Below, piece after piece: positions 1 to 39,772 of a stretch of DNA of 39,772 bases. A program made the translations under genes and the position numbers. Where the stretch lies: the IMG/VR virus record IMGVR_UViG_3300000553_000105, positions 1 to 39,772 of that record. One strand, written 5' to 3'. The notes under the pieces were generated by a model. The model saw nothing but the letters and a program-made list of their open reading frames with translations. It did not search any database and was not told the origin of the DNA. Each line of letters starts with the position of its first letter. Positions within the stretch are counted from its first letter, which is position 1. Source of the DNA: a virus.

Positions 1-22
1 CGTATTGGGTATCACTTTTCAC

Positions 23-301
23 TTATTCCTCCGTTAATGATGTATCGCCTTCACATGAAACTCGACAAGCCATAACCGCGACTTGAATGGCTTCTCTGAT
101 AACATTCTGCATCAAAACTTTTTCGTCAACTTTCCCTTTCTTCTCAAGTATCCATAATAACGCCTCAGCAAGCTCGCCGACTTCCTCTACCAGTGCTGCG
201 AATGATCGGCGACTATTTGGAAATTTCAGCCTAGCACGCTGTAATTCTAGTTCACATTCTTTCCAGAAATATAAATCTAGTTTTGCTTGTTCTACATTCA
301 T
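23..301 (-). CDS. MazG-like NTP pyrophosphohydrolase
   Basis: This 92-residue all-helical protein carries the EExxE metal-binding motif of the MazG / phosphoribosyl-ATP pyrophosphohydrolase superfamily (LVEEVGELAEAL, E39-E43) and a second helix REAIQVAVMACRV. In the usual second motif (ExxD) the Asp is replaced here by Gln (E70, Q73), so activity is uncertain. Members hydrolyse (d)NTPs to NMP and pyrophosphate and in phages tune nucleotide pools or ppGpp. Its ATG overlaps the thyX stop, so it is translated as the last gene seen of the leftward operon. The family call is by motif; the substrate is unknown. Confidence 0.7.
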   Translation of the reverse strand: MNVEQAKLDLYFWKECELELQRARLKFPNSRRSFAALVEEVGELAEALLWILEKKGKVDEKVLMQNVIREAIQVAVMACRVSCEGDTSLTEE

Positions 302-1044
302 TATAAGGCGCTCCTAAGCTGATCTACCAGTTTAAACATTGATGTCTTATCCTCTTTAGAAATAAAGTGATTTCCCATAATCTTTTCTTCAAGCGTCTTT
401 GCAACTTCAATTAGATCAAGTTTGGCGAACATGTGGAACCAAGGGTAAACCCTAACGACTTCAATCGTAGCGGCATCCATAACGTTTCGATATTCATCTT
501 GGGTTCGTTTGCCTGAGCGCTTTTTAATCATATCGATGAAATTGCGCATATTGATTTTCATAATGATGTTTGTCAGAATATTCGTTGGAAGAACACCGCG
601 CGCATCTTCAATTTGGGCTCCGCTCGTAACCAAAACGTTATATGCGTCGTCAATGTCTGACATAGTTTTATCGTACTTATCTTTCAACAACTTGTTCTGT
701 TCAATAGATGGGCCTGTAAGATAATTGAACCCTTCTAGATTTGTCACACGCATTGACTGTTGAGCGAAAGATGCCACACGTGTACGAACAAGTTGATGAG
801 TAAACGCTCGCGTAACGCCTTCAATAAGGAATGTGAAATCAACGAACTCCCAAGAACTAGGGATTGTCGATGCCATATATTTTAGTTCTTCATTCCTCTT
901 TTCTTCTGACAAAGATTTAAAATCATCAAGCAGTTTTGGAGTTAATTCTAAACGTGTTGATTTGGTAAATAACAGAAGATTGGCTGCAAAACGAGCAGGG
1001 TCTTCAAACCCAAATCCTGTGTAATTAATCAAATTGACTTTCAT
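301..1044 (-). CDS. thyX: Flavin-dependent thymidylate synthase ThyX
   Basis: A 247-residue protein of normal ThyX length. It makes dTMP from dUMP using methylene-tetrahydrofolate, FAD and NADPH. The signature lies at residues 83-99 (HQLVRTRVASFAQQSMR) and matches the ThyX motif RHRxxSxxxxSxR except that the middle His is Thr. The segment PSSWEFVDFTFLIEGVTRAFTHQ is typical of the family, here described only in part: EFVDF and GVTRAF are clear. The start is set by a four-base ATGA overlap with the upstream gene. It would supply thymidylate for phage DNA synthesis, and unlike ThyA it releases tetrahydrofolate rather than dihydrofolate. Confidence 0.93.
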   Translation of the reverse strand: MKVNLINYTGFGFEDPARFAANLLLFTKSTRLELTPKLLDDFKSLSEEKRNEELKYMASTIPSSWEFVDFTFLIEGVTRAFTHQLVRTRVASFAQQSMRVTNLEGFNYLTGPSIEQNKLLKDKYDKTMSDIDDAYNVLVTSGAQIEDARGVLPTNILTNIIMKINMRNFIDMIKKRSGKRTQDEYRNVMDAATIEVVRVYPWFHMFAKLDLIEVAKTLEEKIMGNHFISKEDKTSMFKLVDQLRSAL

Positions 1045-1337
1045 ACCAGTTCCTTTTCTCTGATAGGGACTAGAAGCGCCCTAAGCGTATCCATTTCTTT
1101 TTCTTCCAATGGCTTAAAGTGCATCGTATTCCATCGGACAATATCTTCTGAGCGCAACTCTTCAAGCTGGACATAAACTGAAGCATAAGCCCCAACATAC
1201 TCAGCATCGTAGACTGTGTATTTTTCTCCAACAATCGGTATCTGATTCCTCTTTACACCATAAATGAATTTAAATGTTGTTATATCTGGTTCACTAACGC
1301 AAACTACTTTCTGTCCAGAATACCAATCTGAGCTCAT
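1041..1337 (-). CDS. Conserved phage hypothetical protein
   Basis: A 98-residue protein without a function I can name. The pattern GQKVVCV near the N-terminus, PIVGEKYTVYDA in the middle and a C-terminal FKPLEEKEMDTLRALLVPI matches a type of small beta-rich protein often seen in proteobacterial phages and prophages. It overlaps thyX at its 3' end (ATGA) and the next upstream gene at its start, so it is translationally coupled within the leftward operon. No membrane segment or signal peptide. Confidence 0.75.
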   Translation of the reverse strand: MSSDWYSGQKVVCVSEPDITTFKFIYGVKRNQIPIVGEKYTVYDAEYVGAYASVYVQLEELRSEDIVRWNTMHFKPLEEKEMDTLRALLVPIREKELV

Positions 1338-1549
1338 TTGCGCTTCCTCGAATTAAATTGAGATTCAACAGTTTGTCCAGAAAAATCTAATTCAAAATAT
1401 TCTGCATCTTTCCTCATTAAAGGGAATAGCTCACCATATGGGAGCTTGAGTCTCTGATGCGCCATAACCCAAAACATATCGTCAGATATATTAGGATCAG
1501 CATCTAGCTCTGCCAATACAGTTTTAATCTGTTCCTTAGTTGGTGCCAT
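1334..1549 (-). CDS. Small hypothetical protein
   Basis: A 71-residue, charged, probably helical protein of unknown function. It is the first gene after the promoter at 1575-1603 and so probably heads the four-gene transcript running through thyX to the MazG-like gene. The start ATG follows an AGAGGAAAA ribosome site. The C-terminus is basic (SRKRK), which could suit nucleic-acid binding, but that is only inference. Confidence 0.65.
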   Translation of the reverse strand: MAPTKEQIKTVLAELDADPNISDDMFWVMAHQRLKLPYGELFPLMRKDAEYFELDFSGQTVESQFNSRKRK

Positions 1550-1574
1550 CGACGTTTTCCTCTTTTGTTACAAT

Positions 1575-1603
1575 AGGATAGCACGACGCGCGGAAACATG
1601 CAA
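1575..1603 (-). promoter_or_regulatory. Sigma70-type promoter with extended -10, upstream of the thyX group
   Basis: Read on the minus strand the site is TTGCAT, 17 bases, TATCCT, with TGC directly before the -10 box (extended -10). The same arrangement (TTGC.. - 17 - TGC + TATnCT) is seen at 9717-9745 and 14786-14814. It sits in the 81-base gap between the FAD oxidoreductase gene and the 1334-1549 gene, about 25 bases before that start codon. Confidence 0.6.
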
Positions 1604-1629
1604 GCCCTATAGGCTCGCTGAGATTGTGA

Positions 1630-2541
1630 TCAATCCCTGTATCTACGTTCATCATCTATCCAAGCTTGGATACGTCTTACATCATGGACTAAATCATCTA
1701 ATAGCAGCTTCGGTCTCCAAGTTGCATAGCGTCCGAGTGAATAAATGTTAAATTTGTTCGCAAACCTGATAAAATTCTTCCTTTCATCCTCATTTATCTC
1801 TGTTATTTTGGCATATTGTTGCTGACGAATTTGAACGTCTCTTATATCGCTGAATGCAATCCCTATCTTTTTCGATAGCAGATCGAGGCGATAAGCGTGA
1901 GGATCAATATCTTTATAGACGTCAGGAATTTCAATTATAAGCTGATTGCCTGTAATTGAAACTCTACTGTAAACGTCTGATCCAGGAAAAAGAATTGAAC
2001 AATAACAATTACAATCCCTGATAGAAGCGGTTACATTGTAGCCACTAATGTAGTTGAAATCTTTTACATTGAATTCAGGATATTCTAGAAGTGGCATTAG
2101 AACTGGCATAGGAATTGTTGAAATGATAGTTGCTTCTGGGCCTTCCCAATCTGGTCCTTCATAATCAGCGCCGTATTCTATTTCAATTCCATCTGCCATT
2201 CTCTCTATCAAATTATCTGGCGCAACATATCGTTCAGCGATTACTGTTCCAGCTAGAATGCTTCTATCAGTAGAGTATCGCCCAGTGCATTTGTGAGAAT
2301 AGCTTATCGCGTCTCCAACTACGCTCTGTTCTGGAATGTATGTCTTAACCATTTGCACTTTTTTGAACTCAATACCAAGAACGTTCCCGACTTCAGGCGT
2401 GCGGAAGCGCAGAACTGCTGAATGATTATTTGGTAATTCTTTCTGGCGCTCATAAACTTTAACGTTATAGTGGCGCCGTAGCATTTGAGCAGCCAATAAA
2501 CCGGCCATACCGGCGCCAATTATATGAACGGTCTTTTGCAT
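1630..2541 (-). CDS. FAD-dependent oxidoreductase-like protein
   Basis: A 303-residue protein with an N-terminal dinucleotide-binding Rossmann motif (IIGAGMAGLLAAQML, Gly9-x-Gly11-xx-Gly14) and an acidic residue closing the second strand (VYERQ, E32), typical of FAD- or NAD-binding oxidoreductases. The C-terminal YSLGRYATWRPKLLLDD recalls the FAD-contacting end of the UDP-galactopyranose mutase / amine oxidase fold. The substrate cannot be read from sequence. Lying next to thyX it could act in nucleotide or base modification, since FAD enzymes take part in some phage thymidine hypermodification pathways, but no partner kinase or transferase of those pathways is visible here. Confidence 0.75.
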   Translation of the reverse strand: MQKTVHIIGAGMAGLLAAQMLRRHYNVKVYERQKELPNNHSAVLRFRTPEVGNVLGIEFKKVQMVKTYIPEQSVVGDAISYSHKCTGRYSTDRSILAGTVIAERYVAPDNLIERMADGIEIEYGADYEGPDWEGPEATIISTIPMPVLMPLLEYPEFNVKDFNYISGYNVTASIRDCNCYCSILFPGSDVYSRVSITGNQLIIEIPDVYKDIDPHAYRLDLLSKKIGIAFSDIRDVQIRQQQYAKITEINEDERKNFIRFANKFNIYSLGRYATWRPKLLLDDLVHDVRRIQAWIDDERRYRD

Positions 2542-2546
2542 TATGA

Positions 2547-2744
2547 TTATCCTTGTGAAGAAGCCAGAACAGTTTTGACAGCAGCTTTTAGAGTTTCTTC
2601 AGCAATCAAAAACTTTTCTCGCGACCTATCTTTGGCTTCCTCAGCCCTCATATAAATCTTAAGATCAGCTGCGAATTGAGCTTTAGATTTATCATAAACG
2701 TCTTGTAATGCTCCCAGATCGACGGGTTTGGATTTCTTATCCAT
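2547..2744 (-). CDS. Small coiled-coil hypothetical protein
   Basis: A 65-residue Lys/Glu/Ala-rich protein, helical throughout from about residue 10 to 60 (DVYDKSKAQFAADLKIYMRAEEAKDRSREKF), probably a coiled coil. No enzyme motif. It lies five bases before the FAD oxidoreductase start and is preceded by an AGGAAAAA-type ribosome site. Confidence 0.6.
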   Translation of the reverse strand: MDKKSKPVDLGALQDVYDKSKAQFAADLKIYMRAEEAKDRSREKFLIAEETLKAAVKTVLASSQG

Positions 2745-2760
2745 TGCAAGTTTTTCCTTT

Positions 2761-2991
2761 TCAGAATAAATCTCGTTTTGGTTTACGAGCTACGCTCGGA
2801 ATTTCATCAGGTACGTTTTCAATATCAAATATTGACTCAAGCTTAACTACGCCAGATTGACTGTATACCACAGTATACATTTGCTTTTCTCTGTGAGTCC
2901 AAACTATGTAACCTATTTCTCCATCTGATATCCTTCTGCATTTATTTATTGGTTGCGGAGGGTCCATATCGCATTGTTTTATTACCATCAT
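2761..2991 (-). CDS. Small hypothetical protein
   Basis: A 76-residue protein, probably a small beta fold (EIGYIVWTHREKQMYTVVY followed by VVKLESIFDIENV), ending in a basic tail. The ATGATG start overlaps the stop of the 2988-3551 gene, so it is coupled to it. I do not recognise the family. Confidence 0.6.
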   Translation of the reverse strand: MMVIKQCDMDPPQPINKCRRISDGEIGYIVWTHREKQMYTVVYSQSGVVKLESIFDIENVPDEIPSVARKPKRDLF

Positions 2992-3551
2992 TTAGCCTTT
3001 TTAACTGTGGCCTTTTGAAAGTATCTCCACCCTAATTCGTCCAGCGGTACAACTTCACCATTAGCGATCTTTTCTTTCACAAACGCACCGAGCAAAGCAG
3101 CGTGAACAGTTTCTGATTCTTTATATGGAACAGAATTTAATTCAAGAAGTTTCTTGACTTCCTGCGCTCTTTCAGATTCTCCCTTATTAAATACAATATT
3201 AAATGTTTCTTTAATGAGAGACTCACCTCCAGACTCAGCAACCCAATCTAATTGAAGGCGACGTTTGTCCAAATCTTCCTTTACAATACCGCCTTGGAAT
3301 GCTGGACGAATTGTAATCTTAGAACCATCTTGCATCTTAAATTCAATTAGACCGCATTCCTGCATTACGCTTGGAAGATTACCTTCCTCAATCAATTGCA
3401 GTTCGTCTTTAAGGCTTTTGAGAAATGCTTCAGCCTGTTCAATCTGAGCATTAAGCTCCAATGCACGCGATGCAAAAACACTGATATTTTGTAGCGCCGA
3501 TTTCGTTGGCGCAACAAAGTCAAATAAGTCTGATTCAACATCTTCTGCCAT
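2988..3551 (-). CDS. Conserved phage protein next to the candidate ssDNA-binding gene
   Basis: A 187-residue protein. Residues about 20-60 form a coiled coil (RALELNAQIEQAEAFLKSLK), followed by a conserved-looking core with LPSVMQECGLIEFKMQDGSKI, VHAALLGAFVKEKI and VVPLDELGWRYFQKATV. This layout recurs in podovirus-like phages beside a ssDNA-binding or recombination gene, as here (4036-4848). That role is inference from position; no catalytic motif is visible. It ends in a basic VKKAK tail. Confidence 0.65.
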   Translation of the reverse strand: MAEDVESDLFDFVAPTKSALQNISVFASRALELNAQIEQAEAFLKSLKDELQLIEEGNLPSVMQECGLIEFKMQDGSKITIRPAFQGGIVKEDLDKRRLQLDWVAESGGESLIKETFNIVFNKGESERAQEVKKLLELNSVPYKESETVHAALLGAFVKEKIANGEVVPLDELGWRYFQKATVKKAK

Positions 3552-3553
3552 TA

Positions 3554-3937
3554 TTATTCTCCAATTAGAATTTTAGGTGGCATTTTAAATTGAAATGTCT
3601 TATGTCTCCACAAATGTAAACAGAAATTGTGATTATTTATATATTCAGATTTTGGAGGATGAAACTGTATAACACATTCCTCTTCATCCCAACACAAATT
3701 CTTAACAAAACACATTTCAAACCAATTCGGGCACCTATTATGGAGCGAAACAGAAGCATGTTCCCAGCCTTCTGAATCTTTATCTGTATCATCTGCTCCG
3801 CTTATTACCATTATTAATGTTGCGCCCATAGGCCCTATAATTTCAAATGCACCATAGAAACCATAAGTGCTATTACTTCCAAGTTTACCTGTTTTGATAC
3901 GACCTTTTTCAAGCGTCTCAGGAACAGTTTTTCTCAT
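3554..3937 (-). CDS. DUF7694-like conserved phage protein
   Basis: About 127 residues. The core GWEHASVSL, CPNWFEMCFVKNLCWDEEE and VIQFHPPKSEYINNHNFCLHLW matches the small protein family I know as DUF7694, frequent in phages and prophages, function unknown, rich in Trp/His/Cys. The start is placed at the internal ATG at 3937 because a GAGG ribosome site lies five bases upstream. An ATG 15 bases earlier would abut the tRNA and lacks a ribosome site. Confidence 0.75.
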   Translation of the reverse strand: MRKTVPETLEKGRIKTGKLGSNSTYGFYGAFEIIGPMGATLIMVISGADDTDKDSEGWEHASVSLHNRCPNWFEMCFVKNLCWDEEECVIQFHPPKSEYINNHNFCLHLWRHKTFQFKMPPKILIGE

Positions 3938-3952
3938 TTGATCCTCAAGCAA

Positions 3953-4028
3953 TGGTATGCCCAGCAGGGATCGAACCTGCGACCTGCGGATTATGAGTCC
4001 GTAGCTCTACCAGCTGAGCTATGGGCAC
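3953..4028 (-). tRNA. tRNA with CAU anticodon (Met, or Ile if modified)
   Basis: Read on the minus strand the cloverleaf is complete. The 7-bp acceptor stem is GTGCCCA/TGGGCAT with a terminal G-U pair. The D arm is GCTC/GAGC. The anticodon loop CTCATAA gives anticodon CAT on a stem with one A-C mismatch at its base. The T arm is GCAGG/CCTGC with loop TTCGATC. CCA is encoded (3953-3955). An initiator would be expected to show a C1-A72 mismatch, so an elongator Met or a lysidine-type Ile2 tRNA is likelier. It lies between two leftward genes and is probably cut from their transcript. Confidence 0.95.
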
Positions 4029-4035
4029 AATCCAT

Positions 4036-4848
4036 TTACATCTTTGAATCAGGATTTACAATGCGAGCATTGGCAGGATCGTTAGGATCATCGTTAACGA
4101 CCTCACCAGTAAGTTTGTTCTCGCGCACGTCAATATAAAATTGCTTAGCTTGATTCAGCAATTCTTTTGTAGGATCAAGTTCTAGGATGGTATAAGATTG
4201 AGAAGGTATAAAAGTATACCAATCACCTTTATCATTGTTATCACTAGCTACAGTTAACTTCCAACTACGATAAAACAATGGTGGAGTAAAAGTACCGTTG
4301 CGCCCCTGCAAAACTTCAGCACGTGACAGCGTCATCCATTTTCTAGAAATTTTCAGATTTGTAGATTTTAGTGGAAAAAATACCTGCTTCCATCGAATAC
4401 CGTCTTGCAACAAGCAAAACCATTCACTGGTTTCTACAATCTTGTTGCCATTAGGTAGAATATTCTCGCGTTTTTCATTCTGAGTAGTTGCTTTCAAGCA
4501 ACTAGCGTCTGATCCGTGATTTTTAATAAGCCCTTCACCTTGAGTCTTTCCCCACTCAATATAAGAAACTCGGAAATAACAAGGAATAACAATGATACTT
4601 TCTTTATAAATATCACCAGTCGCGACATTGCAGAAATCACTAAGTTCTGCGCCTTCGATATATTCAGCTTTCTTTTTATTAAATTGAGGACTCATAGACT
4701 GTATCTGAGTAAGACGCGGTAAAAGCATGTCATTAGTAGTGACATTCTCTGCGCCCATTCCAGCAAATTCTTCAATTTCTTCTGCTGGAAGAAAGAGCTC
4801 ACTTTTCTTGACTTCTTGAACAACTAATTCTTTATTTTCTTCATCCAT
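4036..4848 (-). CDS. Candidate ssDNA-binding / recombination protein
   Basis: A 270-residue protein with an acidic N-terminus, a core including LLPRLTQIQSMSPQF, YFRVSYIEWGKTQGEG and FYRSWKLTVASDNNDKGDWY, and an acidic C-terminal end (VVNDDPNDPANARIV). This organisation, and position beside a coiled-coil partner and a DNA ligase, fits the OB-fold-type ssDNA-binding proteins of phages. I cannot point to a diagnostic catalytic motif, so the function is inferred. It overlaps the upstream 66-residue gene by eight bases. Confidence 0.55.
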   Translation of the reverse strand: MDEENKELVVQEVKKSELFLPAEEIEEFAGMGAENVTTNDMLLPRLTQIQSMSPQFNKKKAEYIEGAELSDFCNVATGDIYKESIIVIPCYFRVSYIEWGKTQGEGLIKNHGSDASCLKATTQNEKRENILPNGNKIVETSEWFCLLQDGIRWKQVFFPLKSTNLKISRKWMTLSRAEVLQGRNGTFTPPLFYRSWKLTVASDNNDKGDWYTFIPSQSYTILELDPTKELLNQAKQFYIDVRENKLTGEVVNDDPNDPANARIVNPDSKM

Positions 4849-5041
4849 TTGATGCGCTCCTGTTATTCTGAATAAACTCTACCATTTGTTCATTAGTAAC
4901 TGGATAATTCTCACGTTCCTTTTCATAATCGTGCATGATAATATAATTAGGATTTTTGAGCAAACTCGCCATTTCCAATTTAAGCCAACCTGCTGGCCAT
5001 TTTTCTATTGGAGTATCTTTAGGATGGTTATAACGAGACAT
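4841..5041 (-). CDS. Small hypothetical protein
   Basis: A 66-residue protein of unknown function (KDTPIEKWPAGWLKLEMASLL, then EQMVEFIQNNR). The ATG overlaps the ligase stop by one base and the stop overlaps the next gene, so it is translated as a bridge between ligase and the ssDNA-binding candidate. Confidence 0.65.
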   Translation of the reverse strand: MSRYNHPKDTPIEKWPAGWLKLEMASLLKNPNYIIMHDYEKERENYPVTNEQMVEFIQNNRSASNG

Positions 5042-6174
5042 TATCCAAACATATCCTTCTTGACTTTTGGTTTACGATCTTCTAAGGCTCCATCATTAAA
5101 CGTTAAAGCTACTGGAAAGCGCGGAATACCATCAGGCGTCATATTGAAGTATCGAATAGTAGCAGATTGATAACTTTTGCCTAAATTCCAATCTACCAGA
5201 AGCTTTCGAGTATATTCCTTGTTCCCACTAATTCCTGCTCCAAAAACTTTACCATCTATCGTTTTACAGTTGGCAATCTTTGCAAATCCAGAATAATTTC
5301 CTTCTCCTGAATCAATCGAGATTAGTTCAAATTCCTCCGTAATAAATTCCTTTCTCTTGAGAAGATAATTTGAGCGCTTCTGTTCATATTGCTTATCGTA
5401 GCGCACTATTTGGCCTTCATATCCATTCTCTAGTAGGTCAGTATAATGCTGGTCTAATGTGTCTTCATCTTCGTGATAACGTGTTTCTACTTGAACGCAA
5501 TATTTAGGATCATATTCTTCAAATATTTTTCCTATTGTCCAATTTCTAAGATTAAATAAATGTTGAGTATATCTAGAATCATATACATCATAAATATGAT
5601 ATTGCACTAACTGTCTAGATCGTTCAATTTCTTCTGGACCAATAATAGTACGCTTTACGATTGACATAATCGTATTGAAATCGTCGCGCAACATATGGTT
5701 ATATAGTTCACCGTCTAAAATTAATTCAGGATGGTGAGCAAATACAGGTTTGAGAGCTTCAAAAACGTGCGGAGCAGCAACAATTGGTTTTGCACCGCGC
5801 GACCATAATCCATACGCATTTGCTAAGCATCGCATACCATCGAGCTTAGGCTGACTATAACATTCCCCTGTCCAGCCTTGGTATTTATATGCCAGCATCG
5901 GTTTAATACTAGAGGCACGTGGAATATCAACTTCTCCAACTGATCCTCTGTAATCAATAGCGAGCAACTTTGTACATTGGGATAGGGCCTCAAATTCAGC
6001 CTGCGACTCACTGTCAGCTTGTGATTTGGCAGGAGATGCTCGCCATTCGCTGGTAGTGATTGCTCCACCAAAAACTCCTGAGTTAGAGCGCCACGACCCT
6101 TCGCCATTGGTTTCTGCCCACCAAACGCGAATGCCGCCGTTGGCATCACGTTTATAGATTTTCTCTGTTTCCAT
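5041..6174 (-). CDS. ATP-dependent DNA ligase with N-terminal WGR-like domain
   Basis: A 377-residue ligase. Residues 1-80 form a WGR-like domain (RVWWAETNGEGSWRSNSG). The nucleotidyltransferase domain has motif I KLDGMR with the adenylated Lys at about 110, motif III DGELYNH at about 154, motif IV YEGQIVR and motif V LLKRKEF. It is followed by an OB domain (EGNYSGFAKIANCKT). It seals nicks in phage DNA using ATP. The WGR-plus-ligase form is known from phages. The start ATG overlaps the upstream gene by 23 bases. Confidence 0.93.
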   Translation of the reverse strand: METEKIYKRDANGGIRVWWAETNGEGSWRSNSGVFGGAITTSEWRASPAKSQADSESQAEFEALSQCTKLLAIDYRGSVGEVDIPRASSIKPMLAYKYQGWTGECYSQPKLDGMRCLANAYGLWSRGAKPIVAAPHVFEALKPVFAHHPELILDGELYNHMLRDDFNTIMSIVKRTIIGPEEIERSRQLVQYHIYDVYDSRYTQHLFNLRNWTIGKIFEEYDPKYCVQVETRYHEDEDTLDQHYTDLLENGYEGQIVRYDKQYEQKRSNYLLKRKEFITEEFELISIDSGEGNYSGFAKIANCKTIDGKVFGAGISGNKEYTRKLLVDWNLGKSYQSATIRYFNMTPDGIPRFPVALTFNDGALEDRKPKVKKDMFG

Positions 6175-6343
6175 TGATCTTTTCCATAGTTTCTTTTAAA
6201 ATCAAATGACGCGGAACAGGAGCCACATTAGTTCGTCTCTTATACATATCATAAGAGAAAACGTGAGTAAACTCTTGTTTTTTATTGGAAGTAGATTTGT
6301 GAGTTCTTAAATATTCTTCAAGTTGCTCGTTATATGGTTCCAT
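6152..6343 (-). CDS. Small hypothetical protein
   Basis: A 63-residue basic protein of unknown function, overlapping the first 23 bases of the ligase gene in another frame, which implies translational coupling. No domain recognised. The upstream gene ends two bases before it. Confidence 0.55.
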   Translation of the reverse strand: MEPYNEQLEEYLRTHKSTSNKKQEFTHVFSYDMYKRRTNVAPVPRHLILKETMEKINGNRENL

Positions 6344-6345
6344 AA

Positions 6346-6597
6346 TTATTCCCCAGGTTTAACAGTTAGAACTTCGAGTGAGGCGATAGCAGTATCAAGA
6401 TTATTCTTGGTATCTTCTAGCATGCTGATCCAAGTATTATACTCTTCACCTTTTTCACCTTCCTGCCAGCTTTCGCTCTTATCATCAAAATAGTCTTGCG
6501 CGTCCTGAGCAGTTTCCTCAAGAACATTCGCAATTTCTTCCATTTCTGCCTGAAGTGCCTTAATTCTACCAAAAACTTGCTTGTTAATCTGCGTCAT
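6346..6597 (-). CDS. Acidic helical hypothetical protein
   Basis: An 83-residue, very acidic, helical protein (ALQAEMEEIANVLEETAQDA, then ISMLEDTKNNLDTAIASLEVL). The heptad pattern suggests a coiled coil. The overall charge could suit a protein that mimics DNA or binds a basic partner, but this is speculation. It lies just downstream of the homing-endonuclease insertion. Confidence 0.65.
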   Translation of the reverse strand: MTQINKQVFGRIKALQAEMEEIANVLEETAQDAQDYFDDKSESWQEGEKGEEYNTWISMLEDTKNNLDTAIASLEVLTVKPGE

Positions 6598-6610
6598 TTA
6601 TCAAATCCTT

Positions 6611-6768
6611 ATTTAATTCCAAGATAATTATTTATTGCTTCTTCCCACGTATAATTATTCTTAATTTTATATTCCTTTATTTTATCATTATTTAATTCCA
6701 AGATAATTATTTATTGCTTCTTCCCACGTATAATTATTCTTAATTTTATATTCCTTTATTTTATCATA
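6611..6768. repeat. 79-bp tandem duplication of the homing-endonuclease gene end
   Basis: Bases 6611-6689 and 6690-6768 are the same 79-bp AT-rich sequence with one difference at the last base (t versus a), followed by the first eight bases of a third copy. The right copy encodes the last residues and stop of the HNH gene (minus strand); the left copy is an untranslated duplicate. 79 is not a multiple of three, so the extra copy could not simply extend the protein. Confidence 0.95.
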
Positions 6769-7116
6769 ATTTAATTTTAATTCACGACATATTGATTTTG
6801 CAGTTCCTTTTAAAGTTCCAATATTTACAATTCCTGAACTATTTCTTCTATTATTGGCTTGCTCTTTTCTTGTACTCCATTTACAATTATCTTTACAATA
6901 ATCCCCATTATTATCAATTCTATCAATAGTGAGACCTTTTACATAAGATGGATACATATCTTCAATAAATTGTTTTGGATCATTTCTCCATTCATAACAC
7001 ACTGAAATACCACGGCCTCCATAATTTTTATAGCCAGGGTTTTTGGGATTATTGCATCTTTGCATCATACCTGACCAGATGCCATAAAGTCTATAAACTA
7101 TTAATTGATATTCCAT
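6688..7116 (-). CDS. HNH homing endonuclease, free-standing
   Basis: A 142-residue protein with the standard phage HNH arrangement: RLYGIWSGMMQRCNNPKNP, YKNYGGRGISVCYEW, LTIDRIDNNGDYCKDNCKW and RKEQANNRR, with a C-terminal DNA-binding tail. Such enzymes nick or cut uninserted alleles and spread with the repair. The gene is far more AT-rich than its neighbours (about 6601-7190), which fits recent insertion between two ordinary phage genes. Its AAGGAG ribosome site (7135-7140) lies upstream of a minimal ATG-TAA start-stop pair (7118-7123), leaving the HNH ATG poorly spaced and probably weakly translated. Confidence 0.88.
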   Translation of the reverse strand: MEYQLIVYRLYGIWSGMMQRCNNPKNPGYKNYGGRGISVCYEWRNDPKQFIEDMYPSYVKGLTIDRIDNNGDYCKDNCKWSTRKEQANNRRNSSGIVNIGTLKGTAKSICRELKLNYDKIKEYKIKNNYTWEEAINNYLGIK

Positions 7117-7240
7117 TTTACATCTTTTTACTTTCTCCTTACTTAAGGTTACAATAGATAAATAAATTTAACAAGTAAAAAGATAAGAAAGCGGCAACGC
7201 GCGGGCGAAATATTTGTTAGTCGATTGTTTTTATAGACTG

Positions 7241-7519
7241 TTAGAACCACTCAGGATTGATAACCTTTACTTCTGCGAACCCAACTCGTCTGTGGTCTTT
7301 TTCTGCAAAATATGAAGTATTATACCTCTGGCATCCAGTTATATATCCATTTCTATTAAATGAAATTGCGTAACAGCCTACTCCAGCCATAACAGAGATA
7401 ATCCACCAAAATCCTGGAGGCCCACCAGCTTTCCTATAAATATCACCAACAGAAGGATTCTCATCTTTTAGAACTTCTGCTGGAGCGTTTAAGACATTCA
7501 GATGTAGATTTGTTATCAC
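7241..7519 (-). CDS. Hypothetical protein
   Basis: A 92-residue protein with a Gly/Pro-rich middle (VGDIYRKAGGPPGFWWIIS) and aromatic residues, then YAISFNRNGYITGCQRYNTS. It has the look of a small beta-barrel phage protein, but I cannot name a family. The 124-base gap downstream (7117-7240) holds the AT-rich flank of the endonuclease insertion and no gene that I can see. Confidence 0.6.
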   Translation of the reverse strand: MITNLHLNVLNAPAEVLKDENPSVGDIYRKAGGPPGFWWIISVMAGVGCYAISFNRNGYITGCQRYNTSYFAEKDHRRVGFAEVKVINPEWF

Positions 7520-7528
7520 ATTCCTCTC

Positions 7529-7690
7529 CTAAAATTCAGCCTTTTTTCTATTTATAACTGCCTTGTTCGCTTCCGTGAAATTCTTGTACGCCCCAAAGAA
7601 TACCTTATCCTTTCCATTGATAAAATATACTTTATATATTCCAGTTTCCTTATTATGTTCATATCTAATAACGGATGCTTGTTTATTCAT
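7529..7690 (-). CDS. Small basic hypothetical protein, 53 aa
   Basis: An open frame of 53 residues from ATG at 7690 to TAG at 7529, starting MNKQASVIRYEH and ending INRKKAEF. The start overlaps the stop of the 7683-7910 gene, it fills the gap between two neighbours exactly, and the product looks like a compact beta-beta-alpha fold (YKVYFINGKDKVFFGAYKNF). These points support a real gene despite its size. Function unknown. Confidence 0.65.
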   Translation of the reverse strand: MNKQASVIRYEHNKETGIYKVYFINGKDKVFFGAYKNFTEANKAVINRKKAEF

Positions 7691-7910
7691 TATCGTAACC
7701 CTTCAGATCTTCAATAGATTTAATAATTACTGATGGATCACAAACAAGTAATGAGGCCTTTGCTGCATTAATAGATAGTGTCATCATATAAATTGATGGA
7801 GCAAAATTAGATTGAGAATTGCCTATCTTAGCATATTCTCTCCACCTTTCTCTTTTAGCTACTACTCTTTCAATTTCATCAAGTAATTGTGATACTATCA
7901 TATCGCTCAA
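7683..7910 (-). CDS. Small helical hypothetical protein, TTG start
   Basis: A 75-residue, mainly helical protein (LLDEIERVVAKRERWREYA). The start is taken as TTG at 7910 because a GGAGG site lies five bases upstream. The first ATG, nine bases further, would be too far from it. Function unknown. Confidence 0.6.
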   Translation of the reverse strand: MSDMIVSQLLDEIERVVAKRERWREYAKIGNSQSNFAPSIYMMTLSINAAKASLLVCDPSVIIKSIEDLKGYDNE

Positions 7911-7924
7911 GTGCTCCTCCTTTA

Positions 7925-8149
7925 TTAATTTTCTTCAGCCAAGAAATAATGATCGCCTCTAGAACCTGGCTTAACAGTCATATATTTAAATCCATATTTC
8001 TCGCCGAACTTTTTCCAAGCTCTATTCGCATTATTCTGAGGAGTATCAAACATTGAGGCGCCACCAGAAAGATACATCACAGGTGTCGCTTTTGAAGCAT
8101 CTAGGATTTCAGCATATTCTTTGTCAGTTAGTTTATATTCTCTCATCAT
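7925..8149 (-). CDS. Conserved phage hypothetical protein
   Basis: A 74-residue protein with MFDTPQNNANRAWKKFGEKY and FKYMTVKPGSRGDHYFLAE, a pattern that recurs in proteobacterial phages without known function. It starts at ATGATG behind a GGAGAG ribosome site. The C-terminal GSRGDHYFLA suggests a small alpha-beta fold. Confidence 0.7.
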   Translation of the reverse strand: MMREYKLTDKEYAEILDASKATPVMYLSGGASMFDTPQNNANRAWKKFGEKYGFKYMTVKPGSRGDHYFLAEEN

Positions 8150-8158
8150 TTATCTCTC

Positions 8159-8488
8159 CTATTCAATTGGAGGACGTGCTGAAATTTCTGCCAATTCAGC
8201 AATCTTATCAGATATAAGCTTGCGCCTATTGAATTGAGCTTGTTTAACGGCTTTGTCTCTTGACAAATGAACAATATTAGGTCCAGAAGCATTTATCAAC
8301 ATCCAGCCATAATCCCAGCTGCATTTATATGAACCACATTCTTCATTAACGCTTCCTTTGTCCACTTCTTTTTCTTCAATATTCCCTGTTGACGGATATG
8401 TGAGCCAAATCTTAACTTTTTTGGTTCCGCTTTTCATAGGATAACTCCAAGATATTCCTGTTCCACAACAAGAAAAGTAAGACATCAT
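8159..8488 (-). CDS. Hypothetical protein
   Basis: A protein of 109 residues with a Cys/Trp-rich N-terminal half (MMSYFSCCGTGISWSYPM, later CGSYKCSWDYGW) and a helical C-terminal half (KAVKQAQFNRRKLISDKIAE). The start at 8488 is chosen because it makes an ATGA overlap with the upstream stop; a GTG nine bases earlier is possible. Function unknown. Confidence 0.6.
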   Translation of the reverse strand: MMSYFSCCGTGISWSYPMKSGTKKVKIWLTYPSTGNIEEKEVDKGSVNEECGSYKCSWDYGWMLINASGPNIVHLSRDKAVKQAQFNRRKLISDKIAELAEISARPPIE

Positions 8489-8676
8489 TTGTCCCACCCA
8501 ACAGCTTTAGATGCTGCAACATGGTCTGTTCTGGCACGCTTTTCATTCATAACTTTTGCGTAATATTGCCCAGACTCTCCTTGAAACATTGGATCGCCTA
8601 TAGGAGCAAATCTCCATTTGGATAGCAAAGTCTCATAAGAGGCATTATCAATCCACTGTTTCGCTTTTGGATCCAT
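8485..8676 (-). CDS. Conserved phage hypothetical protein
   Basis: A 63-residue protein of a type common in proteobacterial phages: WIDNASYETLLSKWRFAPIG, DPMFQGESGQYYAKVM and a C-terminal HVAASKAVGW. The conservation is easy to recognise but the function is unknown. It overlaps the 3' end of the zinc-ribbon gene upstream by 29 bases. Confidence 0.8.
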   Translation of the reverse strand: MDPKAKQWIDNASYETLLSKWRFAPIGDPMFQGESGQYYAKVMNEKRARTDHVAASKAVGWDK

Positions 8677-8905
8677 CTTTCGCCTCCACTATTTGTCTAG
8701 GCGTATCATCTTCAATTCTGAGCCACGCCTTACTGTCTGTGTGGAAATAGCTTCCAGATTTAAGCTTCATAAAAACATATTTACCACATTCTGGGCAGTA
8801 ATTTGTAAGTCTATGGTTGACCCAGCACGCCAGAAAGCTGCGCTTGCATGGCATCTGAATCAAACGAAAGTGAACTTGTTGGTTCGTAGGTCTAGGCTTT
8901 TTCAT
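8648..8905 (-). CDS. Zinc-ribbon-like conserved phage protein
   Basis: An 85-residue protein with FRLIQMPCKRSFLACW and RLTNYCPECGKYV. The second half is a clear CPxCG knuckle; the first pair is looser than usual (C..., C), so metal binding is likely but not certain. Similar proteins are widespread in phages, with unknown role, often small DNA- or RNA-interacting factors. Confidence 0.7.
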   Translation of the reverse strand: MKKPRPTNQQVHFRLIQMPCKRSFLACWVNHRLTNYCPECGKYVFMKLKSGSYFHTDSKAWLRIEDDTPRQIVEAKDGSKSETVD

Positions 8906-8906
8906 T

Positions 8907-9353
8907 TTAAGCCTTAATTGAGAATTTCATACCGAAAGTAGGTTCCTCAATATCGTACTTTTTGTAATCAATACCGAGCGAATTACAAATAGCCCTCAAA
9001 TGAGGTTTACCATATTCGTCATACTCACGAAGTTTTTCAACTTCTTCCTCTGTAGCACCAAGAAGCCAAAGCCATGCACTAAAGTGATTCAACGAACGAC
9101 CTGCGCTCAGACCACGCTGATCGTTAGCCTTTTCCCAAGCAAATGGCATGTAGTCAATAGCGCGAGCCTTAACTAAAGCATCGTCGTTAGGCTCAATATT
9201 TTCTTTCCATTTTTCTTCCGTAGCTTCTGGCTTAAGAAACTCCTTGGCATGTTCAAAATCAAGACAGCACAGAAGATCACTGGTCTCGAAACCAAAGAAG
9301 TCATGTTCGCTGATTTTCTTGATGCGCTCAACGATTTCTTCCTGAGTCCTCAC
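8907..9353 (-). CDS. Conserved phage hypothetical protein
   Basis: A 148-residue protein. The N-terminal segment EEIVERIKKISEHDFFGFE and the middle RAIDYMPFAWEKANDQRGLS with RSLNHFSAWLWLLG are typical of a widespread phage family of unknown function. GTG at 9353 is the start: a GGGGAGG site lies upstream inside the end of the interrupted HTH gene, and the GTGA overlap with that gene's final stop implies coupled translation. Confidence 0.75.
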   Translation of the reverse strand: MRTQEEIVERIKKISEHDFFGFETSDLLCCLDFEHAKEFLKPEATEEKWKENIEPNDDALVKARAIDYMPFAWEKANDQRGLSAGRSLNHFSAWLWLLGATEEEVEKLREYDEYGKPHLRAICNSLGIDYKKYDIEEPTFGMKFSIKA

Positions 9354-9637
9354 GTATTCCTCCCCTTCTTCAAATAGTCAACAAAAGCGAGTTCTTTTCC
9401 AAGACTACGCGCAACAGCATTGAGAGTAGCAAACTGTGGTCGCAGCGTAGGCCCACTAAATCAATTGCGCAACGTTCCTTCAGTTACACCTGATTCTTCA
9501 TGAATCTCCTTATATGTGTGTCCAGAGTCTTTAACCAATGTTCGCAGCTTGTCGATAATTGGGTCCTTGTTTCTGAAGTTGTAGCTAAGATACAACTTGT
9601 AATTGTTGGGGCTATATTTCACAGGTTTCTTTGCCAT
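9350..9637 (-). pseudogene. HTH (XRE/Cro-like) regulator interrupted by in-frame TGA
   Basis: From ATG at 9637 the frame reads 58 codons, then TGA at 9461-9463, then continues open for 36 codons to a second TGA at 9350. The product reads IIDKLRTLVKDSGHTYKEIH, EESGVTEGTLRN-stop-FSGPTLRPQ, FATLNAVARSLGKEL. This is a Cro/C1-type helix-turn-helix domain in which the stop sits exactly where family members have Trp (NWFSG). The final stop overlaps the next gene's start, which argues the full frame was the functional unit. One TGG to TGA change explains it. Either a recent pseudogene, a truncated product or a readthrough site. Confidence 0.8.
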
Positions 9638-9716
9638 AGCTCCTGTTCCTTCCTCGGATCGCGCTAGCGTAGCATAGGCAAGGGATAGAAAGCAAGAGGC
9701 AAGGGAAGGAAAGGGA

Positions 9717-9745
9717 TTGCCGCGCCGACGCTTTCTTGCTATACT
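9717..9745 (+). promoter_or_regulatory. Sigma70-type promoter, extended -10
   Basis: TTGCCG at 9717-9722, a 17-base spacer, and TATACT at 9740-9745 preceded by TGC. It lies 30 bases before the 9775 gene and is divergent from the interrupted HTH gene, whose product is an obvious candidate regulator of this spot. The -35 is identical to that of the promoter at 14786-14814. Confidence 0.7.
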
Positions 9746-9774
9746 TAGACGGTCGAAAGAGAAAGGCTGATAAA

Positions 9775-10137
9775 ATGAAAACGATCTATGCTTCTCTCAT
9801 AACTGATGTTGCTAGACTGGATAACATTGAGTTTAAGTTTAAGAATAAGGAACCAACATACGAAGAAATCAGAGAATTTTTGCAGCCATTCTTTGAGCGC
9901 GCAATGCAAGGCAAATATGGCAGCGCCAATTTTGAGCATGTCTCAGTACTTTATGAAGGAAAACGTGCTGATATGTTTGTGGACGAAGATGGTAAAATGA
10001 AGAATTTGCCTTACAATTCTGAAGCGACTGCGATCTATCGCGCTAATTGGTTAAAGCAAAATCCAACTTTTGATCCAGATAAGCTGGACTACATTGTAGG
10101 ACCAGCAGTTTTGTTTCACGAAATAGTCTGGCATTAA
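9775..10137 (+). CDS. DUF3846-like hypothetical protein
   Basis: About 120 residues. The C-terminal part NSEATAIYRANWLKQNP followed by LDYIVGPAVLFHE resembles the core of DUF3846-type phage proteins (a short NxxAT..Y segment, then IVGxAVL). The start is the ATG at 9775, placed behind an AGAGAAAGG ribosome site and 30 bases after the promoter. It is one of only two rightward genes inside the leftward early region, so it probably has its own timing. Confidence 0.65.
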   Translation: MKTIYASLITDVARLDNIEFKFKNKEPTYEEIREFLQPFFERAMQGKYGSANFEHVSVLYEGKRADMFVDEDGKMKNLPYNSEATAIYRANWLKQNPTFDPDKLDYIVGPAVLFHEIVWH

Positions 10138-10147
10138 AGGTTGAACC

Positions 10148-10417
10148 ATGACATACGAAATTTTATCTATGGATGGCGACTATCCAGTTCCAAATCAGCT
10201 TTATTGGAACTTAAAATTCGATCATGAAGATGATAGAATTGAGGAAATGTATATCCAACATGATCAGCTGAAGCATCATTATTCAGATAAATTCCACACA
10301 ATGGTAATTAAAAGTGAAGTAGCACAAGGTGAAAGCGACGTGGTTTATTTGCTACACAATGGATGCTTGTACGATCACGATAATGCAATAGAAAAGGCTA
10401 CTGAACTAGAGACTTAA
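10148..10417 (+). CDS. Hypothetical protein
   Basis: An 89-residue acidic protein (NLKFDHEDDRIEEMYIQHDQ) of unknown function, ten bases after the DUF3846-like gene and behind an AAAGG ribosome site, hence co-transcribed with it. Its last four bases overlap the end of the convergent membrane-protein gene. Confidence 0.6.
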   Translation: MTYEILSMDGDYPVPNQLYWNLKFDHEDDRIEEMYIQHDQLKHHYSDKFHTMVIKSEVAQGESDVVYLLHNGCLYDHDNAIEKATELET

Positions 10418-10611
10418 TGATGCATCGCATAAAAGATAAATCCAACAAATAGGATGGTGACCAATATCAAGAAGAACTTTGGATAATACATCGCTAGATG
10501 TATCACTCCGTCTGCTACATGAAGTATCACAGATAACACTGAAAATATTGCCAATAAGGCAAACATTACAATAAATAGCCCAAAAACTACTCCAACTGAC
10601 ATAAGTAACAT
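10414..10611 (-). CDS. Small membrane protein with two transmembrane segments
   Basis: A 65-residue protein, almost wholly hydrophobic: segments at about 3-30 (VFGLFIVMFALLAIFSVLSV) and 43-63 (FFLILVTILFVGFIFYAM) with a short polar link. Size and two helices would fit a holin or a small envelope-modifying protein. Its place in the early region, with no endolysin nearby, argues against a simple lysis role. Unknown function. Confidence 0.65.
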   Translation of the reverse strand: MLLMSVGVVFGLFIVMFALLAIFSVLSVILHVADGVIHLAMYYPKFFLILVTILFVGFIFYAMHH

Positions 10612-10620
10612 TGGGACCTC

Positions 10621-10821
10621 CTACGTTTCATCATTTTTCACTTTCGGCATCAGGACTTGAGCGGCGTCTTGTATGCCTTGAAAGTATGCGCTTCTCAATA
10701 GCGTTTTAATCGTCATATCTTGGCGCGTTAGTCTGAACAAGAGAAACTCAACTCTTTCATCAGCCAGTTTCTCTTGTTGTTTATCGATGGAGAATGGTAC
10801 TCTATAATCTAGTTTACTCAT
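10621..10821 (-). CDS. Small hypothetical protein
   Basis: A 66-residue mostly helical protein (DERVEFLLFRLTRQDMTIKT, SAYFQGIQDAAQVL). Function unknown. It has an ATGA-type overlap with the gene before it and lies nine bases before the membrane-protein gene. Confidence 0.6.
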   Translation of the reverse strand: MSKLDYRVPFSIDKQQEKLADERVEFLLFRLTRQDMTIKTLLRSAYFQGIQDAAQVLMPKVKNDET

Positions 10822-11084
10822 CTGTTCTCCTCATTATCAGAATCTATTCCTGTGAGAAGTAGTTCACGATTGTGCGCTGATAAATCAGGAAGCATATCCT
10901 GAATCATTCCTTCTCCGCTGCGCCACTGCAAGAACTTCAGATATTGGTCGTGCGTAAGTATCACGCAAGTCGTTGGCGCTCCTAAGAAGGCTGGTGGAGT
11001 AACGAAGATATTCCAAGTTCCAACACTGTTAGATTCAGTGCGGTAGGATGGTGACATCCCAAGATAATCTGCCGGTTTGTTCAT
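10818..11084 (-). CDS. Conserved phage hypothetical protein
   Basis: About 88 residues. The C-terminal pattern ILTHDQYLKFLQWRSGEGMI, then DMLPDLSAHNRELLLTGI, belongs to a small family very common in proteobacterial phages with unknown function. The start at ATG 11084 (MNKPADYLG) is favoured by an AAAGGA site and by an overlap with the 35-residue membrane gene upstream. A longer frame from 11144 would run over that gene. Confidence 0.75.
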   Translation of the reverse strand: MNKPADYLGMSPSYRTESNSVGTWNIFVTPPAFLGAPTTCVILTHDQYLKFLQWRSGEGMIQDMLPDLSAHNRELLLTGIDSDNEENR

Positions 11085-11188
11085 TGCAAATGTCCTTTCA
11101 TAACTTCGAGGATGGTGACAACTAGTGCGGCTATCACTATGCACATCGCATAGTCGATTGGTCCAAAAACATACACTTTATGCTTCAC
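11081..11188 (-). CDS. Tiny membrane protein, 35 aa
   Basis: A 35-residue frame from GTG at 11188 to TGA at 11081, starting MKHKVYVFGPIDYA and containing one hydrophobic helix (MCIVIAALVVTILEVM). A GGAGGG ribosome site lies just upstream, and its stop overlaps the next gene's start (ATGA). Both support translation. Function unknown; such tiny phage membrane proteins sometimes bind host envelope proteins. Confidence 0.6.
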   Translation of the reverse strand: MKHKVYVFGPIDYAMCIVIAALVVTILEVMKGHLQ

Positions 11189-11197
11189 TTTGCCCTC

Positions 11198-11437
11198 CTA
11201 ACAATCTATGAACTTAACATTATTACCACAATATCTACGAATAGAGTGAATACCTTTATCTCTACCACAAAATCCTGGAGATGTAAAATCACTTGGATTT
11301 TCAAAATATGGTCTTATTGTATTGTCTCCATTATAATTTGGATCAGACCATACATAGTACCTATCTTCAATTTGGATCAAGAATTTTGATCCAAATCCCC
11401 AAGTAAATTTTCCAATAGAGTCAAGATTGATTTTCAT
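11198..11437 (-). CDS. Hypothetical protein
   Basis: About 79 residues from ATG at 11437, chosen because GGAG lies six bases upstream. The frame also runs open to 11518, but that part contains a hairpin and reads less like protein. The product is aromatic and beta-rich (GKFTWGFGSKFLIQIEDRYY, then RPYFENPSDFTSPGFCG). No family recognised. Confidence 0.55.
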   Translation of the reverse strand: MKINLDSIGKFTWGFGSKFLIQIEDRYYVWSDPNYNGDNTIRPYFENPSDFTSPGFCGRDKGIHSIRRYCGNNVKFIDC

Positions 11438-11460
11438 TTTACACTCCATGATTCTAAGGT

Positions 11461-11483
11461 TGCTGGCTATCGCACAGCCAGCA
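11461..11483. other. Inverted repeat / RNA hairpin
   Basis: A perfect 8-bp stem TGCTGGCT / AGCCAGCA with a seven-base loop lies between the 11493 gene and the 11198 gene. There is no U-run on the minus strand, so it is more likely a transcript-processing or attenuating hairpin than a full terminator. Confidence 0.5.
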
Positions 11484-11492
11484 GCTTTAGTA

Positions 11493-11744
11493 TCACATTT
11501 TGGTTCTATAGAACTCATTTAGCATATCATTTAGCTCTTTCTTCACCTTTCGCGCAGTATCGCCGCGCCATGTAGACGCATTTGAGAGAAAGTACGCTAC
11601 CACAGATGACGCACTATCGTTCATATACATCTCATCAATATCATCTAGCTCCCCCATCGCGTTCAGATATGGAGTTGCAGCATAGTGGACATTTTTCCAA
11701 TCCCTGCGGATTTCAGCAGCGATTTCATAAATCTTCCTTGGCAT
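11493..11744 (-). CDS. Conserved phage hypothetical protein
   Basis: An 83-residue protein: IYEIAAEIRRDWKNVHYAA, PYLNAM, SASSVVAYFLSNASTWRGDT and RKVKKELNDML. This is a recognisable family found in many proteobacterial phages, of unknown function, mostly helical. It sits in a run of similar small accessory genes. Confidence 0.75.
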   Translation of the reverse strand: MPRKIYEIAAEIRRDWKNVHYAATPYLNAMGELDDIDEMYMNDSASSVVAYFLSNASTWRGDTARKVKKELNDMLNEFYRTKM

Positions 11745-11751
11745 TTCTTTA

Positions 11752-11967
11752 TCATCTCCAATAGAAATTTGCGCGAGAATCAGGCCTAAACTGTTTGTCT
11801 ACCATTGCATTCCAAACGCGCTTAACGTCTTCAGGCGGGAAATGCTTGGATTCAGCTTTGATCCTATCGTATGATGCCTGTCCTCTTTGCCACACACTAT
11901 GATCATCACTATATTCATAAGTGAGATCATGTTTGTTTACCAGATTGGTAAATTCCTCGAAGTCCAT
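11752..11967 (-). CDS. Conserved phage hypothetical protein
   Basis: A 71-residue protein (LTYEYSDDHSVWQRGQASYD, then EDVKRVWNAMVDKQF), of a type seen in phages and without known function. It directly follows the stop of the 11968-12111 gene (TGA then ATG) and has a GGAGGATT ribosome site within that gene's end. Confidence 0.7.
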   Translation of the reverse strand: MDFEEFTNLVNKHDLTYEYSDDHSVWQRGQASYDRIKAESKHFPPEDVKRVWNAMVDKQFRPDSRANFYWR

Positions 11968-12111
11968 TCAATCCTCCTTCGGTTCGACATAAATCACAAC
12001 GTAGCGCCTGCTTTCTTCAATCTCTCCTTGAGTAAAATCTAAAACCGTTGCTAATTCATCTGCATACTCTGGCAGATCATTAACTAGCTTTCGCGCATCT
12101 TCATGCGACAT
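11968..12111 (-). CDS. Small acidic hypothetical protein, 47 aa
   Basis: A 47-residue frame from ATG at 12111 to TGA at 11968 (MSHEDARKLVNDLPEYA..., ending VVIYVEPKED). It precisely fills a gap between two genes, abuts the next start and has a GGAACGGG-like ribosome site. Acidic and helical; function unknown. Confidence 0.55.
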   Translation of the reverse strand: MSHEDARKLVNDLPEYADELATVLDFTQGEIEESRRYVVIYVEPKED

Positions 12112-12146
12112 TGTGCCCGTTCCATACCGTTTCTCATCATATCCTC

Positions 12147-12527
12147 CTATTCATAATACGGACGATGCTTTGGAAAATGTTTCGGAAAGCCGTCACAAAC
12201 GCGAGCAGCGTAACGACCTTGAGAAAGAACGCTACCAATTGATGGGCGTCCTTTGTTGAGCTCTTCACAAACTCTTGCGTTTAGATCAAAGCAATACGCA
12301 TTGGCTTCCTCTTCATCATCGAAGCCTCTGAGATACTTGATAAATTCGATGTCAGGATCGCCTGCATCGTAATACCAACCGCCTTCCTCTGGTCCTCCAT
12401 ATTGTCTGTCGATCATATAGATCGCGACTGTCCACGGCCCCTTTTCGACTGTGGTATTGTCCTCTTCATTATAATCATCGAGAGGCATTGGATCTTCCGG
12501 TCCATTTCTAACAGCGATCTTAGTCAT
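12147..12527 (-). CDS. Conserved phage hypothetical protein
   Basis: A 126-residue protein: GPWTVAIYMIDRQYGGPEEG, GWYYDAGDP, YCFDLNARVCEELNKGRPSI and SVLSQGRYAARV, ending RPYYE. A familiar phage and prophage family of unknown function, acidic in its first third. Its start overlaps the upstream gene's stop. Confidence 0.75.
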   Translation of the reverse strand: MTKIAVRNGPEDPMPLDDYNEEDNTTVEKGPWTVAIYMIDRQYGGPEEGGWYYDAGDPDIEFIKYLRGFDDEEEANAYCFDLNARVCEELNKGRPSIGSVLSQGRYAARVCDGFPKHFPKHRPYYE

Positions 12528-12772
12528 TTGCCTTTCTCCTTTTGCTTCTCATTATACTCAGCTATTTTCTTATTCAATATTGGAATTTCTTCATTATTGA
12601 AGCGCTCAGTATCGCATACTGGACAAATGTCAGACACGATAACAGGACAATCATAAGGAATAGACATGACAAGCGGCCAAGCTTGCCAGCTTCCTTCGTA
12701 AAGCACCAACTGTGCCTTAGATGTTCCAAAAGATGATCCTGCCATGCAGAATTGACAAGGTTCGCTCATCAT
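12524..12772 (-). CDS. Small zinc-binding-like protein
   Basis: An 82-residue protein with two CxxC pairs (CQFC at the N-terminus and CPVC in the middle, separated by a beta-rich stretch), which probably bind one zinc ion, and a helical charged tail (LNKKIAEYNEKQKEKGK). The start ATG at 12772 forms an ATGA overlap with the gene before it. Function unknown. Confidence 0.65.
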   Translation of the reverse strand: MMSEPCQFCMAGSSFGTSKAQLVLYEGSWQAWPLVMSIPYDCPVIVSDICPVCDTERFNNEEIPILNKKIAEYNEKQKEKGK

Positions 12773-13032
12773 AGCACTGGCTTCGTAACTGAGATAACGA
12801 AATAGGCATTGCGCCAGTTAAACTCGTCATCATCCATTCTTTCAACAGTGCTGCTCTGAGTAATCTCTCCGAACGATTTCAGACCGCACTTAATGGGAAT
12901 ACGAAAATCATTCGGGCGCGTCTTCCAAAGATGTGTCGCTCCATTACGACGAGCGATCCAGTATTTGCCTCCACGCATAGCAGCCCAAACTTCGTGCGCA
13001 TCAAGCGCCGCTTCGATTTCTTTACGGTTCAT
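12769..13032 (-). CDS. Hypothetical protein
   Basis: About 87 residues from ATG at 13032, selected because GAGGAGAGGAAG lies immediately upstream. It reads MNRKEIEAALDAHEVWAAM, then GGKYWIARRNGATHLWKTRP. The mixed helix-strand pattern is common among small phage proteins. No function known. Confidence 0.65.
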   Translation of the reverse strand: MNRKEIEAALDAHEVWAAMRGGKYWIARRNGATHLWKTRPNDFRIPIKCGLKSFGEITQSSTVERMDDDEFNWRNAYFVISVTKPVL

Positions 13033-13042
13033 CTTCCTCTCC

Positions 13043-13228
13043 TCAGCTATGTGTATATCCATCCGGTTCGATACCAAGCCACATTCCTTTCCACTGTATC
13101 ATAAGGCAATTGATGATATATGCCTTCTGGGCAGTTCGACGGAAAGCCAAGTAGGATGGTGCAACAGTCATATCACGATCGTAAACGCGCTTAAGAGCTT
13201 TGATCTGCTCCTTTGTGGACTTAACCAT
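13043..13228 (-). CDS. Conserved phage hypothetical protein
   Basis: A 61-residue protein with the recurring phage pattern KALKRVYDRDM, SYLAFRRTAQ, MIQWKGMWLGIEPDGYTHS. The family is widespread in phages of proteobacteria and actinobacteria, function unknown. A GGAGGG ribosome site precedes the start, and a terminator-like hairpin lies upstream. Confidence 0.8.
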   Translation of the reverse strand: MVKSTKEQIKALKRVYDRDMTVAPSYLAFRRTAQKAYIINCLMIQWKGMWLGIEPDGYTHS

Positions 13229-13253
13229 TTTTCCCTCCTATAGTACCACTACT

Positions 13254-13276
13254 AAAACTGGTGTCGCACTCACCAG
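13254..13276 (-). terminator. Rho-independent terminator (short stem)
   Basis: On the minus strand CTGGTG and CACCAG form a 6-bp stem with a seven-base loop, followed by TTTT. It lies after the stop of the 13291-13572 gene and before the 13043-13228 gene, so it may stop or attenuate early leftward transcription. The stem is short, hence probably partial. Confidence 0.5.
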
Positions 13277-13290
13277 CTTTAATCGCGATG

Positions 13291-13572
13291 CTAGATTTGA
13301 GAAATTTCCTCTTTCTGGACATTGTCCAGCTCTTCAGTCTTATCCTCACATCGCACATCGTTCATGATATCGTTGATTGCTTCTCTGATGCGCTCCATTT
13401 TCTCCTTCATTTTGTATTTAAAGAATAGAGTAACTGATGCGCGCCCTCCTTTGTATGAGCTATCTGATTCGATGTCTAACTGAAGAGTGCAGAAATCATA
13501 TTCTGTGCCATCATAAACAGTCGCCTCCATTTTGTGGCAATTGTGAATAGAAGTCATAGCAGAGATTGACAT
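13291..13572 (-). CDS. Hypothetical protein
   Basis: A 93-residue protein with a beta-rich first half (MEATVYDGTEYDFCTLQLDI, then RASVTLFFKYKM) and an amphipathic helix (MERIREAINDIMND) before an acidic tail. No family recognised. Its start abuts the next gene's stop within two bases. Confidence 0.6.
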   Translation of the reverse strand: MSISAMTSIHNCHKMEATVYDGTEYDFCTLQLDIESDSSYKGGRASVTLFFKYKMKEKMERIREAINDIMNDVRCEDKTEELDNVQKEEISQI

Positions 13573-13573
13573 T

Positions 13574-13810
13574 TTAAGCCTCCGCTTCCATAATCTTAGC
13601 AGCCTTGCGCGCTGCTGGTTTCATCCATTTGTGCGCAGCCTTAAGCGCCAATTCTGCCGTCTCAGCAGATGGATAAATAGTTGCGCGCTTGTAATCGCTG
13701 GTCCAAGTAGTTCCCTTCAAGAACCAATCATACTCGTTCCGAATCAGAACGTAGAATTTTCCGCTTCCAGGCATCTCACAGTCCTTTCCCTCTGTGCGAT
13801 ATTGTCGCAT
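13574..13810 (-). CDS. Hypothetical protein
   Basis: A 78-residue protein (GKFYVLIRNEYDWFLKGTTW, then a Lys/Ala-rich helix AELALKAAHKWMKPAARKAA). The basic helical tail would suit nucleic-acid contact, but this is inference only. Confidence 0.6.
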   Translation of the reverse strand: MRQYRTEGKDCEMPGSGKFYVLIRNEYDWFLKGTTWTSDYKRATIYPSAETAELALKAAHKWMKPAARKAAKIMEAEA

Positions 13811-13816
13811 GTTCCA

Positions 13817-14107
13817 TTAAAGAAAGCAAGCGGCTATCTCGCGTCCAGTTTCGCAAGCATCAGCGCAACTATCACACTGATATCCAAGCCGAACGTCTTT
13901 CATCGTTAAACGGTTCGGGTGCCCACAATTCTGACACGGCTGATTTCGTGGATCGTCGTCTGTCGCCGCGCGCAAGGCGGACTTTCCACCCGGCTCAGCG
14001 AAGTCGAGATCATCATCTTCTCTATCATCGTAGTAATTATCTTCTCTATCATCGTAGTAATCGTCTGGGTCTTCATAGTCATCTTCCCAGCCAGGATAAC
14101 CGCCCAT
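13817..14107 (-). CDS. Acidic protein with zinc ribbon
   Basis: About 96 residues. The N-terminal 40 residues are very acidic and contain a repeat (YYDDREDNYYDDRED); the C-terminal half is a zinc ribbon (CQNCGHPN ... YQCDSCADAC). The start ATG at 14107 follows GAGGAGGATAAA. An acidic arm joined to a zinc ribbon resembles small factors that contact RNA polymerase or other basic host proteins; unproven. Confidence 0.65.
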   Translation of the reverse strand: MGGYPGWEDDYEDPDDYYDDREDNYYDDREDDDLDFAEPGGKSALRAATDDDPRNQPCQNCGHPNRLTMKDVRLGYQCDSCADACETGREIAACFL

Positions 14108-14117
14108 TTTATCCTCC

Positions 14118-14450
14118 TCACTTACCTTTGCCAGCGAGAACAAAACCATATTCTGTGCAGCTCATCAAATGTTGATGCAGATGCCCGGCGCAAACAAATT
14201 TCCCACAATAAGGGCATTCAGCAGTTACGCGCCTATTTGGCGGAAAACGTTTGGCATTTTCTATGGTACAAATATAGACCATAACATTACCAATTCGTTT
14301 CTGGTCTACGAAATCTGGCGGAATAGGGCTTGTGGGCTTAAGCCCAAACAGCGGTAGAATTTCATAGGACTGCATCTGCCGCCCGTACTGATTATTAAGA
14401 TTTTCACCAGGCTTATGCCCATAAACCTGAGGGCTATGTCTCTTTGCCAT
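14118..14450 (-). CDS. Zinc-finger-like hypothetical protein
   Basis: A 110-residue protein whose C-terminal part reads CPYCGKFVCAGHLHQHLMSC, a CCHH/CCHC-like zinc-binding arrangement. The N-terminal half carries no motif I recognise. It lies near the head of the leftward early operon, where host-takeover and regulatory proteins are often placed. Confidence 0.7.
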   Translation of the reverse strand: MAKRHSPQVYGHKPGENLNNQYGRQMQSYEILPLFGLKPTSPIPPDFVDQKRIGNVMVYICTIENAKRFPPNRRVTAECPYCGKFVCAGHLHQHLMSCTEYGFVLAGKGK

Positions 14451-14485
14451 TTTACTTCTCCACTTGAGCCGTAATGTTCTTTTTC

Positions 14486-14746
14486 TTACATTTCTTCAAG
14501 AAACTTCTCAAACTCAAGATCACGCTTTTCACGATGAACAAAGTGTCCAAAATAGTCGATAATCAAATATTCTTCGTCATTACGATATTCATCGTAGGCA
14601 GGATAACCAGAAAGATGTGGTCCGCTCTCAGCGTTTCCGTCATCTTCAAAGCTTTCCTCAACATGATGATAATCATATTCCATCCAGAATAGCCAATAAT
14701 GTATGTTTTCATTGAATGGGGGCTTACGTGCTTTGTAATTGGCCAT
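14486..14746 (-). CDS. First gene of the leftward early operon, hypothetical
   Basis: About 86 residues, aromatic and acidic (FNENIHYWLFWMEYDYHH, then YDEYRNDEEYLIIDYFGHFV). The start ATG at 14746 is nearest to the GGTGGG ribosome site; GTG at 14755 is also possible. It is the first gene after the strong promoter at 14786-14814, so it is probably expressed early and highly. Function unknown. Confidence 0.6.
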   Translation of the reverse strand: MANYKARKPPFNENIHYWLFWMEYDYHHVEESFEDDGNAESGPHLSGYPAYDEYRNDEEYLIIDYFGHFVHREKRDLEFEKFLEEM

Positions 14747-14785
14747 CTGACCCACCTATAGCTAGGCGCTATTCTGCGCAAAGAA

Positions 14786-14814
14786 AGCATAGCACAACCC
14801 ACGAGCTCCGGCAA
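14786..14814 (-). promoter_or_regulatory. Leftward early promoter
   Basis: On the minus strand: TTGCCG, 17 bases, TATGCT, with TGC before the -10. It faces the whole run of leftward genes and stands about 40 bases before the first start codon. Spacing and extended -10 match the promoters at 1575-1603 and 9717-9745. Confidence 0.75.
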
Positions 14815-14858
14815 GCTGAATCTTTGAACTATAGTATTTTTTATTACTTGCTCTTTAC

Positions 14859-14887
14859 TTGCGCGCTAGTGTCGCATTGCTTAGGAT
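14859..14887 (+). promoter_or_regulatory. Possible rightward promoter
   Basis: TTGCGC, 17 bases, TAGGAT. The spacing is ideal and the first three bases of each box fit, but both hexamers are weak. It would transcribe through the 19-bp repeats into the replication operon, so the repeats would act downstream of the start. Confidence 0.35.
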
Positions 14888-14938
14888 AGAAGGCAAGTAA
14901 AAAAGAGCTTGCTAGGATAGGCCGGCGGGCGTATCTTG

Positions 14939-14995
14939 CGCGATCGACGCAAGCGAGCGCGATCGACGCAAGCGAGCGCGATCGACGCAAGCGAG
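14939..14995. repeat. Three perfect 19-bp tandem repeats
   Basis: The unit CGCGATCGACGCAAGCGAG occurs three times head to tail without a mismatch (14939-14957, 14958-14976, 14977-14995), followed by the first four bases of a fourth. Each unit holds the palindrome CGATCG. A spacing of 19 bp is close to two helical turns, so bound proteins would line up on one face, as for operators or iterons. Confidence 0.95.
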
Positions 14996-15216
14996 CGCGA
15001 AAGGATTAACAGAGAGCGGAAATCGCGGCTATTTTTTGCGGTCCCGTCTGTTTGCCTAGCCGAAAATCTAGCGTGCTAGGCGCCCGTCTAATGCAATCCT
15101 CGCGCCTTTCGCGTTTTAAGTAAAAACCCCGAAAATCCCAGCTTATACAGGAGAAACATCACATTTCTAGCGTCTTGAAAAATGCTTTCTTTACTATCCA
15201 ATAGGAGGATCATACT

Positions 15217-15384
15217 GTGAAACAGTATCGAACCTATGGGAGAAATGGCATCACTGTGCAAATCACTCCCGAAATGAGAGATCACATTAATGATATGAGG
15301 ACGAGGCGCGTTCCCAATCACGAAATCGTCAAAAACTTGAGAATCACTCACAATGAACTCAAGAAAGTCACTAATGGGAGCTAA
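15217..15384 (+). CDS. Small HTH-like protein, 55 aa, head of the replication operon
   Basis: A 55-residue basic protein from GTG at 15217 behind a perfect AGGAGG site, ending TAA at 15384. It reads MKQYRTYGRNGITVQITPEM, and its C-terminal VPNHEIVKNLRITHNELKKV has the spacing of a helix-turn-helix (resolvase/Cro-like). The neighbouring 19-bp repeats are an obvious candidate target, which would make it an autoregulator or replication initiator. That is inference. Confidence 0.65.
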   Translation: MKQYRTYGRNGITVQITPEMRDHINDMRTRRVPNHEIVKNLRITHNELKKVTNGS

Positions 15385-15386
15385 AA

Positions 15387-15794
15387 TTGAAGATAGGTTT
15401 CTCAGGAACGTCAGAAGGAATGACTGACGATCAGCTTTATACTGTCAGACAATTGGTACTCAGACTTAAACCAGAAGAAATCCATCATGGGGACTGCGTG
15501 GGGGCAGATTATCAATTCCATTGTATCTGTCAGCCCGCAGGTATCAAGATTGTCATCCATCCGCCTATGAATGATTATCGCCGCGCCTTTTGTAAAGGTG
15601 ATATTGTTCTTGTACCAAACCATTTCCTCGATCGTAACCACGATATTGTCAAAGCTACAGATCATTTGATAGCTGCGCCTAATTCAATGCATGAATATAC
15701 GCGATCAGGTACATGGGCGACTGTGCGTTATGCCAGATATAAGAAAAAGCCTATCACTTTAGTCTTTCCAAACGGCTCATCCAAAAGAGATTAA
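15387..15794 (+). CDS. SLOG-superfamily (YspA-like) nucleotide-binding protein
   Basis: A 135-residue protein with a Rossmann-like SLOG fold: GFSGTSEGMTDDQ at the N-terminus, IHHGDCVGADYQFH at about 32-45, ATDHLIAAPNSMHEY, GTWATVRYA and a final ITLVFP strand. SLOG proteins bind nucleotides or their derivatives and occur in nucleotide metabolism and anti-phage signalling. Here the TTG start at 15387 immediately follows the HTH gene, placing it in the replication operon. The ligand is unknown. Confidence 0.75.
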   Translation: MKIGFSGTSEGMTDDQLYTVRQLVLRLKPEEIHHGDCVGADYQFHCICQPAGIKIVIHPPMNDYRRAFCKGDIVLVPNHFLDRNHDIVKATDHLIAAPNSMHEYTRSGTWATVRYARYKKKPITLVFPNGSSKRD

Positions 15795-15795
15795 C

Positions 15796-16044
15796 ATGAC
15801 TGTCACATGGTTTAAAGGCAATAATCAAGAACTTGAATTAAGACCTGCCAGGAAATACAATCACAAAGCTAAAAAGCCATATACTCCTATCCCAAGAGAC
15901 GATGAATGGTCAGATGAAGAAATAGCATTCCTCAAAGCCAACACAGAGCTTTCATCTGGTAAGCTTGCTCTCAAAATGAGTGCCCATTTCCAAGAGAAGT
16001 TCACGCGCAATAGTATCATCAGCAAAAGGAGGCGGCTAAAATGA
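15796..16044 (+). CDS. GcrA-like DNA-binding protein
   Basis: An 82-residue protein. The second half WSDEEIAFLKANTELSSGKL then FTRNSIISKRRRLK resembles the N-terminal DNA-binding helix-turn-helix of GcrA (W-T/S-DE..., then TRNAVIGKxxRL), the alphaproteobacterial cell-cycle regulator that works with methylated GANTC sites and sigma70. It lacks the sigma-binding C-terminal domain. It may retune host cell-cycle promoters or act on phage DNA. Its end overlaps the primase start. Confidence 0.6.
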   Translation: MTVTWFKGNNQELELRPARKYNHKAKKPYTPIPRDDEWSDEEIAFLKANTELSSGKLALKMSAHFQEKFTRNSIISKRRRLK

Positions 16045-17360
16045 CACCAAATCCTGAGATGATACTCTCCTTCATCAACCGCCTCGACGCTAAAGGGCGC
16101 CACAATTTCTGTGCTGAAACACCTAACGTTGCTGGAGTTAATGGTGAAACACACGAACATGGAAAGTATGATTCCATACTTAGATTCATTAACAAGAATC
16201 AATTCAAACACTCGAATATCTATATTTCAATTAATGAGCCTTGTCCAATTATTGAGCAAGTGTCTGATTCTATTGATAAAGACAAATTCAGAGTTGGCAG
16301 ATATGGTAAGTGCTCAAGAGACGATATCATTGCGCTTAGAGCCATAGTCATCGATATTGACTTAGACCCAGAGGTCTGCATTGATGCAGAAGAGCGCCAA
16401 AACGCTAAAGACCTCATTTATAAGTTCATCCTTCACATTCCGTCCACTTTCCGCCCTAACGTAATCGTTAGTTCTGGCGGCGGCTACCAATTATGGTACA
16501 TCTTCAAAGACAAACTAGACGTCAGGCTTAATCGCTCCAAATTCTTAAGCGAGGCTGATGAAGAACACAATAGAGACTGTTTGGAAATGTGCCGAATTGT
16601 CTCTGAGTGCGCTAAGAATTTAGAAGCTCACTTGCGCAAGCTATCCGATGAATACTTTCTGGGTAGCAAAGTGTGCAAAGTTGACGCTATGTTCAATACA
16701 GATCGTATCATGCGGCTTCCTGGTACTGTCAATTATCCCAAGAAAGAGAAAATAGAATTATTCCAAGTAGAAGCATTGGCTACAGTAGCGCACGATTATG
16801 GAGACTGGTGTAATCTATTTGGATTAATCCTAGCCGTTCCAAGATATACCGAACTTAAAGAACCAGAGCCATACGTTAAGAAAGAATGGACTGGGAGGAA
16901 AAGCGACGAATGGTCTGCTAATGCAAAAGCGCGATGGTGCGCAGCATTAGTCAAGGAGCGAGGTTGGGCAGATGCACACGATGAAATCGTCAAAGGCGTC
17001 CTCTTTCCGCTCATTATGGCTACAAAAGATACAGATGAGGCGAACAGGGTTGATGAAGACGTGGCTTTGGATTGCTATTTGGAGTGCGTGTCTGGTGGCA
17101 GGCGCTTTGGCATTCCAGGCCGTAATCGTTCTGATTGGTTGTCTAAGTGGCATACAGAAATGAAGTATTACCATCCGTCGAATAATATTGGGCGATTTAT
17201 TAACTTTTGCAAAACCAAATGGTTCGAGGAAACAGCAACTGATCTCATTACGCCTTGGAGTGCTGAGGGATTCAAAGCGGCTTATAGAGAACAAGTCAGA
17301 GAATATGCTTCAAATAATAGTTCAAATGCTTTAGACTTTGATTCTTATCTAGAAGGGTGA
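16041..17360 (+). CDS. AEP-superfamily primase (PrimPol-like)
   Basis: A 439-residue protein. Metal-binding motif I is IVIDIDLDP (D105, D107). The second motif SSGGGYQLWYIF (about 144-155) has Gln where most relatives have His. The third region VDAMFNTDRIMRLPGTVNYP (214-233) is typical of this primase family. It should make primers, and perhaps extend them, for phage replication. The C-terminal 180 residues resemble the helical region that follows the primase core in primase-helicase pairs. It is directly followed by the VapE-type helicase, the usual partner. Confidence 0.8.
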   Translation: MTPNPEMILSFINRLDAKGRHNFCAETPNVAGVNGETHEHGKYDSILRFINKNQFKHSNIYISINEPCPIIEQVSDSIDKDKFRVGRYGKCSRDDIIALRAIVIDIDLDPEVCIDAEERQNAKDLIYKFILHIPSTFRPNVIVSSGGGYQLWYIFKDKLDVRLNRSKFLSEADEEHNRDCLEMCRIVSECAKNLEAHLRKLSDEYFLGSKVCKVDAMFNTDRIMRLPGTVNYPKKEKIELFQVEALATVAHDYGDWCNLFGLILAVPRYTELKEPEPYVKKEWTGRKSDEWSANAKARWCAALVKERGWADAHDEIVKGVLFPLIMATKDTDEANRVDEDVALDCYLECVSGGRRFGIPGRNRSDWLSKWHTEMKYYHPSNNIGRFINFCKTKWFEETATDLITPWSAEGFKAAYREQVREYASNNSSNALDFDSYLEG

Positions 17361-17364
17361 TATC

Positions 17365-19212
17365 GTGGCACAAGGGGAAGATGGCAAATCAGACCTTGAA
17401 CGACTCATAGATGCCCAAAAAAATGCTGTTCGACCTGTTACTGATGGAATCAGCGATACGAGCACCACAAGTAGCGATGAAGAGGCTCAGCGCCCAAGCG
17501 CAAGGGTTATTCCAATCTCCTCAGCACAGGGAACTGCGCCAAAGCCTAAGGGAAATTTTCCACAACGCATCAAAGACTTCGTGGAACAAGTGCGTAGCAA
17601 TACAGACTTCAAAGCCTTCACGCCTGAATATGTCGATTTAGGTGTTGAACTCTATTTGTTACTGGAAGGCTCTCTCCAAGAAAAACTTGCTGCCAATAGC
17701 ATTATTGAAGACTTAAAGATAGCATTCAAAAAGAGCAATAAAGACTATGTCAGATGGGAGAAGATCATTGAGGCCCTACTTAAAGATTCAAAGTCTAAGG
17801 TCAAAGAAAAAGAGCTTGAGCGCAACAAGGTCTGGGAATACGAAACGAGAGACGGTCGTCCAGTAAAAGATAGCTGGGTTAATGCGCTTCAAGCCATCAG
17901 CAAGCTCGATTACCACATTCATTACGACGAGTGGTATGAGCAACTCTATGTCAACAATGTATATTATCCAGACGAAAAAGACCTTGCCAAAGCCCTACGT
18001 TTCGAGATCAGTAACGTCTGTAAGTATGAACCAGAGATACCGGCTCTTGAGGGCGCAATCGGCTTTCTTGCCAAAAAGAACTTGTTCAACAGTAGGATAG
18101 ATTTTCTTGAATCCATCCCCAACCCAGGCCCGGACTATGATTTTGTAAGCATGTTGGTTAAGATATTAGGTTGTGAAGATACAGCCTATAATCGCGAAGT
18201 CGCTCGAATGCTACCAGTAGGAGTTGTTCAGCGCAGCTTCTACCCAGGTTGTATATTGCAGCGCATGATCACTCTACAGGGCACTCAGGGGACGCGAAAG
18301 AGTACATTCACAAAGATACTCGCTGGCAATAAGGGTTTTGGATTAGAGAAGTATTTCACCGACGCTAACATATACTTGATGAAGAACGAAGTAACGCGAG
18401 CAGCTGCCATTCGCGGCGTGGCTGTTCAAGAATATGCAGAACTCACCGGCAAGACGGAGAAAGACGTTGAACATTTTAAAGCTGATATCACGCGAACTAC
18501 GGATTTTCATAGACCATTGTGGCGAGGTCATTCTGTTGTTGCGCCAAGGAAATATGATTCGATCGGCACAACCAATAAAGAAGAATACAACTATGACACG
18601 GAGAATAGGCGGGATTATGGTATTAAGTGCGGGCTCATCAATAATGAGTTGTTTATTTCTGAGTTTGATAACATTTTTGGCCGCGTTGTTGCTTTGGTTA
18701 AGGCAGGGATGACTGGTGCGCCCAGCCAAGATGTAATTGAAGTCGCCTCGCGTATGCAAGAATCACGCGTTGTTATGAGCGATATAAGTGTTCCATTAAA
18801 TGTAATGATAGCATTGTCTGAGATAAGGGAAGATATCAGAAGATATTACGGTATGGATAAAGTTGTAAAAGGAGATCAGGTTGAATATAGGATATTGAAT
18901 AGTTATGTTCTCCAATATGTTGCGAAATATGCTAACTGGCATAAGTTAAACAAGCTTGATATCCGTAATGCTACTATCACTAAAGTTATGTCGCATACTA
19001 AAGTCACTATTGGAGAAACAGACTGGAAATGGATCAAATCAGATACAGTTATGAAGGTACACGGAATAGCTGGTAGAGGCTATAGATTAACGATTGCTGG
19101 TGAAGATAACATAAAGGCCATTAACGAGCTTGTTGTGAATATATTAAACGCTGACAATTTCTTTAAAGCTGGTATAGATGATCCTCGCATTCGTATGGTT
19201 GGGAAGGAATAA
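17365..19212 (+). CDS. VapE-type P-loop helicase / replication protein
   Basis: A 615-residue protein with GTG start and an AAGGGTGA site. Residues about 300-430 form the VapE-type ATPase: Walker A LQGTQGTRKST (K312), Walker B region VQEYAELTG (E356), a downstream HFKADITRTTDFHRPLWRG and sensor GTTNKEEYNYDTENRRDYGI. The N-terminal 290 residues are mostly helical with a Ser/Thr-rich linker at 25-60; the C-terminal part may be a winged helix. With the preceding primase it would open and prime DNA, probably at the repeat region downstream. Confidence 0.85.
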   Translation: MAQGEDGKSDLERLIDAQKNAVRPVTDGISDTSTTSSDEEAQRPSARVIPISSAQGTAPKPKGNFPQRIKDFVEQVRSNTDFKAFTPEYVDLGVELYLLLEGSLQEKLAANSIIEDLKIAFKKSNKDYVRWEKIIEALLKDSKSKVKEKELERNKVWEYETRDGRPVKDSWVNALQAISKLDYHIHYDEWYEQLYVNNVYYPDEKDLAKALRFEISNVCKYEPEIPALEGAIGFLAKKNLFNSRIDFLESIPNPGPDYDFVSMLVKILGCEDTAYNREVARMLPVGVVQRSFYPGCILQRMITLQGTQGTRKSTFTKILAGNKGFGLEKYFTDANIYLMKNEVTRAAAIRGVAVQEYAELTGKTEKDVEHFKADITRTTDFHRPLWRGHSVVAPRKYDSIGTTNKEEYNYDTENRRDYGIKCGLINNELFISEFDNIFGRVVALVKAGMTGAPSQDVIEVASRMQESRVVMSDISVPLNVMIALSEIREDIRRYYGMDKVVKGDQVEYRILNSYVLQYVAKYANWHKLNKLDIRNATITKVMSHTKVTIGETDWKWIKSDTVMKVHGIAGRGYRLTIAGEDNIKAINELVVNILNADNFFKAGIDDPRIRMVGKE

Positions 19213-19214
19213 TT

Positions 19215-19421
19215 ATGCTCAAAGAAGCGCTGGAAGAATTGTGGAATAATGGTTGTTGTCGGTGCCCAAATAATAAGACTCAATGGCTCTTTAATTATGG
19301 TTATGCAGTTATGAAGTATGGAAAACAGACGATTTGCTATAGATTAGGTGAGAGAGTTGGTGATGAAGGGAGTGTGAGAGGCGGACCAGGAAGGAAAGGG
19401 TTAGGTATAGGCCGCAACTGA
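19215..19421 (+). CDS. Small hypothetical protein
   Basis: A 68-residue protein at the end of the replication operon, two bases after the helicase stop. It begins MLKEALEELWNNGCCRCPN, with a Cys cluster (CCRC) that could bind metal, and ends in a Gly/Arg-rich tail (RGGPGRKGLGIGRN) suited to nucleic acid. Function unknown; the tail may only reflect the changing base composition at the start of the repeat region. Confidence 0.55.
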   Translation: MLKEALEELWNNGCCRCPNNKTQWLFNYGYAVMKYGKQTICYRLGERVGDEGSVRGGPGRKGLGIGRN

Positions 19422-19462
19422 GTGTAACCGGCTGATCCAGAAAAATGCAAATTATGCGGGAA

Positions 19463-19694
19463 GGTAACAAAAATCGCGTTACCGCTAAGTGCTTGTTTTA
19501 TATATGCAATCGACAGGTTTGCGCCGGTAACAAAAAAGTTTTGCTATCCTCCCCCCCTGTTCAGCGGTGCATATATGTAAATACGCTCTGCAGACGTTTA
19601 TATTTCTATACTGTTACAATGTTACAATGTTTAAAACATAAGGATTACAGAGACTTACTAATAACATTCGCGGTAACTTTTTCATGCAGGTAAC
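19463..19694. repeat. GGTAAC repeat group
   Basis: GGTAAC occurs at 19463, 19526, 19672 and 19689, and inverted (GTTACC) at 19478, forming a 6-bp hairpin with the first copy. The last two copies are longer direct repeats (GGTAACTTTTT) 17 bp apart. Between them TGTTACAA is repeated in tandem at 19612-19627. AT-rich with ordered repeats, like a strand-opening element. Confidence 0.7.
19545..19550 (+). promoter_or_regulatory. Possible extended -10 promoter element
   Basis: TATCCT preceded by TTTTGC (extended -10, TGC + TATCCT) as in the three better promoters of this genome. No good -35 stands 17 bases upstream. It would transcribe into the candidate origin, for example as an activating or priming transcript. 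Confidence 0.3.
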
Positions 19695-19778
19695 TTTTTA
19701 TCAGAACATTTCGAGAACAAATCATTAACAAAAGATGCTCACTTTATCAATCTCATCCACCACTGGGCGCATCTATTC

Positions 19779-20030
19779 AGGATGGTGAATGGACCGCCGA
19801 CCACCACCTAACCACTACATGACGTGGGTGATGGGCCACAGTTCGCAGTTCGCAATCCGTCATCCATGGGAGAACAAAACGCGAACATAGCCTATTGAGG
19901 ATGGTGAATGGGCGGTGGCCCATCAACTTTGAGGCGCATCTATTGTCACTCACACGTTGAGGATGGTGAACCGGCCCCGTCCACCCACGGTCATCCATAG
20001 TCTATATATCAGGATGGTGGTAGGATGGTG
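19779..20030. repeat. AGGATGGTG direct-repeat cluster
   Basis: AGGATGGTG occurs five times in one orientation, at 19779, 19898, 19960, 20011 and 20022; four continue with AA. The two first copies extend to AGGATGGTGAATGG. GGCGCATCTATT is also repeated near the first and third copies. Such clustered same-strand copies resemble iterons bound by a replication initiator. Confidence 0.85.
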
Positions 20031-20324
20031 AACCAACCGTGAGTGATGATGGGTGAACGCTGATTTCCAGGCCGATCCATTATCACCCACAAGCGTTGGT
20101 CTACAGTCGAGTGACTGTGGTATGTAATTGGTGGTGAGTGAGTGATGAGTGATGGGCCTTGATTGATGATTGGTGGGTGAGTGGCTATGAGTGGTGGGCC
20201 GTGGACTGCGGTGGAGCGTCGTGGGCTCATCCACAGCCACCCATGATCACTCACGTTGACCGGTGGTGGGCCACGATCGACGTCCACGCCCATCCACCAC
20301 TCATCCACAGTGGGCTGATGTGGA

Positions 20325-20381
20325 ATGCTGCGGTGCAACATGAATTTGTGCGGTGCACAATGAAATGCTGCGGTGCAACAT
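20325..20381. repeat. 17-bp direct repeat around TGCGGTGCAAC
   Basis: ATGCTGCGGTGCAACAT occurs at 20325-20341 and 20365-20381, with a related TGCGGTGCAC between. Similar TTGCA-containing sequences continue to about 20600. The AT-rich segment right after the second copy (ATATTGTGTTG, TTTAAAATGTG) could be the melting site of an origin. Confidence 0.75.
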
Positions 20382-21060
20382 ATTGTGTTGAAAATGTGTT
20401 TAAAATGTGTTGGCATGAAAAAGACACATTTGCCTTAATTTAAACACAATTGTGATTTCCAGAATGCCACACCTCATGCAACTTGTGGTTGTGGTAGTGA
20501 TGATCCACACGCGAAGTTTTCAAACGACGTGGCGTGATTGTGGAATATGCAAGAGCCATGCCGCGATACAACCTATCAGTTGCAACTTGTGATGCACTCG
20601 CGTGCGACAAAACGCCTTTTTTGGGGAAATTGTTTCTAGGTAGGAAAGGACTGGAAAGAGGCGGACCCAACTGTACGGGCTTCTAATTCGATTTAAACGC
20701 CTATCCCAGGAATAGCTAGGCGCGGCAATGCGCGGATAATGCCGAGGGCGCGTGGACCCAGCCGCGCAAAAATTACCTAGCAATAACAACGGGTTACGCG
20801 AACCTTTCAGAAATCGCGACTACGAGGGAATTTGGTCGAGCGAAATTCGCTAACGATTACAAAGGGTTAGAAATAGGGCTTTCTTTCCTGCCCTAGCGTG
20901 CTAGATTTGCCTTGTCGCCGCGACGACGCGCCCAGAGAGGGGCGCCGAGCCACGGGACGACAAGGGCATTGCGTCCCTGCTATCTCTCATCGTTAGCCGC
21001 GAACCGGACCGCGCAAGGCGCGCGGCCGCAATTCGCAAATCCCTGGAAAGGATTAATAAA

Positions 21061-21681
21061 ATGTCTAAGACCTCTTCAAACTTCGCGACCCACGCCGCTT
21101 CGGTTGAACTTAACCAGCAAGTTGCGGACCAGATCGCCGCTTTCGCCGCTAAACAAGCGGAAACAGAAGCGGCGCTGGCTAAGGCAAACGAGGCGATTGC
21201 CGCCCTTTCCGCTAAGAAAGAGACGGCCAAGAAGGCAGAAGCCCAGGATTATACGGGCTTTTCTAAGGGCGCGGCCGAACTCATTAAGGCTTGCTGCCAA
21301 CGGACCAGGAACGATCGGGCGCGTCTTACGGCGCTTGTTTTCGACGCAAAGCGGATTAGCATCCCAGACATTTGCGCGAAAATTAAATTCGTTTCGGACC
21401 GCCACGGAAATCTTACGGATCAGGTCTTTAATCGGTCCGATGTTATGCGCGTTATGCGTCGCGTCCAGGCGGATTTGTTGCAATCCGCCCAGATGTATAA
21501 TCTGTATATCGACGCGGTGGTTGTGGATAAGGTCGAACATTTGCAGTTGTTCGACCGTTCTATGAAGGCTATCGAGGCGCCAGCGACGGAAACGCCTAAC
21601 GATACGCCCGCTAGCGAGCCGGAAACGCCGGCCAGTGAGCCGGAAACGCCGGCCAGCGAGCCGGAAAGCAAGGCTAGCTAA
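21061..21681 (+). CDS. Coiled-coil protein with TPASEPE repeats
   Basis: A 206-residue protein with GC-rich codons unlike most neighbours. Residues 15-65 form an Ala-rich coiled coil (QAETEAALAKANEAIAAL), the middle carries a helical domain (FSKGAAELIKACCQRTRNDR ... VMRRVQADLLQSAQMYNLYI), and the tail holds three TPASEPE repeats (21-bp DNA repeats at about 21607-21669). A GGAAAGGA ribosome site precedes the ATG. Standing alone with a hairpin behind it, it looks separately and perhaps strongly expressed. Function unknown; an origin-binding role is possible from position. Confidence 0.7.
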   Translation: MSKTSSNFATHAASVELNQQVADQIAAFAAKQAETEAALAKANEAIAALSAKKETAKKAEAQDYTGFSKGAAELIKACCQRTRNDRARLTALVFDAKRISIPDICAKIKFVSDRHGNLTDQVFNRSDVMRVMRRVQADLLQSAQMYNLYIDAVVVDKVEHLQLFDRSMKAIEAPATETPNDTPASEPETPASEPETPASEPESKAS

Positions 21682-21692
21682 GTATAGCCAAA

Positions 21693-21716
21693 GGCTAGGG
21701 GCGCAAGCCCCTAGCC
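21693..21716 (+). terminator. Strong hairpin after the 21061 gene
   Basis: GGCTAGGGG and CCCCTAGCC form a perfect 9-bp stem with loop CGCAAG. No U-run follows, so it may act as a transcript-stabilising or partial terminator between the 206-residue gene and the 46-residue gene. Confidence 0.5.
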
Positions 21717-21742
21717 ACTACTCTTACGGGAAAGGTTAGGCT

Positions 21743-21883
21743 ATGGCTCTGTATGGTCTTTACGTTCTAGTCCTTGGCACGTATAGGTTGCATGACGCCT
21801 ATCGTACACTTGAGGACGCGCGGCGCGCGAAAGCGGCGCTGGAATACATGCAAGGCGCGCAAACCAAAATTATGCGCGTGTGA
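21743..21883 (+). CDS. Small basic hypothetical protein, 46 aa
   Basis: A 46-residue frame from ATG at 21743 (AAAGG ribosome site) to TGA at 21883. It begins MALYGLYVLVLGTYRLHDAY, then a basic Ala-rich helix (RRAKAALEYMQ) and KIMRV. It is flanked by a hairpin before and a clear terminator after. Codon use is GC-rich like the gene before it. Function unknown. Confidence 0.65.
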   Translation: MALYGLYVLVLGTYRLHDAYRTLEDARRAKAALEYMQGAQTKIMRV

Positions 21884-21892
21884 GTTGCAAGG

Positions 21893-21921
21893 GCCGTGGA
21901 GGCAACTCCACGGCTTTTATT
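21893..21921 (+). terminator. Rho-independent terminator
   Basis: GCCGTGGA and TCCACGGC make an 8-bp stem with a six-base loop, followed directly by TTTTATTT. It closes the rightward early block just after the 46-residue gene. Confidence 0.85.
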
Positions 21922-21981
21922 TGTGCTTTGATGGATGTTAGTCTATAGATTTAGTGCGGTGTTGGTCCACCCATGCCACAA

Positions 21982-22044
21982 CATGAAAGGCACAGTGTTG
22001 CTGGAATGTCGCAGTTGCATGAAAGGCACAGTGTTGCTGGAATG
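21982..22044. repeat. 27-bp direct repeat
   Basis: A 27-bp sequence containing GAAAGGCACAGTGTTGCTGG occurs at 21982-22008 and 22018-22044 without mismatch, 36 bp apart, in the gap between the terminator (21921) and the converging gene end (22121). The surrounding TGCGGTG and GTTGCA words resemble the repeats at 20.3 kb. No gene lies in 21922-22120. Confidence 0.9.
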
Positions 22045-22120
22045 CAACATACGGCTGAATACTGTAAAATCACCCACCCAGTCCGTGACCGCCTAACAAA
22101 TTCGCTCACAAATTTTCACT

Positions 22121-22339
22121 TTAATCCACACGCTTTCCTTCATAAACCCTGAACGCTGCTCTAGCCATAGCAATCCATTGTTTAGCATTCTCACGCTCTC
22201 GACTATTTTCAGGATACTTAATCCAACGTCTAGCAATATCATGCCTAACTATAGGATGAGAATCGCGCAACTGTAAATAATCTTTCAAATCAATTTCACC
22301 AATTTCTATCGCTGCCTTCTCTATCAGTTCTTCATTCAT
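22121..22339 (-). CDS. Small helical hypothetical protein
   Basis: A 72-residue helical protein (ELIEKAAIEIGEIDLKDYLQ, then WIAMARAAFRVYEGKRVD). A GGAGAGG site precedes the start. It is the last gene of the second leftward block. No family recognised. Confidence 0.6.
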   Translation of the reverse strand: MNEELIEKAAIEIGEIDLKDYLQLRDSHPIVRHDIARRWIKYPENSRERENAKQWIAMARAAFRVYEGKRVD

Positions 22340-22348
22340 CAGCCTCTC

Positions 22349-22735
22349 CTATCCAATCAATCCATAAGTCTTAATGGTGCCATCAACATTGTGAACTATA
22401 AACTGTTTATCAGCAATCACAAATCTCTTTTCTGCCAGTTCGCCACTTACACTCAGCGTTATTATATCACCAACATTATATGCCATATCGCTATTCATAT
22501 AGATAAAACCATCATCAAGCGCTGGGATATAATCAATAGTATTATTGAATGCATCGACATCTGTCAGTCTATAATCATTATCGACTTCATAGAGTTCAAG
22601 TGATCCGTCATAAGAGTCCCAGCCAATACGATCGAATGGAATATCTCCTAGTTCTTCTTCCACTTCATTCTTAATGAATGTACTATCAAATAGTCTCTCA
22701 GCTAAATCAGATCGTTTATGATATAACTGGCTCAT
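22349..22735 (-). CDS. Hypothetical protein
   Basis: About 128 residues from ATG at 22735. The frame runs open to 22897, but that part lies over the upstream gene and lacks a ribosome site. The product is acidic: LGDIPFDRIGWDSYDGSLEL, then a beta-rich second half (GDIITLSVSGELAEKRFVIA, FIVHNVDGTIKTYGL). Function unknown. Confidence 0.5.
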   Translation of the reverse strand: MSQLYHKRSDLAERLFDSTFIKNEVEEELGDIPFDRIGWDSYDGSLELYEVDNDYRLTDVDAFNNTIDYIPALDDGFIYMNSDMAYNVGDIITLSVSGELAEKRFVIADKQFIVHNVDGTIKTYGLIG

Positions 22736-23243
22736 TTCCGGTAGCGCTGAACCTGTTATCCCTTTCAATTCGGATTTGGTCCGTAAGGTCACGATTGATG
22801 CCTTCCAATGAAGCAATAGTTTTTTTAAGCTCAGCAATGTAAATCCCCTTGAGATCGTCGCCTGCCATCTGGAATAAGGATTTTCTGACTTCTTCAATTG
22901 GATAACGTGTGCTCAACGCATAGCGATCAATTATCCACTTCTCGCCTTTGAGCATTCCTTCAACAATATCATCAACGAGGCGCCAGATATAGCCTTGAAT
23001 ATTGGCATCTGTATCGTTGAGCAGAAAATTCTCAAAGCTGTCTTGGATATTGCGATAAAGCCTATCAGTTATTTCTTTAATAAGTGGATTAAAGTCTGTT
23101 TCAGCTGATCCTTTCAGCATATGCTCTGTGAAGCGCCTAGCGGCGAAGTATGTCGGGCCCAAAATGGACATTTCCTTGGCTTTGGTCAGGTCGCTTGGTA
23201 AAATCGGGCTTTCCAAAGGTTTTCTTCCACTTTCGTCGCTCAT
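22716..23243 (-). CDS. Conserved phage hypothetical protein
   Basis: About 175 residues from ATG at 23243 (AAAGGA site). The N-terminal RKPLESPILPSDLTKAKEM, SILGPTYFAARRFTEHML resembles a recurring phage protein of unknown function. The rest is helical and ends in a coiled coil (LKKTIASLEGINRDLTDQIR). It shares about 107 bases with the preceding gene in another frame. Confidence 0.6.
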   Translation of the reverse strand: MSDESGRKPLESPILPSDLTKAKEMSILGPTYFAARRFTEHMLKGSAETDFNPLIKEITDRLYRNIQDSFENFLLNDTDANIQGYIWRLVDDIVEGMLKGEKWIIDRYALSTRYPIEEVRKSLFQMAGDDLKGIYIAELKKTIASLEGINRDLTDQIRIERDNRFSATGNEPVIS

Positions 23244-23388
23244 GTCTGTTCCTTTTGTCAAGTTTTGCTACCCACTTTTCTCCAGTATATTCCGTGATAT
23301 ACTGTCTACCATTAACCTTAATGACTGCTCCTGATGTGTAATGCACACCTGGAAGAAGTTCAATTTCAAACTGATCAGGGTTCATCAT
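23137..23388 (-). CDS. Hypothetical protein overlapping its neighbour
   Basis: An 83-residue protein: FEIELLPGVHYTSGAVIKVN and YITEYTGEKWVAKL look like a small beta fold, followed by a basic stretch (DKRNRHERRKWKKTFGK). A GGAGGTAG site precedes ATGATG, and the start overlaps the nuclease-like gene's stop. The 107-base overlap with the next gene is unusually long; the gene may in fact be shorter in function than in frame. Confidence 0.5.
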   Translation of the reverse strand: MMNPDQFEIELLPGVHYTSGAVIKVNGRQYITEYTGEKWVAKLDKRNRHERRKWKKTFGKPDFTKRPDQSQGNVHFGPDILRR

Positions 23389-23903
23389 CTACCTCCAAGA
23401 CCTGCCCAATAGGTATCTGTGAACAATAAACGCTTTAGATGTTGGATTTCATATGTCATAAAACCTCTCTCATCTGTTTTTCCGCCTTGAAGAATATCAT
23501 AAATTGCTTTTCCATTAACGCAACCGCTAGATGGATCAGAAGCGTAATCTCGCAGTGGAATTCTATCGCCTCTAATCAACAAAAGCTGGATAAAACCTGT
23601 TCCATTATCAAGACTGGCTAACAGGGCGCTTCTATTGCCGAACTTGGCTCCCATATGATGCCAACGACGCTGAACAGGTCGTACTTTCCACTCTATTCCT
23701 TTAGACTTCATATACAAATGTTTCAACTCTAGGCTGATAGTCTGTCTATGAACTGTAATCTTACAGTCTGGTGCTCCTTCGCTAGAGCCATATCTCCCTG
23801 GTTCGATCCATTCTAGACGTAGACCATTTGGTTTATCTGGAGATAACTCATCAGATAACCAATGTCTGAGGTCTAGTTCCTCTTTTATACTTTGAATTCT
23901 CAT
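23385..23903 (-). CDS. PD-(D/E)XK nuclease-like protein
   Basis: About 172 residues from ATG at 23903, which makes an ATGA overlap with the DfrB-like gene. The motif SSEGAPDCKIT ... ISLELKHL (D46, E59, K61) fits the PD-(D/E)XK nuclease core, and VRPVQRRWHHMG fits the Q-containing helix of VRR-NUC / resolvase-like members. It may cut branched or foreign DNA. A short loop between the D and ExK is normal for the fold. Function inferred from motif. Confidence 0.6.
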   Translation of the reverse strand: MRIQSIKEELDLRHWLSDELSPDKPNGLRLEWIEPGRYGSSEGAPDCKITVHRQTISLELKHLYMKSKGIEWKVRPVQRRWHHMGAKFGNRSALLASLDNGTGFIQLLLIRGDRIPLRDYASDPSSGCVNGKAIYDILQGGKTDERGFMTYEIQHLKRLLFTDTYWAGLGGR

Positions 23904-24106
23904 TCTTTTACCCAAGGTATAAGAGAAATTTCTGGATAAATCTGCACGCTGCCTGGTTCAAATTCTGATTCGACGCAATAACCGCGCGGAGTCCAGCCAG
24001 TAGTATAAAATCCAACTACTTTTCCATGCCAAGATGATCCAGTTCTTTTCTTGACGTACTGTCCACGACCGAAAATCCACTCTTTATCTGGTCTATCTAT
24101 CATCAT
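23900..24106 (-). CDS. R67-type (DfrB-like) dihydrofolate reductase homologue
   Basis: A 68-residue SH3-like protein. Residues 12-58 align without a gap to the R67 plasmid-encoded enzyme as I remember it, with 28 of 47 positions the same by eye: FGxG, V.K, GxxW, GKVVGFY, TPxGYxVESE, PGSVQIYP. Residues matching R67 Lys32, Trp38, Gln67, Ile68 and Tyr69 are all kept (K20, W26, Q55, I56, Y57). R67 works as a tetramer with one central active site and is insensitive to trimethoprim. Activity here is likely but unproven, since some homologues are inactive. It starts ATGATG, overlapping the interrupted zinc-ribbon gene. Confidence 0.85.
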   Translation of the reverse strand: MMIDRPDKEWIFGRGQYVKKRTGSSWHGKVVGFYTTGWTPRGYCVESEFEPGSVQIYPEISLIPWVKE

Positions 24107-24306
24107 TCTTGCCGCTCCCTGATATAGAGCATATTTTCATCGTCATCTATATAATTATGCACTGGTCTAATATGCGTATTCTGATTTACTGACATTTTGC
24201 AATTATTGCAGTATGGAATTCCAGATAAAGTCCCTATTCATGCTCCACAACGAGTACAACCTTTTGGATCATATCTTTTTACTTGGTTATGTTTAGCCTT
24301 CTTCAT
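24103..24306 (-). pseudogene. Zinc-ribbon gene interrupted by in-frame TGA
   Basis: From ATG at 24306 the frame reads 22 codons, TGA at 24238-24240, then 44 more codons to a TGA at 24103 that overlaps the DfrB-like start. It reads RYDPKGCTRCGA-stop-IGTLSGIPYCNNCK, giving CxxC...CxxC of one zinc ribbon split by the stop, and ends DDENMLYIRERQE. Trp (TGG) would fit at the stop. The intact downstream zinc pair and the coupled gene end argue the whole frame was coding recently. Confidence 0.7.
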
Positions 24307-24802
24307 AATTTTTGGCCTTCCTTATCGCGTCTAGAGCCGCGTCGATTGGGTCGATCAGTTCGTGGCCTTCGGCATCCAATTTGCCTCGGATGTTTTGGCC
24401 GTCCCAGATGCTCTTCCGGTACTCCGCGACAATCCCCTCCGCCACATCAAGAGCGGCGCGGAGACGGGAGATCGTGGTGTCACGCTCGCCCAATATCTTG
24501 TCTGCGTGATGATTGTAGACAGCAGCGCCGTCCTTGCCGTTGGGCCAGAAATGGCGCGGCGCACATTCCTTGTGAAGCGGAGCACCGCAGTCTAGGCACA
24601 CGATGTCGGCTTGGAAGTCGATCGGCTTCCGGCACTCAGCACATGTCCGCTGGGCGAGCGAGCGATACGCTTTGAGCATCGCTTCCGCAATATCCCAGTC
24701 ACGCTGTGCTAGATTCCCTGATGGCGGCACGACCCAGTCGACTTTAAGCAAAGCCGCTTCCAGCACCGCTCGCGTGTCGCGCCAGTCTCCATTGAGGGCC
24801 AT
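24293..24802 (-). CDS. GC-rich hypothetical protein with zinc-binding centre
   Basis: About 169 residues from ATG at 24802 (TGATG overlap with the upstream gene). Residues 54-80 form a treble-clef/RING-like site: CAEC ... CLDCGAPLHKEC (C54, C57, C69, C72, H77, C80). The C-terminal half is helical (TISRLRAALDVAEGIVAEYR). Its GC-rich codon use differs sharply from the AT-leaning neighbours, a sign of separate origin. Function unknown. Confidence 0.65.
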   Translation of the reverse strand: MALNGDWRDTRAVLEAALLKVDWVVPPSGNLAQRDWDIAEAMLKAYRSLAQRTCAECRKPIDFQADIVCLDCGAPLHKECAPRHFWPNGKDGAAVYNHHADKILGERDTTISRLRAALDVAEGIVAEYRKSIWDGQNIRGKLDAEGHELIDPIDAALDAIRKAKNYEEG

Positions 24803-25101
24803 CAGTCGTACCCCCATGATCGAGCGATCCGTTTGAATCGGTCATAGCCAGCGTGGCGCGGGTCGTTTGGATTCTTCGGGTCTCCCGGTTGCCCGGACAG
24901 TTCCGAAAGCGGCGTGCCGAGCTTATCGCCCGGATCGCGACCGGACCCAATCATCACGTCGTCCTCTTGCGGCTCGTAGTCTTCTTCGCCGACCGAGAGA
25001 TCACAGGCGTCACAGAAATAGCCGCCGGCCATGATGCCAACGGAAAAGTATGCCGGTTCATAGGTCTCGCTAATATCAGCGTTGCATTTCGGGCAGCGCA
25101 T
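24802..25101 (-). CDS. Zinc-ribbon hypothetical protein
   Basis: A 99-residue protein beginning MRCPKCNADISE and continuing GGYFCDACDLSVGEED, a classical two-knuckle zinc ribbon. Then comes an acidic stretch and a Pro/Gly-rich part (GQPGDPKNPNDPRHAGYDRF). Part of the GC-rich island. The N-terminal ribbon could contact nucleic acid or protein; the role is unknown. Confidence 0.7.
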   Translation of the reverse strand: MRCPKCNADISETYEPAYFSVGIMAGGYFCDACDLSVGEEDYEPQEDDVMIGSGRDPGDKLGTPLSELSGQPGDPKNPNDPRHAGYDRFKRIARSWGYD

Positions 25102-25107
25102 CTTCCA

Positions 25108-25722
25108 TCACTCCTTGCGGTTGCGGATGGCGGCGGAGCAGAGTTCCCACGTTGGGAAAAACTCGACCTCTGGAAGGCAGTGAAACACGTTCTCTCGATG
25201 CCCGACTACGATGACGCGCTTGCCGAGCGCGAGCGCCATGCCGTGTTTAACATGCCTGCCACCGCGCGTCTTGGTCTCACGTGGAATTTCGCTGAAAGAG
25301 ATAACCCAGTCGGCCGCCAACAGATCAGCGCGATCCTCTTGCGCATAACGGATGCGCTCTGCCTCGTGCGCCTCGGTCGAGCCTTCTTTCGTAAGTTCAT
25401 GACCGCCGTTAATCCACCGCGACGTTACGGTATGGCCCATCGTCTCTAGTTCAGCGCGATAGTCTTGCATCTCCTTAAAACGCGAATAGCGCGATGCAAG
25501 ATAGATTTTCGCCGATCCCCTCTCCCTCTCGACTGCCTCAGCGACAGAGAGGGATTCAGCGAGTGGGGCACCAAGAATAAACTCAATTGCTCGGCGCATT
25601 GAACCGAGAGTCGGAGGGTGCATGACGTAGGTGTTGCCGTCGCCAGCACCTACAGGCGTGCCACACGAGGCAATCGCCAGCGCTCGACTAATAACTGCGT
25701 CGCTCAGCTTCACTTCGCTCAT
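25108..25722 (-). CDS. Nucleoside 2-deoxyribosyltransferase-like protein, catalytic Glu replaced
   Basis: About 204 residues from ATG at 25722. The C-terminal 135 residues show a deoxyribosyltransferase / DUF4406-like Rossmann fold: KIYLASRYSRFKEMQDYRAE, GHTVTSRWINGGHE, DRADLLAADWVISFSE, TRGGRHVKHGMALALGKRVI and ENVFHCLPEV. In relatives the segment is usually GGRHVE.G; here the expected nucleophile Glu is Lys159. Such enzymes swap bases on deoxyribose or hydrolyse nucleotides. This copy may be a binding protein or inactive. Residues 1-65 form a helical extra domain. Part of the GC-rich island. Confidence 0.7.
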   Translation of the reverse strand: MSEVKLSDAVISRALAIASCGTPVGAGDGNTYVMHPPTLGSMRRAIEFILGAPLAESLSVAEAVERERGSAKIYLASRYSRFKEMQDYRAELETMGHTVTSRWINGGHELTKEGSTEAHEAERIRYAQEDRADLLAADWVISFSEIPRETKTRGGRHVKHGMALALGKRVIVVGHRENVFHCLPEVEFFPTWELCSAAIRNRKE

Positions 25723-26248
25723 GGTCACCCCCAAATAATTCGTTATATGTCACAGTTACGATGCCGATTGGACAACGAACTTTGATCTTTTGTTGTGTCC
25801 CAGCATAGGCAGAGCTTACATCGCTGATAAGCTCTACCTGAACCCCCTCGAATTTGCCACTTTTAATCTTTAAAGCCGTCTTTGATGGGTGAATTGTGTA
25901 TTTTTGGGCATAAAAGCCTCTTGTGATATCTGCTTTTACCTTGTTTATCTCTGAGTTGCGCACTGGAATTGGTCCATTTTCGTCTGATATAAAGTAGAGG
26001 AATTTTGAGTTTTTGTGCACTAATTCAAACAAAAAGCCGAGATTTGAGATCTTTTTAATGAATAAGTAGTTCTTCCAGAACCTTTCATGTCCTTCAAATT
26101 CGTCCGCATATGGGTAAAAGATGGCTATATTGTGTCTTTCAAGGTCTTTCTTGGTTTTGTCTATCCCATTTCCTATAAATGTTGAACATATCCAAACTGG
26201 TTCTAGGCGCATCAATTGAGGTTGTGTAATCTGAAATAGGTCTAACAT
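25688..26248 (-). CDS. NusG-like transcription factor (candidate antiterminator)
   Basis: A 186-residue protein with a NusG N-terminal-like pattern: VWICSTFIGNGIDKTKKDLE, a strand IAIFYPYADEF, ERFWKNYLFIKKI, LYFISDENGPIPV. After that comes a KOW-like part (IKSGKFEGVQVELISDV, then KIKVRCPIGIVTVTYNEL). NusG and RfaH relatives bind the RNA polymerase clamp and prevent pausing or termination. A phage copy near the late operon would suit antitermination of late transcription. Similarity is by pattern rather than a single invariant motif. Its end overlaps the next gene by about 35 bases. Confidence 0.7.
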   Translation of the reverse strand: MLDLFQITQPQLMRLEPVWICSTFIGNGIDKTKKDLERHNIAIFYPYADEFEGHERFWKNYLFIKKISNLGFLFELVHKNSKFLYFISDENGPIPVRNSEINKVKADITRGFYAQKYTIHPSKTALKIKSGKFEGVQVELISDVSSAYAGTQQKIKVRCPIGIVTVTYNELFGGDHERSEAERRSY

Positions 26249-26264
26249 TTCTCATTTCCCAGCC

Positions 26265-26444
26265 TTATCTAGAAACTGAAATTGTTGTTTCACATCCAAA
26301 ATCGAAATACATGGCAGTTCTGCTTTTATAATAAACTGCCGCATCCACACATTGTTTCTGAGTCTGGTAAATTGCTTCATCGACCTTAACCCAATAGCAA
26401 CCTAATGAGTTGCACATGAGTCCAATCATGAAGAAATATGGCAT
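26265..26444 (-). CDS. Small Cys-containing hypothetical protein, 59 aa
   Basis: A 59-residue frame from ATG at 26444 to TAA at 26265, filling the gap between two genes. It starts MPYFFMIGLMCNSLGCYWV, a hydrophobic N-terminus that may be a signal or anchor, followed by KQCVDAAVYY and FDFGCETT. The paired Cys suggest disulphides in an exported protein. An AAAG ribosome site is weak. Function unknown. Confidence 0.55.
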   Translation of the reverse strand: MPYFFMIGLMCNSLGCYWVKVDEAIYQTQKQCVDAAVYYKSRTAMYFDFGCETTISVSR

Positions 26445-26445
26445 T

Positions 26446-26691
26446 TTACTTTGCCCTATTTGCTGTTTCGATTGCTGATAATGCCATGTCTATGTTTGTG
26501 ACTACAACGTTGGCATCTTCAGAAACGCTCTTTAAAGAAAATGTCAGACTTTGAATTAAAATTTTAGCAGCTTTCAGAGCATCTTCTGCTCTTGATAATG
26601 CTGTGTTTTGATAAATGATTTTGGATCTTAATTGCTTTTTCTTGGCATTTGCCAAGTCTAAAGCCACGACCGCATTTCCGTATGCTTCCAT
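26446..26691 (-). CDS. Helical hypothetical protein, head of the second leftward block
   Basis: An 81-residue Ala/Ser/Lys-rich helical protein (LDLANAKKKQLRSKIIYQNT, ALSRAEDALKAAKILIQSL), probably a coiled coil. The start is preceded by AAAGGGAGG, and a TATAAT box lies about 30 bases upstream, so it is the first gene of this transcript. Function unknown. Confidence 0.65.
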   Translation of the reverse strand: MEAYGNAVVALDLANAKKKQLRSKIIYQNTALSRAEDALKAAKILIQSLTFSLKSVSEDANVVVTNIDMALSAIETANRAK

Positions 26692-26717
26692 AATTGGCCT
26701 CCCTTTGCCTTTACCGC

Positions 26718-26723
26718 ATTATA
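26718..26723 (-). promoter_or_regulatory. -10 box (TATAAT) of a leftward promoter
   Basis: A perfect TATAAT on the minus strand, 27 bases before the start of the 26446-26691 gene. The region 17 bases upstream (TTTCTT) is a poor -35, so the promoter may need an activator or a phage-modified polymerase. The leader transcript would be about 20-25 bases. Confidence 0.5.
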
Positions 26724-26970
26724 GCGCGAGCGGAAACGGAAAGAAAGGAAAATAAATTTTTCTAGGCCCTTTACTTTTGCCGCAGAGTATGCTAAGGGAT
26801 AGTCTCGTGTTGAAATTTTAGTGCTTTCTTTAAATTGGCGGTCCAATTCTGTGGGCATCTGAAAGCCAGTCGCAGATAATTGACCGACTATGTTCCATTT
26901 GCTCTCTTATGTGAGAGTGCTGCCGCTTACATGAACATTATCATCCAACTTTTAGCTGTGGTGAATCAGT
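26724..26970. promoter_or_regulatory. Divergent leader between the second leftward block and the late operon
   Basis: About 250 bases without a convincing gene; a 66-codon frame here reads poorly and covers the TATAAT box. It should hold the late promoter for the terminase genes, but I find no good -35/-10 pair. A small inverted repeat CTCTC-TTATGT-GAGAG lies at 26902-26917. Lack of a standard promoter would agree with antitermination or a phage activator. Confidence 0.4.
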
Positions 26971-27675
26971 TTGTCTTGCAAGTCTATTGCTGAATTCGAT
27001 GCTTTGTTGGCCACAATTGAGGATGTGGTAGAATTCAATCGCGTTGAATTAGAGAAGAAGGCTTTTATCAAAGCCCAGCAAGAGCGACAGGCTGAACTTG
27101 ATCGCATAGAGGCTGAAAGACAATATAAGCTTGCTCAAGAGCATCAAAAGAAAATTGAGAAGTATAAAGACGAAGTTGAATTTAGCCAAGACCTGGCAGA
27201 CGAAATCTGTGAACGTGTTGCTGGTGGCGAATTAGCCATCAATATTTGCAAAGACCCACATATGCCGCGCCTAAAGACATTGCGCGCGTGGCTTCGCAAT
27301 AAAAATTTATTAGATTTTCAACTTCAAATGAAGGAAGCTGAGCAGGATAGGCTCGCGATCTTTGAAGAAGAAATCATAGCAATTGCCGATGATGGTTCTA
27401 ACGACACATATGAGAAAGAGGGTCGTAACGGAACCATAACAGTCGTTGATAATGAAGTTATTTCACGCAGCAAACTGCGTGTTGAGATGCGTTTAAAGCA
27501 TCTCAGGGCGGGGCATCCCCAGAAATGGAACGATAGTTCGACTCAAGTCGTTGTCAACAACGGAGCCGTTGATAGCTCCAAGCTGTCTGATGGTGAGCTG
27601 AACGCGGAAATTGAAGCCATCCGTAAGAAAAAGGCTATGGCTTCTGGTAAGTCCAATTTATCTGTTGTCAAGTGA
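26971..27675 (+). CDS. Terminase small subunit
   Basis: A 234-residue protein. Residues 10-60 form a charged coiled coil, followed by a helix-turn-helix-like part (QDLADEICERVAGGELAINI, CKDPHMPRLKTLRAWLRNKN) and a typical small-terminase end (VISRSKLRVEMRLKHLRAGH, PQKWNDSS). It recognises phage DNA for packaging. The start is TTG at 26971; a stop lies just upstream and no ATG is available until far in, so the exact start is uncertain. The stop overlaps the large-subunit start (GTGA). Confidence 0.85.
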   Translation: MSCKSIAEFDALLATIEDVVEFNRVELEKKAFIKAQQERQAELDRIEAERQYKLAQEHQKKIEKYKDEVEFSQDLADEICERVAGGELAINICKDPHMPRLKTLRAWLRNKNLLDFQLQMKEAEQDRLAIFEEEIIAIADDGSNDTYEKEGRNGTITVVDNEVISRSKLRVEMRLKHLRAGHPQKWNDSSTQVVVNNGAVDSSKLSDGELNAEIEAIRKKKAMASGKSNLSVVK

Positions 27676-29162
27676 ACTATTCTACACGTTTCGGCAAGGC
27701 AGATGAGGAAAGATTATTAGCTCTTGAGAAGGAGCAATGGTATCGCCAGTGCCGAACAGATATGGTTTCATGGTGTTGTGAGGCATTAGAAGTCAATAAT
27801 CAGGCTCCTGCCAGACACCACAGACTTTTGATTTCATATCTTGAAAGAGTAAATAGTGGAGAAATTGACCGTTTAGCAGTCTTTATGCCTCCAGGTTCTG
27901 CTAAGTCCAAGTATTGCAGTGAACTTTTTGCTCCTTATTGGTTTGTTTCGCATCAACAAGGCGCAGTTATCGCTGCCTCACATACAGCAGAACTCGCTGA
28001 ACGTTTCGGTCGTCGTGTCAGAAATCTTGTCGAACAGCATTCTGAAGTATTAGGTTATGGTTTAGACCCTTCAAATAGAAGCGCCAGTCGATGGGAAACG
28101 ATACACGGCGGTGAATATTTCAGTGCAGGTGTTGGTGGTGCAATCACTGGTCGTCGTGCTGATTTGGCGATCATCGACGATCCAGTTAAGTCCCGCGAAG
28201 CTGCTGAAAGCGAGACTGAACGAGAAAAAACATGGGAATGGTATAAGTCAGACTTATACACCCGTCTTAAGCCTGGTGCGGCAATAATTCTGATACAAAC
28301 GCGCTGGCATTTGATGGATTTAGGTGGCCACATTCTTGAAGAAATGAAGAATGGCGGCGATCAATGGACAGTTTTAAACCTTCCAGGATTATCTATATAT
28401 CCAGACGATCCGCTGGGAAGGAAAATTGGGGAAGCTCTTTGGCCAGAGTGGGAAGATAAAGAGGCCCTAGAGCGTAAGCGCCAGACTTTAGGCATTCGTG
28501 ATTTTAGTGCTCTTTATCAAGGTGATCCGCAGCCTCCAGGCGGCTCTTTCTTTGATGTTGAGAACATATTGTATAATGGGGCGCCTGTTGAGCCTCAAAT
28601 GTTTTGTGATACAGTATTTGCTACTATTGATACTGCCGTTAAGACTGGTAGTAAACACGATGCCACTGCCGTTATCTATTGGCAGTTTAATAAGCGCATT
28701 GGCCACCCATTAATTATGTTGGATTATGATCTAATCCAAATCGAAGGCGCTCTGTTAGAGACTTGGATTCCAAACGTGTTTCGCCGTTTAGCTGAATTTG
28801 CTGAACAATATAAGGCAAGGTTTGGTCCATCAGGAGCTCACATTGAAGACAAGGCGAGTGGTAGTATTCTACTCCAACAGTGTGCAAGACGTGATTTACC
28901 TGCCAGAGCAATTGACTCCGCACTAACAGCAGTTGGAAAAGATGAAAGAGCTATTTCTGTTTCTGGATATGTGAAACAGAATAAGGTCAAAATTTCTAAT
29001 GATGCTTATAACAAAACACTCACATTTAAAGGCAGGCACGCAAATCATCTATTAACACAAGTGCTTGAATTCGTCATAGGCGTTAAAGATCAACCTGACG
29101 ACCTTTTTGATTGTTTCTGTTACGGCATCGCGCTAGCTTTGGGAGATAGCGGTGGATTCTAA
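27672..29162 (+). CDS. terL: Terminase large subunit
   Basis: A 496-residue packaging motor. The ATPase domain has the Walker A-like MPPGSAKSK (K78), Walker B LAIIDD (165-170) and coupling motif IILIQTRWH (about 205-213). The nuclease domain has FATIDTAVKTGSKHDATAV (D320, D330), AHIEDKASG (E392, D393) and a final acidic DQPDDLFDCF. Start GTG overlaps the small subunit. The protein translocates DNA into the prohead and cuts it. Similar to Terminase_6-type large subunits of proteobacterial phages. Confidence 0.95.
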   Translation: MNYSTRFGKADEERLLALEKEQWYRQCRTDMVSWCCEALEVNNQAPARHHRLLISYLERVNSGEIDRLAVFMPPGSAKSKYCSELFAPYWFVSHQQGAVIAASHTAELAERFGRRVRNLVEQHSEVLGYGLDPSNRSASRWETIHGGEYFSAGVGGAITGRRADLAIIDDPVKSREAAESETEREKTWEWYKSDLYTRLKPGAAIILIQTRWHLMDLGGHILEEMKNGGDQWTVLNLPGLSIYPDDPLGRKIGEALWPEWEDKEALERKRQTLGIRDFSALYQGDPQPPGGSFFDVENILYNGAPVEPQMFCDTVFATIDTAVKTGSKHDATAVIYWQFNKRIGHPLIMLDYDLIQIEGALLETWIPNVFRRLAEFAEQYKARFGPSGAHIEDKASGSILLQQCARRDLPARAIDSALTAVGKDERAISVSGYVKQNKVKISNDAYNKTLTFKGRHANHLLTQVLEFVIGVKDQPDDLFDCFCYGIALALGDSGGF

Positions 29163-29433
29163 AGATGAAATCGACATTCTGCGAAAGCAGGTTTCTGATC
29201 TTTTGGATAGGATCAAGGTTTTAGAGGCGCGACAGCCTCACATTGTTTATGTTCCAAATCCTTATCCTATCTATCCACTATATCCTTATTATCAGCATCC
29301 TTACGTTCCATACAATCCTTATTACCCAGCGACTTGTCAGACCAATTATGTTGGAGACAATGTTGTTGGTGATAATGCTGTGGGATTTGCGAATATGATT
29401 GATCTTGCAGCGGTTGGTGGTAGAACTCAATAA
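29152..29433 (+). CDS. Coiled-coil and Pro/Tyr-rich protein
   Basis: A 93-residue protein starting GTG at 29152 within the end of terL (GGGAGATAGC site). Residues 1-27 are a coiled coil (EIDILRKQVSDLLDRIKVLE), residues 31-60 a Pro/Tyr tract (VPNPYPIYPLYPYYQHPYVP), then a small repeat VGDNVVGDNAVG. Positioned between terminase and portal. A structural or scaffold-interaction role is possible; unknown. Confidence 0.65.
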   Translation: MDSKDEIDILRKQVSDLLDRIKVLEARQPHIVYVPNPYPIYPLYPYYQHPYVPYNPYYPATCQTNYVGDNVVGDNAVGFANMIDLAAVGGRTQ

Positions 29434-29446
29434 CTGGGAGAGCAAA

Positions 29447-29737
29447 ATGTCATATTCGTTCGTTGCGAAGGCTAAGACCAAAGATGAAGTAATGGTTGCC
29501 GTTAAGGCTGAGTTTGACAAGGTTCTTGAGGCGCAGCCGACGCACTTTATTGATAGAGAAGCTGCTGAGAATGCCGTTAAGGCTTTCATTTCTATCATCA
29601 AAGACCCTGATGAAAACGAAGTCGTTGCCGTTAGCGTTTCTGGCTCTGTGCAGTGGCGGGAAATGAATCCTACTGAAGCGAAAGATTTTATAGGTGCTGG
29701 AGTCAGCATTAACACATATGTTGGAGTTAATGCCTGA
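29447..29737 (+). CDS. Hypothetical protein
   Basis: About 96 residues from ATG at 29447, behind GGGAGAGCAAA. It reads MSYSFVAKAKTKDEVMVAVK, then ENAVKAFISII and a strand EVVAVSVSGSVQW. A small alpha-beta protein seen next to portal genes in related phages, unknown role. Its stop overlaps the portal start (TGATG). Confidence 0.7.
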   Translation: MSYSFVAKAKTKDEVMVAVKAEFDKVLEAQPTHFIDREAAENAVKAFISIIKDPDENEVVAVSVSGSVQWREMNPTEAKDFIGAGVSINTYVGVNA

Positions 29738-31338
29738 TGGGGACTTCCCCAACTAGCAGCTTTTTAGATGCAGGAACGGCTTTAGGCGAAACCCTTCAGC
29801 AATTGCTGATGTGTGACGAGATCGTTCCTGGTTCTGAGCCTAGTTATCAGCTTTGTAAAACCATCTATATGTATCATCCTCTCGGCGCGAAAATGGCTGA
29901 GAGCCCAATTTCTATGGCACAATCACAGCCACGAATGCTTAGCGTCCACAGTCCTTGTGGTTTAAAACTCGTTAAGCAGTTTGAAAATGAGTGGAAAAAA
30001 CTTGAATGCGACCGCATAATTTTCAATACTATGCGGCTTTCGCGTATCTATGGAATAGCATCAGTTGCGTTATTGATTGGGAATCATGCAACTAATGTTC
30101 CAATCAACTATTCTGAACTCTGGAAGAAAACAATAGGTTTTAACGTTTTTGATCCATTGAATACTGCTGGTTCATTAGTCATGAACCTTCGTCCAAATGA
30201 TATGGATTTCCTGAAAGCAGATGATGGAGTAAGCGTTCAGGGCAAAAATTATCACCCGACGCGAACTTGCATCGTTATGAATGAAGACCCAATTTATATT
30301 GGGTATACTACTGCTTCATTTGGATATACAGGCCGTTCAGTTTATCAGCGCGCTTTATTCCCTCTCAAATCTTTTATCAATTCTACCGTCACAGATGATA
30401 TGGTTACGCGTAAGGCTGGTGTCCTTATCGCGAAACTCAAAGCCCCAGGCTCTATCATCGACAATGTGATGCAGACTATTGCTGGTTTCAAACGCACTAT
30501 ACTTCAGCAAGCGCAGAACAACAATGTCGTCAGTATTGGAACTGAAGAGGAAGTTGAATCTCTTAATCTTCAGAATGTATCTCCGGCTTTTGGTGATGCA
30601 CGGAGGAATATTCTGGAGAATATTGCTGTCAGTGCGGATATGCCAGCGAAACTTCTCAATTCAGAAACATTCGCTGAAGGATTTGGCGAAGGTACTGAAG
30701 ACGCTAAGAATGTAGCGCGCTATATTGATCGCATACGTATTCAGATGGAGCCGATCTACGCATTTTTTGATAAAATTACTATGTATAGAGCTTGGAACCC
30801 TGAGTTCTATAAGGCGCTTCGTACTGAATATCCTAAAGAATATGGCAAAATCACTTACGAACAAGCCTTTTATTCTTGGTGCGAAACGTTTGAGCGCAAG
30901 TGGCCGAACCTCTTAACAGAACCTGATTCTGATAAGATCAAGATTGAAGATGTTCGGCTCAAAGCCGTTCTTGCGTTGCTTGAAGTTCTCTTGCCATCTG
31001 TCGATAGCGAAAGCCGCGTCAGAGCTATCCTTTGGGCAATTGAGAACTTTAATGGGAACAAGATGCTGTTCTCTCATCCGCTTGTCCTTATTGAATCTGA
31101 TCTCAAGAAATTTGAGGAAGAACAAGAGGAAGCGATGAAAGCTAATGCGGCGCCACAAGATCAAAAGCCGCTTAAGCCTTCTCATCCAAAGAGACCGTTT
31201 GCTGACTCTGATGTTCCGCAGATTGCCAGGTTAGCCTACGATAGGGCGGTTGAGAATTTATCCACACTTACGACTGAAGTAAGAAAATCAGGCGTTGAAG
31301 AAGCCAGGAAGGTTAAGGCAAATGATGGACTCTTCTAA
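29737..31338 (+). CDS. Portal protein (DUF1073-type)
   Basis: A 533-residue protein with features of DUF1073 portals: RMLSVHSPCGLKLVKQFENE, FNTMRLSRIYGIASVALLIG, GVLIAKLKAPGSIID, ILENIAVSADMPAKLLNSET, FAEGFGEGTEDAKNVARYID and QMEPIYAFFDKITMY. Twelve copies would form the DNA entry vertex. The C-terminal 60 residues are charged and Pro-rich (DQKPLKPSHPKRPFADSD). It overlaps genes at both ends, consistent with a tightly coupled late operon. Confidence 0.9.
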   Translation: MGTSPTSSFLDAGTALGETLQQLLMCDEIVPGSEPSYQLCKTIYMYHPLGAKMAESPISMAQSQPRMLSVHSPCGLKLVKQFENEWKKLECDRIIFNTMRLSRIYGIASVALLIGNHATNVPINYSELWKKTIGFNVFDPLNTAGSLVMNLRPNDMDFLKADDGVSVQGKNYHPTRTCIVMNEDPIYIGYTTASFGYTGRSVYQRALFPLKSFINSTVTDDMVTRKAGVLIAKLKAPGSIIDNVMQTIAGFKRTILQQAQNNNVVSIGTEEEVESLNLQNVSPAFGDARRNILENIAVSADMPAKLLNSETFAEGFGEGTEDAKNVARYIDRIRIQMEPIYAFFDKITMYRAWNPEFYKALRTEYPKEYGKITYEQAFYSWCETFERKWPNLLTEPDSDKIKIEDVRLKAVLALLEVLLPSVDSESRVRAILWAIENFNGNKMLFSHPLVLIESDLKKFEEEQEEAMKANAAPQDQKPLKPSHPKRPFADSDVPQIARLAYDRAVENLSTLTTEVRKSGVEEARKVKANDGLF

Positions 31339-31519
31339 ATTAGATGCAGCCATTAACAGAGCTGATTCTCTGGAAAAACGCATTGATGCTTTATGCTGCG
31401 CGAACAAGGCGCGCATGGATGGTACGCTTGGTCTGACAATTCCTTTTACTGCGTCCAAACATGAACGTGGTTATCACGGCGTTTTTGTCAAGACCAAAAA
31501 GGGAAAGAAAGAGTCTTGA
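31322..31519 (+). CDS. Small late-operon protein
   Basis: About 65 residues from ATG at 31322 inside the portal's end (AAGG site). It reads MMDSSKLDAAINRADSLEKR, then ASKHERGYHGVFVKTKKGKK. The first half is helical and the C-terminus basic. Its stop overlaps the NUDIX-DUF2213 start. Function unknown. Confidence 0.65.
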   Translation: MMDSSKLDAAINRADSLEKRIDALCCANKARMDGTLGLTIPFTASKHERGYHGVFVKTKKGKKES

Positions 31520-33249
31520 TAAAAGCTGCTGGGGTAATTTTCCTCACTGTTGATAAAAAGGCTTTGTTCCTTCAGCGAAGTGACGAAGGCGATTGCCCTG
31601 GTTTATGGGCATTCCCTTGTGGAAAGATTGAAGGCGATGAGACGCCACAAGAAGCTGCTGAGCGTGAATGTATTGAGGAAATTGGACAGTTTCCAAAAGG
31701 CAATCTTACTCAGCACGCTAGACAAATTACTATTGATGTCGATTATACCACATATCTTATGGTTATCGGCAAAGAGTTTGAACCAGTTTTAAATGGGGAG
31801 CATACTGCATTTACCTGGGCTCCAATTGGCTCACATCCAGAGCCGATGCACCCTGGGGCGGAAATAGCGCTTCAGAAATTCAACCTGGACGAGCTAGGAA
31901 TAGCTCGATTTATGACTGATGGCAGACTATCTTCGCCCCAGTGGTACGAAAACATTGCTCTTTTTGACATAAGGATCACAGGAACAGGAATTGCATATCG
32001 TCGAAAACTTGACGAATTTACATTCCGTGATCCGAATGTTTATCTTAACCAAGAATTTTTAGATCGCTGCAATGGTTTGCCAGTTATACTTGAGCATCCT
32101 AAAACTTCCACTCTTAACACTAAGGAATTTACCAATCGTGTAGTGGGGACTACTTTTGTCCCATATATAAAAGGCGATGAAGTATGGGCCATAGTTAAAA
32201 TATTTGATATCCCTACTGCAAAAATAATGGAAGCAAATCAGTTATCCACTTCGCCAGCAGTAGTGTTTAGAGACCAAGACGTAAATACCAAACTTTCTAT
32301 GGAAGATGGAACTACTCTATTAATTGAAGGCAAACCTAGTCTTTTAGACCACATTGCTATTTGTTCACTAGGAGTGTGGGATAAAGGAGGCGATCCTACT
32401 GGAATAAATAACGGAGATACTCAAATGCCGACTGAAAAAGAAGTCAAGGAAGAAGTCAAGAGCGATGCTGAAGACCGCAAGCGCGCTGACGCAGAAGCTG
32501 GGCAGAAGCTTGATAAGATTTTAGCTCATCTTGATTCAGTTGAAAAGCGCATGGATGCTTTTGAAAAAGAAAAGGCTGACAGCGCAGCCAAAGCTGATAA
32601 CGTCTCTAAGATCGCTGATGCCGAAAAAGAAAAGGCTGATGCTGAAGAGAAGGCCAAGAAGGACGCTGAAGAAAAAGAAAAGGTTGATGCTGAAGAGAAA
32701 GAAAAGGAAATGAAGGCCAAGAAGGACGCTGAGGAGAACTATAAGCGCGCTTCTCGTGAAGACGCTGTTCGCAAAGATGAAGAAGATACGCGCAAGCGTA
32801 TTGCTGATCTTGAGCGTCGTATGCCTCGCCAGTTAGCTGATGCTGATTATAAGGCTATGGCTGATGTTCAGGCAAAGGCTGATTCGGTCTATAATTTCTT
32901 TGGCAAGTCAGCTCCGCGCTTCCTTAATGGAGAAACTCCTGACGCATATCGTCGTCGTTTGGCAGCCGAACTCCAGCCTTATTCTAAGGTCTGGAAGGGC
33001 GTTGATCTTTATAAGATCGACCAGGAAGCTGCTTTCGCGCCGATTGAGCAGCAGATTTATGCTGATGCTGAAGAAGCCGGTCTGCATCCGAGCGATTTGG
33101 ATGAAGATACGCTCCGTGAAATCGTCACTAGGGACGGCATCACAGGTCGAAATACGATTACCTTTGCTGGTCAGCCAAAGACTTGGATGAGAAACTTCTC
33201 TCATCAGAGGCAGTCGGCGCGCTTTGTCCCTGTCAACCGTAACCGTTAA
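31516..33249 (+). CDS. NUDIX hydrolase fused to DUF2213 (prohead protease-like) and coiled coil
   Basis: A 577-residue protein. Residues 1-130 are a NUDIX domain with a full Nudix box (GKIEGDETPQEAAEREC, IEEIG). Residues about 135-310 fit DUF2213, suspected to be the head-maturation protease of such phages (GTGIAYRRKLDEFTFRDPNV, GLPVILEHPK, STSPAVVFRDQD). Residues 318-435 are a Lys/Glu/Ala coiled coil resembling a scaffold, and 440-577 a helical end. TTG start overlaps the previous stop. One chain could combine protease and scaffold with a nucleotide hydrolase. Confidence 0.8.
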   Translation: MIKAAGVIFLTVDKKALFLQRSDEGDCPGLWAFPCGKIEGDETPQEAAERECIEEIGQFPKGNLTQHARQITIDVDYTTYLMVIGKEFEPVLNGEHTAFTWAPIGSHPEPMHPGAEIALQKFNLDELGIARFMTDGRLSSPQWYENIALFDIRITGTGIAYRRKLDEFTFRDPNVYLNQEFLDRCNGLPVILEHPKTSTLNTKEFTNRVVGTTFVPYIKGDEVWAIVKIFDIPTAKIMEANQLSTSPAVVFRDQDVNTKLSMEDGTTLLIEGKPSLLDHIAICSLGVWDKGGDPTGINNGDTQMPTEKEVKEEVKSDAEDRKRADAEAGQKLDKILAHLDSVEKRMDAFEKEKADSAAKADNVSKIADAEKEKADAEEKAKKDAEEKEKVDAEEKEKEMKAKKDAEENYKRASREDAVRKDEEDTRKRIADLERRMPRQLADADYKAMADVQAKADSVYNFFGKSAPRFLNGETPDAYRRRLAAELQPYSKVWKGVDLYKIDQEAAFAPIEQQIYADAEEAGLHPSDLDEDTLREIVTRDGITGRNTITFAGQPKTWMRNFSHQRQSARFVPVNRNR

Positions 33250-33294
33250 TTCAGAGGGTAGCCTGGGTTACCATCTTAAACGAGGATTTTAAAC

Positions 33295-34230
33295 ATGGCA
33301 TCGTCCCTTTCTTTTAACCCAGTTGCTACGTCGAATGCGGCTGGTACTTTTGGTGTGTCGTGGCAGGGTCTTATTCAGGGTACTGAATATAACGATCCGG
33401 CGGATCGTTTTGACCTCAGAGGCGGCATTCTTGCCTCGACTGAAACTCTGCCTATGTGGGGTGGCGTCGCTATCTCTGAAAATATTCCGGCATATTCACT
33501 TCCTTATGTTGGCCAGAGTCCTTTGAACCCTAGCCAAAATTTTGGAACTAGCATTATTCGTGCTACCAACAATACTGCAAATGCTTCTGGCAGTATTACT
33601 GGATTTAGCGTGTTCACGCAGAACTATGCTAATATTTCCAGCGCTCAGAGCCCAGTCCCTGTGTCTCTGTCTGGTATGTTGGTTAACTACTACCAGCTTG
33701 GTAGCACGGCTCGTATTGCTGTTCCTATGGCTCCTGCACTTGTCAGTCTTGTTGGCGCACAGATTGTTTCTCAGGTCAGCTGGGATTATGTCGGCCAACA
33801 GCTTATTCCGTATGTCGCGACGTATGCTAGCGCGAGCGTGCAAAGCGCGACCTATACCACAGCAACTGGTATTCTTGCTTTAACCTTCGCTACTGCTCCG
33901 TTGGGCGCTGGTATTGGTTCGAGCGCCAATGGTGCTTATCTCTCCATTAGTGGTATTACGACTTCTGCTGGTAATGCTGCGAACGTCAATGGTAACTTTG
34001 CTATTGTCAGCACGGCTTCTGCTGGTACTGTTATTAACCTTCAAGCTGTTGCTGGTCTTGGCACTATTACCATAAATGGTGGTACTGGCACCCTCGCGGC
34101 TGGCGGTGGCGCTCTTAACGTCAGAATTCTTGATCTTGAAGTCGGCACTTCTATGAATGTTGTCTACAATACTTCCACCGGTTTCGCTACCTGGAACCGT
34201 AGTGGTTCTTGTGCGATTATCCTGATTTAA
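33295..34230 (+). CDS. Virion structural protein, candidate decoration or cement protein
   Basis: A 311-residue Ala/Ser/Gly/Thr-rich beta protein lying just before the major capsid gene: GTFGVSWQGLIQGTEYNDPA, RFDLRGGILASTETLPMWGG, then DWVGQQLIPYVA-like strands and a Gly-rich end. Proteins of this position in DUF2184-type phages are minor head proteins or cement proteins. Optimised, rare-codon-free codon use suggests high expression. The start follows an ACGAGGA site. Confidence 0.7.
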   Translation: MASSLSFNPVATSNAAGTFGVSWQGLIQGTEYNDPADRFDLRGGILASTETLPMWGGVAISENIPAYSLPYVGQSPLNPSQNFGTSIIRATNNTANASGSITGFSVFTQNYANISSAQSPVPVSLSGMLVNYYQLGSTARIAVPMAPALVSLVGAQIVSQVSWDYVGQQLIPYVATYASASVQSATYTTATGILALTFATAPLGAGIGSSANGAYLSISGITTSAGNAANVNGNFAIVSTASAGTVINLQAVAGLGTITINGGTGTLAAGGGALNVRILDLEVGTSMNVVYNTSTGFATWNRSGSCAIILI

Positions 34231-34260
34231 TCAGGGCCATTAAGTTAGGAGATTTGAAAA

Positions 34261-35286
34261 ATGGCAAATATTAGTCCGGCCCAGACGATTGTTCATCCGT
34301 CTTTTATCGAGCCAGGTATTCTACTCCCTTATGCTCAGGCATCGGGAGCTTTTGATGCTATTGCTGATGGACAGCCGTTGCCTCGTTTAGGTGATGGTGA
34401 TCTTTACGTTTATATGAAGCGTATAGACGTTCGCACCAAGATTACTGTTGGCCAGTCAGCCTACAACTCTCTGCCTTCGATTTCAACAGCGTTGTCGCTG
34501 ATTTCTACTCCCAGTTACTTGATGCGTGTTCGTGCTGAATATGATCATCACGATGTGAGCGCAATGGGTAAATGGGGAGTTAATCTTCCTGAAGCCCAGC
34601 GTCTTGGCATGAGGCAAGCCCATTATCAGATGGCTCGTATTGGCCTTCTGTACGGGTTCAATCCTGCTAACGGCGAAGGGCTGCTCAATACTAACGGTGC
34701 TACTGCCGTCAGTCTGCCTGCTGACAATAATGGTAATACCACTGTTGTCACTTATGATGCTGGCCAGATGGCTTTCTTCATCTTGAGCCAAATTCAGGCG
34801 CTTAAGACACGTACCAACCAGCTTGGTATTGGTCGTAAGTTCGTTATCGTTGGTCCGCAGCAGGACTTGGCACAGTTTGAATATTCTAACATTGTTCAGC
34901 TTGTGCAGTTCCAGATGAAGGGCGGTGGTACTACTTCCACTGCTGGTCTCGTTAAAGACGTTCTTGAATGGAACGCTGACGAGATCATTTGGGCTTATGA
35001 TGACACGCTTATCAACAAGGGCGCTGGTGGCACTACTGATGCTATCCTTATTGTTATGCCTGAAATCCAGAAGCCGCAGGGTTCGAGAATCAACACCAAC
35101 GAGTTTGCTAAACTTGCGCCTGGTATTGAGGCTTGCGCTCTGATGTATTGCGATATGGCAGCGCCTCGTGAAATACCCACTCCGTTGGCGGGTGGTGCTA
35201 CTGACGTTCTGTCTGAATGGCGTGTCACCTCTGGTTGGGGCGTCCGTCCTGAGGCTATTACTATTCTCAGCATGCAGAACCATTAA
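34261..35286 (+). CDS. Major capsid protein (DUF2184-type)
   Basis: A 341-residue protein with the HK97-fold pattern of DUF2184: VYMKRIDVRTKITVGQSAYN, YLMRVRAEYDHHDVSAMGKW, ALKTRTNQLGIGRKFVIVGP, DDTLINKGAGGTTDAILIVM, and a C-terminal EWRVTSGWGVRPEAITIL. It forms the icosahedral shell. A TAGGAG site precedes the ATG. Strong hairpins follow the stop, as expected for the most heavily translated gene. Confidence 0.92.
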   Translation: MANISPAQTIVHPSFIEPGILLPYAQASGAFDAIADGQPLPRLGDGDLYVYMKRIDVRTKITVGQSAYNSLPSISTALSLISTPSYLMRVRAEYDHHDVSAMGKWGVNLPEAQRLGMRQAHYQMARIGLLYGFNPANGEGLLNTNGATAVSLPADNNGNTTVVTYDAGQMAFFILSQIQALKTRTNQLGIGRKFVIVGPQQDLAQFEYSNIVQLVQFQMKGGGTTSTAGLVKDVLEWNADEIIWAYDDTLINKGAGGTTDAILIVMPEIQKPQGSRINTNEFAKLAPGIEACALMYCDMAAPREIPTPLAGGATDVLSEWRVTSGWGVRPEAITILSMQNH

Positions 35287-35290
35287 TCTG

Positions 35291-35312
35291 CCCGTCCCGC
35301 CTCCCAGACGGG
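35291..35312 (+). terminator. Weak terminator hairpin after the capsid gene
   Basis: CCCGTC and GACGGG form a 6-bp stem with a ten-base loop, followed by only three T. Probably a partial terminator or transcript 3'-end protector, just upstream of the larger structure at 35314-35373. Confidence 0.5.
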
Positions 35313-35313
35313 T

Positions 35314-35373
35314 TTGACCAAGCAGGGGTCAAGTTTGCAAGTTCTTGACCCCTGCCCAAAACTTGCAAAAGGA
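35314..35373 (+). promoter_or_regulatory. RNA pseudoknot or kissing-loop element before the 35382 gene
   Basis: GCAGGGGTCAAG (35322-35333) and CTTGACCCCTGC (35344-35355) form a perfect 12-bp stem. All ten loop bases TTTGCAAGTT (35334-35343) are complementary to AACTTGCAAA (35360-35369) just downstream, next to the ribosome site AAGGA (35369-35373). TTGACC (35314-35319) can instead pair with GGTCAA (35327-35332), offering a competing fold. A stem whose whole loop pairs with the translation start of the next gene suggests translational or transcriptional control of expression beyond the capsid. Confidence 0.6.
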
Positions 35374-35381
35374 ACGTAGTT

Positions 35382-35906
35382 ATGAATTTATACATCGCGA
35401 ATGCAACTAATCAAGTTCAGACTTTTATGTATACCATGCCTGAAGTTACTAATGCCAGGCAGCAACAGATCGCTATTGGTGGACAGATTAAGATTAGTGG
35501 AGACTTAAATCCACAGCAGGTCGATGCCATCATTAGCCATCACGCAATTTATGGAATGCGTAAAATTGATGAACTCAACAATATAAGTGGTAAAAAGGTT
35601 CCACTTATTTGTTCTGAAAAGCCAATCCCTGTTACTATTATTCAGAGAATGGTTCTGCATAATACTGGTGTTCTTGGCTTTCAAGGCGAAACTACTCGTA
35701 AGGAATTGGCATTAGGTGTTGATTCGCTTATGAGGCAGAGAGAGCTTGAAGAAGGAACGGCGCCAATAGAGAAGCTGCACATTCATCTAGAGGAAGATAC
35801 CAGAAAAGGTATTGACTCTGAGATTAATGAGATTATCACAGTTGATCGCTCCGATAATCCAGCGCCTCCGCAGAAAACACGTCGTGGTAAAGTCAAAGGA
35901 TTTTAA
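35382..35906 (+). CDS. Head-region hypothetical protein
   Basis: A 174-residue protein: beta-rich N-terminal part (VQTFMYTMPEVTNARQQQIA), then VDAIISHHAIYGMRKIDEL and a helical segment, ending in a basic tail (PPQKTRRGKVKGF). Directly downstream of the capsid in the late operon. A role in head completion or connection is likely from position only. Confidence 0.6.
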   Translation: MNLYIANATNQVQTFMYTMPEVTNARQQQIAIGGQIKISGDLNPQQVDAIISHHAIYGMRKIDELNNISGKKVPLICSEKPIPVTIIQRMVLHNTGVLGFQGETTRKELALGVDSLMRQRELEEGTAPIEKLHIHLEEDTRKGIDSEINEIITVDRSDNPAPPQKTRRGKVKGF

Positions 35907-35908
35907 TT

Positions 35909-36397
35909 GTGACACCGACGCTGGCAGGTTTTATTGCGTGGGTTAGAAGCGTAATGGGTATCAGCGTAACTGTACTGCCAGATAGTTCGGTTTATTTCAC
36001 ATACGCCTTCGACGTTTCCATGATGATAGTGAACCAGCAGTTGAGTATGATTTCATATACTCCTGCTGGTTCCACTGCAACTGTTAGTTTATACACGCTG
36101 GCTGTATATAATCTTGGCGGAAGCAATCTATTACAGTGGGCGCAAGATGCTTCCGGCGCCACAATCTATAAAGATGGATTGCCATATTTTGCTTATATGC
36201 GCCAGCTGTATAGTATGAATTCATTTACTCCTGGAATAATTCAATCGTCTGCCGACGAAAGAACCAACGCGGTTCTGGTTATTCCTGAGTCTTTAGAGAA
36301 TTTGTCCATAGCTGATTTGCAATATTTAACAAATCCTTATGGACGCCAATACCTTGCCTTTGCACAAAGGGCTGGTACTTTGTGGGGAATAACCTGA
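35909..36397 (+). CDS. Putative head-tail connector or adaptor
   Basis: A 162-residue protein from GTG at 35909. It reads FIAWVRSVMGISVTVLPDSS, FTYAFDVSMMIVNQQLSMIS, TLAVYNLGGSNLLQWA, and LENLSIADLQYLTNPYGRQY. The helical content, length and position three genes past the portal fit an adaptor at the head-tail interface. Inference from context; no unique motif. Its stop overlaps the next start (TGATG). Confidence 0.6.
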   Translation: MTPTLAGFIAWVRSVMGISVTVLPDSSVYFTYAFDVSMMIVNQQLSMISYTPAGSTATVSLYTLAVYNLGGSNLLQWAQDASGATIYKDGLPYFAYMRQLYSMNSFTPGIIQSSADERTNAVLVIPESLENLSIADLQYLTNPYGRQYLAFAQRAGTLWGIT

Positions 36398-36744
36398 TGG
36401 CTTTTCCATCCAGCAATGTTAATCCAGCCAATGCTATCCCTGTTTGGATTGCGCCAACTCCTGCATCTGCTGGAGCAAATACCAACAATATTACTACTGC
36501 TACTAGCACTCTAGTCAAGACTGGGGCCGGCGCTTTAACTGGGCTTATAGTTGCCACTGCTGGTACTGGTGCTACTGCTACTGTTTATAATGGCATTAGT
36601 GCTGGCGGCACTTTAATTGGAACTTTCTCCTTGAATGCTCAGGGAGCGATTAATATGCCAGGAAGTGGCATACCATTTAGTGTTGGGCTATTCATAGTGA
36701 CAGTTGGGTCTCCTGCTGCCAATCTTATCGTAACTTATTTTTAA
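36397..36744 (+). CDS. Small virion protein, beta-rich
   Basis: About 115 residues from ATG at 36397, which overlaps the upstream stop. It is Ala/Gly/Thr-rich: LVKTGAGALTGLIVATAGTG, TVYNGISAGGTLIGTFSL and GIPFSVGLFIVTVGSPA. This is the pattern of small all-beta capsid or tail accessory proteins of phages. Function unknown. Confidence 0.65.
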   Translation: MAFPSSNVNPANAIPVWIAPTPASAGANTNNITTATSTLVKTGAGALTGLIVATAGTGATATVYNGISAGGTLIGTFSLNAQGAINMPGSGIPFSVGLFIVTVGSPAANLIVTYF

Positions 36745-36756
36745 TGAGGCCCTGCC

Positions 36757-37260
36757 ATGCAAACTGGAATTTTAATTACCAATAATGGTACGCATTCGGC
36801 AGAAGATTGGGGCTATTCTTCAGCTTCAATGTTGCTTATTGCGCTAGAAGTTGATCCAAATTCTGCTAGTGCTACCAAAATTGAAATGGCCAAAGATGCC
36901 ATTCGTGGTCCTTTAGCTAAGGTTTTTGAGAAACATCATGATGCTATTATCTCTTTTGAGAAACAGAAGCTGGCTTCTGGCGATCATACTAGATTGACTG
37001 CAAATCTTGATGCTACGGAAGCGACTGATATTGAGCAAGGCGTTAAAGATATTATGGATGTTATTCGTCCATTGCTTGCTCAGTTTACCAAAGACCCTGC
37101 TGCTTCTGAGGCTGAAGTAGTCAATCACATTCGATCGCGGCTCCATATGGACCTGAGAACGGCGCAGCAGGTTGAGAGGTCCTGGCACGCTGATAAAAAT
37201 CCTTCCTTGGATGAGTCCAAGAAGTTCCGTGCTACTTTCCATCCTGGCGCTGGAGTTTAA
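36757..37260 (+). CDS. Hypothetical protein, late operon
   Basis: A 167-residue protein with a helical character (MAKDAIRGPLAKVFEKHHDA, DIEQGVKDIMDVIRPLLAQF), unlike the beta-rich neighbours, and a C-terminal LDESKKFRATFHPGAGV. A non-structural helper or tail-chaperone-like role is possible but I cannot support one. Confidence 0.6.
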   Translation: MQTGILITNNGTHSAEDWGYSSASMLLIALEVDPNSASATKIEMAKDAIRGPLAKVFEKHHDAIISFEKQKLASGDHTRLTANLDATEATDIEQGVKDIMDVIRPLLAQFTKDPAASEAEVVNHIRSRLHMDLRTAQQVERSWHADKNPSLDESKKFRATFHPGAGV

Positions 37261-37263
37261 TCG

Positions 37264-37728
37264 ATGGCTGGTTATACGACTGCGATGCCAACCAGCTTCA
37301 AATTGGAGCTGATGACTGGCCTCCACAATTTTACTATCACAACCGGTAATGACTTTAGGATTGCGCTTGGAAAAGCTACTCCTACTGGCACTTATGATTC
37401 AACGACTACTAACTATACCACTTTAACTGGCAACTCTGACGAGTTAGCGAGCGGTTCTGGATATGCTACTGGCGGTTATGATATTACTGCTGCCAATAAT
37501 ATCACTCCGCTTACTAGTGGTACTACTGCTTATACCACTCCGAACGTTAATCCTAGCTGGACTTCTGCTTCATTCTCTACCGCTGGTTGTATTATGTATA
37601 ATAATACCAATGGCACTAGGGCGGCGTATGTTGGTTCGTTTGGTGGCACCCAGACTGTGACTGCTGGTACATTTACTATCTTGATGCCAACCAATAACAA
37701 TACCAATGCTCTGTTGCGCTTACAGTAA
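37264..37728 (+). CDS. Conserved phage structural protein
   Basis: A 154-residue beta-rich protein of a type common in phages: TAMPTSFKLELMTGLHNFTI, FRIALGKATPTGTYDST, GYATGGYDITAANN, then an end with FGGTQTVTAGTFTILMP. Relatives sit among tail or virion genes. Very high Thr/Asn/Gly content. Specific function unknown. Confidence 0.7.
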   Translation: MAGYTTAMPTSFKLELMTGLHNFTITTGNDFRIALGKATPTGTYDSTTTNYTTLTGNSDELASGSGYATGGYDITAANNITPLTSGTTAYTTPNVNPSWTSASFSTAGCIMYNNTNGTRAAYVGSFGGTQTVTAGTFTILMPTNNNTNALLRLQ

Positions 37729-37737
37729 GGTGAGATT

Positions 37738-38007
37738 ATGAGTCTTACTATTCAGCAAGCACAGCAAGCTGGACAACTCGCTGCTGGTATCGTAGGATAT
37801 CAGCAGGTTGTTGCTGCTCTCCAAGAAGTTGTGAATACTGGGGATCAAATTGAGTCTATGTCGGCGACTAGATTAAGTAATGGGCTTGTTCTAAATGCTC
37901 CAATTACTTTATCTGTTGCTGATACAGCAGTTATGTTCAGCCAATTGATTGGGATTTATAACGACCTGATAGCAGGATTGCAAGCTCAACTTGCTGCGTT
38001 AGGGTAA
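37738..38007 (+). CDS. Small helical late protein
   Basis: An 89-residue Gln/Ala-rich helical protein (QQAQQAGQLAAGIVGYQQVV, then MFSQLIGIYNDLIAGLQAQL) with a beta hairpin in the middle. Similar small proteins lie between tail or virion genes in related phages. Function unknown. AGGTGAG ribosome site. Confidence 0.6.
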   Translation: MSLTIQQAQQAGQLAAGIVGYQQVVAALQEVVNTGDQIESMSATRLSNGLVLNAPITLSVADTAVMFSQLIGIYNDLIAGLQAQLAALG

Positions 38008-38010
38008 GTT

Positions 38011-38634
38011 ATGGCTGACAATGTCACTACCCAGACTTCAACTTTAGCGACTGTACCAAATGCTACTGGTATTGAAACTCGCGATCAAGGTTCTGGTATT
38101 CAGCGGCAGGTAACTACCACTCTTACTGTCGTTCATCCTAACGCTCAGTTTACACGTCCTGCCAATACTACGGCATATGTTGTCGGCTATGAAGTTTCTA
38201 ATTCTACTACGGCTGGCTCTGTCACAGCTATGAGCTTTGCTGTAGCAAATGGTTCTGCTGTTACTCAATCAAAAGCAACTCTTTCAGTTCGTCGTTGTCG
38301 TATTAAGAAATCTGGTACTGTTCTTACTAATGCTCAATTTCGATTACATCTTTATATTTCTGATCCTACTGCGACGTCAGGCAATACAGCTGGTGACGGC
38401 GCTGCTATGTCAGTTAAAGATACAACTGGTTTCTTAGAAATTGGGTATCTTGACGTTCTTAGTATGATAGCCCTGAATGATTGCGCTATAGGATTTGGCG
38501 TTCCTGTTATTGGTTCTGAAGTGAACGTAGTTCCCACTAGTGGTAATATTTATGGATTACTTGAGGCGCGCGCCGCTTATACGCCAGCTAGTGGTGAAGT
38601 TTTTACTATCCATTTAGAAGCTTGGCAGTGGTAA
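38011..38634 (+). CDS. Conserved virion protein
   Basis: A 207-residue beta-rich protein (YVVGYEVSNSTTAGSVTAMS, NAQFRLHLYISDPTATSGNT, IYGLLEARAAYTPASGEVFT). The last segment (YGLLEARAAYTPASGE) is a recognisable conserved block of phage structural proteins. Probably a baseplate, tail or head-fibre component; the exact role is not visible. Confidence 0.7.
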   Translation: MADNVTTQTSTLATVPNATGIETRDQGSGIQRQVTTTLTVVHPNAQFTRPANTTAYVVGYEVSNSTTAGSVTAMSFAVANGSAVTQSKATLSVRRCRIKKSGTVLTNAQFRLHLYISDPTATSGNTAGDGAAMSVKDTTGFLEIGYLDVLSMIALNDCAIGFGVPVIGSEVNVVPTSGNIYGLLEARAAYTPASGEVFTIHLEAWQW

Positions 38635-38635
38635 G

Positions 38636-39403
38636 ATGCTTGCAGCAGTTCTAGATGCTGAGTGGCATCCGGCAACTATGGCATGGCTTCAACAAGTTCA
38701 GATCGCTGGTGGAAATCCATCAACTATTTATACTGATTGGATTGATAGCGTAATACGCGAATTACTTGCTGCTGGAGTATATAGTCTATTAGATGGACTA
38801 TATATGATGGCGGCGCCAGACGCTATTACTGCTGGAATTAATCTAGTTAATCCTGGAACGTTCACACTCACGAATAGCGGGTGCACTTTCACGGCTAACC
38901 AGGGTTATGCCGGCGCGTCGGGCACCAATGCTGTAAATACGAACGCCTTTCTAAATTTAGCCGGGCTTAATCTGTCACAGAACAACGCCTGTATATTTAC
39001 GTGGAACACGTCAGCTGGAACTACGTTCGAGGCTAATGGATCATTTTCTACTACGAGGACTTACGCTGGCCCCGGAGCAACAGGCGTTGTAACATCAAAT
39101 GTTAACTGTACGACAAATTTAACCATATCGAACTCTACTAGGTCTGGACTATTTCTAAATTCAAGATATGGGGCATCTAATACTGATTGCTGGGCGAATG
39201 GCGTTCTTATAGGAAACCAGACTGCCTCGACGTCAGTCGCTTTGACAGCTATTCCAATCAATGCATCAGGTGTTAGCTCTATCACCAACAATCCCGCTAC
39301 GACCAGTTTGTTCGGCTTCGGCGCAGGTCTTTCTCAACAGCAAGCATCGCTGACATATGAGATTTTTCACCGCTTCACGCAGGCTATTGCTGGAGTAGCA
39401 TAA
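38636..39403 (+). CDS. Tail-fibre-like protein (lectin-type fold)
   Basis: A 255-residue protein. The N-terminal helix-turn IRELLAAGVYSLLDGLYMMA, then CTFTANQGYAGASG and a series of beta strands are typical of phage fibre or fibre-associated proteins with a concanavalin-like sandwich (WNTSAGTTFEANGS, SGLFLNSRYGAS, NGVLIGNQTAST). It may bind host surface glycans. Codon use and Ser/Thr/Asn content match the other virion genes. The stop abuts the next ATG. Confidence 0.7.
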   Translation: MLAAVLDAEWHPATMAWLQQVQIAGGNPSTIYTDWIDSVIRELLAAGVYSLLDGLYMMAAPDAITAGINLVNPGTFTLTNSGCTFTANQGYAGASGTNAVNTNAFLNLAGLNLSQNNACIFTWNTSAGTTFEANGSFSTTRTYAGPGATGVVTSNVNCTTNLTISNSTRSGLFLNSRYGASNTDCWANGVLIGNQTASTSVALTAIPINASGVSSITNNPATTSLFGFGAGLSQQQASLTYEIFHRFTQAIAGVA

Positions 39404-39772
39404 ATGTTGCTCCTTCTATTTGGCGGTGTCGGTAATGTTTCAGCAAGTACCACATTAACTGGAGTTTTTGCTACTGGTGCTGTTGGTTCTGTAACTCCTT
39501 TTGTCAGCGTTAATCAGGCAGGAGTTTTTGGAACAGGTACTGTTAACAGTATTACTTCACAAGTTTCTATTCCAGATACTGGAGTTTTTGCTACTGGTAC
39601 CGTCGGAACAGTAACACTAACCATTTCAAGCAGTGTTACACTTTCTGGAGTTTTTGCGACTGGTGCAGTTGGTACTTTAACTCCAAATGCTAAATATCAA
39701 TTAACTGGAGTTAATGCTACTGGTGCAGTTGGTACTTCAACTCCAAATGTTAACGCTTTATTATCAGGTGTT
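39404..39772 (+). CDS. Partial repeat protein, runs off the window
   Basis: Open from ATG at 39404 to the window end, 123 codons without a stop. After a short start (MLLLFGGVGNVSA) it consists of about 20-22-residue repeats, six of them begun: TGVFATGAVGSVTP, AGVFGTGTVNSITS, TGVFATGTVGTVTL, SGVFATGAVGTLTP, TGVNATGAVGTSTP, SGV. The GVxATGxVGTxT unit recurs in phage virion proteins, where each repeat probably adds a beta-hairpin. The DNA repeats are less exact than the protein ones. Likely a fibre or decoration protein. Confidence 0.75.
   Translation, partial: MLLLLFGGVGNVSASTTLTGVFATGAVGSVTPFVSVNQAGVFGTGTVNSITSQVSIPDTGVFATGTVGTVTLTISSSVTLSGVFATGAVGTLTPNAKYQLTGVNATGAVGTSTPNVNALLSGV

Follow-up and report, generated by a model that had tools for sequence, protein, structure and literature searches.

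Comparative sequence analysis of a candidate H-type pseudoknot between the major capsid gene and the following structural gene in several phage lineages

Introduction

The major capsid gene of T7 is followed by an intrinsic terminator, T-phi. In repZ, an upstream hairpin pairs through its loop with sequence just 5' of the next ribosome site (RBS), an interaction that is activating and that is controlled by an antisense RNA. Translation of repZ of the IncI-alpha plasmid depends on this type of pseudoknot upstream of its RBS (PMC8383071). The leader pseudoknot of T4-type gene 32 is located upstream of the start codon, limits translation and occurs in some relatives but not in others such as RB49; according to a 2010 review, that of T4 is perhaps the sole viral pseudoknot used in translational autoregulation (PMC3014915). 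The T4 knot is positioned 67 nt upstream and serves as the nucleation site for gp32, which binds an A+U-rich RBS. The rpsO pseudoknot of E. coli is located at the RBS, includes coding sequence and gains stability from S15; it is able to dock on the platform of the 30S subunit, and accommodation is delayed until the knot has melted (PMC3858243).

Here we describe a hairpin whose loop can pair with the bases adjoining the next RBS, located between the major capsid gene and the following gene in 39,772 nt of viral DNA (IMG/VR record IMGVR_UViG_3300000553_000105; this whole stretch is called the window). This post-capsid knot is a new phage RNA element, absent from Rfam. By analogy, and for its presumed working only, it resembles the translational-operator pseudoknots of T4 gene 32, rpsO and repZ. 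As with gene 32, it is a phage mRNA pseudoknot 5' of a start codon with a patchy distribution among relatives; unlike the gene 32 knot, it adjoins the RBS, lies between two structural genes and has a protein ligand that is only hypothetical. It shares with rpsO its location at the RBS but has a much longer stem 1, and it shares with repZ a hairpin loop pairing just upstream of the following RBS but has no known antisense gene. Post-capsid intrinsic terminators (T-phi and those of relatives) likewise place a strong hairpin immediately 3' of the capsid gene, whereas the window hairpin lacks a U tract and is connected to the next RBS by a second helix.

Results

The capsid gene product matched PHROG 6671 (E 3e-138; no assigned function), phrog_264, major head protein (E 4e-6), and Pfam PF09950, Major_capside (E 5e-5, under Pfam's cut-off). 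Genes for a terminase, a portal protein, a Nudix/protease-like protein and a hypothetical protein precede it. A fused-looking 577-aa protein with similarities to Nudix hydrolases, portal proteins and head-maturation proteases is encoded at 31516-33249 of the window. In the relatives examined, homologues of the 174-aa downstream protein are encoded after the capsid gene; its AlphaFold model has a confident core (pLDDT 82), and the predicted fold gave no PDB match at E<=0.001. An Rfam search of the whole window returned a tRNA alone above the gathering threshold, and a permissive scan of the region gave chance matches only. A tRNA gene is found at 3956-4028 (- strand), in the phage early region.

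Table 1. Features of the capsid gene junction in the window
Feature	Position	Strand	Basis
Major capsid protein gene, 341 aa	34261..35286	+	PHROG 6671, phrog_264, Pfam, position
Small 7-bp hairpin with 10-nt loop, immediately 3' of capsid stop codon	35290..35313	+	fold
TTGACC, proposed stem competitor, judged incidental	35314-35319	+	pairing energy, shuffling
Stem 1, 5' arm GCAGGGGTCAAG	35322-35333	+	sequence, fold
Loop TTTGCAAGTT, 5' strand of stem 2	35334-35343	+	sequence, covariation
Stem 1, 3' arm CTTGACCCCTGC	35344-35355	+	sequence, fold
Spacer CCAA, loop 3 of the pseudoknot	35356-35359	+	sequence, geometry
Stem 2, 3' strand AACTTGCAAA, perfect complement of whole loop	35360-35369	+	sequence, covariation
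AGGA, RBS of downstream gene, 8 nt to ATG 35382	35370-35373	+	sequence
Downstream gene, 174 aa, phrog_6737 (no known function), conserved in structural operon	35382..35906	+	

The earlier note had described a perfect 12-bp stem with a 10-nt loop and a complement of this loop that reaches the next gene's ribosome site, and the sequence is as it claimed (35322-35373). Minimum free energy folding led to the 12-bp hairpin (z = -3.24), with equally stable shuffles in 1 of 200 cases; the small hairpin after the capsid stop codon is outside the conserved core. The chance of a perfect 10-nt complement within the 26-nt flank was ~1.6e-5, and 11 of 100,000 flank shuffles reached one. When both strands of the window were scanned for this architecture, the single RBS-adjacent case was the post-capsid element. 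Extension of the scan to both strands of the contigs of five knot-bearing phages gave RBS-flagged matches only at the post-capsid positions and in one unrelated contig, which had been chosen for its pattern.

The full complementarity of the loop stands, but the pairing of every loop base at the same time does not, as 12 and 10 pairs together are stereochemically forbidden. In A-form RNA, the distance across the shallow groove of 12 bp is 43.6 A, for which the 4-nt spacer is too short, and that across the deep groove of 10 bp is 25 A, while loop 1 has zero length. Both helices would be feasible only with approximately 2-3 pairs opened in each, at the bottom of stem 1 and at the outer end of stem 2, and the modelled working form would have about 10 bp in stem 1 and 7-8 bp in stem 2, with AAAGGA just free. 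The knots of clade A (see below), with 16-17 bp and spacers of 7-8 nt, gave a better geometric fit than the window, and the spacer of L008 and L240 (16 bp, 8 nt) is almost long enough. A kissing loop, also suggested previously, is possible in some relatives (L063 and L077): base pairing between spacer and SD, available in clade B and L077, would display the partner strand in a loop. The window does not allow this geometry.

Two other parts of the original proposal fared less well. The TTGACC sequence is present, but its pairing amounts to 6 bp and -6.8 kcal/mol (P ~0.12 by shuffling) and a comparable upstream competitor was found among the knot-bearing relatives in L077 only; with -22.3 kcal/mol for the stem, it is too weak a rival except transiently during transcription. 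A three-way switch including TTGACC is thus not supported, as the competitor is not general among knot bearers. The loop does contain the self-complementary TTGCAA, but no such palindrome was present in the loops of the knot-bearing relatives, and dimer formation through it, being confined to the window, was rejected.

We collected ~150 capsid gene loci from viral contigs and genomes by capsid protein and capsid alignment searches, found 14 further records by a protein search of phage records, of which some were read, and cut the post-capsid gap from each locus. A DNA-level search of phage records gave no match outside the capsid gene. Most gaps contained some strong hairpin, and a few were too short for any structure; in enterobacterial phages and prophages (relatives in Klebsiella, Yersinia, Serratia, Pantoea and Kluyvera), the hairpins were terminator-like, with T runs. 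The knot architecture was found in clade A (L008, L009, L240, L242 and L245), in clade B (L042, L050, L057, L063, L067, L068, L071 and L073), in L077 and in the window. On the capsid protein tree (124 rows), with gap classes assigned by a rough script and corrected by hand in part, these occupy four separate places, and the data fit both independent gains and many losses. The knot is missing from the closest relatives of the window (L015, L017, L018 and L020; 73-78% capsid identity), so that it is either not essential or has had its place taken by other hairpins or terminators. The exact pattern TTGCRAGTG..CACTYGCAA..GGA was absent from 399 Pseudomonadota genomes, and a host-borne element was rejected on this result. 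Of the 121 places returned by a pattern search, most were chance occurrences by the stem test; long stems were present only in a known relative and in L193, an unrelated phage contig.

Compensating pairing was kept in the same gap of related phages, and the covariation check put forward in the earlier note came out in favour of the pairing. In clade A, whose capsid proteins are ~94% identical, 11 of the 16 stem-1 pairs carried compensatory double changes and none was broken. In clade B, stem 2 changed from TTGCTACC/GGTAGCAA to ACTGCTAC/GTAGCAGT in L063, L067 and L071, a switch of two compensated pairs between close relatives. MAFFT alignment of the whole knot misaligned stems differing in length and the rows were therefore extracted by hand according to structure; over 11 rows and 16 pairs, 98.9% were paired and 12 of the 16 pairs showed double changes, counts that lean towards the model since the rows were picked for pairing. 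Double-change cells in both helices of this set numbered 52, versus 15.3 in shuffles, and the covariation score was 0.913, versus 0.251 when shuffled and <=0.17 when the partner was slid by 1-3 columns. For stem 2 (13 rows), the strands of each phage formed 7.8 of 8 pairs with their own partner and 4.0 with partners from across clades.

The less biased test was a strict criterion applied to real and shuffled gaps: a stem >=8 bp, a loop of 8-14 nt, a second helix >=7 bp, a spacer <=10 nt and a distance of 8-17 nt between the end of the second helix and the start codon. It selected 9 of 71 non-redundant gaps and 13 of 85 unique gaps. The corresponding null values were a mean of 0.003 and a maximum of 1 for dinucleotide shuffles of the whole gap (300 shuffles), 0.31 and 4 for shuffles of the 3' flank only (500 shuffles), and 0.7 and 3 when flanks were exchanged among phages (500 exchanges). 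Both helices, with a loop pairing outside its hairpin as in an H-type pseudoknot, are supported by compensatory changes and by the shuffle and swap controls, and at the level of sequence comparison the gap is shown to encode a genuine H-type pseudoknot under selection.

When the start-distance condition is dropped, 17 gaps have the helix, and in 13 of these stem 2 ended 9-15 nt before the start codon, a fixed position relative to the RBS and start codon such as defines a translational operator, while the capsid stop codon was 5-68 nt from stem 1 in the same 13 gaps. Comparison of the gaps shows that the knot keeps its place relative to the downstream start codon, and this constant distance supports the earlier proposal of a control element at the next ribosome site. 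Mainly because the start distance is fixed and the stop distance variable, a role in initiation is preferred over one at the mRNA 3' end.

Discussion

We propose that the knot probably sets the rate of translation of the downstream gene, and our favoured reading, held with modest confidence, is that it dampens initiation. Ribosomes terminating on the capsid gene at 35286 would stop ~35 nt before stem 1 and leave it unmelted. As they would not reach stem 1, the downstream gene would have to recruit its own 30S subunit, and its initiation would be independent of capsid translation within the polycistronic late mRNA. The pseudoknot, on the mRNA exit/platform side of the recruited 30S subunit, would slow accommodation, and the downstream protein would be made at a lower, set rate than the capsid protein. 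The knot is probably a constitutive set-point; a regulator bound to it, either the capsid or the downstream protein, is possible.

We favour dampening over an activating pseudoknot of the repZ type, in which the loop pairing would keep the SD open or give a docking platform for efficient translation, and which we consider rather unlikely. The SD itself is outside stem 2 and stays largely unpaired, which would also suit activation. Thermodynamic modelling left the sign of the effect unsettled, with imposition of stem 2 raising the predicted SD accessibility in the window, L008, L240, L042, L050 and L057 but not in L063, L067, L073 and L077. Alternative SD-pairing hairpins are present in clade B and L077, and stem 2 might open or stabilise them; the CCTTG/CAAGG hairpins of clade B can hide the SD, and their opening by stem 2 would be activating. 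Against activation, stem 2 directly adjoins the SD, a position at which stable helices generally impede binding of the 30S subunit. The precedent for activation is repZ, whose translation requires a pseudoknot upstream of the RBS (PMC8383071).

Less probable still is an mRNA 3'-end or processing element, in which the hairpin would protect or define the 3' end of the capsid mRNA. The terminator-like T-run hairpins of the enterobacterial relatives, which lie exactly in this gap, speak for it. However, the window hairpin is followed by CCAAAACTTG, with no U tract, and so is not an intrinsic terminator (it was not among the terminator-like sites, but that scan took loops of 3-8 nt only, so the missing U tract decides). 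Moreover, a plain hairpin would suffice for such a role, yet the loop and flank covary, and the element is anchored on the downstream start and not on the capsid stop.

We give a low probability to an RNA sensor, in which the capsid or the downstream structural protein would bind the knot and head assembly would gate translation of the next head gene; if true, this feedback would have been kept in at least four phage lineages. Chance complementarity between a strong hairpin and its flank, for which the presence of the knot in a minority of gaps and its absence from the closest relatives could be invoked, is very improbable given the shuffle tests, the covariation, the compensation in clade A and the fixed start distance, and is refuted at the family level (for the window alone, chance is ~1e-5 to 1e-4).

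From a single mRNA, tailed phages have to produce the capsid protein in hundreds of copies and some adjacent head proteins in few. For any particular junction, it is seldom known how this ratio is set, and a start-fixed post-capsid knot would be a concrete and testable answer.

Other RNA elements

A second RNA was observed in the post-capsid gap of many relatives. This strongly conserved three-way junction, with the core AGCACGAANNNACGTGCTTYAAACTGTNGGGRCGACTGTAAGCGTCCGG and a covarying closing stem, was found in 34 viral contigs (for example at L041:3525-3600, L043:3549-3624 and L281:3536-3611), and also elsewhere in L084/L085. It corresponds to no Rfam family and looks ribozyme- or riboswitch-like.

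The gaps of L008, L009 and L240 carry the partner strand in a tandem duplicate (CACTCGCAC CACTCGCAA) 3' of the stem, so that the loop could pair with the RBS-distal or the RBS-adjacent copy. Tandem partner strands were also present in L193. In L193 (IMGVR_UViG_3300033067_002145), a terminator hairpin with a T run occurs three times (3419-3500, 4314-4395 and 4895-4980), each before one of three genes. The terminator loop (TTGCAAGTG/TTGCGAGTG) pairs with CACTTGCAA, adjoining the following RBS, and the principle of the post-capsid element is here placed on a terminator.
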